The notes below the pieces were generated by a model that saw only the letters and a list, made by a program, of their open reading frames with translations, searched no databases and had not been told where the DNA came from. DNA of 44,522 nucleotides from Actinomycetota bacterium (GTDB taxonomy: Bacteria > Actinomycetota > CADDZG01 > WHSQ01): the NCBI GenBank assembly GCA_009380005.1, contig WHSQ01000024.1, forward strand, positions 1 through 44,522. The letters run 5' to 3'. This document shows positions 1 to 44,522 of this stretch, one piece after another. Position 1 is the first letter of the stretch. Every line of letters begins with the position of its first letter. Both the position numbers and the translations under genes were made by a program.

Positions 1-410
<410 letters not shown>

Positions 411-610
411 GATTTGATGCTGTCTTCAACGAACGCCAACTGATCTCGAAAGATCCATTAGACGTTTGCCGAATCTATTCACGTACAACCATCAAAGACT
501 GAATCGGACCGAGGTCCTACTCAGGTTTGACAGAGGTTCGCACTGGTCTCCGATCCACTCACCGAAGTGAGCTTCTCGGCAGGCACACTGTTCAGTTCTC
601 AAGGTGCTGA
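411..610 (-). promoter_or_regulatory. 16S rRNA leader with boxA-like antitermination element
   Basis: This is the leader transcribed ahead of the 16S gene. Its distal end (583-610, minus strand) carries CACCTTGAGAACTGAACAG, which resembles the boxA-type element (TTGAGAACTCAA) found before 16S genes in Gram-positive bacteria, where Nus factors bind. Downstream of it are a small UUCG-capped hairpin (CTCAC-TTCG-GTGAG) and a GGATC-TTTC-GAGATC stem close to the mature 5' end, plausibly part of the RNase III processing stem. I see no convincing promoter inside this leader, so transcription probably enters from the promoter at 762-791 or from further upstream. Confidence 0.75.
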
Positions 611-620
611 AACTCCGGCC

Positions 621-647
621 ACAAAAAAACGCCGGGGCATCCCGGCG
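621..647 (-). terminator. intrinsic terminator or attenuator upstream of the 16S leader
   Basis: On the minus strand a perfect 7-bp GC stem (CGCCGGG / CCCGGCG, plus positions 630-636 and 641-647) with a 4-nt loop is followed at once by seven U residues (complement of the A-run at 623-629). This is a textbook factor-independent terminator. It lies only about 11 nt before the boxA-like element, with no room for another promoter between them. Either it ends a separate small RNA, or it is an attenuator that rRNA transcription must read through. Confidence 0.8.
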
Positions 648-755
648 AGTCAACCTTGCTACCTGGGTCTTGCGGCTCAGGTGCCCTTAGGCGACTCTCC
701 GATCACTCGTGGCGTGGTCCCCGTAGGCCTGCGCCATCCGACGTTTTCAGTGCGA
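622..755 (-). ncRNA. candidate small RNA or attenuated rRNA leader, family not recognised
   Basis: A promoter at 762-791 and a strong intrinsic terminator at 621-647 bracket about 135 nt of minus-strand sequence with no plausible reading frame. Visible structure includes ACCTG ... CAGGT arms around GCCGCAAGACC and the terminal GC hairpin. I compared it by eye with SRP RNA, 6S, tmRNA, glycine, TPP, cobalamin, SAM, ZTP, c-di-GMP and ydaO motifs and found no convincing match. The boundaries are inferred only from the promoter and terminator. It may be the first segment of the rRNA precursor rather than an independent RNA. Confidence 0.45.
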
Positions 756-761
756 CGATGC

Positions 762-791
762 AGTATAGCTGCGTGGGGGCCCGCCTGGCAA
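762..791 (-). promoter_or_regulatory. sigma-70-type promoter upstream of the 16S/small-RNA unit
   Basis: On the minus strand there is a TTGCCA -35 (plus 786-791), an 18-nt spacer and a TATACT -10 (plus 762-767). Transcription would start near 755 and run through the unassigned RNA toward the 16S gene. It is the best promoter-like match I see between tyrS and the 16S gene. Confidence 0.65.
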
Positions 792-846
792 CGAGTGGCC
801 TACGACCCCGACCGCCCTTCCGAGCGCCTGCGAAGGATAGCCGGGG

Positions 847-870
847 CTCGTCCCGTCGTTCGGGGACGAG
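847..870 (-). terminator. hairpin downstream of tyrS, possible terminator without U-tract
   Basis: An 8-bp inverted repeat (CTCGTCCC at 847-854, GGGACGAG at 863-870) lies just over 100 nt beyond the tyrS stop codon. There is no U-run after it on the minus strand, so termination is only a suggestion. The rest of 792-977 is GC-rich and non-coding as far as I can see. Confidence 0.35.
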
Positions 871-977
871 GCTGCCCAGCTCCCCACGGGGCCCGGAAAC
901 GCCGGCCACCTGGCCCGGCCTCCGGCTCGATCCGACCCCAGGTCAGGCTTCCGGCCGAACCCCGCCTCGGTGCGCCG

Positions 978-2180
978 CTAGGTCAAGCGGACGAACCGGC
1001 GCTTGCCCACCTGCACGAGCGCCCCCTTGAGGTCGTCGGCGTTGACCTCCTCATCGGACGCCCGATCGCCATCGATCCGGACCCCGCCCTGGGAGATGAG
1101 GCGACGGGCCTCCGCTCGCGACGAGGCCAAGCCCAGGCCTGCGAGGAGCTTCGGCATCGACACCACTCCGTTGGTCACGACGTCCGCCGGAAGCGCGACC
1201 TCGGGCACCTCCCCGGGAGCCTTGTGCTCCTTGAACTGGCGATCGAAGGCCTCCTCGGCCCCCGACGCGGCCCCGGCTCCGTGGTACAGCTCCACCACGG
1301 CGCGCGCCATCGCGCGCTTCGCCTTCCCGGCCTCCGGGCCCCCAGCTTGCGCGGCCATAGCCAGTGACCGGACCTCCCTATCGGGCAACTCCGTCGCCAG
1401 CCGTGCGTACTTGCCGACGAGCCCGTCCGGCAAGCTCATCAGCTTCCCGAACATCTCCGCCGGCTCCTCGCGGATACCGACGTAGTTGTCGAGGGACTGC
1501 GACATCTTCTGAACCCCGTCGAGCCCCTCGAGCAAAGGCATGGTCATCGCGATCTGCGGACGCTGACCGTAGGCCCGTTGGAGGTCTCGGCCCACGAGCA
1601 GGTTGAACAACTGATCGGTCCCGCCGAGCTCGACGTCGGCCTCGACCGCCACCGAATCGTAGGCCTGTGCCAGCGGATACATGAACTCGATCAACGAGAT
1701 GGGGCGATTGGCCTGGAAGCGCTTCGAGAAGTCATCTCGCTCGAGCATCTGCGCGACGGTGTAGTGCGAGGTGAGCTTCAGGACGCCGGAGAGGTCCAGA
1801 GGCTCGAGCCATTCGGAGTTGTAACGCACCTCGAGGTTGTCCTCCGAGAGCACGTCCTTGAACTGGTCGAGCACCCCCTCGGCGTATCTCTTGACCTCGT
1901 CGGCACTCAACTGCTTGCGCGTCTCGGATCTGCCGGACGGGTCGCCGATCCGGGCGGTGAAGTCCCCCAGGATCAGGACGGCGGTATGGCCGGCATCCTG
2001 GAAATCGCGAAGCTTGCGCAGGGGCACCGCCCAGCCCAGCGTCACGTCTTTCGCGGTTGGATCCAATCCGAGCTTGACACGAAGGGGCCTTCCCTCGGCC
2101 AGCCGCTCACGCAGATCCTCCTCCCGGACCACGTGCTCGGCTCGCCGTAAGAGTCCCGTAAGCTGATCGCCCGCCATCAT
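978..2180 (-). CDS. tyrS: tyrosyl-tRNA synthetase (TyrZ-like)
   Basis: Class I aminoacyl-tRNA synthetase that charges tRNA-Tyr. The 400-aa product aligns by eye along its length with the Thermus-type enzyme: KLGLDPTA near residues 36-43, GDFTARIGDPSGR at 72-84, the tyrosine/AMP site with AYDS and GGTDQ at 173-190, and a C-terminal S4 RNA-binding domain (about 335-400). The HIGH signature is TLGW (47-50) instead of HxGH, and KMSKS is KMSQS (225-229). I checked both against the DNA. I chose the ATG at 2180 because a TACCAT -10 box lies exactly six bases upstream, suggesting a leaderless mRNA, and because the 14-residue extension from the upstream GTG (2222) does not resemble the family; the next codon is also ATG. 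The gene is divergent from the PBP gene and points toward the 16S gene. Confidence 0.93.
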   Translation of the reverse strand: MMAGDQLTGLLRRAEHVVREEDLRERLAEGRPLRVKLGLDPTAKDVTLGWAVPLRKLRDFQDAGHTAVLILGDFTARIGDPSGRSETRKQLSADEVKRYAEGVLDQFKDVLSEDNLEVRYNSEWLEPLDLSGVLKLTSHYTVAQMLERDDFSKRFQANRPISLIEFMYPLAQAYDSVAVEADVELGGTDQLFNLLVGRDLQRAYGQRPQIAMTMPLLEGLDGVQKMSQSLDNYVGIREEPAEMFGKLMSLPDGLVGKYARLATELPDREVRSLAMAAQAGGPEAGKAKRAMARAVVELYHGAGAASGAEEAFDRQFKEHKAPGEVPEVALPADVVTNGVVSMPKLLAGLGLASSRAEARRLISQGGVRIDGDRASDEEVNADDLKGALVQVGKRRFVRLT

Positions 2181-2186
2181 GGGCCG

Positions 2187-2192
2187 ATGGTA
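2187..2192 (-). promoter_or_regulatory. -10 element for leaderless tyrS mRNA
   Basis: TACCAT on the minus strand is followed by six bases and then the tyrS ATG at 2180. This is the spacing of leaderless transcripts in Actinobacteria (TANNNT, 6-7 nt, start codon). No Shine-Dalgarno sequence precedes the ATG, and the -35 region is weak. Confidence 0.5.
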
Positions 2193-2274
2193 TCTGAGCG
2201 TTCCCGGGACACTCCGGAGCACATCCGGTATCCGTCCCGGATCGGGCGCCCCTGGCTAGACTGGGAGACCACTC

Positions 2275-4869
2275 ATGGCGAGACGATCCCTGCTCACCGC
2301 GCTCCTCCTGGCCACGCTGCTGGTGGCCTCGTCCTGCGCATCACTGGTCGAGCAGTTCGAAGACCTTCCGCGGCTGACGGAGGCCGATCTCAACTTCAAC
2401 CTGGCGCAGTCCTCGATCATCTACGACGCCAAGGGCCGCCAGGTCACGACCCTCCACGGCGAGCAGAACCGCAACATCATCGCCCTGGGAGCCATGCCCC
2501 GGCACCTCCAACGCGCCGTCTTGGCGATCGAGGACGAGCGCTTCTACCATCACGACGGAGTGGACGTGCGAGCCATCCTTCGAGCCGCCGTCTCGAACGT
2601 GGCAAGCGGCAGCGTCACCCAGGGTGGATCGACGATCACCCAGCAGTACGTGAAGAACGTCATCATCTCGCCCAACGAGATCGCCGAGCGTTCGCTCGAG
2701 CGCAAGATCGATGAGGCTGCACTGTCTCGCCAGCTCGAACGGCGGCTCCCGAAGAGAGAGATCCTGCGGCGATACCTGAACACCGTCTACTTCGGCAACG
2801 GCGCATACGGGGTCGAGGCGGCGGCACATACCTACTTCGGCAAGACCGCGACGAGGCTCAACCTGCGCGAGTCGGCAACGCTCGCGGGGATCATCCGGTC
2901 TCCCAGCAACTACAACCCCATCGACGACCCGCAGACCGCCCGCCGGCGACGCAACCTGGTCCTGGACAAGATGCGACAGCTCGGATGGGCGGCCCCGGCC
3001 AAGGTGCGTAAGGCAGAGCGCCAGAAACTCCGCTTGAAACCCGGCGCGAGCGAGGCTCGCTATCCGGCCCCGTATTTCATCGACTACGTGAAACGGCTGG
3101 TCACGTTCCATCCCGCATTCAAGAAGCTCGGGAAGACGACGGCCCAGCGCACGCAGCAGCTGTTCCGAGGTGGTCTCCGTATCAGAACGACGCTGGACAT
3201 GAAGATGCAGCAGGCTGCCGAGGATGCCGTCAACTCAACCCTCACCTCGGCGAACGACCCCCACGCATCATTGGTGGCCGTCGATCCCCGGACCGGAGAT
3301 GTCAAGGCGATGGTCGGCGGACGCGACTGGTTCGCCCCGAAGAAGAAGAACCGCTTCTCCAAGCTGAACCTCGCGATCGCCGCCGAACCGGGCCTCGGCT
3401 GCAAGCGGATCGGGAAGAAGTGCGACCGGCGCGCCCCCGGCACGGGTCGCCAAGCAGGATCTGCCTTCAAGCCCTTTACCCTGGCCGCGGCGATCGCCGA
3501 CGGGGTGCCGCTGTCCAAGATCTATGAGGCCAAGGGTTGCGCCAGCTTCCCCGGCGCCAACGCCGACGGATCGGCCTGGGAGCCCTGCAACTACGAGGGC
3601 GGGACCTTCGGCAAGATCTCGTTGCTGGAGGCCACGGCCAAGAGCGTCAACGTGATCTTCGCCCGGCTGATGCTCGAAGGCGCCACCAAGGACGACGACG
3701 GGCAAGCGGACCGTAAACGCACCGACTGGAGCGTGTGCGAGCTCTGCGATGAAACGGTCGAGACGGCGCACGCGATGGGCATAAACACCGACCTGCAGCC
3801 CGTCCCCTCGACCGTGTTGGGCGCCAACCCCGTCAATCCTCTGGGGATGGCATCGGCGTACGGCACCCTGGCAACCAACGGTGTGCGCAGGCCCCCGGTG
3901 GCGATCACGGAGATCACGAACTCGCGGGGCAAGGTCCTCTACCGGGCAGAGCGCGAGAAAGAAGAGGCCCTGGAGCCTGCCGTGGCGTACTTGACGACTA
4001 CCGCCCTCGAGACGGTGATCCAACGTGGCACCGGTGTACGCGCCCAGATCGGCCGGCCCGCCGCCGGCAAGACCGGCACCGCGCAGGATTACCGCGACGC
4101 ATGGTTCGCCGGCTACACGCCGAACCTCGCCGCCGCGGTCTGGGTGGGGTATCCACAGGGTTCCGTGGCGATGAAGACCTCGTGCGCCGGAACATCGAAC
4201 TGCAGACCCACCCGCATCCAGGTGACGGGGGGTTCGTGGCCCACCGAGATCTGGCAGAAGTTCATGAAACGCGCAGTAGCGGGTTTGGCGGCGGCCGGAT
4301 TCAAGCAGCCCGCTTCCGGTTTCGAGCGCGTCGTCATCGACACGCGCGATGGTTGCCTGGCGGACAGGTTTACGCCCGCCGAGTACCGCGAGAAGGCAAC
4401 CTTCGCAGCCGGCACGGCCCCCGAAGAGAGCTGCCGCGAGAACGAACGGATCGCTCGGGTTCCCGACGTGATGCAGTTCCCGGTTGGTGACGCGAGGCGC
4501 ATCCTCGAGGACGATGGGTTCAACGTGGACGTCGTCGAACAGAGGACGAGCGAATTCCCGCCCGGCCGGGTGATCGACCAGTCACCGGGGGGCGGACGCC
4601 GAGCCAAGCTCGGCAGCACCGTTACGTTGACGGTTTCTCGAGCGAAGACGCAACCGAAGCGCGGCACCGTGCCGGACGTTCTCGGCATGAGACGGACCGA
4701 GGCCGCGCGCGCGATACGCAACGAGGGTTTCAAGGTGCGCGTGGTGGAGCGCAAGGAGGCCCAGACGATCTCGAGCGGGCGGCGCGGTCGCGTCTGGAAG
4801 CAGGATCCGAGCGGAGGCTCGAAGGCTCCCTACGGCTCCACGGTCACCATCTGGGTCAACCCCTCCTAG
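2275..4869 (+). CDS. class A penicillin-binding protein, GT51 plus transpeptidase plus two PASTA domains
   Basis: Bifunctional peptidoglycan glycosyltransferase/DD-transpeptidase of 864 aa that polymerises and crosslinks the cell wall outside the membrane. The GT51 domain spans roughly 50-230, with catalytic Glu86 in EDERFY and the QGGSTITQQ motif at 116-124. The penicillin-binding domain carries SAFK (396-399), SVN (457-459) and KTG (599-601). Two PASTA repeats follow (about 729-793 and 800-864). The N-terminus has a hydrophobic signal ending VASS-Cys21, which looks like a lipobox, so the protein may be a lipoprotein rather than a single-pass membrane protein. A GGGAGA ribosome-binding site precedes the ATG. 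Its last 14 bases overlap the convergent glycosylase gene. Confidence 0.95.
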
Positions 4870-5491
4870 GCCGGCCCTTGGCGATACGGCGCGACGCGTA
4901 GGGAGAGTCCGGCACCACGTAGCGCCAGGGCAGGTCGGCGCCGCGCCCGGCCCCCAGCCCGATACGCGTCGTGACGGCCACCTCCGCGTTCCGGTAGGCC
5001 GCCGTTCTCGGATCTTCGGCGCAGAAGAACGGCCCCCCACGAAGCAGGGTCGCTCCATCGTCCCTACGGTCGATGCCCATCGCCTGCGCCAGCCGCGCGG
5101 GACCCGAGGCGAGTGAAAGATCCGCGACCACCCCCCGGCGTCGCCGCATCGTCTCGACGCCGTAGAGAGGCTCCCCCGCTCGAAGCAGCACGGCTTCGCA
5201 TTCACCCTCCTCACCGCACACGATGTTTGCGCACCAGTGCATCCCGTAGGTGAAGTAGACGTACAGGCGCCCCGGAGGACCGAACATCGAGCGCGTCCGC
5301 TCGGTCATCCCCCGGTATCCGTGCGAACCAGGGTCGAGGCCACCGCGGTAGCCCTCGGTCTCCACCAAGCGCACACCCACCCGGCCCCCGTCCGGCTCGA
5401 TGCGTACGAAGAGGCAACCGATGAGATCGCGCGCCACGCTCAACGCGTCACGCGCGTAGAAGTCACGGGTGAGGCGCCGAGGCCGGTTCAG
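4856..5491 (-). CDS. mpg: DNA-3-methyladenine glycosylase (AAG/MPG family), CTG start
   Basis: Base-excision repair enzyme that removes alkylated purines such as 3-methyladenine. The 211-aa product carries the AAG fold signatures: [10 protein letters not shown] then ARDLIG at the N-terminus, the catalytic Glu of VETEGY at residue 45 (active-site Glu of human AAG), [20 protein letters not shown], and a C-terminal PWRYVV block. Family alignment puts the first residue right at the end of argF, but no ATG, GTG or TTG is in frame there. The in-frame CTG at 5489-5491 overlaps the argF TGA in the four-base string CTGA, so I use it as the start; the nearest alternative, a TTG about 17 codons in, would remove conserved residues. 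The 3' end overlaps the convergent PBP gene by 14 bp. Confidence 0.85.
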
Positions 5492-6402
5492 GACAGTAGG
5501 AACGCCAGCAGGGCCTTCTGGGCGTGAAGGCGGTTCTCGGCCTGGTCCCAAACCACCGAGCGCGGTCCATCGATGACCGAAGCGGTGATCTCCTCGCCTC
5601 TGTGCGCCGGCAAACAATGCATCACGATCGCATCCTCGGCCGCCAGGTCCACGACGTCGTCGTTGAGTTGGTAGCGATCGAAGAGCTCTCCACGCGAATC
5701 GGCCTCGGATTCCTGGCCCATGCTCGCCCACACGTCGGTGTACAACGCATCGGCGCTCGTGGCGGCCTCGGCCACCACGTGGGTGACCGACACGCGACCG
5801 CCGTTCTCGAGAGCAGACTGCTTCGCTCGATCGGTCACCGAAGGCACCGGCTCGTAACCTTCGGGGCACGCCACGCGCACGTCCATCCCGACCTTCGCCC
5901 CTCCCAACATGAGTGAATGGGCAACGTTGTTCCCGTCGCCCAGGTAGGCCAATCCGAGACCCTCGAGCGCCCCTTTCTTCTCGCGGATCGTTTGGAGATC
6001 GGCGAGGCACTGACAGGGATGGGCGGAGTCGCTGAGCGCGTTGATGACCGGAACGCTCGCGGACCGGGCGAGCCGCTCGATCCGGTCCTGGCCGAACGTG
6101 CGCAAGACGATGGCATCGACGTACCGGGACAGGACGGCGCCCGTGTCTTCGATGGTTTCTCCCCTGCCGAGCTGGAGCTCGGCGCTGCTCAGCACGATCG
6201 CGTTGCCCCCCATCTCGGAGATCCCGGCCTCGAACGAGACGCGCGTACGCGTGGAGGGCTTCTCGAAGATCAGTGCGATCTGGCGACCCTCCAGACGGGT
6301 CCGCCACGCCTCGCGGTCGGCCTTGGCTTCGTCGGCGGCGTCCAGCAGCTGCTCGAGCTCGGCTCGGCTCAGGTCGTCCACCGACAGGAAGTCCCTCTTC
6401 AT
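5488..6402 (-). CDS. argF: ornithine carbamoyltransferase
   Basis: Makes citrulline from ornithine and carbamoyl phosphate in arginine biosynthesis. The 304-aa product has the carbamoyl-phosphate loop STRTR at 50-54, HPCQ at 128-131, the ornithine-binding SMG loop (DVWASMGQE) and the HCLP motif, which together separate it from aspartate carbamoyltransferase. The ATG at 6402 is preceded by TAGGGGGAAC, in which the pheT stop codon precedes a G-rich ribosome-binding site; an in-frame ATG further up would run into pheT. It sits alone among translation genes with no other arg gene nearby. It is probably translationally coupled at its 3' end to the glycosylase gene through CTGA. Confidence 0.96.
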   Translation of the reverse strand: MKRDFLSVDDLSRAELEQLLDAADEAKADREAWRTRLEGRQIALIFEKPSTRTRVSFEAGISEMGGNAIVLSSAELQLGRGETIEDTGAVLSRYVDAIVLRTFGQDRIERLARSASVPVINALSDSAHPCQCLADLQTIREKKGALEGLGLAYLGDGNNVAHSLMLGGAKVGMDVRVACPEGYEPVPSVTDRAKQSALENGGRVSVTHVVAEAATSADALYTDVWASMGQESEADSRGELFDRYQLNDDVVDLAAEDAIVMHCLPAHRGEEITASVIDGPRSVVWDQAENRLHAQKALLAFLLS

Positions 6403-6409
6403 GTTCCCC

Positions 6410-8800
6410 CTAGGCCCGCAACGTCGCTCCGAAGCGGGATGCAAGCTCGGCAACGATGCGATCTCTTACCGCGCCGGCTTCTTCGTCGGTGAGCGTCTTA
6501 TCCGGATCCCGCAGCTCGAGAGCGTAGGCCAGGCTCTTGTTCCCCGCCGCTATCTGTTCACCGCGGTACAGATCGAAGAGCCGCACGCTGGTGACCTCGG
6601 GTGATCCGGTGCTGCGCACGAAGGACAGGACGTGGCCGGCAGGTACGTCTTCCGGCACCACCACTGCGATGTCGATGTAGATGGGCGGGTAGCGCGGGAC
6701 TTCGCCGGCGCGCGGGCGGGGCGGAACCGACGCCAGCACCGGTCCGAGTGCGATCTCGGCGACCGTCGTCCCGGACGGCGCCTCGAAACGGGCGCAGACG
6801 TCGGGGTGCAACTCTCCGATCGCGCCCAGATCGGTGCCCGCGAGTGACATGCGAGCGGCTCTGGTCGGATGGAAGGGCATCCCGGTGGCCGGCGTGAAAT
6901 CGGCGGGAGGTACGCGCAGCGATGCGAGGAGCGCGTCCACGACGCCCCTGGCTCCGAAGAAGTCCCACGGGCGTTGCTCCTCGTCCCAGGTCTTGGGCCT
7001 CCGATCGCCCGCGAGGACGACGGCCAGGACCAGTCCCTCGCGGGGCAACGGCTCGCCGCTGGACTCGAAGACCCGGGCTATCTCGAACAGGGCTACGGCG
7101 GACGCGCCATGAGCGAAGTTGCGGGCCGTCGACCGCAACATGTTCGGCAGCAGCGTCGTCCGGACACCCGTCTTGTCCTCGGTCGTGGGGTTGGCGATGA
7201 GCACCATGTCGCGAGCGGGGTGCCCTTCGGGGAGCCCGAGCATGTCGGGGTCCTGGGGGCCCATGAACGAGTGCGTCCACGCCTCCTGCAAACCAAGACC
7301 GACCAAGGTGCGCCGGATGGTGCGCTCGGCGACCTGTTCGACCTCCAGGCCCCCCTTACGGCCGGGCGGCAAGGTTGCCGGTACCCGTTCCAGCCCGGCG
7401 AGGCGGGCGACCTCCTCCACGAGATCGATCTCGCGTTCGAGGTCCCGGCGGTAGCCCGGCGGCACCACCACCACGCGTTCGTCCTCGCGCGTGGGGCGCA
7501 GCTGGAGCGCGGCGAGGTACCGGATCTGTTCGTCGGCCGGGATCGAGACGCCGAGGATCTTGTCCGTACGAGCCGGTCGGAGAGTGATCTTCGGCCTTTC
7601 GAGCGGCTTCGGATGCTCGTCGACCTCCGCCTCGGCCACGGTGCCCCCGGCGAGCTCCGCTATGAGTCCTGCGCAGCGGGCGGCGGCGTGGGGAACCGCC
7701 TCCGGATCCATCTTGCGCTCGAAGCGCGCGGAGGCTTCGGTGCGCAGGAGGTGGCGCCGGCTCGTGTAGGCGACCGAAGCGTGATCGAAGTAGGCGGATT
7801 CGAGGATCACCGCGGAGGTGTCGTCGGCCACCTCCGAGTCCTGTCCGCCCATGACCCCGGCGATCGCCAGGGCCTTCGTGGGATCGGCGATCATCAGATC
7901 GTCCGGATGCATCTCACGTTCGATCCCGTCCAACGTGACGAACCGCTCCCCCGTCCGCGCGCGGCGGACGACGACGTGGTGGTCGGCGACGCGCGCCGCG
8001 TCGAACGCATGCAGAGGATGACCCAGCTCCAGCAGCACGTAGTTCGTCGCATCGACGATGTTGGATATCGACCGCATCCCGGCGGCGAGCAAACGGCGAG
8101 CGATGTGCGCCGGCGAGGGACCGAGCTTCACGCCCTCGATGTATCGGGCCAGGTAACGCGGGCATCCGTCGCGATCCTGTATCTCGACCTGCACCCCACC
8201 GTCGACTCCCTCCGATGCATCCAGCTCTGCATCCGGCAGGCGGAGCTCGAGATCGAACAGGGCGGCGACCTCTCGGGCGAGCCCGACGACGCTCATCAGG
8301 TCGGGACGGTTGGGCGTGATCTCCAATTCCAGGATCGTATCGTCGAGACCGAGTACCCGTACGACGTCGTCACCGACCGTCGCGTCGGCCGGCAGGACGA
8401 GGATGCCCGAGTGATCCTTGGACACGCCGAGCTCACGCGCCGAACACAACATCCCGGCACTGATCTCGCCGCGGATCTTACGTTCGGTGATCTTCATCTC
8501 GGGAAGCTCGGCCCCCACGACCGCGAGAGGCACCCGATCCCCCACGGCGAAGTTCCTCGCGCCGCAAACGATGCGCTGGGTTCCGCCGTCACCCCTCTCG
8601 ACATCGACCAGCGTGAGGTTGTCGGCGTTGGGGTGCTCGTGGATCGCGAGGACCTCCGCCACGACGACGTCGGTGATCCCGCGGCCGGGATGATGGATCT
8701 CCTCGACCTTGCTGCCGGAGAAGCTGAGACGATGCGCGAGCTCCTCCTCCGGCACGTCCGGATCCACGTAGTCGCGCAACCAATTGACGCTGAGCCTCAC
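6410..8800 (-). CDS. pheT: phenylalanyl-tRNA synthetase beta subunit
   Basis: Large subunit of the alpha2-beta2 PheRS. The 796-aa length is typical. In order it shows an N-terminal region with an EMAP-II-like tRNA-binding OB fold (about 40-150), the B3/B4 editing region, B5, a catalytic-like core, and a C-terminal ferredoxin-like anticodon-binding domain ending near TDEEAGAVRDRIVAEL. The start is GTG at 8800 in a GTGA overlap with the pheS stop, giving the usual N-terminus (M)RLSVNWLRDYV, with GGGGG seven bases upstream. It lies between pheS and argF in one transcription unit. Confidence 0.96.
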   Translation of the reverse strand: MRLSVNWLRDYVDPDVPEEELAHRLSFSGSKVEEIHHPGRGITDVVVAEVLAIHEHPNADNLTLVDVERGDGGTQRIVCGARNFAVGDRVPLAVVGAELPEMKITERKIRGEISAGMLCSARELGVSKDHSGILVLPADATVGDDVVRVLGLDDTILELEITPNRPDLMSVVGLAREVAALFDLELRLPDAELDASEGVDGGVQVEIQDRDGCPRYLARYIEGVKLGPSPAHIARRLLAAGMRSISNIVDATNYVLLELGHPLHAFDAARVADHHVVVRRARTGERFVTLDGIEREMHPDDLMIADPTKALAIAGVMGGQDSEVADDTSAVILESAYFDHASVAYTSRRHLLRTEASARFERKMDPEAVPHAAARCAGLIAELAGGTVAEAEVDEHPKPLERPKITLRPARTDKILGVSIPADEQIRYLAALQLRPTREDERVVVVPPGYRRDLEREIDLVEEVARLAGLERVPATLPPGRKGGLEVEQVAERTIRRTLVGLGLQEAWTHSFMGPQDPDMLGLPEGHPARDMVLIANPTTEDKTGVRTTLLPNMLRSTARNFAHGASAVALFEIARVFESSGEPLPREGLVLAVVLAGDRRPKTWDEEQRPWDFFGARGVVDALLASLRVPPADFTPATGMPFHPTRAARMSLAGTDLGAIGELHPDVCARFEAPSGTTVAEIALGPVLASVPPRPRAGEVPRYPPIYIDIAVVVPEDVPAGHVLSFVRSTGSPEVTSVRLFDLYRGEQIAAGNKSLAYALELRDPDKTLTDEEAGAVRDRIVAELASRFGATLRA

Positions 8801-9858
8801 AACATGCCCCCGAATTGCGCGAGGAACCTGACGTCGTTGTCGTAGAACGCCCGGATGTCGCGGACGTCGTGGGCCAGGGCCGCTGCACGTTCCAGTCCGA
8901 TGCCGAACGCGAAGCCCGTGTATCGCTCCGAGTCGTAACCCACGTAGTCGAGCAGGAAGGGATCCACCATCCCGCAACCCAGCAACTCGATCCACCCTTC
9001 GTTCTTACAGATCCGGCACCCGGCGCCCTTGCAGGAGAAGCACAGCACGTCCAGCTCGGCCGAAGGCTCCGTGAATGGGAAGAAGCTGGGGCGGAGACGG
9101 ACCTCGAGATCGCGTCCGAACAACTCGCGAGCGAGATGCTGCAGCGTCCCCTTCAGATCCCCCATCGTGATGCCCTCGTCGACCGCCAGGCCCTCGATCT
9201 GAGAGAACTGTGCGGTGTGCGTCGCGTCCTCCGTCTCGCGCCGGTATACGCGTCCGGGGCACAGCACGTAGACCGGTGGTTCCTGGGCCTCCATCGTGCG
9301 GATCTGGATCGGCGATGTCTCGGTTCGAAGCGCGACCTCGTACAGGTGGCCCTTCACGTAGTAAGTATCGAGCTCCGAGCGCGCGGGGTGCTCCGGTGGC
9401 GTGTTGAGCGCGTCGAAGAGGTAGCTGGTGAGCTCTATCTCCGGCCCATCTGCCACCCGGTACCCGAGACCGATGAAGATGTCGATGATCTCCCACATCG
9501 TGCGCGTCAACGGATGGATCGATCCGACCGGTGAAGCAACTCCCGGGAGCGTGACATCCACGCGCTCTCGCTCCCAGCGATGTTCCAGCTCGCGAGCTTC
9601 GAACTCCGCCTTGCGGTCTTCGTACGCCCGCTCGAGCTCGGCCTGGACCTCGTTGAGCCTGCGACCGAAGTCCTTACGGGCCGACTCGTCCAGGTCGCGT
9701 AGGCCCTGACGGGTCTGGGCCAGGGGGGCCTTGCGGCCGAAGACCTGATGCCGCACCTCTTCGAGCCCTGCGAGCCCCGGGGCCGAAGAGATCTTGTCCA
9801 CCGCGTCGCGTCGTGCGGCTTCGAGCCGGTCGACGAGCTCCGATGTCCCCTCGCTCAC
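8797..9858 (-). CDS. pheS: phenylalanyl-tRNA synthetase alpha subunit
   Basis: Catalytic class II subunit of PheRS, 353 aa. An N-terminal coiled-coil (about 1-90) is followed by the class II core with ELTSYLFDALNTP, the motif 2 region YRRETEDATHTAQFSQIEG and the GMVDPFLL/GIGLERAA motif 3 region. A C-x2-C-x4-C-x2-C cluster (CFSCKGAGCRIC) precedes GWIELLGCGM, as in many bacterial PheS proteins. The GTG start at 9858 overlaps the stop codon of the histidine kinase gene in GTGA. Confidence 0.96.
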   Translation of the reverse strand: MSEGTSELVDRLEAARRDAVDKISSAPGLAGLEEVRHQVFGRKAPLAQTRQGLRDLDESARKDFGRRLNEVQAELERAYEDRKAEFEARELEHRWERERVDVTLPGVASPVGSIHPLTRTMWEIIDIFIGLGYRVADGPEIELTSYLFDALNTPPEHPARSELDTYYVKGHLYEVALRTETSPIQIRTMEAQEPPVYVLCPGRVYRRETEDATHTAQFSQIEGLAVDEGITMGDLKGTLQHLARELFGRDLEVRLRPSFFPFTEPSAELDVLCFSCKGAGCRICKNEGWIELLGCGMVDPFLLDYVGYDSERYTGFAFGIGLERAAALAHDVRDIRAFYDNDVRFLAQFGGML

Positions 9859-10541
9859 GACGCGTGCTCTGCAGCCGGAAGCGTGACGGTGAAGGTCGAG
9901 CCCTTCGATACCTTGCTGTCGACCGTGATCTCACCTCCGTGTGCCTCGACCAATCGCTTGGTGAGGTACAGGCCCAGCCCGCTGCCCGATGGGCCCGAAC
10001 GCTGCCCCGCGGGGGCCGGTCCGGAGAAGATCGCGGGCAACCGGTCGGGGTCGATCCCTATACCGGCGTCCGCCACGATCACGTGAACGGTGCCATCGTG
10101 CCGGTCGGCACCGACGACGATGTCTCCTTCGTCGGAAAACTTGATGGCGTTCTCGAGCAGGTTGCCGAGCACATGCTGCAGGCGCTCGGCATCCGCGAAC
10201 GCCTTGAACCCGTCTTCGATCTCGACCTTGACCCGATCGGCACCGGGCAGGTCCCGGAGGTGCTCGGCCGCCTTGTGGGCGATGGCCGAGAGATCCACCT
10301 CCGTCCGGTGCAGCTCGAGACGACCGGATTCGAGCCGAGCAAGGTCGAGGACTTCGGAGACGATCCTGCCCATCCTCTCGGCATCCGAATGGATCGTCTG
10401 CACGAACTGGAGCTTCTGATCGTCGGTGAAACGATCCCACCTCTTGACCAGCGTGGCGGAGAAGCCCTTGACGGAGGTCAGGGGTGACCGGAGCTCGTGA
10501 GCGATCTTGGAGATCAGGTCGGCGAATCTGAGGTCATCCAA
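9855..10541 (-). CDS. soluble sensor-less histidine kinase (HisKA + HATPase_c)
   Basis: Predicted two-component histidine kinase of 228 aa. The phosphoacceptor is His15 in HELRSPL. The N box is NLLENAIKFSDEG, the G1 box is DAGIGIDPDRLP and the G2 box is GSGLGLYLTKRLVEAHGG. There is no transmembrane segment or sensory domain: the protein starts almost at the dimerisation helix. I chose the TTG at 10541 because GGGAGGA lies nine bases upstream; the open frame further up is antisense-like, low-complexity sequence. No response regulator is adjacent; the nearest REC protein is at 18345-19322. It sits between the SpoU methyltransferase gene and pheS, overlapping pheS by four bases. What it senses is unknown; a partner protein could supply the signal. 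Confidence 0.85.
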   Translation of the reverse strand: MDDLRFADLISKIAHELRSPLTSVKGFSATLVKRWDRFTDDQKLQFVQTIHSDAERMGRIVSEVLDLARLESGRLELHRTEVDLSAIAHKAAEHLRDLPGADRVKVEIEDGFKAFADAERLQHVLGNLLENAIKFSDEGDIVVGADRHDGTVHVIVADAGIGIDPDRLPAIFSGPAPAGQRSGPSGSGLGLYLTKRLVEAHGGEITVDSKVSKGSTFTVTLPAAEHAS

Positions 10542-10597
10542 AGCGTTCCGTCCTCCCGAAGGGCAAGTCAGAGGGTGAGGATAACCACGGCGGACGC

Positions 10598-11374
10598 CTA
10601 CGACCGGGAGCCGCGCCGGCGCACGGTCTCGAACAACAGGATCGAACCGGCGATCCCGACGTTCAGAGATTCGGTGCGGCCCGGCATCGGGATGCTGACC
10701 GCGGCGTCGAGCAGCTGCTCGAGCTCGGGGTCGAACCCCCACGCCTCGTTGCCGAGGACGAAGGTGGTCGGCTTCGTGACGTCGAAAGCCGCCAGGTCCG
10801 CGTCGGCCCGGACGTCCGCCCCCAGGATCTGGACGCCGGCGTTGCGGGCCACGCTGATGGCCTCTCCCGCATCCGCCTCGCGCACGATCGGCACCAGGAA
10901 GAGCGCTCCGGCACAGGCCCTGACGGTCTTCGGGTTCAGGGGATCGACGGAGCCCTCCGTGAAGACGACGGCCCCCGCCGCGGCTGCAGCAGCGGAACGC
11001 ACGAGGGTTCCGGCGTTGCCGGGGTCCCGAACCCCGGCCAGGATCAGCGAGAGATCCGAACCGGTGAGATCGTCCAGGGCGGCAGCAGGCGCCTGAGCGA
11101 CCGCGACGACACCCTGCGGGCTGGCCGAGTCGCTGAGCATCCGCATGACCCGCTCGCCCACCAGCGTGACGTCCATGTGACCCGGAGGCAGCGCCTCGGC
11201 GGCCGTCTCGGTCGCGAAGATCTCGACGATGGGTGCTCCGGCCTCGAGGGCATCGGCGAGCGCCCGAGGTCCCTCGAGCAGGAATCGCCGCTCGCGCTCG
11301 CGATGAACCCGCCTCAGGAGCTTCCGCGCGCCCTGGATGCGCGGGTTCTGGGGACTGGTGACTATCTCCGTCAG
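10598..11374 (-). CDS. SpoU/TrmH-family RNA 2'-O-methyltransferase, CTG start
   Basis: SAM-dependent 2'-O-ribose methyltransferase of tRNA or rRNA, related to RlmB/TsnR. An N-terminal substrate-binding domain (about 1-90, with TSPQNPRI and [11 protein letters not shown]) precedes the knotted SpoU domain with motif 1 NAGTLVRSA, motif 2 VLGNEAWG and motif 3 [17 protein letters not shown]. The first ATG in frame is at 11176 and would delete the whole substrate-binding domain. The only suitable upstream NTG codon is CTG at 11374, overlapping the rplT TGA in CTGA, with GAAGG a few bases upstream; this gives 258 aa, the usual family length. ATA at 11365 is a remote alternative. The exact RNA target cannot be told from sequence. 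Confidence 0.9.
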
Positions 11375-11736
11375 GAGGCCTTCTCGAGCCCCTTGCGCGC
11401 GACCTCGACCAGCGAGGCGAACGCATCCGGCTCGTTGACCGCGAGCTCGGCAAGGATCTTGCGATCCACTTCGACCTCCGCGGCCTTGAGGCCGGCGATC
11501 AAGTGACTGTAGGAGATCCCGTTCAGTCGTGCGGCGGCGTTGATACGCGTGATCCAGAGCTTCCGGAACTCGCCCTTCTTCGCGCGGCGGTCCCGGTATG
11601 CGTAGACCCCGGAATGGAGGACCTGTTCGCGCGCGGCTCGGTAATGCTTGCCGCGCGCCGAGTAGTAGCCCTTGGCCTTCCTCAGTACTTCCTTGCGCTT
11701 CTTGCGTCCCGCGACGCTGCGCTTCACCCGTGGCAT
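11371..11736 (-). CDS. rplT: 50S ribosomal protein L20
   Basis: Primary 23S rRNA-binding protein needed early in 50S assembly. The 121-aa sequence is typical, with [16 protein letters not shown], the [12 protein letters not shown] stretch and [12 protein letters not shown]-like core (here [19 protein letters not shown]). The ATG has AAGGAGGG eight bases upstream. It is the third gene of the conserved infC-rpmI-rplT operon. In other bacteria L20 represses this operon. Its stop codon overlaps the CTG start of the SpoU methyltransferase gene. Confidence 0.98.
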
Positions 11737-11754
11737 ATCGATCCCTCCTTGAGC

Positions 11755-11949
11755 TCAGCTGCCGAGCAGCCGGCGGATCGTCTTCTTGTCCTCCTGGGCC
11801 ACTTGCGCCGGCGAGTTGAGGCGGCGCTTCCGGTGCGAGGACTTCTTCTCGAGGAAATGGTTGGCGAACGCACGGCGGCGCCTGATCTTCCCGGAGGGCG
11901 TGGTCTTGAAGCGCTTCGCAGCGCCCCTATGCGTCTTCTGCTTCGGCAT
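11755..11949 (-). CDS. rpmI: 50S ribosomal protein L35
   Basis: Small basic 50S protein, 64 aa, with the family pattern [15 protein letters not shown] ... [15 protein letters not shown] and a C-terminal KKTIRRLL. The ATG at 11949 lies inside the infC 3' end (23-bp overlap) and has GAGGAG about seven bases upstream. A second ATG two codons earlier (11955) is too close to that site. The overlap suggests translational coupling to infC. Confidence 0.96.
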
Positions 11950-12634
11950 CCTCATTCTCCTCTCCCAGATCACTCGATGCCCGGGTGATCTTCCGGGGGC
12001 GAGCGGGTTTAGGTGCTTCCGCCTCGACCGTCTCGGGACCCGCGCGGGGCGCTTCCGTCGGCGCCGGCTGCTGGCGGCGCTGTCGGGTCGGCACCTCAAC
12101 GGGCTCCTTGTGGATGATCGCTTCCTTGTAGGGACCGAGAACCATCGTCATGTTCCGACCGTCCAGCTTCGGCGGGACGTCGATCTTGGCGATCTCTTGT
12201 ACGTCGTCCGCGAGACGTAACAACAGTCTCTCGCCGAGCTCTGGGTGCACCATCTCGCGACCCCGGAACATGATCGTGACCTTCACCTTGGCTCCCTGGC
12301 GGAGGAACCGCACGACGTGCCCCTTCTTGGTCTCGTAGTCGTGGCGGTCGATCTTCGGCCGCATCTTCATCTCTTTGACCACGACGAGGGATTGCTTCTT
12401 GCGTGCTTCCTTCTTGGCCTGGTCCTGCTCGTACTTGTACTTCCCGAAATCCATGATCCGCACTACGGGCGGATCGGCCTGGGGAGCCACTTCGACGAGA
12501 TCGAGATCCTGTTGCTCGGCCATCGCCAGTGCGTCCTTCGTCTCGAGGACGCCTATCTGCGAACCATCCGCTCCGACCACTCGGACGCGGGGGACGCGGA
12601 TCCGGTCGTTGATCCTCATGTCCTGTTGTGCGAT
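11927..12634 (-). CDS. infC: translation initiation factor IF-3, probable ATC start
   Basis: IF-3 controls start-codon fidelity and subunit dissociation. The N domain ([18 protein letters not shown], then the [25 protein letters not shown] block) and C domain ([19 protein letters not shown] ... [10 protein letters not shown]) are clear. About 50 extra residues at the C-terminus are Pro/Arg-rich and then acidic. An ATG exists at 12619 but has no properly spaced ribosome-binding site. Five codons upstream, ATC at 12632-12634 has AGAGGAG six bases before it and gives the usual family N-terminus length. Rare ATT/ATC/ATA starts are known for infC, where IF-3 uses them to repress itself. I therefore start at ATC; the ATG is the alternative. 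Confidence 0.93.
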
Positions 12635-12640
12635 ACCTCG

Positions 12641-12815
12641 CTCCTCTCTATCGGATCCAGGGACCTTCCGGCCCCCGACGCGAAGAAGCCGGCGACGCCG
12701 AAGCAGGCATCACCGGCACGTGCGCGGCAACTACCACAACCCTCTCGACGCTTCGGTCGGAACCGTTGCCGGAAGGTGAGGGCTCAAAAGTCCCTGCTTG
12801 GCGACACTTTCACGC
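12641..12815 (-). promoter_or_regulatory. infC leader with long-range stem (possible L20-type autoregulatory leader)
   Basis: The untranslated leader of infC is about 180 nt if transcription starts near 12815. It contains a perfect 10-bp long-range inverted repeat, GCCGGAAGGT at 12768-12777 and ACCTTCCGGC at 12663-12672, enclosing about 95 nt that can form inner GC hairpins (for example GCCGG...CCGGC types). The distal arm ends just upstream of the AGAGGAG ribosome-binding site (12641-12647). Known infC-rpmI-rplT operons carry L20-binding leaders; whether this is one is an inference from position and fold. Confidence 0.55.
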
Positions 12816-12821
12816 TCAGGC

Positions 12822-12829
12822 AGTATAAC
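12822..12829. promoter_or_regulatory. shared -10 box of divergent infC and DUF1844-like promoters
   Basis: The sequence AGTATAAC reads as TATAAC on the plus strand (12824-12829) and as TATACT on the minus strand (complement of 12822-12827). On the plus strand it lies six bases before the GTG of the DUF1844-like gene, which fits a leaderless transcript. On the minus strand it is preceded at 17 bp by a weak -35 (TTCCTC) and would start the infC leader. Confidence 0.5.
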
Positions 12830-12835
12830 GACAGG

Positions 12836-13387
12836 GTGTCGGGCGAGGAAGAGGAGCAGAGCGAACCCCGACGACCACGCGTCGTCGACAAACGCGTTTC
12901 GGCGCGCCCGGAAGCTGCTCCGAAGCCCGACCCGAGCCCCTCCCCGGAGATCCCGGAACCCTCGCCCGCACGGGATTCCACCCCGCCCTCGGAGCCGGCG
13001 TCACCGGCGCCCGGAGCGGGCGGGCCCGAACCTCGGGACGAGACCGCCGAAGCCCGCCCGTCGGCGCCTCAAACCCCCCAGGACACGGTGTGGACGCCGG
13101 AGCGGGAGGCCGAGGCTCAGGCCATCGCCGAAGAGCTCGCGCGCGTCCCCGCCCTCGACTGGGTCGCCAACAGCGCCGTCACGCTCGCCAACGTGGCCGC
13201 GGCCAAGATCCAGTTGGGCCAGGCGCCCGACGCCCAGCTCGCGATCGATGCCCTGGCAGCTCTGCTCGACGACTTGGGGTCGCGGCTCGGAGAGGCCGAG
13301 ATGCCGCTCAAGCAGACGCTCGCACAGCTGCGCCTCGCCTACGCACAGGCCGTCACGTCCCCGGGACAACCCGGCGCGGCGCCCTGA
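12836..13387 (+). CDS. DUF1844-like protein with proline-rich N-terminus
   Basis: 183-aa protein of unknown function. Residues 1-85 are disordered in character, rich in Pro, Glu and Ser, with a charged start (EEEEQ). Residues about 90-175 are helical and resemble DUF1844 by eye: the pattern NSAVTLANVAAAKIQLGQAPDAQLAIDALAALLDDL ... LAQLRLAYAQ matches the family's LG-x-APD, IDxL and LRLxY positions. The GTG start at 12836 follows a TATAAC -10 box by six bases, suggesting a leaderless mRNA, and has no ribosome-binding site. It diverges from infC and ends in a strong terminator. I recall DUF1844 genes being near infC in other actinobacteria but cannot verify it here. Confidence 0.8.
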   Translation: MSGEEEEQSEPRRPRVVDKRVSARPEAAPKPDPSPSPEIPEPSPARDSTPPSEPASPAPGAGGPEPRDETAEARPSAPQTPQDTVWTPEREAEAQAIAEELARVPALDWVANSAVTLANVAAAKIQLGQAPDAQLAIDALAALLDDLGSRLGEAEMPLKQTLAQLRLAYAQAVTSPGQPGAAP

Positions 13388-13395
13388 GACGCGCC

Positions 13396-13424
13396 GAGGC
13401 CCCCGCCGCGCGGGGGCCTCTTTT
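13396..13424 (+). terminator. intrinsic terminator of the DUF1844-like gene
   Basis: A perfect 10-bp stem (GAGGCCCCCG at 13396-13405, CGGGGGCCTC at 13411-13420) with a 5-nt loop is followed by TTTT. It starts nine bases after the stop codon. It may also slow read-through of the cold-shock gene coming from the other side, but there is no U-run in that direction. Confidence 0.88.
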
Positions 13425-13438
13425 GATCGCGGAGCTGC

Positions 13439-13657
13439 TTACTCTTGCGGCTGTGACGCGGCCGCTCGCACGTTGCTGGCCTGCTTGCCCTTCGGACCGT
13501 CGGCCACATCGAACTCGACCTCCTGCCCCTGGGTGAGGGACTTGTAGCCCTCCATCTCGATCGCCGAGAAATGGACGAACACGTCCTCGCCGTCGGCGGT
13601 AGAGAGGAATCCGTAACCCTTCTCGTTACTGAACCACTTGACGGTGCCAACAACCAC
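13439..13657 (-). CDS. cspA: cold-shock domain protein
   Basis: Single-domain RNA chaperone of 72 aa with the RNP1 motif KGYGFL and RNP2 motif VFVHFSAI, the usual OB-fold nucleic-acid-binding surface. The GTG at 13657 gives the standard family N-terminus (M)[16 protein letters not shown] and has AGGA nine bases upstream. An in-frame ATG at 13708 would add 17 residues unlike the family; it follows a G-run and cannot be fully excluded. It appears to be a separate small transcript between hisG and the DUF1844-like gene. Confidence 0.95.
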
Positions 13658-13743
13658 GTCCTGCCGTCCTTTCCGTCTTTGTGGGGTGGCGAACACCTTC
13701 GTCGCCATCTACCCCCACGACTGCAGGCGAGACGCTAGCACAG

Positions 13744-14619
13744 CTAAGGAACGATCTTGCTGATGGGAAGCTCCAGTATGTCCTCGGCCCCGAGGGCCTT
13801 CAACTGCGGGATCAGCGTGTTCACGGTCGCCTTCCCAACGACGGTCTCCACGGCGAAGAAGCCTCCCCCGGCGAGCTGAGAGATCGTCGGCGCGCGCATG
13901 GCGGGGAGGACACCCAGCACCTCATCCAGCCTGTCCTCGGTCACGTTGAGTTTCACGAGCACCTTGCCCCGCGCGTCGACGGCTCCGCGCAATAGCAGCG
14001 TCAACTCCTCGATCGCCTGCCGCTTGGTGGCATCCTCGTAGGCTTCCTTGTTGGCGATGAGGTGCGTCCGTGACTCCAACAGCACGTCGATGATCTCGAG
14101 GCCGTGGCGTCTCAGCGTCGAGCCCGTCTCGGTCAGGTCCACGATCGCGTCGACGATCTCAGGGACCTTGGCTTCGGTCGCCCCGTAGGACAGGAAGACA
14201 CGGACCGGGATGCGGAGCCGCTCGAAGTACGCACGCGTGATGTTCGGGAACTCGGTCGAGATCTTGGAGTGCGGTTTGAGCTCCCGCGCGCTGGTGATAC
14301 CCGAGTCGCGGTGGGTAGCCAGAACTATCTTCACCGGCCGGTCCGTCTCCTTCGAGTACTCGAGAGGGGTGACCTTCGTGACCTTGGCTCCCGTCTCCTC
14401 GATCCAGTCTTCGCCCGTCACGCCGATATCGAAGAGCCCTTCCTCGATGTAGGTGGGGATCTCCTGCGGACGAAGGATCGACACCGCGGCGAGACGGGGA
14501 TCGGCGACCGAACCGTGGTAATCGCGGTCCGACGTCCGGCTGATCTTGAGGTCGGCGGCTTCGAACAGCTCGAACGTCGCCCGCTCGAGAGAGCCCTTGG
14601 GTATCACAAGTCTCAGCAC
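13744..14619 (-). CDS. hisG: ATP phosphoribosyltransferase, long form
   Basis: First enzyme of histidine biosynthesis, joining ATP and PRPP. The 291-aa length with a C-terminal HisG_C domain (about 215-291, ending in KALGAEDILELPISKIVP) marks the long, histidine-feedback-regulated form that needs no HisZ. The PRPP-site region reads IVDLTETGSTLRRHGLE. The GTG at 14619 starts one base after the ribH stop with GAGGGG seven bases upstream. It is the last gene of the riboflavin operon. hisE, often next to hisG in actinobacteria, is not in this window. Confidence 0.96.
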   Translation of the reverse strand: MLRLVIPKGSLERATFELFEAADLKISRTSDRDYHGSVADPRLAAVSILRPQEIPTYIEEGLFDIGVTGEDWIEETGAKVTKVTPLEYSKETDRPVKIVLATHRDSGITSARELKPHSKISTEFPNITRAYFERLRIPVRVFLSYGATEAKVPEIVDAIVDLTETGSTLRRHGLEIIDVLLESRTHLIANKEAYEDATKRQAIEELTLLLRGAVDARGKVLVKLNVTEDRLDEVLGVLPAMRAPTISQLAGGGFFAVETVVGKATVNTLIPQLKALGAEDILELPISKIVP

Positions 14620-14620
14620 G

Positions 14621-15106
14621 TCAGATCCCCTCGCTCGGCTTCGGCAGAGATGCAAGGAGGTTCGCCATCTCCAGCGCGGCGAGCGCGGCCTCGAAGCCCT
14701 TGTTGCCGGCCTTGCCACCCGCACGCTGGATCGCCTGATCCGCATCCTCGGTCGTCAGTATGCCGTTCGCGATGGGGATGCCCGTCTTCCTCGACGCCGT
14801 CGAGATGCCGGCGGCAGATTCTCCCGCAACGTAGTCGAAGTGGGCGGTCTCCCCGCGGATCACGGCGCCGAGGCACACCAACGCATCGAACTCGCCCGAC
14901 GATGCCAGCCGTTCGGCCACGAGTGGGATCTCGAACGCTCCGGGCACCCAGGCGATCGAGATGTCGTCGTCCGAGACGCCGTGACGTTTCAGTCCATCGA
15001 GGGCGCCATCGAGCAACCTCATGCCCACGGACTCGTTGAACCGAGCGACCACGATGCCGATCCGGAGCCGCCTGCCGTCGAAGGAACCTTCGTACACGTG
15101 GGTCAT
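14621..15106 (-). CDS. ribH: 6,7-dimethyl-8-ribityllumazine synthase
   Basis: Penultimate riboflavin enzyme; it condenses the ribityl pyrimidine with dihydroxybutanone phosphate and usually forms an icosahedral shell. The 161-aa product has [33 protein letters not shown] and the PIANGILT block, all typical. The ATG overlaps the ribBA stop in ATGA. Confidence 0.97.
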
Positions 15107-16344
15107 CGCCGGGCTCCTTCTTCGTCGTCCTGGATGGCGTGCGCAAGCTCGTCCAGCAGATGGCCGAGCTTGTCCCTCTTCGTCTTCAGATAACGCTCGT
15201 TCTCGGGGTTGGGCTCACTCTCGAGCGGAACGCGGTCGACGATCTTGAGTCCGTATCCCTCGAGCCCGGCACGCTTCGTCGGATTGTTGGTGAGCAGGCG
15301 CATCGTCGACACGCCCAGGTCCACGAGGATCTGAGCTCCCACTCCGTAGTCGCGGGAGTCCGGCGAGAAACCGAGCTCGACGTTCGCCTCCACCGTGTCC
15401 AGTCCGCCGTCCTGCAGGGAGTAGGCCTCAAGCTTGTGACGGAGACCGATGCCACGTCCTTCGTGCCCGCGGATATACACGAGCACGCCCTCGCCTTCGG
15501 CTTCGATCCGACGCATCGCTTCCTTGAGCTGCAGACCGCAATCGCACCGGATGCTGCCGAGCACATCCCCGGTGAAGCATTCGGAATGTACCCGCACCAT
15601 CACTCCGTCTTTGCCCGCGACGTCGCCTTTCACCAGGGCAACATGCATGCGACCGTCGTGGGACTCGTACGCGATCGAGCGGAAGACTCCGTACGCCGTC
15701 GGGATGCGAGCCTCGGTCACGCGCGTCACGAGCTTCTCTCGACGGCGACGGTACGCGATCAGATCCGCTATCGAGATGATGCGCAGTCCATGCTCGTCGG
15801 CGAAGCGCTCGAGGTCCCGCATGCGTGCCATCGAGCCGTCCTCGTTCACGACCTCGCACAGGACCCCGGCCGGGTAGAGGCCGGCCAGGCGGGCGAGGTC
15901 GACCGACGCTTCCGTGTGGCCCGCACGTCGCAGGACGCCGCCCGGCGTGTACCGCAACGGGAAGATGTGTCCGGGCCGGGCCAGGTCCCCCGGTTCCGTG
16001 ACCGGGTCGATGAGGGTCTTGACCGTCGCGGTACGGTCGGGAGCCGAGATCCCCGTCGAGACGCCGTTCTTGGCATCCACGCTGATAGTGAACGCCGTAC
16101 CCATCGACTCCGAGTTCTCGGGCGCCATGAGTGGCAGGTGAAGGTCGGTCAGGCGCCCGGCCTCCATGGGCACGCAGATGATCCCCGAGCAGTACCGCAC
16201 CATGAAGCGGATGTGCTCCGGGGTGATCTTTTCCGCGGCCACGATGATGTCCCCCTCGTTCTCGCGATCCTCGTCGTCGACGACGATCACCATCCGACCG
16301 GTACGGACATCTTCGATCGCTTCCTCGATCTTCGCGAACGGCAT
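15103..16344 (-). CDS. ribBA: bifunctional 3,4-dihydroxy-2-butanone-4-phosphate synthase / GTP cyclohydrolase II
   Basis: Supplies both riboflavin precursors. The N-terminal RibB half (about 1-205) has [10 protein letters not shown] and the [14 protein letters not shown] motif. The C-terminal RibA half (about 206-400) has the zinc-binding pattern [15 protein letters not shown] and GHEGRGIGL. The product is 413 aa, normal for a fused protein. The ATG at 16344 shares one base with the ribE stop codon (TGATG), and AAGGAAA lies upstream. Part of ribD-ribE-ribBA-ribH-hisG. Confidence 0.97.
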
Positions 16345-16937
16345 CAGTGTTTCCTTTCCATGAGTCGCTCGACGTACTTCGCAAGCACGTCGACTTCGAC
16401 GTTCACGCGGCTTCCCTCGGATATCTGGCCCAGGCTCGTGACCTGCATGGTGTGGGGTATGAGCGCTACACGGAAGCTGGCCCTGTCGATGTCGACGACG
16501 GTCAGCGAGACACCATCCAGCGTGATCGACCCCTTGGGAACAACGTAACGCAGGAGGTCCGCGTCGCACTGGATCGACACGTAATGAGAACCATCGCCTT
16601 CTTCGATCCGAACCACGTGGCCCAAGCCGTCCACGTGGCCCTGCACGATGTGCCCCCCCAATCGATCGAACACCCGAGTTGGCAACTCGAGGTTGACCGC
16701 TTGCCCTCGATCGGCGTCTCCGAGCGTCGTGCGGCTGAGCGTCTCGCCCATGACCTGCGCACTGAACGAGGCCCGGCCCACCTTCCGAGCCGTCAGGCAG
16801 ACTCCGTTGACCGCGACCGAATCACCTCGCTGCATCCCGCGCGCGGTCTCCGGCGCCTTGATGACCAGCGTGAGACAACCTTCCGACTCGTGCACCCGTC
16901 GGATCACGCCGCGTTCGGTGACGATGCCCGTGAACAT
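16344..16937 (-). CDS. ribE: riboflavin synthase alpha chain
   Basis: Dismutates two lumazines into riboflavin. The 197-aa sequence starts with the hallmark [10 protein letters not shown] and contains two similar lumazine-binding halves, each with a [12 protein letters not shown] / [13 protein letters not shown] block, and [11 protein letters not shown] between them. The ATG overlaps the ribD stop by one base (TGATG). Confidence 0.97.
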
Positions 16938-18076
16938 CAGTCGCGCTCCGGTTCGTAGACGAGGATCGAATCATCGCCGGCGGCGACCGTCGACACCCGG
17001 CGCCATCTGGGTGCATCTGCGATCGTCGTGACGCCCAGATCTCCTATCTGCCGCCCTCCATCGCCGAAGAGCAGCCCGCCGACGTGGATCTCCAGGCGAT
17101 CCACGAGAGCCGCGCGCAACAGCGAGGTGGCGAGCTTGGCTCCGCCTTCGCACAGCACCTCGATGAACCCACGATCACCGAGCACGTCCAGCACGGCGCC
17201 GACGTCCACACCTTCGTCGGACGCCGGAACATCCATGACCTCGGCGCCCGCGGACTTCCATGCGAGCCTCGTCTCATGACCCACGGCAGACGTCGTAGCG
17301 ATGATCACGGCCGGGTGACGCGCCCGGCCGAAGGTGCCGTCGGGTCGACGGGTCGGGGCCAGCGTCTCTCGTGCGCCCATCATCAACGCGAGTCCGGGGA
17401 CGATGCGGCCGCTTGCGTCTGCGACGATCCGAACCGGTTGTCGCACGGCTCCTACGCCGCGCGCGGTGAGCGAGGGATCGTCGGCCAGCGCCGTGCCGGC
17501 GCCGATCAGGACCGCGTCGGCTTCGGCGCGACGAGCGTGAACGTACGCACGCGTCTCCGAGCCGGTGATCCACCTCGAGGTCCCGTCGGCCGCGGCGATG
17601 CGACCATCCAGGCTCGTCGCGAGCTTCAACGTGAGGAAGGCGCGCCCGGTTCGGCGATGCTTGAGGTACGGCGCCAGGAGGTCGGAGATCTCGGCCTCAC
17701 AAACCCCGGCGTCCACCCGGACGCCGCGACGTCTCAGGTAAGCGATGCCGGTGCCCGCGACCCGGGGGTCGGGGTCTTCGAGCCCCACCACCACCCGGCT
17801 CACGCCGGCTTCGACGAGGGCCGGCGCACATGGACCCGTGTGGCCCCGGTGCAGGCAGGGCTCGAGCGTCACGTACATCGTTGCGCCGACTGCGTCGACC
17901 CGATCCAGGGCGATCGTCTCGGCATGCGGGGTGCCGCTGCCTTCGTGCCAGCCCCGTCCGATGATCTCCCCATCCCGCACCAGCAGGGCCCCGACGCGGG
18001 GGTTGGGGGACGTGTACGCAGCCCGGCGGGAGATCTCCACCGCCGTTCGCATGTGCTTGACGTCTGCTTCGCTCAT
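16937..18076 (-). CDS. ribD: riboflavin deaminase/reductase
   Basis: Bifunctional 379-aa enzyme. The N-terminal deaminase (about 1-145) has the HAET zinc motif and EPCLHRGHTGPC. The C-terminal NADPH-dependent reductase has KLATSLDGRIA and CEGGAKLATSLL. It is the first gene after the FMN riboswitch, whose downstream hairpins can mask its ribosome-binding site (GAGGTGAGGC before the ATG). Confidence 0.97.
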   Translation of the reverse strand: MSEADVKHMRTAVEISRRAAYTSPNPRVGALLVRDGEIIGRGWHEGSGTPHAETIALDRVDAVGATMYVTLEPCLHRGHTGPCAPALVEAGVSRVVVGLEDPDPRVAGTGIAYLRRRGVRVDAGVCEAEISDLLAPYLKHRRTGRAFLTLKLATSLDGRIAAADGTSRWITGSETRAYVHARRAEADAVLIGAGTALADDPSLTARGVGAVRQPVRIVADASGRIVPGLALMMGARETLAPTRRPDGTFGRARHPAVIIATTSAVGHETRLAWKSAGAEVMDVPASDEGVDVGAVLDVLGDRGFIEVLCEGGAKLATSLLRAALVDRLEIHVGGLLFGDGGRQIGDLGVTTIADAPRWRRVSTVAAGDDSILVYEPERD

Positions 18077-18139
18077 GCCTCACCTCGACGACGTCGAGGC
18101 ACGGGAAGCGAGACCTACGCCGAGCTACGGACGCTCGGC
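18076..18139 (-). promoter_or_regulatory. expression platform of the FMN riboswitch (RBS-masking hairpins)
   Basis: Between the aptamer and the ribD ATG, the minus strand forms CCTCGAC-GTC-GTCGAGG (18083-18099), which buries the first GAGG of the ribosome-binding site. A competing pairing, TGCCTC (18096-18101) with GAGGCA (18076-18081), would cover the second GAGG and the start codon. A further hairpin, GCCGAGC/GCTCGGC (18119-18139), lies closer to the aptamer. There is no U-run, so control of translation is more likely than termination. Confidence 0.6.
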
Positions 18140-18148
18140 GCCGGCAGC

Positions 18149-18280
18149 CTCTTCTCCCATCCGGACTTCCCTGTGCGGGTCACCGTCGGTTCCGGATTCT
18201 CGCCGGATCAACCCCGGGCTGGCTGCCCGGGGGTCGCAGACTTTCACTGCCGGTCGGGATTCTCACCCTGCCCCGAAGAG
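18149..18280 (-). promoter_or_regulatory. FMN riboswitch aptamer (RFN element)
   Basis: The minus strand contains the conserved RFN blocks in order: CTTCGGGGCAGGGTGAGAAT, CCCGACCGGCAGTGAAAGTC, GGTTGATCCGGCGAGAATCC, GGAACCGACGGTGAC and GTCCGGATGGGAGAAG. It lies directly upstream of ribD and would lower rib operon expression when FMN is high. Confidence 0.97.
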
Positions 18281-18344
18281 GTCGTATGTAGTTGGTCCCC
18301 AGATGATAGCGCCGCAGGGTCCAACTCGACCACCCGGTCAGGTT

Positions 18345-19322
18345 TCACGGCCCGAGCGTCTCGACCCCCAACCCGTCGTCGCGGGCGCGGCGCCGGTCGA
18401 TCGCGTAGCAGGACTTCGGCTCGCGCTTAGCGAACTGCTTCATCTCCGTCGCGATCTCCGACGCTTCCCAGTGGCTCGTGATCGGTCGGTGGCTGTTGGT
18501 CGCTATACCGATCGTCACCGTCATCACGGGGAAGTAGTTCATCTGGTCCCTGCGGTCCTTCACGAGGATGTAACCGCGATCGAGATCCTCGGAATCGTAA
18601 AGGCGGCCGATCTGCCCGTCCCAGGCCGCGATCACGTCCTGACAGACGTCCTCGACTGCTTCCGGTGCCAGGATCACGACGAAGTCATCGCCCCCCACGT
18701 GTCCAACGAAGCTCCTTCCGCCACCGTACCGGCGGACGGCTTCGCCGATGCTCCGAGCGAGCAGCTTGATGGCTTCATCCCCGCGGAGGAATCCGTAGTA
18801 GTCGTTGAAGGCCTTGAAGTTATCGAGATCCGCGTACATCAGAGAGAAAGGCTCCCCCTTGTCGACCCGGTCGCTGAGCTCGGCCTGCACCTGCACGTTC
18901 CCGGCCAATTGGGTGAGTGGGTTCAAGGCGCGCATCTCGCGGGCGCGCCGCAGCGTGGACTTGACCCTCGCCAGGAGCTCGGTCGGATCGAACGGTTTGA
19001 TGATGTAGTCGTCGGCACCCGCGGTTAGTCCGACCACCCGATCTGCGGACAGCGACTTCGCCGTCAGCATGATGATCGACATGTACTTCGTACGGGCGTC
19101 GGCGCGGAGTTGCTCGCAAACCTCGAAACCGTCGAGCTTCGGCATCATCACATCGAGGAGGACCAGATCGGGTTGCAGCTCCTGGGCGACGGTCAGGGCC
19201 TTCGCCCCATCCTCCGCGGTCGCAACCTCGTAGCCCTCCAGCTTCAGGCTGAATTCGACGAAGCGCAGGATGTCTGGATCATCGTCGCAGACGAGGACGA
19301 GATCGTGCCGGTCCTCGGTCAC
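18345..19322 (-). CDS. response regulator with GGDEF domain (PleD-like)
   Basis: 325-aa protein with an N-terminal REC domain (about 8-122; acidic pocket DDD at 13-15, phosphoacceptor Asp57 in LLDVMMP, Thr87, Lys109) and a C-terminal GGDEF domain (about 135-300). The metal-binding loop DLDNFKAFNDYYG (165-177) is intact, but the signature is GGDDF (210-214) and no RxxD inhibitory site lies at the usual position before it. It is probably a phosphorylation-controlled diguanylate cyclase, although the Asp in place of Glu makes activity uncertain. The GTG start overlaps the rpe stop in GTGA. The histidine kinase at 9855-10541 is the only candidate partner in the window, without further evidence. 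Confidence 0.9.
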   Translation of the reverse strand: MTEDRHDLVLVCDDDPDILRFVEFSLKLEGYEVATAEDGAKALTVAQELQPDLVLLDVMMPKLDGFEVCEQLRADARTKYMSIIMLTAKSLSADRVVGLTAGADDYIIKPFDPTELLARVKSTLRRAREMRALNPLTQLAGNVQVQAELSDRVDKGEPFSLMYADLDNFKAFNDYYGFLRGDEAIKLLARSIGEAVRRYGGGRSFVGHVGGDDFVVILAPEAVEDVCQDVIAAWDGQIGRLYDSEDLDRGYILVKDRRDQMNYFPVMTVTIGIATNSHRPITSHWEASEIATEMKQFAKREPKSCYAIDRRRARDDGLGVETLGP

Positions 19323-19996
19323 GCTCCCTCGGACTCCAGGTGATCCAGCCGTGCGCGCAGCCGCTGCGCGGCGGCCACGGGATCGACCCCGTCGAAGATC
19401 GCGCTCCCCGCCACGATGATCTCGCCGCCCGCGCGAACCGCTTCATCGAGGGTGGACGGCTTCACTCCGCCGTCGATCTCGACGGCCGGGCGGTGCTGTG
19501 AGCTATCCACGATGCTCCTCGCTTCGACGATCTTCGGTACGGCCTCGGGCAGGAACTCCTGTCCCCCGAACCCCGGACGTACCGTCATCATAAGGAGGAC
19601 GTCGACTTCCTCGACGTGCTTGGCGGCCTTTTCGAGGGACACATCGGGATGAACCGCTATCCCGGGCCCGGCCCCCGCCTCGCGGATGATGCCGATCGTG
19701 CGGGCCGGGTCGTCGACGACCTCCGGATGGAACGAGATCCGATCGGCGCCCGCCCGAACGAAGATCGGTGCGTAGCGATCCGGATCCGTGATCATCAGGT
19801 GAACGTGAAGGGGTAGGTCGGTGGCTCCGTCTACCGCCTCGACGATCGATGGACCGAAGGTCAGGTTCGGGACGTAGTGGCCGTCCATGACATCGAGGTG
19901 GACCCAGTCGATGTAGGGCTCGACCCGTGTTACGTCGTCTGCCAGGCGACCGAAGTCGGCCGTCAGGATCGAGGGAGCGAGCAGGAGCCGGGTCAT
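19319..19996 (-). CDS. rpe: ribulose-phosphate 3-epimerase
   Basis: Interconverts ribulose-5-P and xylulose-5-P in the pentose phosphate pathway. The 225-aa TIM barrel has APSILTADFGRL, HLDVMDGHYVPNLTFGP, the MTVRPGFGGQ phosphate-binding loop and VEIDGGVKP. The ATG overlaps the fmt stop in ATGA, with GGGGGAGGA upstream. Confidence 0.97.
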   Translation of the reverse strand: MTRLLLAPSILTADFGRLADDVTRVEPYIDWVHLDVMDGHYVPNLTFGPSIVEAVDGATDLPLHVHLMITDPDRYAPIFVRAGADRISFHPEVVDDPARTIGIIREAGAGPGIAVHPDVSLEKAAKHVEEVDVLLMMTVRPGFGGQEFLPEAVPKIVEARSIVDSSQHRPAVEIDGGVKPSTLDEAVRAGGEIIVAGSAIFDGVDPVAAAQRLRARLDHLESEGA

Positions 19997-20928
19997 CCCG
20001 CGTCCTCCCCCAACCGTTCGCCGGACGCGAGTCGGAGACCCCGAGCCAGCTCGGATCCAGACATCCGGCGTTTTCCTGCGGGTTGGACGTCCACGAGGCG
20101 CGCGGGGCCGCCGCCGGTCCCGACGACGAGGTGGGGGCCGGGCAGCAGTTCGCCCGGTGCCAGTGGCTCCGTGCCCGCAGGCTCGATGTCGAAGACCTTC
20201 AGCCTCCTTCCGCGCAGGGTCGTCCACGCTCCGGGGTTCGGGTTGGTCCCGCGCACGAGGGCGCCCACCCGGTCGATGGGCTGCGTCCAGTCGATGCGGG
20301 CATCTGCGTCGGTGATCTTGGCCGCGTACGTCGCCTTCGAGTCGTCCTGGGGTTGGGGCAGGGCGGTGCCGGAGACGTAGCCCCGGAGTGCCTCGGGAAG
20401 CAATCCCGCTCCGATCCGCGCCAGCCGCTCGCCCAGCTCTCCCGCCGACTCGGTCGGATGGATCGCCACACTCTCCTTCGCCACCACGGGCCCTTCGTCC
20501 ATCCCCTCGGTCAGGACCATGATCGACACGCCGGTCTCGGAGCGACCCTCGATCACGGCGCGTTGCACCGGAGCTGCGCCACGATATTCGGGGAGTAAGG
20601 AGAAGTGAACGTTCACGAAACCATGCTCCGGCACCTTCAGGAGTGACCCGGGAAGGATCCTTCCGTACGCAACCACGACCGCGACGTCGACGGCCAGGTC
20701 CCTGAGCCAGGCGTCCAGGACGGGGTCTTTGCCGCTCGCAGGCTGCTGCACTACCAGACCGGCATCGATCGCGCGCGCCTTCACCGGCGAGGCCTTGAGA
20801 GCGAGGCCCCGACCCGCCGGCTTGTCGGGGTTCGTCACGACCCCCGCGAGATCGACGCCGGGGGCCGCGAGCAATGCCTCCAGACTGGGAACCGCCCATC
20901 CGGGTGTGCCGAAGAAGACCGTTCTCAG
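19993..20928 (-). CDS. fmt: methionyl-tRNA formyltransferase, CTG start
   Basis: Formylates Met-tRNAfMet with 10-formyl-THF for initiation. The 311-aa sequence shows TVFFGTPGWAVPSLEAL at the N-terminus, the HFSLLPEYRGAAPVQ catalytic block with the NxH of FVNVHFS, and the MDEGPVV region with the catalytic Asp, then a C-terminal OB domain. Family alignment places residue 1 exactly at the CTG at 20926-20928, which overlaps the def TGA in CTGA and has GGAGG seven bases upstream. No ATG, GTG or TTG lies near it in this frame. It pairs functionally with def, which removes the formyl group after translation. Confidence 0.95.
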   Translation of the reverse strand: MRTVFFGTPGWAVPSLEALLAAPGVDLAGVVTNPDKPAGRGLALKASPVKARAIDAGLVVQQPASGKDPVLDAWLRDLAVDVAVVVAYGRILPGSLLKVPEHGFVNVHFSLLPEYRGAAPVQRAVIEGRSETGVSIMVLTEGMDEGPVVAKESVAIHPTESAGELGERLARIGAGLLPEALRGYVSGTALPQPQDDSKATYAAKITDADARIDWTQPIDRVGALVRGTNPNPGAWTTLRGRRLKVFDIEPAGTEPLAPGELLPGPHLVVGTGGGPARLVDVQPAGKRRMSGSELARGLRLASGERLGEDAG

Positions 20929-21476
20929 ATGGGTGCCTCCGGCGCGACCTCGCTCGTACGGCCGCTGTAGGGGGTGACGCCCTCGGGCGACAGGAGCAGG
21001 TCCCGCCATCTGGTGATGGCCTCCTCCCGCAGGTCGGGCGACAGCCTGTCGATGAACAACACCCCGTCGAGATGATCTATCTCGTGCTGGAAGACCCGGG
21101 CGAGGAAGTCGGAAGCGTCGATCCGCAGGGGGCGACCGTTCTCGTCCTTGCCCTCGACGACGATCCGATCCGACCTGGGCACCTCGTACAGGAGTCCTGG
21201 GATGGAAAGGCATCCTTCTTCGCCGTCGACCGTCACGTCCGAGCGTTCGACGATCACCGGATCGACCACCGCTCCGTGGGCCTCTTCGACCTCCCACACG
21301 AAGATGCGAAGACCGACGCCGACCTGCGGGGCAGCCAAGCCAAGGCCCGGAGCGTCGCGCATCGTGTCGAACAGGTCGGAGATAAGCTTCCGGTGCCCGT
21401 GCGTGGGCTCCCCCACCTCCTGCGCAGGCTCGCGCAGGATGGGCGTGCCCATGATCTTTATCGGCAGGATCGCCAC
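20925..21476 (-). CDS. def: peptide deformylase
   Basis: Metal-dependent enzyme that removes N-formyl groups from new proteins. All three motifs are present: GLGLAAPQVG, EGCLSIPG and HEIDHLDG. The GTG at 21476 gives 183 aa with the usual start (M)AILPIKIMGTPILREPA; the ribosome-binding site is weak. It lies between priA and fmt. Confidence 0.95.
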   Translation of the reverse strand: MAILPIKIMGTPILREPAQEVGEPTHGHRKLISDLFDTMRDAPGLGLAAPQVGVGLRIFVWEVEEAHGAVVDPVIVERSDVTVDGEEGCLSIPGLLYEVPRSDRIVVEGKDENGRPLRIDASDFLARVFQHEIDHLDGVLFIDRLSPDLREEAITRWRDLLLSPEGVTPYSGRTSEVAPEAPI

Positions 21477-21498
21477 GCCACCATCCGATCTATCGCCC

Positions 21499-23394
21499 TC
21501 ATCTGGGATCGACGTCGACCTGGAGCCTCGCTCCGGCAGGCATCGAAGCGAGGATATCGCGCAGACGCTCCGCCACCGCCTGGCCGTCGGGACACTTGAT
21601 GAGGACCTCACGCGCCTCCGTCATGCCGGCGCCGCCCCGCATGCGCGTCGTGATCGGCCCCATCACCTGCCCACCTTCTTCCGCCGCCGCGCTCGCCGCC
21701 CGGCCGATCCAACCCTCGCGGCCGTCGCCCAGCGCGCGCACGCGCACCAGCTCCGAGAACGGCGGGTAACCGAGCTCGCGGCGAGACTCGAGCTCTCGTT
21801 CGGCGAAGAATGCGTGGTCGGCGCGGACCACGGCTTGAACGGCGTGATGGGTGGGGTCCGCGGTCTGGATCAGGAGCCGTCCCCCCTCGCCTGCGGGGCC
21901 CGCCCACGCGGCCATCTCCCAGAGGGCCTGGTAAGCGGTCTCGGCGGAGCGGAAGTCGGGACGTCGTATCAGCGCGTCGGCATCGAGGACCCCCACGAGC
22001 CGTACGTCCGGGCGAAGGGCCTCCTTGGTGCCGATCCAGGTCGTGACGTAGATCTGGGCGCCGGGATCGGGCAACTCGCCGTCGGCGAGCGAGTCGGGGT
22101 CCACCCGCGCGACGCGGGCACGCGGGAACGCTCGCCGTAGCTGATCGGCGATCTTCTGGCTGCCCGCACCCATCAGGATGAGTTCGTCGGCTCCACAATG
22201 GGGACAGCGGGGCGGGAGCGGGTGCTCGAGTCCACATCGGGGACACCGGAGCGCGCCGGCGGAGCGATCGAAGCTCATCCCCGCCTCACATCGTTCGCAT
22301 CGGAGGGAGCGCCTGCACGACGCGCACCAGACCGCCCGGGCGAAGCCCCCTCGGGGTACGAGGAGTCCGACGCGCGCCCCGTCCTGCAGCGTCCGACGCA
22401 TGCGCTGCTGGAGCTCGCCGGAGAGGAACCAGTCCGACGGCGGCGCGACGAGCTCGACCACGGGTCGAGCGGCGCGGGCCGCGTCCCTCGACGGTTGCAC
22501 CCACTTCACCGCGCGGTTGGGATCCGACGCGATGTCCAGGGAGGGCGTGGGGCTCACGAGCACGCAGCTTGCGTTCTGGAGGGAAGCGCGCCGGAGAGCG
22601 ACACGGCGCGCGTCGTAGCGGGGGGATCGATCTTCCTTGAACGTGGGGTGATGCTCTTCGTCCAGAACGATGGCGGCCAGGTCGGGGGTCGGAACCAGCA
22701 CCGATGCCCGACCGCCTCCGATCGCCCGGTGGCCCCGCGCCGACGCAACCCAGGCTGCCGAGCGTTCGCCCTCGGAACGGGACGAGTCCACTCGCCGCAG
22801 GTCGCCGACGCGCCGATGGATCCCGTCGAGCACCGCGGACCCGTAGCGAACCTCCGGGACGGCGACGATGCAGGGACCCGCGCGCGCGGCGGAGGCGACG
22901 ATGTCGGCCAGCAGATCGGTGCGATCGTTCGCGAGTGGACGCACGACCCACAGCCCGGGCCGACGGTGTCGCAAGGCGTCGATGAGATCCCGCCCTCCTT
23001 CGTACGTCCTCAACGTCGCCGGTGCCGGATCGCCCGTCGGCGGACGGGACTCGTCCACCTTGACGCGCACCCGCGGCGGCACGACCCGGGCATAGACGAT
23101 CCCGCGCTGAGTCGCGTAACGGCGCGCCACCCATTCGAGGAGCTCGTCCATCGGCGGCGCGGCCACCGGCGTGTCGATGACCACTCGGGCAACGTCCTCG
23201 AGCCCAGCGGTTGGCCCCGGAGCCACGGTGCGCACCACGGCTCGCACGTTGCGGTTCCCGAAGCGGACCCCTACGACGACGCCCGCCCTGACGTTTCCCA
23301 CCAGGTCGGCGGGAACCCGGTAGTCGAAGGTGCGATCCACGCGCCACACGGGGACGAGCGGGATGACGGAGGCGATCAGCGACGGTGAGGCCAT
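21499..23394 (-). CDS. priA: PriA-like primosomal protein N' lacking Walker A
   Basis: Replication-restart protein of 631 aa. The N-terminal 3'-DNA-binding domain (about 1-105) and winged-helix region are followed by a degenerate helicase core. The position of GxGKT reads GLWVVRPLANDRTDLLADI, with no Walker A lysine, while the DEEHHPTFKEDRSPRYDARR segment is kept. Zinc-binding cysteines are present (CASCRRSLRCERC, CPRCG, CPHCG). Loss of helicase motifs is known for actinobacterial PriA, so it probably binds forks or single-strand-binding protein without unwinding. The ATG at 23394 has only a distant GGGG upstream. Confidence 0.93.
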   Translation of the reverse strand: MASPSLIASVIPLVPVWRVDRTFDYRVPADLVGNVRAGVVVGVRFGNRNVRAVVRTVAPGPTAGLEDVARVVIDTPVAAPPMDELLEWVARRYATQRGIVYARVVPPRVRVKVDESRPPTGDPAPATLRTYEGGRDLIDALRHRRPGLWVVRPLANDRTDLLADIVASAARAGPCIVAVPEVRYGSAVLDGIHRRVGDLRRVDSSRSEGERSAAWVASARGHRAIGGGRASVLVPTPDLAAIVLDEEHHPTFKEDRSPRYDARRVALRRASLQNASCVLVSPTPSLDIASDPNRAVKWVQPSRDAARAARPVVELVAPPSDWFLSGELQQRMRRTLQDGARVGLLVPRGGFARAVWCASCRRSLRCERCEAGMSFDRSAGALRCPRCGLEHPLPPRCPHCGADELILMGAGSQKIADQLRRAFPRARVARVDPDSLADGELPDPGAQIYVTTWIGTKEALRPDVRLVGVLDADALIRRPDFRSAETAYQALWEMAAWAGPAGEGGRLLIQTADPTHHAVQAVVRADHAFFAERELESRRELGYPPFSELVRVRALGDGREGWIGRAASAAAEEGGQVMGPITTRMRGGAGMTEAREVLIKCPDGQAVAERLRDILASMPAGARLQVDVDPR

Positions 23395-23430
23395 GGCCGC
23401 ATCATCCCCGGTGGCCCCGACGGATCGAGC

Positions 23431-24633
23431 CTAGGTGGCCAGGCGTTTCAGCTCGTCGGCCTTGTCGGTGCGCTCCCAGGTGAAGTCCTTCTCGGAACGG
23501 CCGAAGTGGCCGTAGGCGGCGCTGTGTTTGTAGATCGGGCGCCGGAGATCCAGGTCCTTGATGATCGCCGCGGGACGGAGGTCGAAGACCTCGTCGATGG
23601 CGCTCAGGATCTTGCCGGGATCGACGTTCTCGGTACCGAACGTATCGACGCTGACCGACACGGGATGAGCGACGCCGATCGCGTAGGCAACCTGCAGCTC
23701 GAAACGGTCGGCGAGACCGGCGGCCACGACGTTCTTGGCAACGTAGCGCGCGGCGTAGGCGGCCGAGCGATCGACCTTCGTTGGATCCTTGCCCGAGAAA
23801 GCTCCCCCACCGTGGCGCGCCATGCCCCCGTACGTGTCGATGATGATCTTGCGGCCGGTCAACCCCGTATCGGCCCGGGGACCACCGATCTCGAAGATGC
23901 CCGTGGGATTGACCAGGAAGTCCATCTCGGCGGCGTCGACGTTCGATGGGACCAACGGCTCGATGACGTGCTGCAGGAGATCGGGCTTGAGCAACGTCTC
24001 GGTGTCGACGTTCGGTTGGTGCTGCGTCGAGATGATGACCGTTTCCAGCGAAGCCGGGTTGCCTGCATCGTCGTAACCGATGGTGACCTGGGTCTTGCCA
24101 TCCGGGCGCAGGTACGGAAGCACGCCGGCCTTGCGGACCTCTGCGAGTCGCTGGGCTAAGCGATGCGCGAGCCAGATCGGCATCGGCATGAGGTCGTCGT
24201 TGTCGTTGCACGCGTACCCGAACATCATCCCCTGGTCGCCGGCCCCCTGGGTGTCGTAGTCCTCTCCCGCGGAACCCTGGCGGTCCTCATGGGAGTGCGA
24301 AACGCCGGCGTCGATATCGGGCGACTGCTCCTGGATCGCGACCGACACCCCGCAGGTCTCTCCGTCGAATCCGATCTTGGAGCTCGTATAACCGATGTTG
24401 GTGATCGTCCGGCGAACGACCGCCGGGATATCCACGTAGGTGGACGTACTGATCTCTCCCGCGACGACGACCCACCCGGTCGTGATCAAGGTCTCGCACG
24501 CCACGCGGGCGAAGGGGTCGCCGGCGAAGATCTCATCGAGAACGGCATCGGAGATCTGGTCGGCCATCTTGTCCGGATGTCCCTCGGTAACCGATTCCGA
24601 GGTGAATAGGTTGAGGCCCTTCTTCTCGCTCAA
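23431..24633 (-). CDS. metK: S-adenosylmethionine synthetase
   Basis: Makes SAM from methionine and ATP. The 400-aa protein has [20 protein letters not shown] at the N-terminus, [12 protein letters not shown], and [19 protein letters not shown]. The only sensible start is TTG at 24633, giving the family N-terminus; GGAG sits very close to it and AAGGAAGGG lies further up. It is flanked by coaBC and priA, a common actinobacterial order. Confidence 0.97.
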
Positions 24634-24693
24634 GCTCCAGCACCCTTCCTTCGCACCGCGCCGTCTTCCGGCAAAGCCGTTCGATGGCAGGAT

Positions 24694-24720
24694 CGCCGCC
24701 CGTCGTCCTGCTCGGCGGCG
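24694..24720 (-). other. hairpin in the coaBC-metK gap
   Basis: A 7-bp inverted repeat (CGCCGCC at 24694-24700, GGCGGCG at 24714-24720) lies in the 128-bp gap between the coaBC stop and the metK start. It has no U-run. I see neither a SAM riboswitch nor a good promoter here. Confidence 0.35.
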
Positions 24721-24761
24721 CCCGCATCCTAATGGGCCGGACCGGTGGGCTGATGGACCCT

Positions 24762-26009
24762 CTAGGGAGCCCGCCCGTTCCGCTTCTCCAGCAGCTCCAC
24801 GACCTCGTCGATGAGACCGTGGGCCAGTCCTTTCTTCGTTACCAGACCCAGATCCGTGATGCCGAGCTCATCGCCCAGCACGGCCCGGTTCGTGCGGACG
24901 TCGAAGCCGGAGTCCGGGCTGGAGACGTCGTTCGCGACGATCAGGTCGGCGTGTTTCTGATCGCGCTTCTGCTGAGCCAGCTCTCCGAGCTTCTGGGGAT
25001 CGGGCTGGGTCTCGGCGGCGAAGCCCACCAGGATCCCGTTGGCCTTGCGACGCTCCGGGTGCGACCCGAGCTCGGCCAGGATGTCGACCGTGGGCACGAG
25101 CGTCACCGGCGGCGGCCCCTCCGCCTTCTTCAGCTTGAAGTTCACCTCGGTCTCCGGTTTGAAGTCGGCGACGGCCGCCGACTTGACGATGACGTCCGCG
25201 TCGGGAGCCACCTCCATGACCGCGTCGTACATCTCCTCGGCCGTCTCGACCTCGGTGAAGTCGGCGCCCGGCGGCGGCTCCAAGACCGTCTTGCCGGAGA
25301 TCAGGGAAACCTTGGCGCCTCTGCTGAGGGCGGCGCGGGCGATCTCGAAGCCCATCAGGCCCGATGAGCGGTTACCGATGAACCGCACCGAGTCGATGTG
25401 CTCGCGCGTGCCCCCGGCCGTGACGACGACGCGCTTGCCGAGCAGATCGCGGGAATGAGCGACGAGCTCCAGGGCGGACTCGACGATGTCGGGTGGCTCG
25501 GACATGCGGCCGGGCCCTTCGTCACCGGACATCAGCGCACCGCGCTCGGGACCCACGAATGTCAAGCGTCTCTCCTTCAGCGTCACGACGTGCTCCTGCG
25601 TCGCTTCATGGGTCCACATCTCCGTATGCATGGCAGGCGCAACGAGGATGGGGCTCCGCACCATCAACATCGTGTTGGTGAAGAGATCGTCGGCGATCCC
25701 GAGGGCCATCTTGCTGAGTGCGTTCGCGGTGGCGGGCGCGACGATGACGAGGTCGGCACCCCGGGCGAGCTCCACGTGGGGCGCGTCCGGCCCGGTTCCG
25801 AACAGTTGGGTCAGGACGACGTTGCCGGTCACCCCCGCGAACGTCTGGGGCCCGACGAATCTCTGCGCCGATCGTGTCATGACGACGCGGACGTCGGCGC
25901 CGAGCTGCGTCAGCTCCCTGGCGACGTGCACGACCTTGTACGCCGCGATGCCGCCGGTGACGCACAGGAGCACTCGAAGACCTTGAGCCTGGGACCGGTC
26001 GGGGCTCAT
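24762..26009 (-). CDS. coaBC: bifunctional phosphopantothenoylcysteine decarboxylase / phosphopantothenate-cysteine ligase
   Basis: Two steps of coenzyme A synthesis in one 415-aa protein. The N-terminal flavoprotein CoaC half (about 10-185) has VTGGIAAYK, the catalytic His of HVELARGAD, the [11 protein letters not shown] motif and PAMHTEMW. The C-terminal CoaB half has [29 protein letters not shown] and the lysines of NFKLKKAEG. The ATG at 26009 follows the rpoZ stop by 18 bp. Confidence 0.96.
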
Positions 26010-26027
26010 GATCCGTCTTCCGGGCTC

Positions 26028-26276
26028 TTACTTGATGCCGTCGGCGGTCCGCTCGTAGGAGATTGTTCCATCGGCGACCTCCTGGAGCGCGATCGAAAGC
26101 GCCTTGGGCGCGCGGTCCGCCCGGAGCGGGACCTGGGGAGGCATGAACTCAGCCACGCCCTCGCCCAGCTGGCTGAAGTACGAGTTGATCTGGCGAGCTC
26201 GCTTGGCGGACAGGATCACCAACGTGTACTTGGAATCCACGTCCGAGAGCAGGTCTTCCATCTTGGGTTCGATCAA
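26028..26276 (-). CDS. rpoZ: RNA polymerase omega subunit
   Basis: 82-aa subunit that helps assemble RNA polymerase around beta'. It shows the family core SKYTLVILSAKRARQIN and a KALSIALQEVADGTI segment. The TTG at 26276 has GGAGTGAG five bases upstream; an internal ATG (26261) is possible but would trim the family N-terminus. It lies in the gmk-rpoZ-coaBC-metK order. Confidence 0.95.
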   Translation of the reverse strand: MIEPKMEDLLSDVDSKYTLVILSAKRARQINSYFSQLGEGVAEFMPPQVPLRADRAPKALSIALQEVADGTISYERTADGIK

Positions 26277-26347
26277 AGGAACTCACTCCATTCATCAGGG
26301 ATCCGCCGACCCCGTTGTCTCTGGGCCCCGCATCCAGAACCCGCCTC

Positions 26348-26926
26348 CTACTTGTGAGCTTGTTCAAGTATACGGACCAGTTGTTCCACGGCATCCTCGA
26401 CCCGATCGTTGACGACTATGTGGTCGTACTGGCCCTTGTTCTTGACCTCCTGATAGGCGGCCCTCACCCGCTTCGATATCGTCTCGGGGTCGTCGGTCCC
26501 CCGCCCCCGCAGGCGCAGAACGAGGTCCTCGAACGATGGCGGTTCGATGAAGATGAGCACCGCGTCGGGTTTCGCTCGTTTGACCGACTGCGCCCCCTGG
26601 ATGTCCAACTCCGCGACCACGTCCCGCCCCGTGGCGAGGGCCTGCTCCGCGGGAGCGCGCGGAGTGCCGTAGAAGTTCCCATAGACCTCTGCCCACTCGA
26701 GGAACTCACCTCGTTCGCGCATCGCAGCGAACTCCGATCGTGGGATGAAGATGTAGTGGACGCCGTTGCGTTCGCCCGGACGTGCGGGACGCGTCGTAGC
26801 GGAGACCGAGAGGACCACGTCGGGCCGGCGCTCGAGCAGACCTCGCACGACGGTTCCTTTGCCGGCTCCCGACGGGCCCGAGATCACGTACAGGCGTCCG
26901 GATCCCCCTGAGGGCGAGAGATGCAA
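26348..26926 (-). CDS. gmk: guanylate kinase
   Basis: Phosphorylates GMP to GDP. The 192-aa protein has the P-loop SGPSGAGKGTVV (about 17-28), SVSATTRPARPGE, the EFLEWAEVYGNFYGTP substrate region and LDIQGAQ. The start is a TTG at 26926, four bases after the mihF stop codon; the ribosome-binding site is weak. Confidence 0.97.
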   Translation of the reverse strand: MHLSPSGGSGRLYVISGPSGAGKGTVVRGLLERRPDVVLSVSATTRPARPGERNGVHYIFIPRSEFAAMRERGEFLEWAEVYGNFYGTPRAPAEQALATGRDVVAELDIQGAQSVKRAKPDAVLIFIEPPSFEDLVLRLRGRGTDDPETISKRVRAAYQEVKNKGQYDHIVVNDRVEDAVEQLVRILEQAHK

Positions 26927-26930
26927 CCGA

Positions 26931-27248
26931 CTACCGGCGGCTGAATTCCGTAAGCAGGTTCTCCTTCTGCTTCGCGCCCAAGCCCCTCATCCGGCGGGAC
27001 TCCGAGATATCCAGACGTTCCATGATCTTGCGAGCCCTGACGCGACCGACACCGGGGAGAGACTCGAGCACCGTGGAGACCTTCATCTTGCCGACGATCT
27101 CGTCACGGGTGCGGTCCAACAGCTCACGCAGCGTTGTACGGCCGCTCTTCAACTGCTCCTTCAGCTCTGCCCGCTTGCGGCGCGCGATGGCCGCTTTCTC
27201 GAGCGCTTGACGGCGCTGTTCTTCGGTCAGAGGTGGAGGCAGCGGCAT
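26931..27248 (-). CDS. mihF: integration host factor, actinobacterial type (mIHF)
   Basis: Nucleoid-associated DNA-binding protein, unrelated in fold to E. coli IHF. The 105-aa sequence has a long charged N-terminal helix region, then LKSGRTTLRELLDRTRD, VSTVLESLPGVGRVRARKIME (helix-hairpin-helix-like/H2TH DNA contact) and a C-terminal RMRGLGAKQKENLL. The ATG has GGAAGGA about eight bases upstream. A strong promoter lies at 27329-27357. Its place ahead of gmk is conserved in Actinobacteria and supports that assignment. Confidence 0.95.
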   Translation of the reverse strand: MPLPPPLTEEQRRQALEKAAIARRKRAELKEQLKSGRTTLRELLDRTRDEIVGKMKVSTVLESLPGVGRVRARKIMERLDISESRRMRGLGAKQKENLLTEFSRR

Positions 27249-27328
27249 ACGAACGTCCTTCCTACTGGTGACTCGTGGATCGGGGTCGCGCGCACGTCGA
27301 TCCGGGTGTACCGACTGGATGCGAGCGC

Positions 27329-27357
27329 ATTATAGGTAGGGCCTCCCTCCGCCGCAA
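27329..27357 (-). promoter_or_regulatory. strong promoter for mihF-gmk-rpoZ-coaBC
   Basis: On the minus strand there is a TTGCGG -35 (27352-27357), a 17-bp spacer and a perfect TATAAT -10 (27329-27334), about 80 bp ahead of the mihF start. It is the closest match to the sigma-70 consensus that I found in the window. Confidence 0.85.
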
Positions 27358-27368
27358 TCGAACCCAGG

Positions 27369-27397
27369 GGCCTTTTAGCAGGTGAGAGGCCATTTTT
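27369..27397 (+). terminator. plus-strand terminator-like hairpin in the pyrE-mihF gap
   Basis: GGCCTTTT (27369-27376) can pair with GAGAGGCC (27384-27391), including two G-U pairs, followed by ATTTTT. It is oriented to stop plus-strand transcription, although no plus-strand gene ends here, so it could limit antisense transcription. It does not work as a terminator for pyrE. Confidence 0.4.
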
Positions 27398-27435
27398 CGA
27401 ACGCGGTCGGGCCTCGATCTGCACGCGATTTGTGG

Positions 27436-27458
27436 CTCCGGTCGAAATGCGGCCGGAG
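27436..27458 (-). terminator. hairpin just after pyrE, possible terminator without U-tract
   Basis: A CTCCGG/CCGGAG inverted repeat lies five bases past the pyrE stop codon at the end of the pyrimidine operon. No U-run follows on the minus strand, so the assignment rests on position alone. Confidence 0.35.
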
Positions 27459-27463
27459 TCGCC

Positions 27464-28051
27464 CTAGGCGGACAGGCGTCTGCTGCCGGGATCGTCCAAG
27501 GGTTCGGCCCGCGCGCACAATGGGCACTCCGACGGTTCCCACGATTCCGCCTTGACGGTGACGAGGGCATGCAACGGCACCCCGGCTTGCCAGCGTCGGA
27601 CGGGATCATCGCGGTCGATGAGCGCCCCTACTCCGACGGGATCGCCTCCGGCGCGGCGGACCAGCTCCACGACCTCCAGGGCGGAGCCGCCCGTCGTGAT
27701 CACGTCCTCGACCACCAAGACCCGTGCGTGCGGAGGGATCTCGAAGCCTCTCCTGAACTCCATCCGATCGCCGGAGCGCTCCGCGAAGATGAACCGGGAA
27801 TGCGCCGCCAGAGCGGTCGCGAATCCGAGCACGACCGCTCCCACCGCGGGGCTGGCCACCAGGTCGAAGGATCCCGGGAACGACTCGGCGAGCTCCTGTC
27901 CGAAACGCTGGGCCAGGCCCGGATGCTCCAGCACCCTGAACTTCTGGATGAAGAGATCGGAATGCCGCCCGGAGGAGAGCTTGAAGTGGCCGCGCAGGAC
28001 CGCTCCCTTGTCCTCCAGCACCTGCAGGACCTCGGACTCGTTCACCTTCAT
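27464..28051 (-). CDS. pyrE: orotate phosphoribosyltransferase
   Basis: Converts orotate and PRPP to OMP. The 195-aa protein has GHFKLSSGRHSD at the N-terminus, the PRPP loop VLVVEDVITTGGSALE, and a C-terminal CPLC pair seen in some members. It is the last gene of the pyrimidine operon; GGGAG lies before the ATG, 25 bp after the pyrF stop. Confidence 0.96.
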   Translation of the reverse strand: MKVNESEVLQVLEDKGAVLRGHFKLSSGRHSDLFIQKFRVLEHPGLAQRFGQELAESFPGSFDLVASPAVGAVVLGFATALAAHSRFIFAERSGDRMEFRRGFEIPPHARVLVVEDVITTGGSALEVVELVRRAGGDPVGVGALIDRDDPVRRWQAGVPLHALVTVKAESWEPSECPLCARAEPLDDPGSRRLSA

Positions 28052-28076
28052 CGCCCGGCTCCCGTCCGCCTCCCCG

Positions 28077-28790
28077 TCACCGGAGCTCGGCCTTGATGCG
28101 AGCCGCGGCCTCTCGGGGGTCGGCGGCGCCGGTGATGGGGCGCCCCACCACGATCACGTCGGCGCCGGCCGCAGCGGCCTCGGCCGGGGTCAGCGTCCGC
28201 TTCTGGTCCCCCGCCGCGCTGCCCGGGGGCCGGATCCCTGGGACCACGAGGATGGGGTCGTCGCCGAAGCGGGCCCGAAGGGCTCCGACCTCGAGCGGCG
28301 AGCAGACGAGCCCGTGGGCCCCCGCCTTCAGGGCGAGCTCGGCCAGGCGCACGACCTGCTTCGCGGCTCCATCGGCGACGCCGATGGAGCCCAGATCGCC
28401 GTCGTCCAGGCTCGTGAGCACGGTGACCGCAAGGATCCGGGTCCCCCGTGTATCGACGGACTCGACCGCCTTCACGGCTTCGGAGATCATGGCGCCGCCA
28501 CCCGCCGCGTGGACGGTGAGGTAGGAGACGCCGAGCGACGCGGCTCTGGCGGCCGCCCCCGCGACCTGGGCAGGGATGTCGTGGAGCTTCAGGTCCAAGA
28601 AGACGGGTACCTCGGAGACGACCTCACGCACGAACCGCGGGCCCGAGCCGGCGAAGGAAGTCAGGCCGATCTTCGCCACGTCGATCTCGTCTCGGATGCG
28701 GGCCAGCAGCGCCCGACATTCCTGGAGGTCCGAGTCGAAAGCGACCGCGAGCCTGGCCACCTTGCCGCGGAGACCGTCCTCAACCTTCAA
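28077..28790 (-). CDS. pyrF: orotidine-5'-phosphate decarboxylase
   Basis: Final step to UMP. The 237-aa type 1 enzyme has AVAFDSD, the catalytic FLDLKLHDIP and VVPGIRPPGSAAGDQKR. The start is TTG at 28790, inside the last codons of pyrD (11-bp overlap), with GGAG nine bases upstream. Confidence 0.96.
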   Translation of the reverse strand: MKVEDGLRGKVARLAVAFDSDLQECRALLARIRDEIDVAKIGLTSFAGSGPRFVREVVSEVPVFLDLKLHDIPAQVAGAAARAASLGVSYLTVHAAGGGAMISEAVKAVESVDTRGTRILAVTVLTSLDDGDLGSIGVADGAAKQVVRLAELALKAGAHGLVCSPLEVGALRARFGDDPILVVPGIRPPGSAAGDQKRTLTPAEAAAAGADVIVVGRPITGAADPREAAARIKAELR

Positions 28791-29748
28791 GCTTGACCGC
28801 TCCGACGAGATCGGCGACCGAGTCGACCCCGTGTCGCCTCATGTAGTCGGCGATGCCCTTGGCCACCTGGATCGGGCTCCGGGGATTGACGAAGTTCATC
28901 GTTCCCACCGCGACGGCGGACGCTCCCGCGAGCATCAGCTCCAGAGCGTCCGCGGCAGAACCGACGCCGCCCTGACCGATGATCGGGACGTGGGGGAAGG
29001 CCTGATGGATCTCGTGGATCGCCCGAACCGCGACCGGTCGGATCGCGGGACCCGATAAGCCCCCGACCGTACCGGCGAGCTTCGGACGTCGCGTCTCGAC
29101 GTCGATCGACATGCCGAACACGGTGTTGATCAAGGACAGTCCATCCGCTCCCGCTTCGAGGGCCGCTTCGGCGATCTCCGTCAGCGATGTCACGTTCGGC
29201 GAGAGCTTGGCGAAGACGGGCCGGCGCGGCATGGATGCCTTTACGCCTTCGACCACCTCCGCGGTCGCCTCGGGCGAATGGGCGAACATGTTGTCGCGGT
29301 CTTCGAGGTTCGGGCAAGAGATGTTCACTTCGAGCGCGCTTATCTGTTGCGCGGCCGTCCGAAGCTTGTCGGTGACGCGAACGAACTCGTCCACGGTATT
29401 CCCGGCGACCGATGCGATGACGGTGACCCCGCGCTTCCGCAGCCACGGATAATCCTCCTGGACGAAGTGGTCGACGCCCTTGTTCTGGATACCGATGGCG
29501 TTCAGCATCCCGGACGGCGTTTCGCACATACGAGGTGGCGGTTTGCCGCGCCAGCTGCTCAGCGTCATGGACTTCACGATCAGGCCACCGAGTGAAGCGA
29601 GGTCGACGAACTCGGCTCCCTCCTGGCCCGCACCATACGTACCCGACGCCACGAGGATCGGGTTCTTGAGCTCGAGGGTCCCGAGCTTCACCGAGAGGTC
29701 GGTGCTGTTCTCCTCAGGAGGCGGTTTGGTCGCGCGCCGGATCGTCAC
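28780..29748 (-). CDS. pyrD: dihydroorotate dehydrogenase, class 1B catalytic subunit
   Basis: Oxidises dihydroorotate to orotate using FMN and passes electrons through PyrK to NAD. The 322-aa protein has the class 1 active-site Cys in EVNISCPNLEDRD, NAIGIQNKG, and GQGGVGSAADALE for FMN phosphate. A Cys rather than Ser base, together with an adjacent pyrK, marks class 1B. The GTG start at 29748 lies one base after the pyrK stop. Confidence 0.97.
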   Translation of the reverse strand: MTIRRATKPPPEENSTDLSVKLGTLELKNPILVASGTYGAGQEGAEFVDLASLGGLIVKSMTLSSWRGKPPPRMCETPSGMLNAIGIQNKGVDHFVQEDYPWLRKRGVTVIASVAGNTVDEFVRVTDKLRTAAQQISALEVNISCPNLEDRDNMFAHSPEATAEVVEGVKASMPRRPVFAKLSPNVTSLTEIAEAALEAGADGLSLINTVFGMSIDVETRRPKLAGTVGGLSGPAIRPVAVRAIHEIHQAFPHVPIIGQGGVGSAADALELMLAGASAVAVGTMNFVNPRSPIQVAKGIADYMRRHGVDSVADLVGAVKLEG

Positions 29749-29749
29749 G

Positions 29750-30697
29750 TCAGTTCCCGGGTGGCGCGTGCTCGTCGGCCGGCTCCGGCGGAAAGTCGTG
29801 CCGCGTGGGCATACCGGCAGGAGACAGCTCCGATTGATCCACCGACACGGCTTCGGTCGAGCTCGGGGTCGTCCCGTCCCAGATCACTTGGGAGCCGTCG
29901 AACACGGGCCCTTCCGTACAGGAGCGCGCGTACACATACTCCGCCTCGGCCTCCTTCCCGCCGTGTCGCTTCTGACGCAGGGGCATCACGCACGTCATGC
30001 AGACGCCGTATCCGCAAGCCATAAGTTCTTCGACCGCGGTCTGCACGGGTAGATCGCGGTCCATAGCAACCCGTGAAACCGCGGCCAACATCGGGTGGGG
30101 GCCGCAGGTGTAGACGATCTCCGTCTTGCACCTTTCCATCGTTTCCTCGAGCAGATCGGTAACTCGGCCCGTCTCACCCGCGCTCCCGTCTTCGGTGCAG
30201 ATCCGGCAGACGGAGGCCAGTCGCCGGGCGTCGATCTGGTTCAACAGAAGTCCGGCGGTCCGAGCGCCGAGGATCACATCGACGCGATGACCTTCGTTGC
30301 GGAGCTCGTCGGCCAGGAAGAACAGAGGCGCCGAACCTATCCCACCTCCGACGAGCAAGCAGTGAGCGCGCTTCGAAGGCATCGCGAACCCGCGTCCCAA
30401 GGGCCCGACCAGATCGACCGACGCGTGCGCCCGAAGCGACGAGAGATGCTTGGTCCCGGGCCCCCGTATGTCGAAGACGATCTCTATCGTCGACGCCCAC
30501 CCACCTCTCTTGTGAACCCGGTATACCGAGAACGGGCGCCTGAGGATGTGGGCCGTCCCTTCGCCGCACTGGATGTTCACGAACTGTCCGGGCCTGACGC
30601 TCTCGCCGATCTCCGGCGCCACGATCGTGAGGGCGTGATAATGCTCGCCGTACTTCTTGTGCGAAAGCACCTCGCCCGTACCCATCAATAGCGTCAT
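29750..30697 (-). CDS. pyrK: dihydroorotate dehydrogenase electron-transfer subunit
   Basis: FAD and [2Fe-2S] partner of PyrD. The ferredoxin-reductase fold shows RRPFSVYRV (FAD), [17 protein letters not shown] (nucleotide) and TCGPHPML, then the cluster cysteines in CGYGVCMTC and SCTEGPVF. The product is 315 aa, about 50 residues longer than usual, because of a polar Pro/Ser/Glu-rich tail of no clear function. The ATG overlaps the carB stop in ATGA. Confidence 0.96.
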
Positions 30698-33600
30698 ATG
30701 TCGGTGTCGTCCCCTAACTCGTTCAGATAGTCCTGTAACGAGCGCACGCTAACGCCTTCGTCGCGCAACGTCTCTATCGCCTGGACCGCCGCGGCCATAC
30801 CGGCCATCGTGGTGATGGAGGGCACGCCCGCCTCCACCGCTGCGGTGCGGATGAAATAGCCGTCCGTCCGGGCTCCCCTGCCGAAGGGGGTATTGAAGAT
30901 GAGATCGATCTCTCCCCTGGCGATGCGCTCTGCGACGTTGGGCTCGCCGCTCCCGTCGGTCGCCGAGACCTTCCCTACGACGTCGGTGTGCACGCCGACC
31001 CGCCTCAAGAGCTTGGCCGTGCCCCGTGTCGCCAGGAGGTTGAAGCCCAGGTCCTGCAGGCGCTTGGCCGGGAAGATGGCCGCCCGTTTGTCGCGGTTGG
31101 CGACCGAGATGAACACCGTGCCCTTGGTGGGCAGTCGCACCCCTGCGGCGGATTCCGCCTTCGCGAAGGCCCCTCCGAAGGTACGGTCGATGCCCATCAC
31201 CTCTCCCGTGGCTCGCATCTCGGGGCCCAGCACGGTGTCCACACCGGGGAAGCGGTCGAACGGAAGGACGGCCTCCTTGACGGCGACGTGTTCGATGCCT
31301 TCATGACCGACACATCGGGAGGGCACCATCCCCTCCGCGCGCAGTTCGGCGATCGTCGCTCCGGCCATCAGCCGTGCTGCAGCTTTCGCCAGCGGAACGC
31401 CGGTCGCTTTCGAGACGAAGGGCACCGTACGCGACGCGCGGGGGTTCGCCTCGAGGACGTAGACCTGCTCGTCCTTCATCGCGAACTGGATATTGATCAA
31501 GCCGCGGACGTCGAGAGCCCGAGCGATCGCGGCCGTGTGAGCCACGATCTCGTCGATCTGGTCGTCGTTCAACGTGAAAGGTGGCAACACGCACGCCGAG
31601 TCCCCCGAATGGATGCCGGCTTCTTCGATGTGCTCGAGGACCCCGCCGATGTAGATGTCCTCTCCGTCGAACAGCGCGTCGCAGTCCACCTCGATCGCGC
31701 CCTCCAGGAAGCGATCGACCAGAACCGGATGACTCGGGGAAACCTGCACGGCGGTCGCGATGTAGCGCTCGAGAGACGATTCCTCGTAGACGATCTCCAT
31801 GGCGCGCCCGCCCAGCACGTACGAGGGTCGCACGAGGACCGGATAGCCGATCGACTCGGCCACGGCGCGAGCCTCCGCGACCGATCGAGCCAGACCGTTG
31901 GGAGGATGGGGCAAGCGGAGGTCGGCGAGCACCGCGCCGAAGCGTTCCCTGTCCTCGGCCCGATCGATCGAATCGGGGGACGTACCGAGGATCGGGACCC
32001 CGGCCCGGTCGAGCGCCGAGGCCAACTTCAACGGCGTCTGACCGCCCAGTTGCACGATCACTCCGACCGGGTGCTCGCGTTCGACGACGTTCATGACGTC
32101 TTCGAACGTAAGAGGTTCGAAGTAGAGACGGTCGGAGGTGTCGTAATCCGTCGACACCGTTTCCGGATTGCAGTTGAGCATGATCGTCTCGTATCCCGCT
32201 TCCCGCAAGGCGAACGCCGCGTGTACGCAGCAGTAATCGAACTCGATGCCCTGGCCGATCCGATTCGGACCGGATCCGAGTATCAGGATCTTGGCCCGGT
32301 CGCCGTCGCGAACCTCGTCCTCGTCCTCGTAGGTCGAGTAGTGGTAGGGCGTCGACGCTTCGAACTCCGCAGCGCAGGTATCGACCGTCTTGTAGGTCGG
32401 TACGATCCCGAGGGCGAGTCTCCGTTCTCGTACCTCGGCTTCCGAGGCTCCGACCATCTGGCCCAGGCGCGCGTCCGAGAACCCCAGCCTCTTCGCCTTA
32501 CGGAGCGTGGTGGGGCCCACAGCGTCCAGGCTCCCGATGCCGGCCAAACTCGCGTCGGCGGCCGCTAGCCGGCCGATCTGCTCGAGGAACCACGGGTCGA
32601 TGGACGTCGCCTCGGCCACCTCGGACACCGGCATCCCTTGCGCGAGAGCCTGCTCGACCAGGTGCAAACGCTCTTCTGTCGGCGCGCCGATAGCGCCTCG
32701 CAGATCCTCCAGCGACAGGTCCTTCCGGCGCGAGCCGACCCCAAGATGGTCGCGTTCCAGCGATCGGAAGCCTTTCTGCAACGCTTCGCAGAAGGTCCTT
32801 CCGATGGCCATGACCTCGCCCACCGACTTCATCTTCGTCCCTAGCGTCGTCTCGGCCCCCGGGAACTTCTCGAAAGTCCAGCGCGGGATCTTCACGACGA
32901 CGTAGTCGATGGATGGCTCGAAGGAGGCCGGCGTCTTCTTCGTGATGTCGTTGAGGATCTCGTCGAGGGAATAGCCGACCGCCAGCTTCGCGGCGATCTT
33001 GGCGATGGGAAAGCCGGTCGCTTTCGACGCGAGCGCGCTGGAGCGGGAAACGCGGGGGTTCATCTCGATGAGGACGCGCCTCCCGGTTCCGGGATGGACG
33101 GCGAACTGCACGTTGGACCCACCCGTCTCGACGCCGATCGCCCGCATGACGCGGGCGCCGTCGTCACGCATCCCCTGGTATTCCACGTCGGTGAGCGTCA
33201 TGGCGGGAGCCACGGTGACGGAGTCGCCGGTGTGGACCCCCATGGGATCGACGTTCTCGATCGAGCACACGACGACCACGTTGTCGTTGCGATCCCGCAT
33301 CAGTTCCAATTCGAACTCTTTCCAGCCGAAGATGGATTCCTCGATCAGTACCTCACCGATCGTCGACAACCGGATGCCCTCGGCGACGACGCGACGGAGA
33401 CTCCCTTCGTCGCGCACGATGCCCGAACCGCCGCCGCCGAGCACGTAGGAGGGCCGGACGACGACCGGATAGCCGATCTCCTCTGCGGCGTTCACGGCTT
33501 CCTCGATCGAATAGGCGAAGGCCGATCTCGGCAGATCGAGGCCCGCCTCGTGCATCGTCTCCTTGAAGGCGCGCCGATCCTCCGCGCGACGGATCGATTC

Positions 33601-33960
33601 GGGACTGGCCCCGATCATCTCCACGTCGAAGGCATCCAGCACGCCCGATGCCGCGAGGTCCATCGCAACGTTCAGTCCGGTCTGGCCCCCCAGCGTCGGA
33701 AGGATCGCGTCCGGACGTTCGCGTTCGATGATCTTGCCGACGTACTCCGCGGTGATGGGTTCGACGTAGGTGGCTTCGGCGAACTCCGGATCCGTCATGA
33801 TCGTCGCGGGGTTGGAGTTCACGAGGACCACCTCGTAGCCCTCGGCGCGCAGGACCTTGCATGCCTGGACACCGGAGTAGTCGAACTCGCACGCCTGTCC
33901 GATGACGATGGGGCCCGAGCCGATCACCAGGATCCTGTGGAGGTCATCGCGACGTGGCAT
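30694..33960 (-). CDS. carB: carbamoyl-phosphate synthase large subunit
   Basis: Makes carbamoyl phosphate for pyrimidines and for ArgF. The 1088-aa protein has two homologous ATP-grasp halves: [22 protein letters not shown] near the N-terminus and [20 protein letters not shown] at mid-length. The oligomerisation domain lies between them, and a C-terminal MGS-like allosteric domain covers about the last 140 residues. The ATG at 33960 shares one base with the VOC gene stop (TGATG), with GGGAGGG upstream; upstream in-frame codons would run into that gene. Confidence 0.98.
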
Positions 33961-34355
33961 CAGGCCGGCCCTCCCGCGGCGTCGGAGTCCGCTCCGTATG
34001 CGATGAGCTCCACGAGGTTGCCCGCCGGATCGCGCGTGAAGCACCGGTCACGGCCGGGGACCGGGCGTGCCTGCTCGATATGGCAACCGGCGTCGCGCAG
34101 GCGCTCGACTGCGGCGCCGAGATCGGAGACGACCAGCCCGAAATGCGATGCCTTGTGAGGGTTGTGATCGTCGATCGAGATGTGGATCTCGACCGAACCG
34201 GCGCGGAACCGACCACCCTCCGCTCGGGCGGCCTCCGCCTCGTCCACCGGGTCCAGGCCCAGACATGCGGAGTAGAAGTCCAGGACCTCGGCCTCGAGCT
34301 CTTCGGGGGTCGTCACGGTGACGTGGTCGACCCCGGTCACGCCGAATTCCACCAC
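33960..34355 (-). CDS. VOC (glyoxalase/bleomycin-resistance fold) protein
   Basis: 131-aa single-domain vicinal-oxygen-chelate protein. Two beta-alpha-beta-beta-beta units carry candidate metal ligands: His in GVDHVTV, Glu in SVEIHIS, His in KASHFGLVV and Glu in NLVELIAY. The substrate cannot be inferred; it could be a lyase, epimerase or resistance-type protein. The GTG start overlaps the small basic gene's TAG by one base (TAGTG), and the stop overlaps carB, so it is co-translated within the pyrimidine operon, which is unusual. Confidence 0.88.
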
Positions 34356-34462
34356 TAGCGTTTCGTCGCCCCGCGAGCCTCGGCACGACGCACGTCTCGC
34401 TCCCGCTTCTTGCGCTGGCGGTCCTTCTTCCAGCGGATCTTGCGGCGGTCTCCTCGTCCCAT
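34355..34462 (-). CDS. 35-residue strongly basic protein, function unknown
   Basis: A 35-aa protein, MGRGDRRKIRW followed by repeated Lys/Arg and ending ARGATKR, with more than half its residues charged. The ATG has a perfect-looking AAGGAGGG six bases upstream, so it is very likely translated. The start MG(R/K)GDRR recalls the small ribosomal protein bTHX, but the rest does not match it well. A ribosome- or RNA-binding role is a guess from composition. It lies 14 bp after carA and overlaps the VOC gene. Confidence 0.75.
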   Translation of the reverse strand: MGRGDRRKIRWKKDRQRKKRERDVRRAEARGATKR

Positions 34463-34476
34463 GTCGCCCTCCTTCG

Positions 34477-35694
34477 TCAGCGCGCCGCGGTGGCGCCCGG
34501 TTGCAGTTCGGTTGGCTCGAAGTCGTCGATGAGTCTGCGGAGATCCTGGAAGAGGTAGCGGGAGTCGTGCGGGCCCGGCCCGGCCTCCGGGTGGTACTGG
34601 ACGCTGAACGCCACCCCCGGCACGATGAGCCCCTCGACGGTCCCGTCGTTCAGGTTGATGTGGCTGAGCCGGGCCCGCGTTCCATCGAGCGAGTGCGGTT
34701 CCACCGCGAACCCGTGGTTCTGGCACGTGATCTCGACGTGATCGTGATCGAGGCGCTTCACCGGATGATTCCCGCCGCGGTGGCCGAAAGGCAGCTTGAA
34801 GGTCCGGGCCCCCAGGGCGAGGGCAAGGATCTGGTGTCCGAGACAGATGCCGAAGATGGGCACGCGCCCGAGCAGCGCCGCCACCGCATCTATCGCGTAG
34901 GTCACGGCGTCCGGATCGCCGGGTCCGTTGGACAGGAAGACGGCGTCGTAGCCACCCGAGAGCACCTCTTCCGCCGAGGTCGAAGCGGGCACGACCGTCA
35001 CGTCGAACCCGCCGACGACGAGGAGGTCCAGGATGTTGTGCTTGATCCCGAAGTCGAACGCGGCGATCTTCCGACGCGGCCCGTCGTAGCGATCCATCAG
35101 ACCTGCGCTCGAGGGGGCGTCCTCGGAGCCCGCGACGTAACCGTGCTCGATGCGGCGGGCCACCTGGTCCGGCCCCCACCGGTAAGGCGCTCCGGTCGTC
35201 ACTTCGGAAGCCAGATCGGCGCCGACCATGTCCCGCGCACTGCGAGCGACGTCAACCAACCGGCCGGTGTCGACGATCTCGGTCGAGACCGCCCCCCGCA
35301 TGGCACCTCGATCCCGGATGTGCCTCGTCAGTCGACGGGTGTCGACCTCGGCGATACCCGGGATCCCATGACCTCGCAGGTAGTCCTCGAGCGTGCCTTC
35401 CGCCCTCCACGACGATGGTGCGTCGGCGAGCTCCCGCACGATGAAGCCCGACACCCAGGGCCTTCGCGATTGGTCGTCCCAGACGTTGACGCCGGTGTTC
35501 CCGATCTGAGGCGCCGTCATCGCGACGATCTGGCCGTGATAGCTGGGATCGGTGAGGACCTCCTGGTATCCGGTCAACGCGGTGTTGAAGCAGACCTCGC
35601 CCGTGACGGTAGCGGTGGCCCCGAAACCGTCGCCGGAAAACGTCGTTCCATCCTCGAGCGCCAGGAGGGCGGGCGGTCGCTCGGACCGGCTCAT
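34477..35694 (-). CDS. carA: carbamoyl-phosphate synthase small subunit
   Basis: Glutamine amidotransferase subunit that feeds ammonia to CarB. The 405-aa protein has the N-terminal CPSase domain (GEVCFNTALTGYQEVLTDPSY) and a class I GATase domain with Cys in FGICLGHQ, NHGFAVE, and His/Glu in YHPEAGPGPHDS. The ATG overlaps the pyrC stop in ATGA. It is separated from carB by two small genes. Confidence 0.97.
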   Translation of the reverse strand: MSRSERPPALLALEDGTTFSGDGFGATATVTGEVCFNTALTGYQEVLTDPSYHGQIVAMTAPQIGNTGVNVWDDQSRRPWVSGFIVRELADAPSSWRAEGTLEDYLRGHGIPGIAEVDTRRLTRHIRDRGAMRGAVSTEIVDTGRLVDVARSARDMVGADLASEVTTGAPYRWGPDQVARRIEHGYVAGSEDAPSSAGLMDRYDGPRRKIAAFDFGIKHNILDLLVVGGFDVTVVPASTSAEEVLSGGYDAVFLSNGPGDPDAVTYAIDAVAALLGRVPIFGICLGHQILALALGARTFKLPFGHRGGNHPVKRLDHDHVEITCQNHGFAVEPHSLDGTRARLSHINLNDGTVEGLIVPGVAFSVQYHPEAGPGPHDSRYLFQDLRRLIDDFEPTELQPGATAAR

Positions 35695-36992
35695 ACCGGC
35701 GCCTCCTCCAGTACGCGCCCGTCGGCCACGGTTCTGGCCCCCCTGAAGAACACGTGGCGCACGCGCCCCGTAAGCGAGCGTCCCGCGTAGGGAGTGTTCC
35801 GGGTCTTCGAGTGGAACTCCCCGGGGTCCACGGTCCAGGTCTCGTCGGGGTCGAATATCACGACGTTCGCGGGACGTCCCATCGCGATGGAGCCCTGGTC
35901 CTCGAGACCCAGGATGCGCGTGGGGGCAGTGGCCAGCAGCTCTACGGCGCGCGCCATGTCGATCCTGCCCGGAGCGACGAGTTCGGTGAGCGTCAGCGCC
36001 AGGGCCGTCTCGAGCCCCAACATGCCGGGCGGGGCGTACGTGAACTCCATCTCCTTCTCTTCCATCGAATGAGGTGCATGATCCGTCGCGATCGCATCGA
36101 TCGTTCCGTCCGCGAGGCCGTCGACGATCGCCTCCCGATCCGCGTGCGTGCGCAACGGCGGATTGACCTTGAGATGCGGGTCGTAGCTCTCCAGCGCGGA
36201 ATCGTCGAGGGTGAAGTGATGTGGGGTCGCCTCGGCCGTGACGCGCACGCCCTCCGCCTTGGCGCGCCGTACGAGCTTCACCGTACCGGCAGTCGAGATA
36301 TGCAGCAGATGCAACCGGCAGCCGGTCAGTCGCGCGAGCGCGATGTCACGGGCGGCCATCAGCTCCTCGGCCTCGGCGGGGATCCCTCGCAGTCCCAGCG
36401 CCGCGGACCAGTTTCCCTCGTGCATCTGTCCCCCGGCCGCCAGCCCATCGTCCTCACAGTGCTCGGCGTAGATCGCGTCGAAGCCGGCCAGGTACTCCAT
36501 CGTGCGGCGGGCGAAGAGGGCATTCTGCACCCCCCGGCCGTCGTCGGTGAACAGTCGAACCTCGGCCGGCGAGCGGATCATCTCGCCGATGTCCGCCATC
36601 CTCTCGCCGCGGAGCCCGCGGGATAGGGCGCCGGCCGGGATCACGTCCACGAGCCCGACCTCGCGCCCCTGGGCCCACACCTTCTCCACGATCGCGGCGG
36701 AGTCGGCAACCGGGTCGGTGTTGGGCATCGCACAGATGGCCGTGTAACCGCCGGCTGCCGCCGCCGCCGAGGCGGTCGCTATCGTCTCTTCGTCCTCCCG
36801 GCCCGGCTCCCGCACGTGCGTATGCAGATCCACCAATCCGGGAGCGACCACGAGTCCGCTCGCGTCGATGGTCTCGGCTCCATCCGAGGTGACCCTCGGT
36901 GCGGCGATAATCCCGTCCTCGATAAGCACATCGCGCATCTCATCGGCGCCGGTCCCGTCTACGACCCGACCGCCACTGATCAAGAAGCTCAT
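35691..36992 (-). CDS. pyrC: dihydroorotase
   Basis: Cyclises carbamoyl aspartate. The 433-aa type I amidohydrolase has the metal-binding [10 protein letters not shown], the histidines of YAEHCED and [10 protein letters not shown], and ATDHAPHS. The ATG overlaps the pyrB stop in ATGA. Confidence 0.97.
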
Positions 36993-37939
36993 ACGCTCGC
37001 TCCGACATCGACCCCGTCCTCGGGCTTACCGAGCATCAGGTAGAGCAAACTCATCCGGACCGCGAGACCGTTGGCGACCTGGTCGAGGACGATCGAGCGC
37101 TGCGATTCGGACACGTCTGCGGCTATCTCGACGCCACGGTTCATCGGCCCGGGGTGCATGACGAGAGCCTCGGGCTTCATCCGGGACGCTCGCCGGCGGT
37201 CCAACCCCCACAGGATCGAGTACTCGCGATCGCTCGGGTACAGCTGTTCGTTCTGACGTTCCTTCTGCACGCGGAGGAGGTAGCAAACGTCGACATCCTC
37301 GATGACCGCATCGAGGTCGTGCTCGATCGTCGCCCCCCAGTCCTTGGCTTGAGCCGGGATGAGCGTGGCGGGCCCGACCAGCGTCACCTTGGCCCCCATC
37401 GTCACGAGACCCTTCACGTTCGATCTGGCTACCCGCGAGTGCACGATGTCACCGACGATCGCGACGTGCAGGTCCTCCAAGTCCTTAAAGCGCTCGCGTA
37501 TGGAGAACAGATCCAGGAGCGCCTGCGTGGGGTGCTCGTGGAAGCCATCGCCCGCGTTCAGCACGCTCGCCTTCACCCAGCGAGCGAGCTGGTGGGGTGC
37601 GCCGGAAGATCCGTGTCGAACGATGATCGCGTCTACCCCCATGGCCTCGAGCGTCCACGCGGTGTCCTTGAACGACTCACCCTTGCTCACGCTGGACTTC
37701 GCGTCTGCACTGAAGTTGATGACGTCCGCCGACAGCCGCTTGGCCGCGAGCTCGAAAGAGATCCGGGTGCGCGTGGATGCCTCGTAGAACAGGTTGCAGA
37801 CCGTACGTCCCCGCAAGGTCGGGAGCTTCTTGATGGGCCGGTCGGTGACCTGCCGCAGGCTCTCGGCCGTGTCGAGGATGCGCGTTATCTCGCCGGCGCC
37901 CAATTGATCCATGGACAGAAGATGTTTGAGCATGCTCAC
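36989..37939 (-). CDS. pyrB: aspartate carbamoyltransferase catalytic subunit
   Basis: Joins carbamoyl phosphate and aspartate. The 316-aa protein has [13 protein letters not shown], the [12 protein letters not shown] loop, [11 protein letters not shown] and [10 protein letters not shown]. No pyrI regulatory subunit is present, as in Bacillus-type operons. The GTG start overlaps the pyrR stop in GTGA; an ATG lies two codons further in. Confidence 0.97.
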
Positions 37940-38502
37940 TTGAACTCCCCGATCAGGACGGCATCCTCGCCGTCCAGCTCCTCGACGTGAACCTTTACGA
38001 CTTCTTCCGACGCCGTCGGCAGGTTCTTGCCGACGTGATCGGCGCGTATGGGAAGCTCGCGGTGGCCGCGATCCACGAGCACGGCGAGCCGGATCGCCTT
38101 GGGGCGTCCCATGTCGAGCACCGCGTCGAACGCGGCTCGGATCGTGCGCCCCGTGTAGAGGACGTCGTCGACGAGCACCACGATCTTCCCGTCCAGGTCG
38201 CCCGGGACCGTCGTCGCCTCGAGGTTCCGGGGCCCCCTCAGCGCCACGTCATCGCGGTAGAGCGAGACGTCCAGGGCCCCCGACGGCAGATCGACCCCTT
38301 CGAAGGAAGCGATGGTGTTCGCGACCCGATCCGCCAGCGGCGCCCCGCGGGTGCGGATACCGACGATCACGAGGTCCTCGCTGCCCTTGTTGCCCTCGAC
38401 GATCTCGTGTGAGATGCGGATGAGAGCTCTGCGGATCTCGTCCGGGCCCATGACCCGGGTCTTGAGCTGGAACTCGGCGCCGCCGGCGGCTTGAGCCGGC
38501 AT
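37936..38502 (-). CDS. pyrR: PyrR, pyrimidine operon regulator / uracil phosphoribosyltransferase
   Basis: RNA-binding regulator that senses UMP/UTP and also shows UPRTase activity in known members. The 188-aa product has the PRPP motif [38 protein letters not shown] and SLYRDD. The ATG at 38502 is directly preceded by an in-frame TTG; both lie right after the U-run of the leader terminator, and the GGGGAGG ribosome-binding site is inside the 3' arm of that hairpin. First gene of the operon, fitting self-control through the leader. Confidence 0.96.
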
Positions 38503-38503
38503 C

Positions 38504-38532
38504 AAAAAACGCCTCCCCGGGACGAGGAAGCG
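38504..38532 (-). terminator. attenuator terminator at the pyrR start, also masks its RBS
   Basis: On the minus strand CGCTTCCTC (38524-38532) pairs with GGGGAGGCG (38510-38518), nine pairs including two G-U, and is followed by six U residues (38504-38509) that run into the pyrR start codon. The 3' arm holds the pyrR Shine-Dalgarno sequence, so the same hairpin could stop transcription and block translation. Confidence 0.8.
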
Positions 38533-38561
38533 CCGGCCGCTAGGTATGACAAGACTCGTGC

Positions 38562-38594
38562 TCCTTTCCGGCCTCGCGGGGCCGATTTAAAGGA
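38562..38594 (-). promoter_or_regulatory. PyrR-binding stem-loop in the pyr leader
   Basis: On the minus strand TCCTTT ... AAAGGA flanks a CGGCC/GGCCG upper stem with an AAAT bulge and a loop reading CCCGCGAGGCC. This fits the established PyrR-binding loop pattern (A/U)UCCNGNGAGG(C/U)U closely. It lies about 30 nt before the terminator hairpin of pyrR. Confidence 0.8.
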
Positions 38595-38607
38595 CCGTTG
38601 GGGACAG

Positions 38608-38635
38608 GTTACACGGACGGAGCCCGCGGTCTCAA
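38608..38635 (-). promoter_or_regulatory. probable pyr operon promoter
   Basis: On the minus strand a TTGAGA -35 (38630-38635), a 16-bp spacer and a TGTAAC -10 (38608-38613) lie just upstream of the PyrR-binding loop. The start near 38601 would place the whole PyrR element at the 5' end of the mRNA, as expected for this kind of control. Confidence 0.55.
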
Positions 38636-38648
38636 GGAACGGGCGCCA

Positions 38649-39710
38649 TCAGGACGAACAGCGCACCGAGGTGACCGGGGGCAGGTGAGCGGCGGCGAGG
38701 GCCCAGGTCGCTCCCTCGTCGCCGGAGGAGTAGACCTCGCCCTGCTGGGTCCCGAAGTAGAGGCCAAGTGGGTTGCGGCCGTCGTGACAGAACGCCTGCC
38801 GAAGGATCGTTGGGAACGCGTTCTCCTGCGGCAGCCCGTCCCTACGGGCGTACCACGACCTACCCCGGTCCCGGGTCTCGAACACCCGCAACTTCCCCTC
38901 CGGCGTGACCCGGTCCTCGGCGCCGGTCAGGGGGATGACGAAGGCCCGGTCGGGATCGTGAGGGTCCACCACCAGGGGGAATCCGAAATCGCTGGGCAGC
39001 CCGCGTCCGATGTCGTCCCAGGTTTCACCTGCGTCGTCCGAGCGGTAGACGCCGCCGTGGAATTGCATGTAGAGCGTGTCGGGTTGCAGGGGCGCACGAT
39101 GCATGTTGTGGACGCAGAGGGCCAAGGCGTCCTCGCGTGCATCCTCGGGGAGGTAACCGGCCACCAGGCCCTCGACGCCCCGCCGCCACGAGTTGCCTCC
39201 ATCCTCCGAGAGCCACACCCCCGCCGCCGATATGCCCACCGCGATCCGGGACGGGTCCCCCGGCCACGTGCAGATGGAATGCAGGCACTGGCCACCCGCC
39301 CCGGCTCCCCAGTCCGGACGGCTCGGAACGTCCCACAGCGCGGGATTGATGGCCCACGACTTGCCCCCGTCCTCGCTGCGGAAGAGAGCCGCCGGAGCGA
39401 CCCCGGCCCAGAGGACGTCTTCCTCCTCGCCCGCCGCGATCACCCAGGTCCGTTCGACGGTGGCGCCGGCGTCTGCCGGGAACGCCGGGCCCTCGGACTG
39501 TTGCCATTCCGCGAGCGGGTCCTCGGTATGGAAGACGTGAGGCCCGAAGAACCCATTCGTGACCGAGGCCAGGTAGCGCCCCGAGCGCTCGTCGCGCACG
39601 GCGAACTCGCACACCGACCCTTCGAACTTCCGGTCGACGACCTGCATCGGGCCGCCCGGCTCCCCGCGAAGGATGACCAGACCCTTGTTCGTGCCTACGA
39701 GAACCTCCAT
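38649..39710 (-). CDS. BNR-repeat (sialidase-like) beta-propeller protein
   Basis: 353-aa protein built of repeats with Asp-box (SxDxGxxW) turns: SEDGGKSW, SEDGGNSW, SDDAGETW, TRDRGRSW and SGDEGATW. This is the beta-propeller pattern shared by sialidases, YVTN/BNR proteins and photosynthesis-assembly factors. No signal peptide is present, and the sialidase Arg triad or FRIP motif is not evident, so glycosidase activity is doubtful. The ATG shares one base with the stop of the MoaD-like gene (TGATG), so the two are probably co-translated. The function of the pair is unknown to me. Confidence 0.85.
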   Translation of the reverse strand: MEVLVGTNKGLVILRGEPGGPMQVVDRKFEGSVCEFAVRDERSGRYLASVTNGFFGPHVFHTEDPLAEWQQSEGPAFPADAGATVERTWVIAAGEEEDVLWAGVAPAALFRSEDGGKSWAINPALWDVPSRPDWGAGAGGQCLHSICTWPGDPSRIAVGISAAGVWLSEDGGNSWRRGVEGLVAGYLPEDAREDALALCVHNMHRAPLQPDTLYMQFHGGVYRSDDAGETWDDIGRGLPSDFGFPLVVDPHDPDRAFVIPLTGAEDRVTPEGKLRVFETRDRGRSWYARRDGLPQENAFPTILRQAFCHDGRNPLGLYFGTQQGEVYSSGDEGATWALAAAHLPPVTSVRCSS

Positions 39711-39973
39711 CAGCCGCCTCCCGAGATAGCCGGCAAGACCTGGATGCGATCCGCTTCCGCGATGGCGGCCTCCACCGGGGCGCGTTCCCCGTTCACGAAG
39801 ACGTTCACGTGTCGTCGGATGCTGCCGGTCTCGTCCAGGATCCAGCCGGAGAGCCCCGGGTAGCGCCGCTCCAGATCGGACAGGACCTGTCCCAGCGTCG
39901 AGCCCTCGGAAACGACTGCAGCTCCGGTGCCGGCCCGCTGCCGGAGCTGGGAGGGAAGATGCACGACCGCCAT
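39710..39973 (-). CDS. MoaD/ThiS-like ubiquitin-fold protein with C-terminal GGG
   Basis: 87-aa beta-grasp protein. The pattern MAVVHLPSQLRQRAG ... VLSDLERRYPGL ... VNVFVNGE ... ADRIQVLPAISGGG fits the MoaD/ThiS family. The C-terminal glycines are those that family members use for thiocarboxylation or conjugation. No MoeB/ThiF-type activating enzyme, moaE or thiG is nearby, so sulfur transfer for molybdopterin or thiamine is not supported by context. Co-translated with the beta-propeller gene; nusB lies upstream. Confidence 0.88.
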   Translation of the reverse strand: MAVVHLPSQLRQRAGTGAAVVSEGSTLGQVLSDLERRYPGLSGWILDETGSIRRHVNVFVNGERAPVEAAIAEADRIQVLPAISGGG

Positions 39974-39990
39974 GACGGCAGTCTATTGAG

Positions 39991-40446
39991 CTACTCGGCC
40001 ACGCGCCTCTCCACGACGCGACCCAGGACCCCATTGATGAACCGGCCCGAATCGTCCGTGGAGAGCGCCTTCGCCAGTTCGACGGCCTCGTTGATCGCGA
40101 CGGCGACGGGGACATCGTCCCGCCACAACAGCTCGAAGATAGCCATGCGCAGCAGGGTCCGATCCACGACCGGCATGCGCTGGATCGCCCACTTGTCCGC
40201 GACCTCCGCGATGAGCGCATCGATGTCTGCCTGGTGCTCCTGAACCCCCTCCACGAGGGTTCGGGCGTAGGCCAGCACCGCAGGAACGGGCTCCACGGTG
40301 GACCGGGACCCGTCCTCGTCGGACGCGGCCAGCACCCAACCGCCCCGCCGGCGGGCCTCGAACGCCTCCGTCGGGAGCTGATCACGGATCTCGGCTTCGT
40401 AGAGCACGTCCAGGGCCAGCCGTCTGGCGTCGCGACGCTCCTTCAT
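39991..40446 (-). CDS. nusB: transcription antitermination / rRNA processing factor NusB
   Basis: Binds boxA RNA with NusE (S10) in rRNA antitermination; a boxA-like site is in this window at 583-610. The 151-aa helical protein has RRDARRLALDVLYEAEI-type N-terminus (here ERRDARRLALDVLYEAE), IQRMPVVDRTLLRMAIFELL and VAINEAVELAK ... RFINGVLG. It follows efp, a common order. Confidence 0.96.
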   Translation of the reverse strand: MKERRDARRLALDVLYEAEIRDQLPTEAFEARRRGGWVLAASDEDGSRSTVEPVPAVLAYARTLVEGVQEHQADIDALIAEVADKWAIQRMPVVDRTLLRMAIFELLWRDDVPVAVAINEAVELAKALSTDDSGRFINGVLGRVVERRVAE

Positions 40447-40476
40447 CTGAGGAGCTTCACGTACGCCGCGCGGGAC

Positions 40477-41034
40477 TCAGGCCCGTGATAGGTATCCCCC
40501 GGAGCGCGTGTCCACCTTGATGCTGTCGCCCTTCTCGAGGAAGAGCGGGACCTGAACGACGGCTCCGGTCTCCACCGTCGCCGGCTTCAGAGCGCCCGAG
40601 ACGCGGTCACCTTTCAGACCCGGCTCGGTTTCGGTGATCTGTAACACCATCGTCGTGGGGAGCTCGGCGCCGATCGGCATCCCTTCGTACGTGGGCACCA
40701 TCGCCACCGTGCCGTCCTTCAGGAATCTGCGCGCGTCGCCCAACAGCTCCGGATCGACGTGCACCTGCTCGTAGCTCTCCCTGTCCATGAACACGAGCCC
40801 GGCGGCGTCTTCGTAGAGATACTGCATCTCTCTCTTGTCTACGACGGCCAGGTTGACCTTTTCGTCGGCTCGGAAGGTTCGGTCGATGACGGCACCGGTC
40901 TTGACGTTCTTCAGCTTCGTCTTCACGAAGGCCTGACCTTTTCCGGGCTTCACATGCTGGTAGTTGACGATGGTGAACAGCGTCCCGCCAAGTTCCAGCG
41001 TCTGTCCCGGTCGCATGTCGTTGGTCGAGATCAA
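40477..41034 (-). CDS. efp: translation elongation factor P
   Basis: Relieves ribosome stalling at proline runs. The 185-aa, three-domain protein has the KOW-like N domain with the tip loop VKPGKGQAFV, whose Lys is modified in some bacteria, an OB domain, and the C-terminal signature LFLEKGDSIKVDTRSGGYLSRA. The TTG start at 41034 has GGGGTG six bases upstream; M7 is a less likely alternative. No epmA/epmB-type modifier is in the window. Confidence 0.96.
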   Translation of the reverse strand: MISTNDMRPGQTLELGGTLFTIVNYQHVKPGKGQAFVKTKLKNVKTGAVIDRTFRADEKVNLAVVDKREMQYLYEDAAGLVFMDRESYEQVHVDPELLGDARRFLKDGTVAMVPTYEGMPIGAELPTTMVLQITETEPGLKGDRVSGALKPATVETGAVVQVPLFLEKGDSIKVDTRSGGYLSRA

Positions 41035-41045
41035 GCGTCACACCC

Positions 41046-42134
41046 CTACAGTTCGATCAGCGTGTCTTTGCGAGCGGTCGTGAGGACGCGAGGTCCGGCT
41101 GCCGTTACGACGACACAGTCCTCGATGCGGATGCCGCCGAAGTCCACGACGTACAGACCCGGCTCGACCGTTACGACATCGTTCTCGACCAAGGAGTCCT
41201 TCGCTTCACGATTCATCCGGGGCTCTTCGTGGATGTCGAGCCCCACGCCGTGGCCGAGTCCGTGACCGAACTCATCGGCCCGCCCCGCGGCCCCGATGAC
41301 GTCCCTGGCTGCGGCATCGACCTCCCGGCAAGACCGTCCCACGGTGGAGGCTTCGATCCCCCTGAGCTGAGCCTCGAGCACGAGTTCGTACGTCTCCTTC
41401 TGTGCGTCCGTTGCGGGGCCGACCACGACGCTACGCGTCATGTCGGAGCAGTAACCCTCGACCTTGCAGCCGAAATCCAGCAGGACGATGTCACCCTTCT
41501 CGATCTCCCTGTCGCTCGGTGAGTGGTGGATGTGCGCGGATAGAGGGCCGGCGGCGACGATGGGTTCGAAGGAAACGGCATCGGCCCCCCGCCGGCGCAT
41601 CCGGATCTCGAGGTCCAACGCGATCTGGCGCTCCCTCATGCCGGGAACGAGGTTATCGAGGAGCCAGTCGAAGGCCTCGTCGGCGACGCGGACCGCTCGT
41701 TCCAGGAGCTCGACCTCCGCCGGCTCCTTGGCGCGGCGGATCTGTTCGACGACCTTCTTGGTGGGCACAAGCTCCACCCCATCCAGCCGTTCGGCCAGGG
41801 TGTCCCTGGTGGACAGGGTCATCTCCGCGGCTTCTACGCCCAGCCTGGTGATCCCCAGCGAAGTCACCCTGTCTTTCAACACGTCCCAGAGGTTGAGCGG
41901 ATAGATCACGATCTCCGCGTTGCGGACGAGCATCCCGGCGCGCGCCTCGTAGCGGGTGTCGGAGAGGAAAAGAGCCCCGTCTGCGGCAACGAGGACCTGT
42001 CCGTTCGTGCCGGTGAACCCGGTGAGGTACTGAACGTTCGTGAGATCGGTCACCAACAGCGCGTCGATGCCTTCTTCGCCGAGACGCCCTCGAACCTTCT
42101 CGACCCGCCCCTCGTGATCCATGCTCGTCGTCAA
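41046..42134 (-). CDS. M24 family Xaa-Pro peptidase
   Basis: Metallo-aminopeptidase acting on X-Pro bonds. The 362-aa protein has an N-terminal creatinase-like domain (about 1-130) and a pita-bread catalytic domain with metal ligands in LLDFGCKVEGYCSDMTR (two Asp), GHGLGHGVGLDIHE (His), TVEPGLY (Glu) and GIRIEDCVVV (Glu). It fits PepQ/PepP-type proteins found beside efp in many bacteria. The TTG start overlaps the aroQ stop in TTGA; an ATG four codons in (42122) is an alternative. Confidence 0.95.
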   Translation of the reverse strand: MTTSMDHEGRVEKVRGRLGEEGIDALLVTDLTNVQYLTGFTGTNGQVLVAADGALFLSDTRYEARAGMLVRNAEIVIYPLNLWDVLKDRVTSLGITRLGVEAAEMTLSTRDTLAERLDGVELVPTKKVVEQIRRAKEPAEVELLERAVRVADEAFDWLLDNLVPGMRERQIALDLEIRMRRRGADAVSFEPIVAAGPLSAHIHHSPSDREIEKGDIVLLDFGCKVEGYCSDMTRSVVVGPATDAQKETYELVLEAQLRGIEASTVGRSCREVDAAARDVIGAAGRADEFGHGLGHGVGLDIHEEPRMNREAKDSLVENDVVTVEPGLYVVDFGGIRIEDCVVVTAAGPRVLTTARKDTLIEL

Positions 42135-42586
42135 CGTCTCTCCTCACCGGTCGGGTCCGACACGATCCCCGTCAATGCATGCAGTCCCGCGATGTAGGAG
42201 TGAACGCCGAGCCCCGTGATGACGCCGGCCGCAGCCGCCGCGGTGACCGAACGAGCGCGCCACGGCTCCCGAGCGTGGATGTTCGAGATATGGACCTCGA
42301 TCACCGGATAGGGGACGGCCCGGATCGCGTCGGCGATGGCGCGGCTGGTGTGCGAGTAGGCCCCCGGGTTCACCAACGCTCCCGACACCTCTTCTATGGC
42401 GTCGTGCAGGAGCTCGATGATCTCCCCCTCGCGAGCGGACTGGTGGACGTCGAGATCCATCCCCAGACGCTCGGCTTCGGCTCGTACCGTGTCGTTGAGC
42501 TCTCCCAGGGTGGTCGTGCCGTACACGGAAGGCTCACGCGTGCCCAAGAGGTTGAGGTTCGGACCATGGATCAGCAGGACCTTCAT
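42131..42586 (-). CDS. aroQ: type II 3-dehydroquinate dehydratase
   Basis: Third step of the shikimate pathway. The 151-aa protein has IHGPNLNLLGTREPSVYG, the active-site Tyr and Arg, HQSAREGEIIELLHDA, NPGAYSHTS and the EVHISNIHARE motif, all type II. The ATG overlaps the aroKB stop in ATGA. Confidence 0.97.
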   Translation of the reverse strand: MKVLLIHGPNLNLLGTREPSVYGTTTLGELNDTVRAEAERLGMDLDVHQSAREGEIIELLHDAIEEVSGALVNPGAYSHTSRAIADAIRAVPYPVIEVHISNIHAREPWRARSVTAAAAAGVITGLGVHSYIAGLHALTGIVSDPTGEERR

Positions 42587-44166
42587 GCACCCAACCTCGC
42601 GACGGCGCGCTTGACCGCGTCGGCGGGAGCTTCGACGTCGACGACCGGATGAGCCAGGCCTCGTAACAGAACGAATCGCACGCCCCGACGGTACTTCTTG
42701 TCGTGTACCCATGCATCTTCCAGCGCGCCGACGTCCAGCGATGCGGTGGTCGGCAAACCCACCGCGCGCAGCACGTCGAGGTGACGATCGACGAGATCGG
42801 CGTCGAGCATGCCCAGCTCCTGGGCGAGATACGCCGCCGCCACCATGCCGAGAGACACCGCTTCGCCGTGCCGGATCCCGCCGTAACCCGCCGCATTCTC
42901 GATGGCGTGGGCGAACGTGTGACCGTAGTTCAGTTGCATCCTCCGGCCCTCGTCTCGCTCGTCGGCTGCGATCACCGATGCCTTCGCCGCCGCACATCGC
43001 ACGACGATGTCGATCAGCGTTCGCCGGTCCCGGTCGAAGATGCGTCCGGCGTCCGACTCGACAACGGACAGAAGGGTGGGGTCGGAGACGAATCCATACT
43101 TGACGACCTCGGCGAGCCCCGCGCGCAGCTCCTCGTCCGGCAACCCATCCAGCAGGGATACGTCGCAGATCACCCCGAGCGGCTGATGGAACACGCCCAC
43201 CAGGTTCTTGCCCTGGGGAAGGTTCACGCCCGCCTTCCCTCCGATCGCGGCATCGACCTGCCCCAGCAACGTGGACGGCACGTGGACCGCCGCGATCCCC
43301 CGGAGGTAGGTCCCCGCGAGGAAGCCGGTCAGGTCGGTGATCACGCCGCCGCCGACCCCCACGACGACGTCGTGTCGATGCAGTCCGGCATCCGCCATAC
43401 GCCCGTAGAGCTCGCCGGCGATCTCGAGAGATTTGCTCTCCTCGCCGTCCGCAACTTCCATCACGCGGACTTCCGTGCCGCGATCGGTGAAGCTCCTCGC
43501 GACGCGATCCGCGATCGCGCGCAACCCGGGGTGCGTGAGGACCGCGACGCGCTCGCAGTCGGGCGAAGGCTCGACGAGGGACGCGGCCGTCGCCACGATG
43601 CCATCGCCCACGTAGATCTCGTAGCTCCGGTCGCCGAGAGGAACCACGACCTGTTCGGCCCCCGCGCGCCCGGACCGGGTCCCTCCGACCAGCGCCACCA
43701 CGGAGGACGTCACCTCCTCAGGCGAGCGTCCGTCGGTGGGAACCGTGTGCCGGGCGACGCGTTTGTAGAGCACGTCACGCTCCGCCATCAGCGCCTTGGG
43801 GTCGGCGGCCGAGAGCATGGGGCGAGCGATCGCGTCCGAGCGCGCCCGTCGCATCGCCTCGGCGAACGAGACGTCCAGATGTACGACGTTCGCCCAGCCG
43901 AGCGCGGTGCAAGTCCGGGGATCGCCCACGGCTCCCCCGCCCAGAGCCACGACGGCTTCCGGCCCGTCCAGGATCTCGCCGACGATCACCCGTTCCAGCT
44001 CTCGGAACGCAGGCTCGCCGCCGGCACGGAACATCTCGTCGATGCTCGTTCCGGCTCGAGCCGCGATCAGGGCGTCGGAGTCGACGAACGGCAGCCCCAG
44101 CTCCCGCGCCAGGAGTCGTCCGACCGTGGATTTCCCGGCCCCCATGAACCCGACGAGGACGATCAT
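42583..44166 (-). CDS. aroKB: fused shikimate kinase - 3-dehydroquinate synthase
   Basis: 527-aa fusion of two shikimate-pathway enzymes. Residues about 1-165 are AroK: P-loop GFMGAGKSTVG (about 6-16), the DSD of FVDSDALI, and GGGAVGDP. After a short linker, residues about 175-527 are AroB: NAD-binding GVGGGVITDLTGFLAGTYLRG, the AAIGGKAGVNLPQGKNLVGVF block with active-site lysines, EVVKYG, and metal-binding His/Glu in LNYGHTFAHAIE. The single frame has no internal stop or clear second ribosome-binding site. The ATG overlaps the aroC stop in ATGA. Confidence 0.95.
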   Translation of the reverse strand: MIVLVGFMGAGKSTVGRLLARELGLPFVDSDALIAARAGTSIDEMFRAGGEPAFRELERVIVGEILDGPEAVVALGGGAVGDPRTCTALGWANVVHLDVSFAEAMRRARSDAIARPMLSAADPKALMAERDVLYKRVARHTVPTDGRSPEEVTSSVVALVGGTRSGRAGAEQVVVPLGDRSYEIYVGDGIVATAASLVEPSPDCERVAVLTHPGLRAIADRVARSFTDRGTEVRVMEVADGEESKSLEIAGELYGRMADAGLHRHDVVVGVGGGVITDLTGFLAGTYLRGIAAVHVPSTLLGQVDAAIGGKAGVNLPQGKNLVGVFHQPLGVICDVSLLDGLPDEELRAGLAEVVKYGFVSDPTLLSVVESDAGRIFDRDRRTLIDIVVRCAAAKASVIAADERDEGRRMQLNYGHTFAHAIENAAGYGGIRHGEAVSLGMVAAAYLAQELGMLDADLVDRHLDVLRAVGLPTTASLDVGALEDAWVHDKKYRRGVRFVLLRGLAHPVVDVEAPADAVKRAVARLGA

Positions 44167-44522
44167 CGCCGGCGAGCGTCGATGCGACCCCGGTAGGCCT
44201 TGAAGGCTCGGTCCAGGTCCTCGAGCGTGTCGCCACCGAACATCTCCATCACGAAGTCCGCCAGGGTCAGCGCCACCACGCTCTCGCAGACGACGCCGGC
44301 GGCCGGAACGGCGCAAACGTCGGTGCGTTCCTGGAAGGCGTCGCCCGCCTCGCCGGTGGTCATGTCGACGCTGCGGAGACGGCGCTTCAGGGTCGACAGC
44401 GGCTTCATGGCCGCGCGCAGCCGCAGGGTCCCACCGACGGACATCCCGCCCTCGGTGCCCCCCGCGCGCGAGGTGACCCGGGACAGATCCGGCTCGATCT
44501 CATCGTGGGCCTGTGACCCCCG
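44163..44522 (-). CDS. aroC: chorismate synthase, C-terminal part (cut by window end)
   Basis: Makes chorismate from EPSP. Only the last 119 residues are in the window. They include SQAHDEIEP, the TSRAGGTEGGMS loop and LRAAMKPLSTL, which are the family's conserved C-terminal blocks (R-A-G-G-x-E-G-G-M-S and R-A-A-M-K-P). The reading frame is open to the window edge. The order is aroC-aroKB-aroQ. Confidence 0.96.
   Translation of the reverse strand, partial: RGSQAHDEIEPDLSRVTSRAGGTEGGMSVGGTLRLRAAMKPLSTLKRRLRSVDMTTGEAGDAFQERTDVCAVPAAGVVCESVVALTLADFVMEMFGGDTLEDLDRAFKAYRGRIDARRR

What the first reader, a model, noticed from the sequence alone, without database searches (positions are those of the whole stretch)
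38649..39973. Beta-propeller plus diglycine ubiquitin-like protein pair
A BNR propeller without signal peptide or sialidase residues is co-translated with a MoaD/ThiS-like protein ending GGG, and no activating enzyme or known sulfur-transfer partner is near. The pair could be a conjugation or sulfur-carrier system of unknown purpose.
Basis: inference. Interest (0 to 1): 0.6.

Follow-up and report, generated by a model that had tools for sequence, protein, structure and literature searches.

The report
Ubiquitin-like protein paired with beta-propeller
Many bacteria keep a small ubiquitin-like sulfur-carrier protein next to, or fused to, a seven-bladed propeller protein of unknown function; the pairing is too widespread to be chance and probably marks an undescribed sulfur-transfer step with the propeller as the receiving enzyme.

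Summary
An 87-aa MoaD/ThiS-type protein (39973-39710, -) overlaps by TGATG a 353-aa Asp-box propeller (39710-38649, -). The pair is conserved: a same-strand neighbouring or fused MoaD partner was found in 56 of 68 evaluable Actinomycetota loci and 13 of 15 Pseudomonadota loci. The order flips several times, and trees suggest at least two joint horizontal transfers. In 12 distinct loci the two are one open frame, MoaD-[S/T]GG-linker-propeller; several have no internal start, and the GG is kept. No other neighbour recurs across clades. The propeller has invariant non-sialidase residues (K9, W134, H144, H201, Q216, H218, R304), placed by topology on one face, and is closest to 3b7f, a structure with no known function. 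The genome holds one E1 (rhodanese-ThiF), elsewhere, and separate ThiS and CysO loci. Best reading: a carrier plus acceptor-enzyme pair, like MoaD-MoaE or ThiS-ThiG, with the propeller as acceptor; fused or tailed precursors need trimming, as MoaX does. The pairing is shown; the chemistry and substrate are inferred. Protein conjugation is not excluded. One Chromatiales locus lies in a molybdenum-cofactor cluster, so a link there is possible.

The parts
39710..39973 (-). MoaD/ThiS-type ubiquitin-like protein, 87 aa, ending I-S-G-G-G
   Evidence: 70-row partner alignment
39716..39721 (-). codons of the conserved diglycine (residues 85-86)
   Evidence: 69 of 70 aligned partners have [STA]GG here; the one exception is a truncated match whose frame ends AGG
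39713..39715 (-). codon of the extra C-terminal Gly after the diglycine (tail of one residue)
   Evidence: most non-fused relatives in the window's clade carry a tail of 1-3 residues, one carries about 27
39708..39712 (-). overlapping stop and start, TGATG
   Evidence: sequence
38649..39710 (-). seven-bladed Asp-box (BNR) beta-propeller, 353 aa, family of PDB 3b7f; invariant K9, W134, H144, H201, Q216, H218, R304
39991..40446 (-). nusB, 17 bases upstream of the MoaD start on the same strand; the aroKB-aroQ-M24 peptidase-efp-nusB run leads into the pair
   Evidence: aro genes read from the translations, not scanned
38501..38597 (-). PyrR-type attenuator (below Rfam gathering score) with terminator-like hairpin 38534-38508, separating the pair from pyrR-pyrB-pyrC-carA-carB
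   Evidence: Rfam RF00515, 43.8 bits, E=3.9e-4, gathering 54

Best explanation
The two genes form one functional module: a ubiquitin-like sulfur carrier and its dedicated acceptor enzyme, here a seven-bladed Asp-box propeller. Shown by computation: conserved adjacency in either order, natural fusions, joint inheritance, invariant C-terminal GG, and invariant polar residues in the propeller. Inferred: (1) where residues follow the GG (the window's extra Gly, longer tails, or the fused propeller), a peptidase such as the genome's JAB protein frees the GG end; (2) the genome's rhodanese-ThiF E1 adenylates and thiocarboxylates that end; (3) the loose C-terminal tail enters the propeller's central pocket, lined by K9, H144, H201, H218 and R304, as related Asp-box propellers bind free C-terminal tails; (4) sulfur passes to an unknown small substrate bound there.
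For: Adjacency in 56/68 evaluable Actinomycetota and 13/15 Pseudomonadota loci. Arrangement (upstream, downstream, fused, absent) changes at least 13 times by parsimony while pairing persists. L103/L106 and L083, from Actinomycetota, fall with Pseudomonadota in both the propeller and MoaD trees, fitting transfer as a unit. Fusions keep GG, with no internal start in L044 and L046. Precedent: MoaX, a MoaD-MoaE fusion, must be cut at Gly82-Ser83 to work, and its Gly81 is needed for cutting (PMC4326299); DRJAMM cuts a MoaD-MoaE fusion (PMC8832034). JAB found in 19/20 carrier genomes tested, E1 in 66/69. Invariant residues lie at D-A or B-C ends of strands in the model, one face by standard propeller topology. 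Ycf48-D1 peptide and sortilin complexes are fold neighbours; sortilin binds a C-terminal carboxylate through R292 and S283 (PMC3115958).
Against: No substrate, sulfur transfer or complex has been shown. The two domains are joined in the fusion model by a linker of pLDDT below 50, so no interface is predicted. Propellers without a neighbouring MoaD (7 Streptomyces-type, 3 Nocardioidaceae and others) keep the same invariant residues, so the propeller may act alone or with another carrier.
Confidence: 0.5

Rival explanations
1. Protein conjugation: the MoaD partner is attached to proteins through its GG end, as archaeal SAMPs or Urm1 are, and the propeller is the receptor that picks targets or a conjugate reader.
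For: The sequence is near SAMP1 (57.1 bits, cut-off 60). Propellers are common protein-binding platforms (general knowledge). JAB peptidases are present in nearly all carriers tested.
Against: No dedicated E1, E2, E3 or JAB recurs next to the pair. The invariant His, Lys, Arg and Gln residues look like a small-molecule or catalytic pocket.
Confidence: 0.15
2. A branch of molybdenum-cofactor work: the carrier supplies sulfur for molybdopterin or for a later step in Mo-enzyme maturation, with the propeller as accessory.
For: In Chromatiales L009 the propeller lies in mobA-moeA-moaB-propeller-yqeC-moaD-moaA (genes named by reading the translations), and the same contig carries FdhD- and MoeB-like genes. 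MoaE is in 67 of 69 propeller-bearing Actinomycetota genomes against 97 of 177 others.
Against: Confounded by phylogeny: in the window's own family MoaE is as common without the propeller (7/7) as with it (8/9). None of the L009 Mo genes recurs near other pairs. The window protein is far below the moaD equivalog cut-off (21.3 against 66.15). In L009 the MoaD is 776 bases away, past another gene, and groups loosely with CysO and the thrC-linked carrier, so it may be that organism's ordinary MoaD.
Confidence: 0.15
3. The propeller handles the carrier itself: a hydrolase, deconjugase or holding protein for the carrier's C-terminus rather than a sulfur acceptor.
For: Fold neighbours include tail-binding propellers Ycf48, sortilin and DAIP. 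Fusions place GG next to the propeller.
Against: Orphan propellers keep the same residues without a neighbouring carrier. No metallopeptidase motif was looked for or seen.
Confidence: 0.12
4. Ordinary neighbours in an operon with no joint function.
For: In the window the pair sits at the end of a housekeeping run of aro, efp and nusB genes.
Against: Conserved adjacency in two phyla, both gene orders, fusions and apparent joint transfer; no other neighbour recurs.
Confidence: 0.03

Closest known systems
PDB 3b7f (reut_b4987), Ralstonia eutropha, 'putative glycosyl hydrolase with BNR repeats'
   Same: Same propeller family: 35% identity, TM 0.91/0.88 to the window model; listed as a seven-bladed Asp-box propeller with function not known (PMC2716378)
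   Different: Nobody has reported a carrier partner for it as far as the searches went; its neighbourhood was not examined here
MoaD-MoaE (molybdopterin synthase) and its fusion MoaX
   Same: Carrier with GG end next to or fused N-terminally to a second protein, GG kept inside the fusion (PMC4326299)
   Different: Partner is a propeller, not MoaE; MoaE is encoded elsewhere in the genome
CysO-CysM-Mec (thiocarboxylate cysteine synthesis)
   Same: CysO is the nearest solved carrier; likely uses the same type of E1
   Different: The genome has a separate JAB-CysO-CysM locus; no CysM or JAB beside the pair
SAMP1 / archaeal small modifiers
   Same: 57.1 bits to NCBIfam SAMP1, near the cut-off of 60
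   Different: Below cut-off; bacterial; propeller partner
Sortilin Vps10 and Ycf48 Asp-box propellers
   Same: Asp-box propeller fold; sortilin binds free C-terminal tails in its tunnel (PMC3115958)
   Different: About 13-16% identity; ligands and cellular place differ

Membership tests
ThiS/MoaD ubiquitin-like carriers (PF02597) | Pfam ThiS domain over the curated cut-off | tested here: met
   52 bits, cut-off 22.5, residues 4-86 of 87
ThiS/MoaD ubiquitin-like carriers (PF02597) | C-terminal diglycine | tested here: met
   [STA]GG in 69 of 70 partners, the other truncated; in the window followed by one extra Gly
ThiS/MoaD ubiquitin-like carriers (PF02597) | activation by a ThiF/MoeB-type E1 | not testable with these tools
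   an E1 gene exists in the genome; activation needs biochemistry
MoaD of molybdopterin synthase | TIGR01682 moaD equivalog score | tested here: not met
   21.3 bits against 66.15
MoaD of molybdopterin synthase | linked to moaE | tested here: not met
   moaE is on another contig, C122
CysO of the CysM pathway | linked to cysM and a JAB peptidase | tested here: not met
   those sit with another carrier on C77
ThiS of thiamine synthesis | TIGR01683 thiS | tested here: not met
   no match at E<=0.01; the genome's ThiS is on C377
SAMP1 | NF041918 equivalog cut-off | tested here: not met
   57.1 against 60
Asp-box beta-propeller of the 3b7f family | fold and sequence match to 3b7f | tested here: met
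   E=5.9e-55; TM 0.91/0.88
Sialidase / secreted glycoside hydrolase | signal peptide or export | tested here: not met
   first model strand is residues 2-7; no signal-peptide program was run
Sialidase / secreted glycoside hydrolase | catalytic Arg triad, Tyr and Asp of sialidases | tested here: inconclusive
   only R304 and, mostly, R223 (an Asp-box residue) are conserved Arg; no structural superposition on a sialidase

The most novel reading that the evidence does not exclude
A bacterial ubiquitin-like conjugation system in which a beta-propeller picks targets for a GG-ended modifier, made in some lineages as a modifier-propeller precursor cut at GG, as eukaryotic ubiquitin precursors are.
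Probability: 0.12. Interest if true: 0.85.

Novelty: new variant of a known kind. Interest (0 to 1): 0.6.

Why it matters
Each known thiocarboxylate carrier works with a particular acceptor enzyme (MoaE, ThiG, CysM and a few others). A widespread carrier whose partner is a propeller points to an undescribed sulfur-transfer or modification step in many Actinomycetota and some Pseudomonadota. It also offers a function for a structure-genomics orphan (3b7f) and a second kind of GG-containing carrier fusion in bacteria besides MoaD-MoaE. The partner, the activating enzyme and the candidate peptidase are all identified genes, so it can be tested directly.

Tried and rejected
Chance adjacency: rejected by the survey. 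A dedicated E1, peptidase or other third gene beside the pair: none recurs across clades. Secreted glycosidase: no room for a signal peptide, invariant residues not those expected. Literature linking MoaD with BNR, sialidase or propeller: no relevant paper in the held library (Iyer et al. 2006 has no such term). Reading an interface from the fusion model: linker too uncertain and coordinates not available. Neighbour clustering by BLAST gave two chained clusters holding the pair and its shadow frames, so only the rest was used. Hidden MoaD near orphan propellers: none found. A better carrier placement by tree: too few columns for firm deep branches.

Full report
What is there. The window carries, on the minus strand, an 87-aa MoaD/ThiS-type protein (39973-39710) whose stop overlaps the start of a 353-aa Asp-box propeller (39710-38649). 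They follow nusB by 17 bases, after a housekeeping run of aro genes, an M24 peptidase and efp. Downstream lies a PyrR-type attenuator (Rfam 43.8 bits, below its gathering score of 54, E=3.9e-4) with a terminator-like hairpin, so the pyr operon that follows is probably a separate unit.

The parts. The carrier scores 52 bits to Pfam ThiS (cut-off 22.5), is nearest in the PDB to CysO, and falls just under the SAMP1 cut-off and far under the moaD cut-off. The propeller's only strong PDB match is 3b7f from Ralstonia, which a review of Asp-box propellers lists as a seven-bladed protein with function not known (PMC2716378). AlphaFold models of the window propeller (pLDDT 88.8) and of a natural fusion (86.6) confirm the fold.

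Conservation. Of 246 Actinomycetota genomes, 69 have the propeller at E<=1e-20. I fetched 69 loci; one ends at a contig edge, and 56 of the other 68 have a MoaD-type partner adjacent or fused. Of 299 genomes in the Pseudomonadota sample 15 have it, 13 with the partner. The exceptions include all seven Streptomyces-type loci; Nocardioides and Friedmanniella loci from another search also lack it. The partner may lie upstream, downstream or in the same frame; parsimony needs at least 13 changes of state, although the tree is a quick one. Actinomycetota rows L103, L106 and L083 group with Pseudomonadota rows in both trees, which fits transfer of the pair as a unit. No third family recurs beside it.

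Fusions. In 12 distinct loci (L003, L004=L041, L005=L047, L040, L043-L046, L048, L054, L056, L066) the frame runs from MoaD through [S/T]GG and a linker of about 4 to 25 residues into the propeller. L044 and L046 have no ATG, GTG or TTG between GG and the first strand. L003 is a short contig of an Acidobacteriota bin lying in an otherwise actinobacterial clade, so its binning may be wrong. Many non-fused carriers of this clade have 1-3 residues after GG; the window has one. In the other clades most end at GG exactly. The nearest precedent is MoaX: cleavage at Gly82-Ser83 is required and Gly81 is needed for cutting (PMC4326299); in Deinococcus a JAMM peptidase does this for a MoaD-MoaE fusion (PMC8832034).

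Possible active site. Over 72 propellers grouped as having a partner and 17 without, K9, W134, H144, H201, Q216, H218 and R304 are invariant or nearly so, apart from gaps. In the window model K9 and H218 fall in B-C turns, and H144, H201, R304 and W134 at or before the starts of inner strands; in a standard propeller these are on one face (established topology; not checked on coordinates). The residues are kept in orphans too, so the activity may not depend on a neighbouring carrier.

Genome context. The window's genome has seven ThiS-domain genes: thiS by thiO, a JAB-CysO-CysM locus, a carrier behind a threonine-synthase-like gene, three further MoaD/ThiS-like genes, and this one. One strong E1 is present, a rhodanese-ThiF protein on another contig, and presumably serves them all. 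JAB is found in 19 of 20 carrier genomes tested (17 over cut-off) and a strong ThiF in 66 of 69.

Mechanism. Shown: pairing, fusion, conserved GG, conserved polar residues. Inferred: trimming, thiocarboxylation, tail insertion in the propeller, sulfur transfer to an unknown substrate. Sortilin, a related propeller, binds free C-terminal carboxylates in its tunnel (PMC3115958), which makes tail insertion plausible but does not test it.

Molybdenum. In Chromatiales L009 the propeller sits among mobA, moeA, moaB, yqeC, moaD and moaA (named by reading the translations), with FdhD- and MoeB-like genes on the same contig. MoaE presence is associated with the propeller across the phylum (67/69 against 97/177, Fisher p=4e-12), but this is confounded by phylogeny and vanishes within the window's family. 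No other pair has these neighbours. I rate this rival at 0.15.

Verdict. A real, widespread, apparently undescribed carrier-propeller module: a new variant of a known kind. Absence from the held open-access library is not proof that it is unreported.

Noticed in passing
L001:1111-2270 (G000:C99:29505-30212): The genome's only strong E1 (rhodanese-ThiF) has an in-frame TGA at codon 307, where relatives would be expected to have Cys (ELAPT-U-SEAGVLG), with the frame intact beyond; about 15 other genomes in the survey, mostly of the same family or class, show one TGA in the same domain. Probably a selenocysteine E1.
   Followed up: partly
L034:5092-6132: A SelD-like (selenophosphate synthase) gene beside the JAB-CysO-CysM locus, named by reading the translation, which fits selenoprotein synthesis in this genome.
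   Followed up: no
L009:3350-9125: Chromatiales molybdenum-cofactor cluster with the propeller between moaB and yqeC.
   Followed up: partly
L032:2977-4496: A MoaD/SAMP1-like carrier directly behind a threonine-synthase-like gene; over the SAMP1 cut-off.
   Followed up: no
window 38501-38597: PyrR-binding attenuator upstream of pyrR, below Rfam's gathering score but with a terminator-like hairpin.
   Followed up: partly
L074-L080: Streptomyces-type propellers without a neighbouring carrier; a uracil-DNA-glycosylase-like frame follows in several.
   Followed up: no
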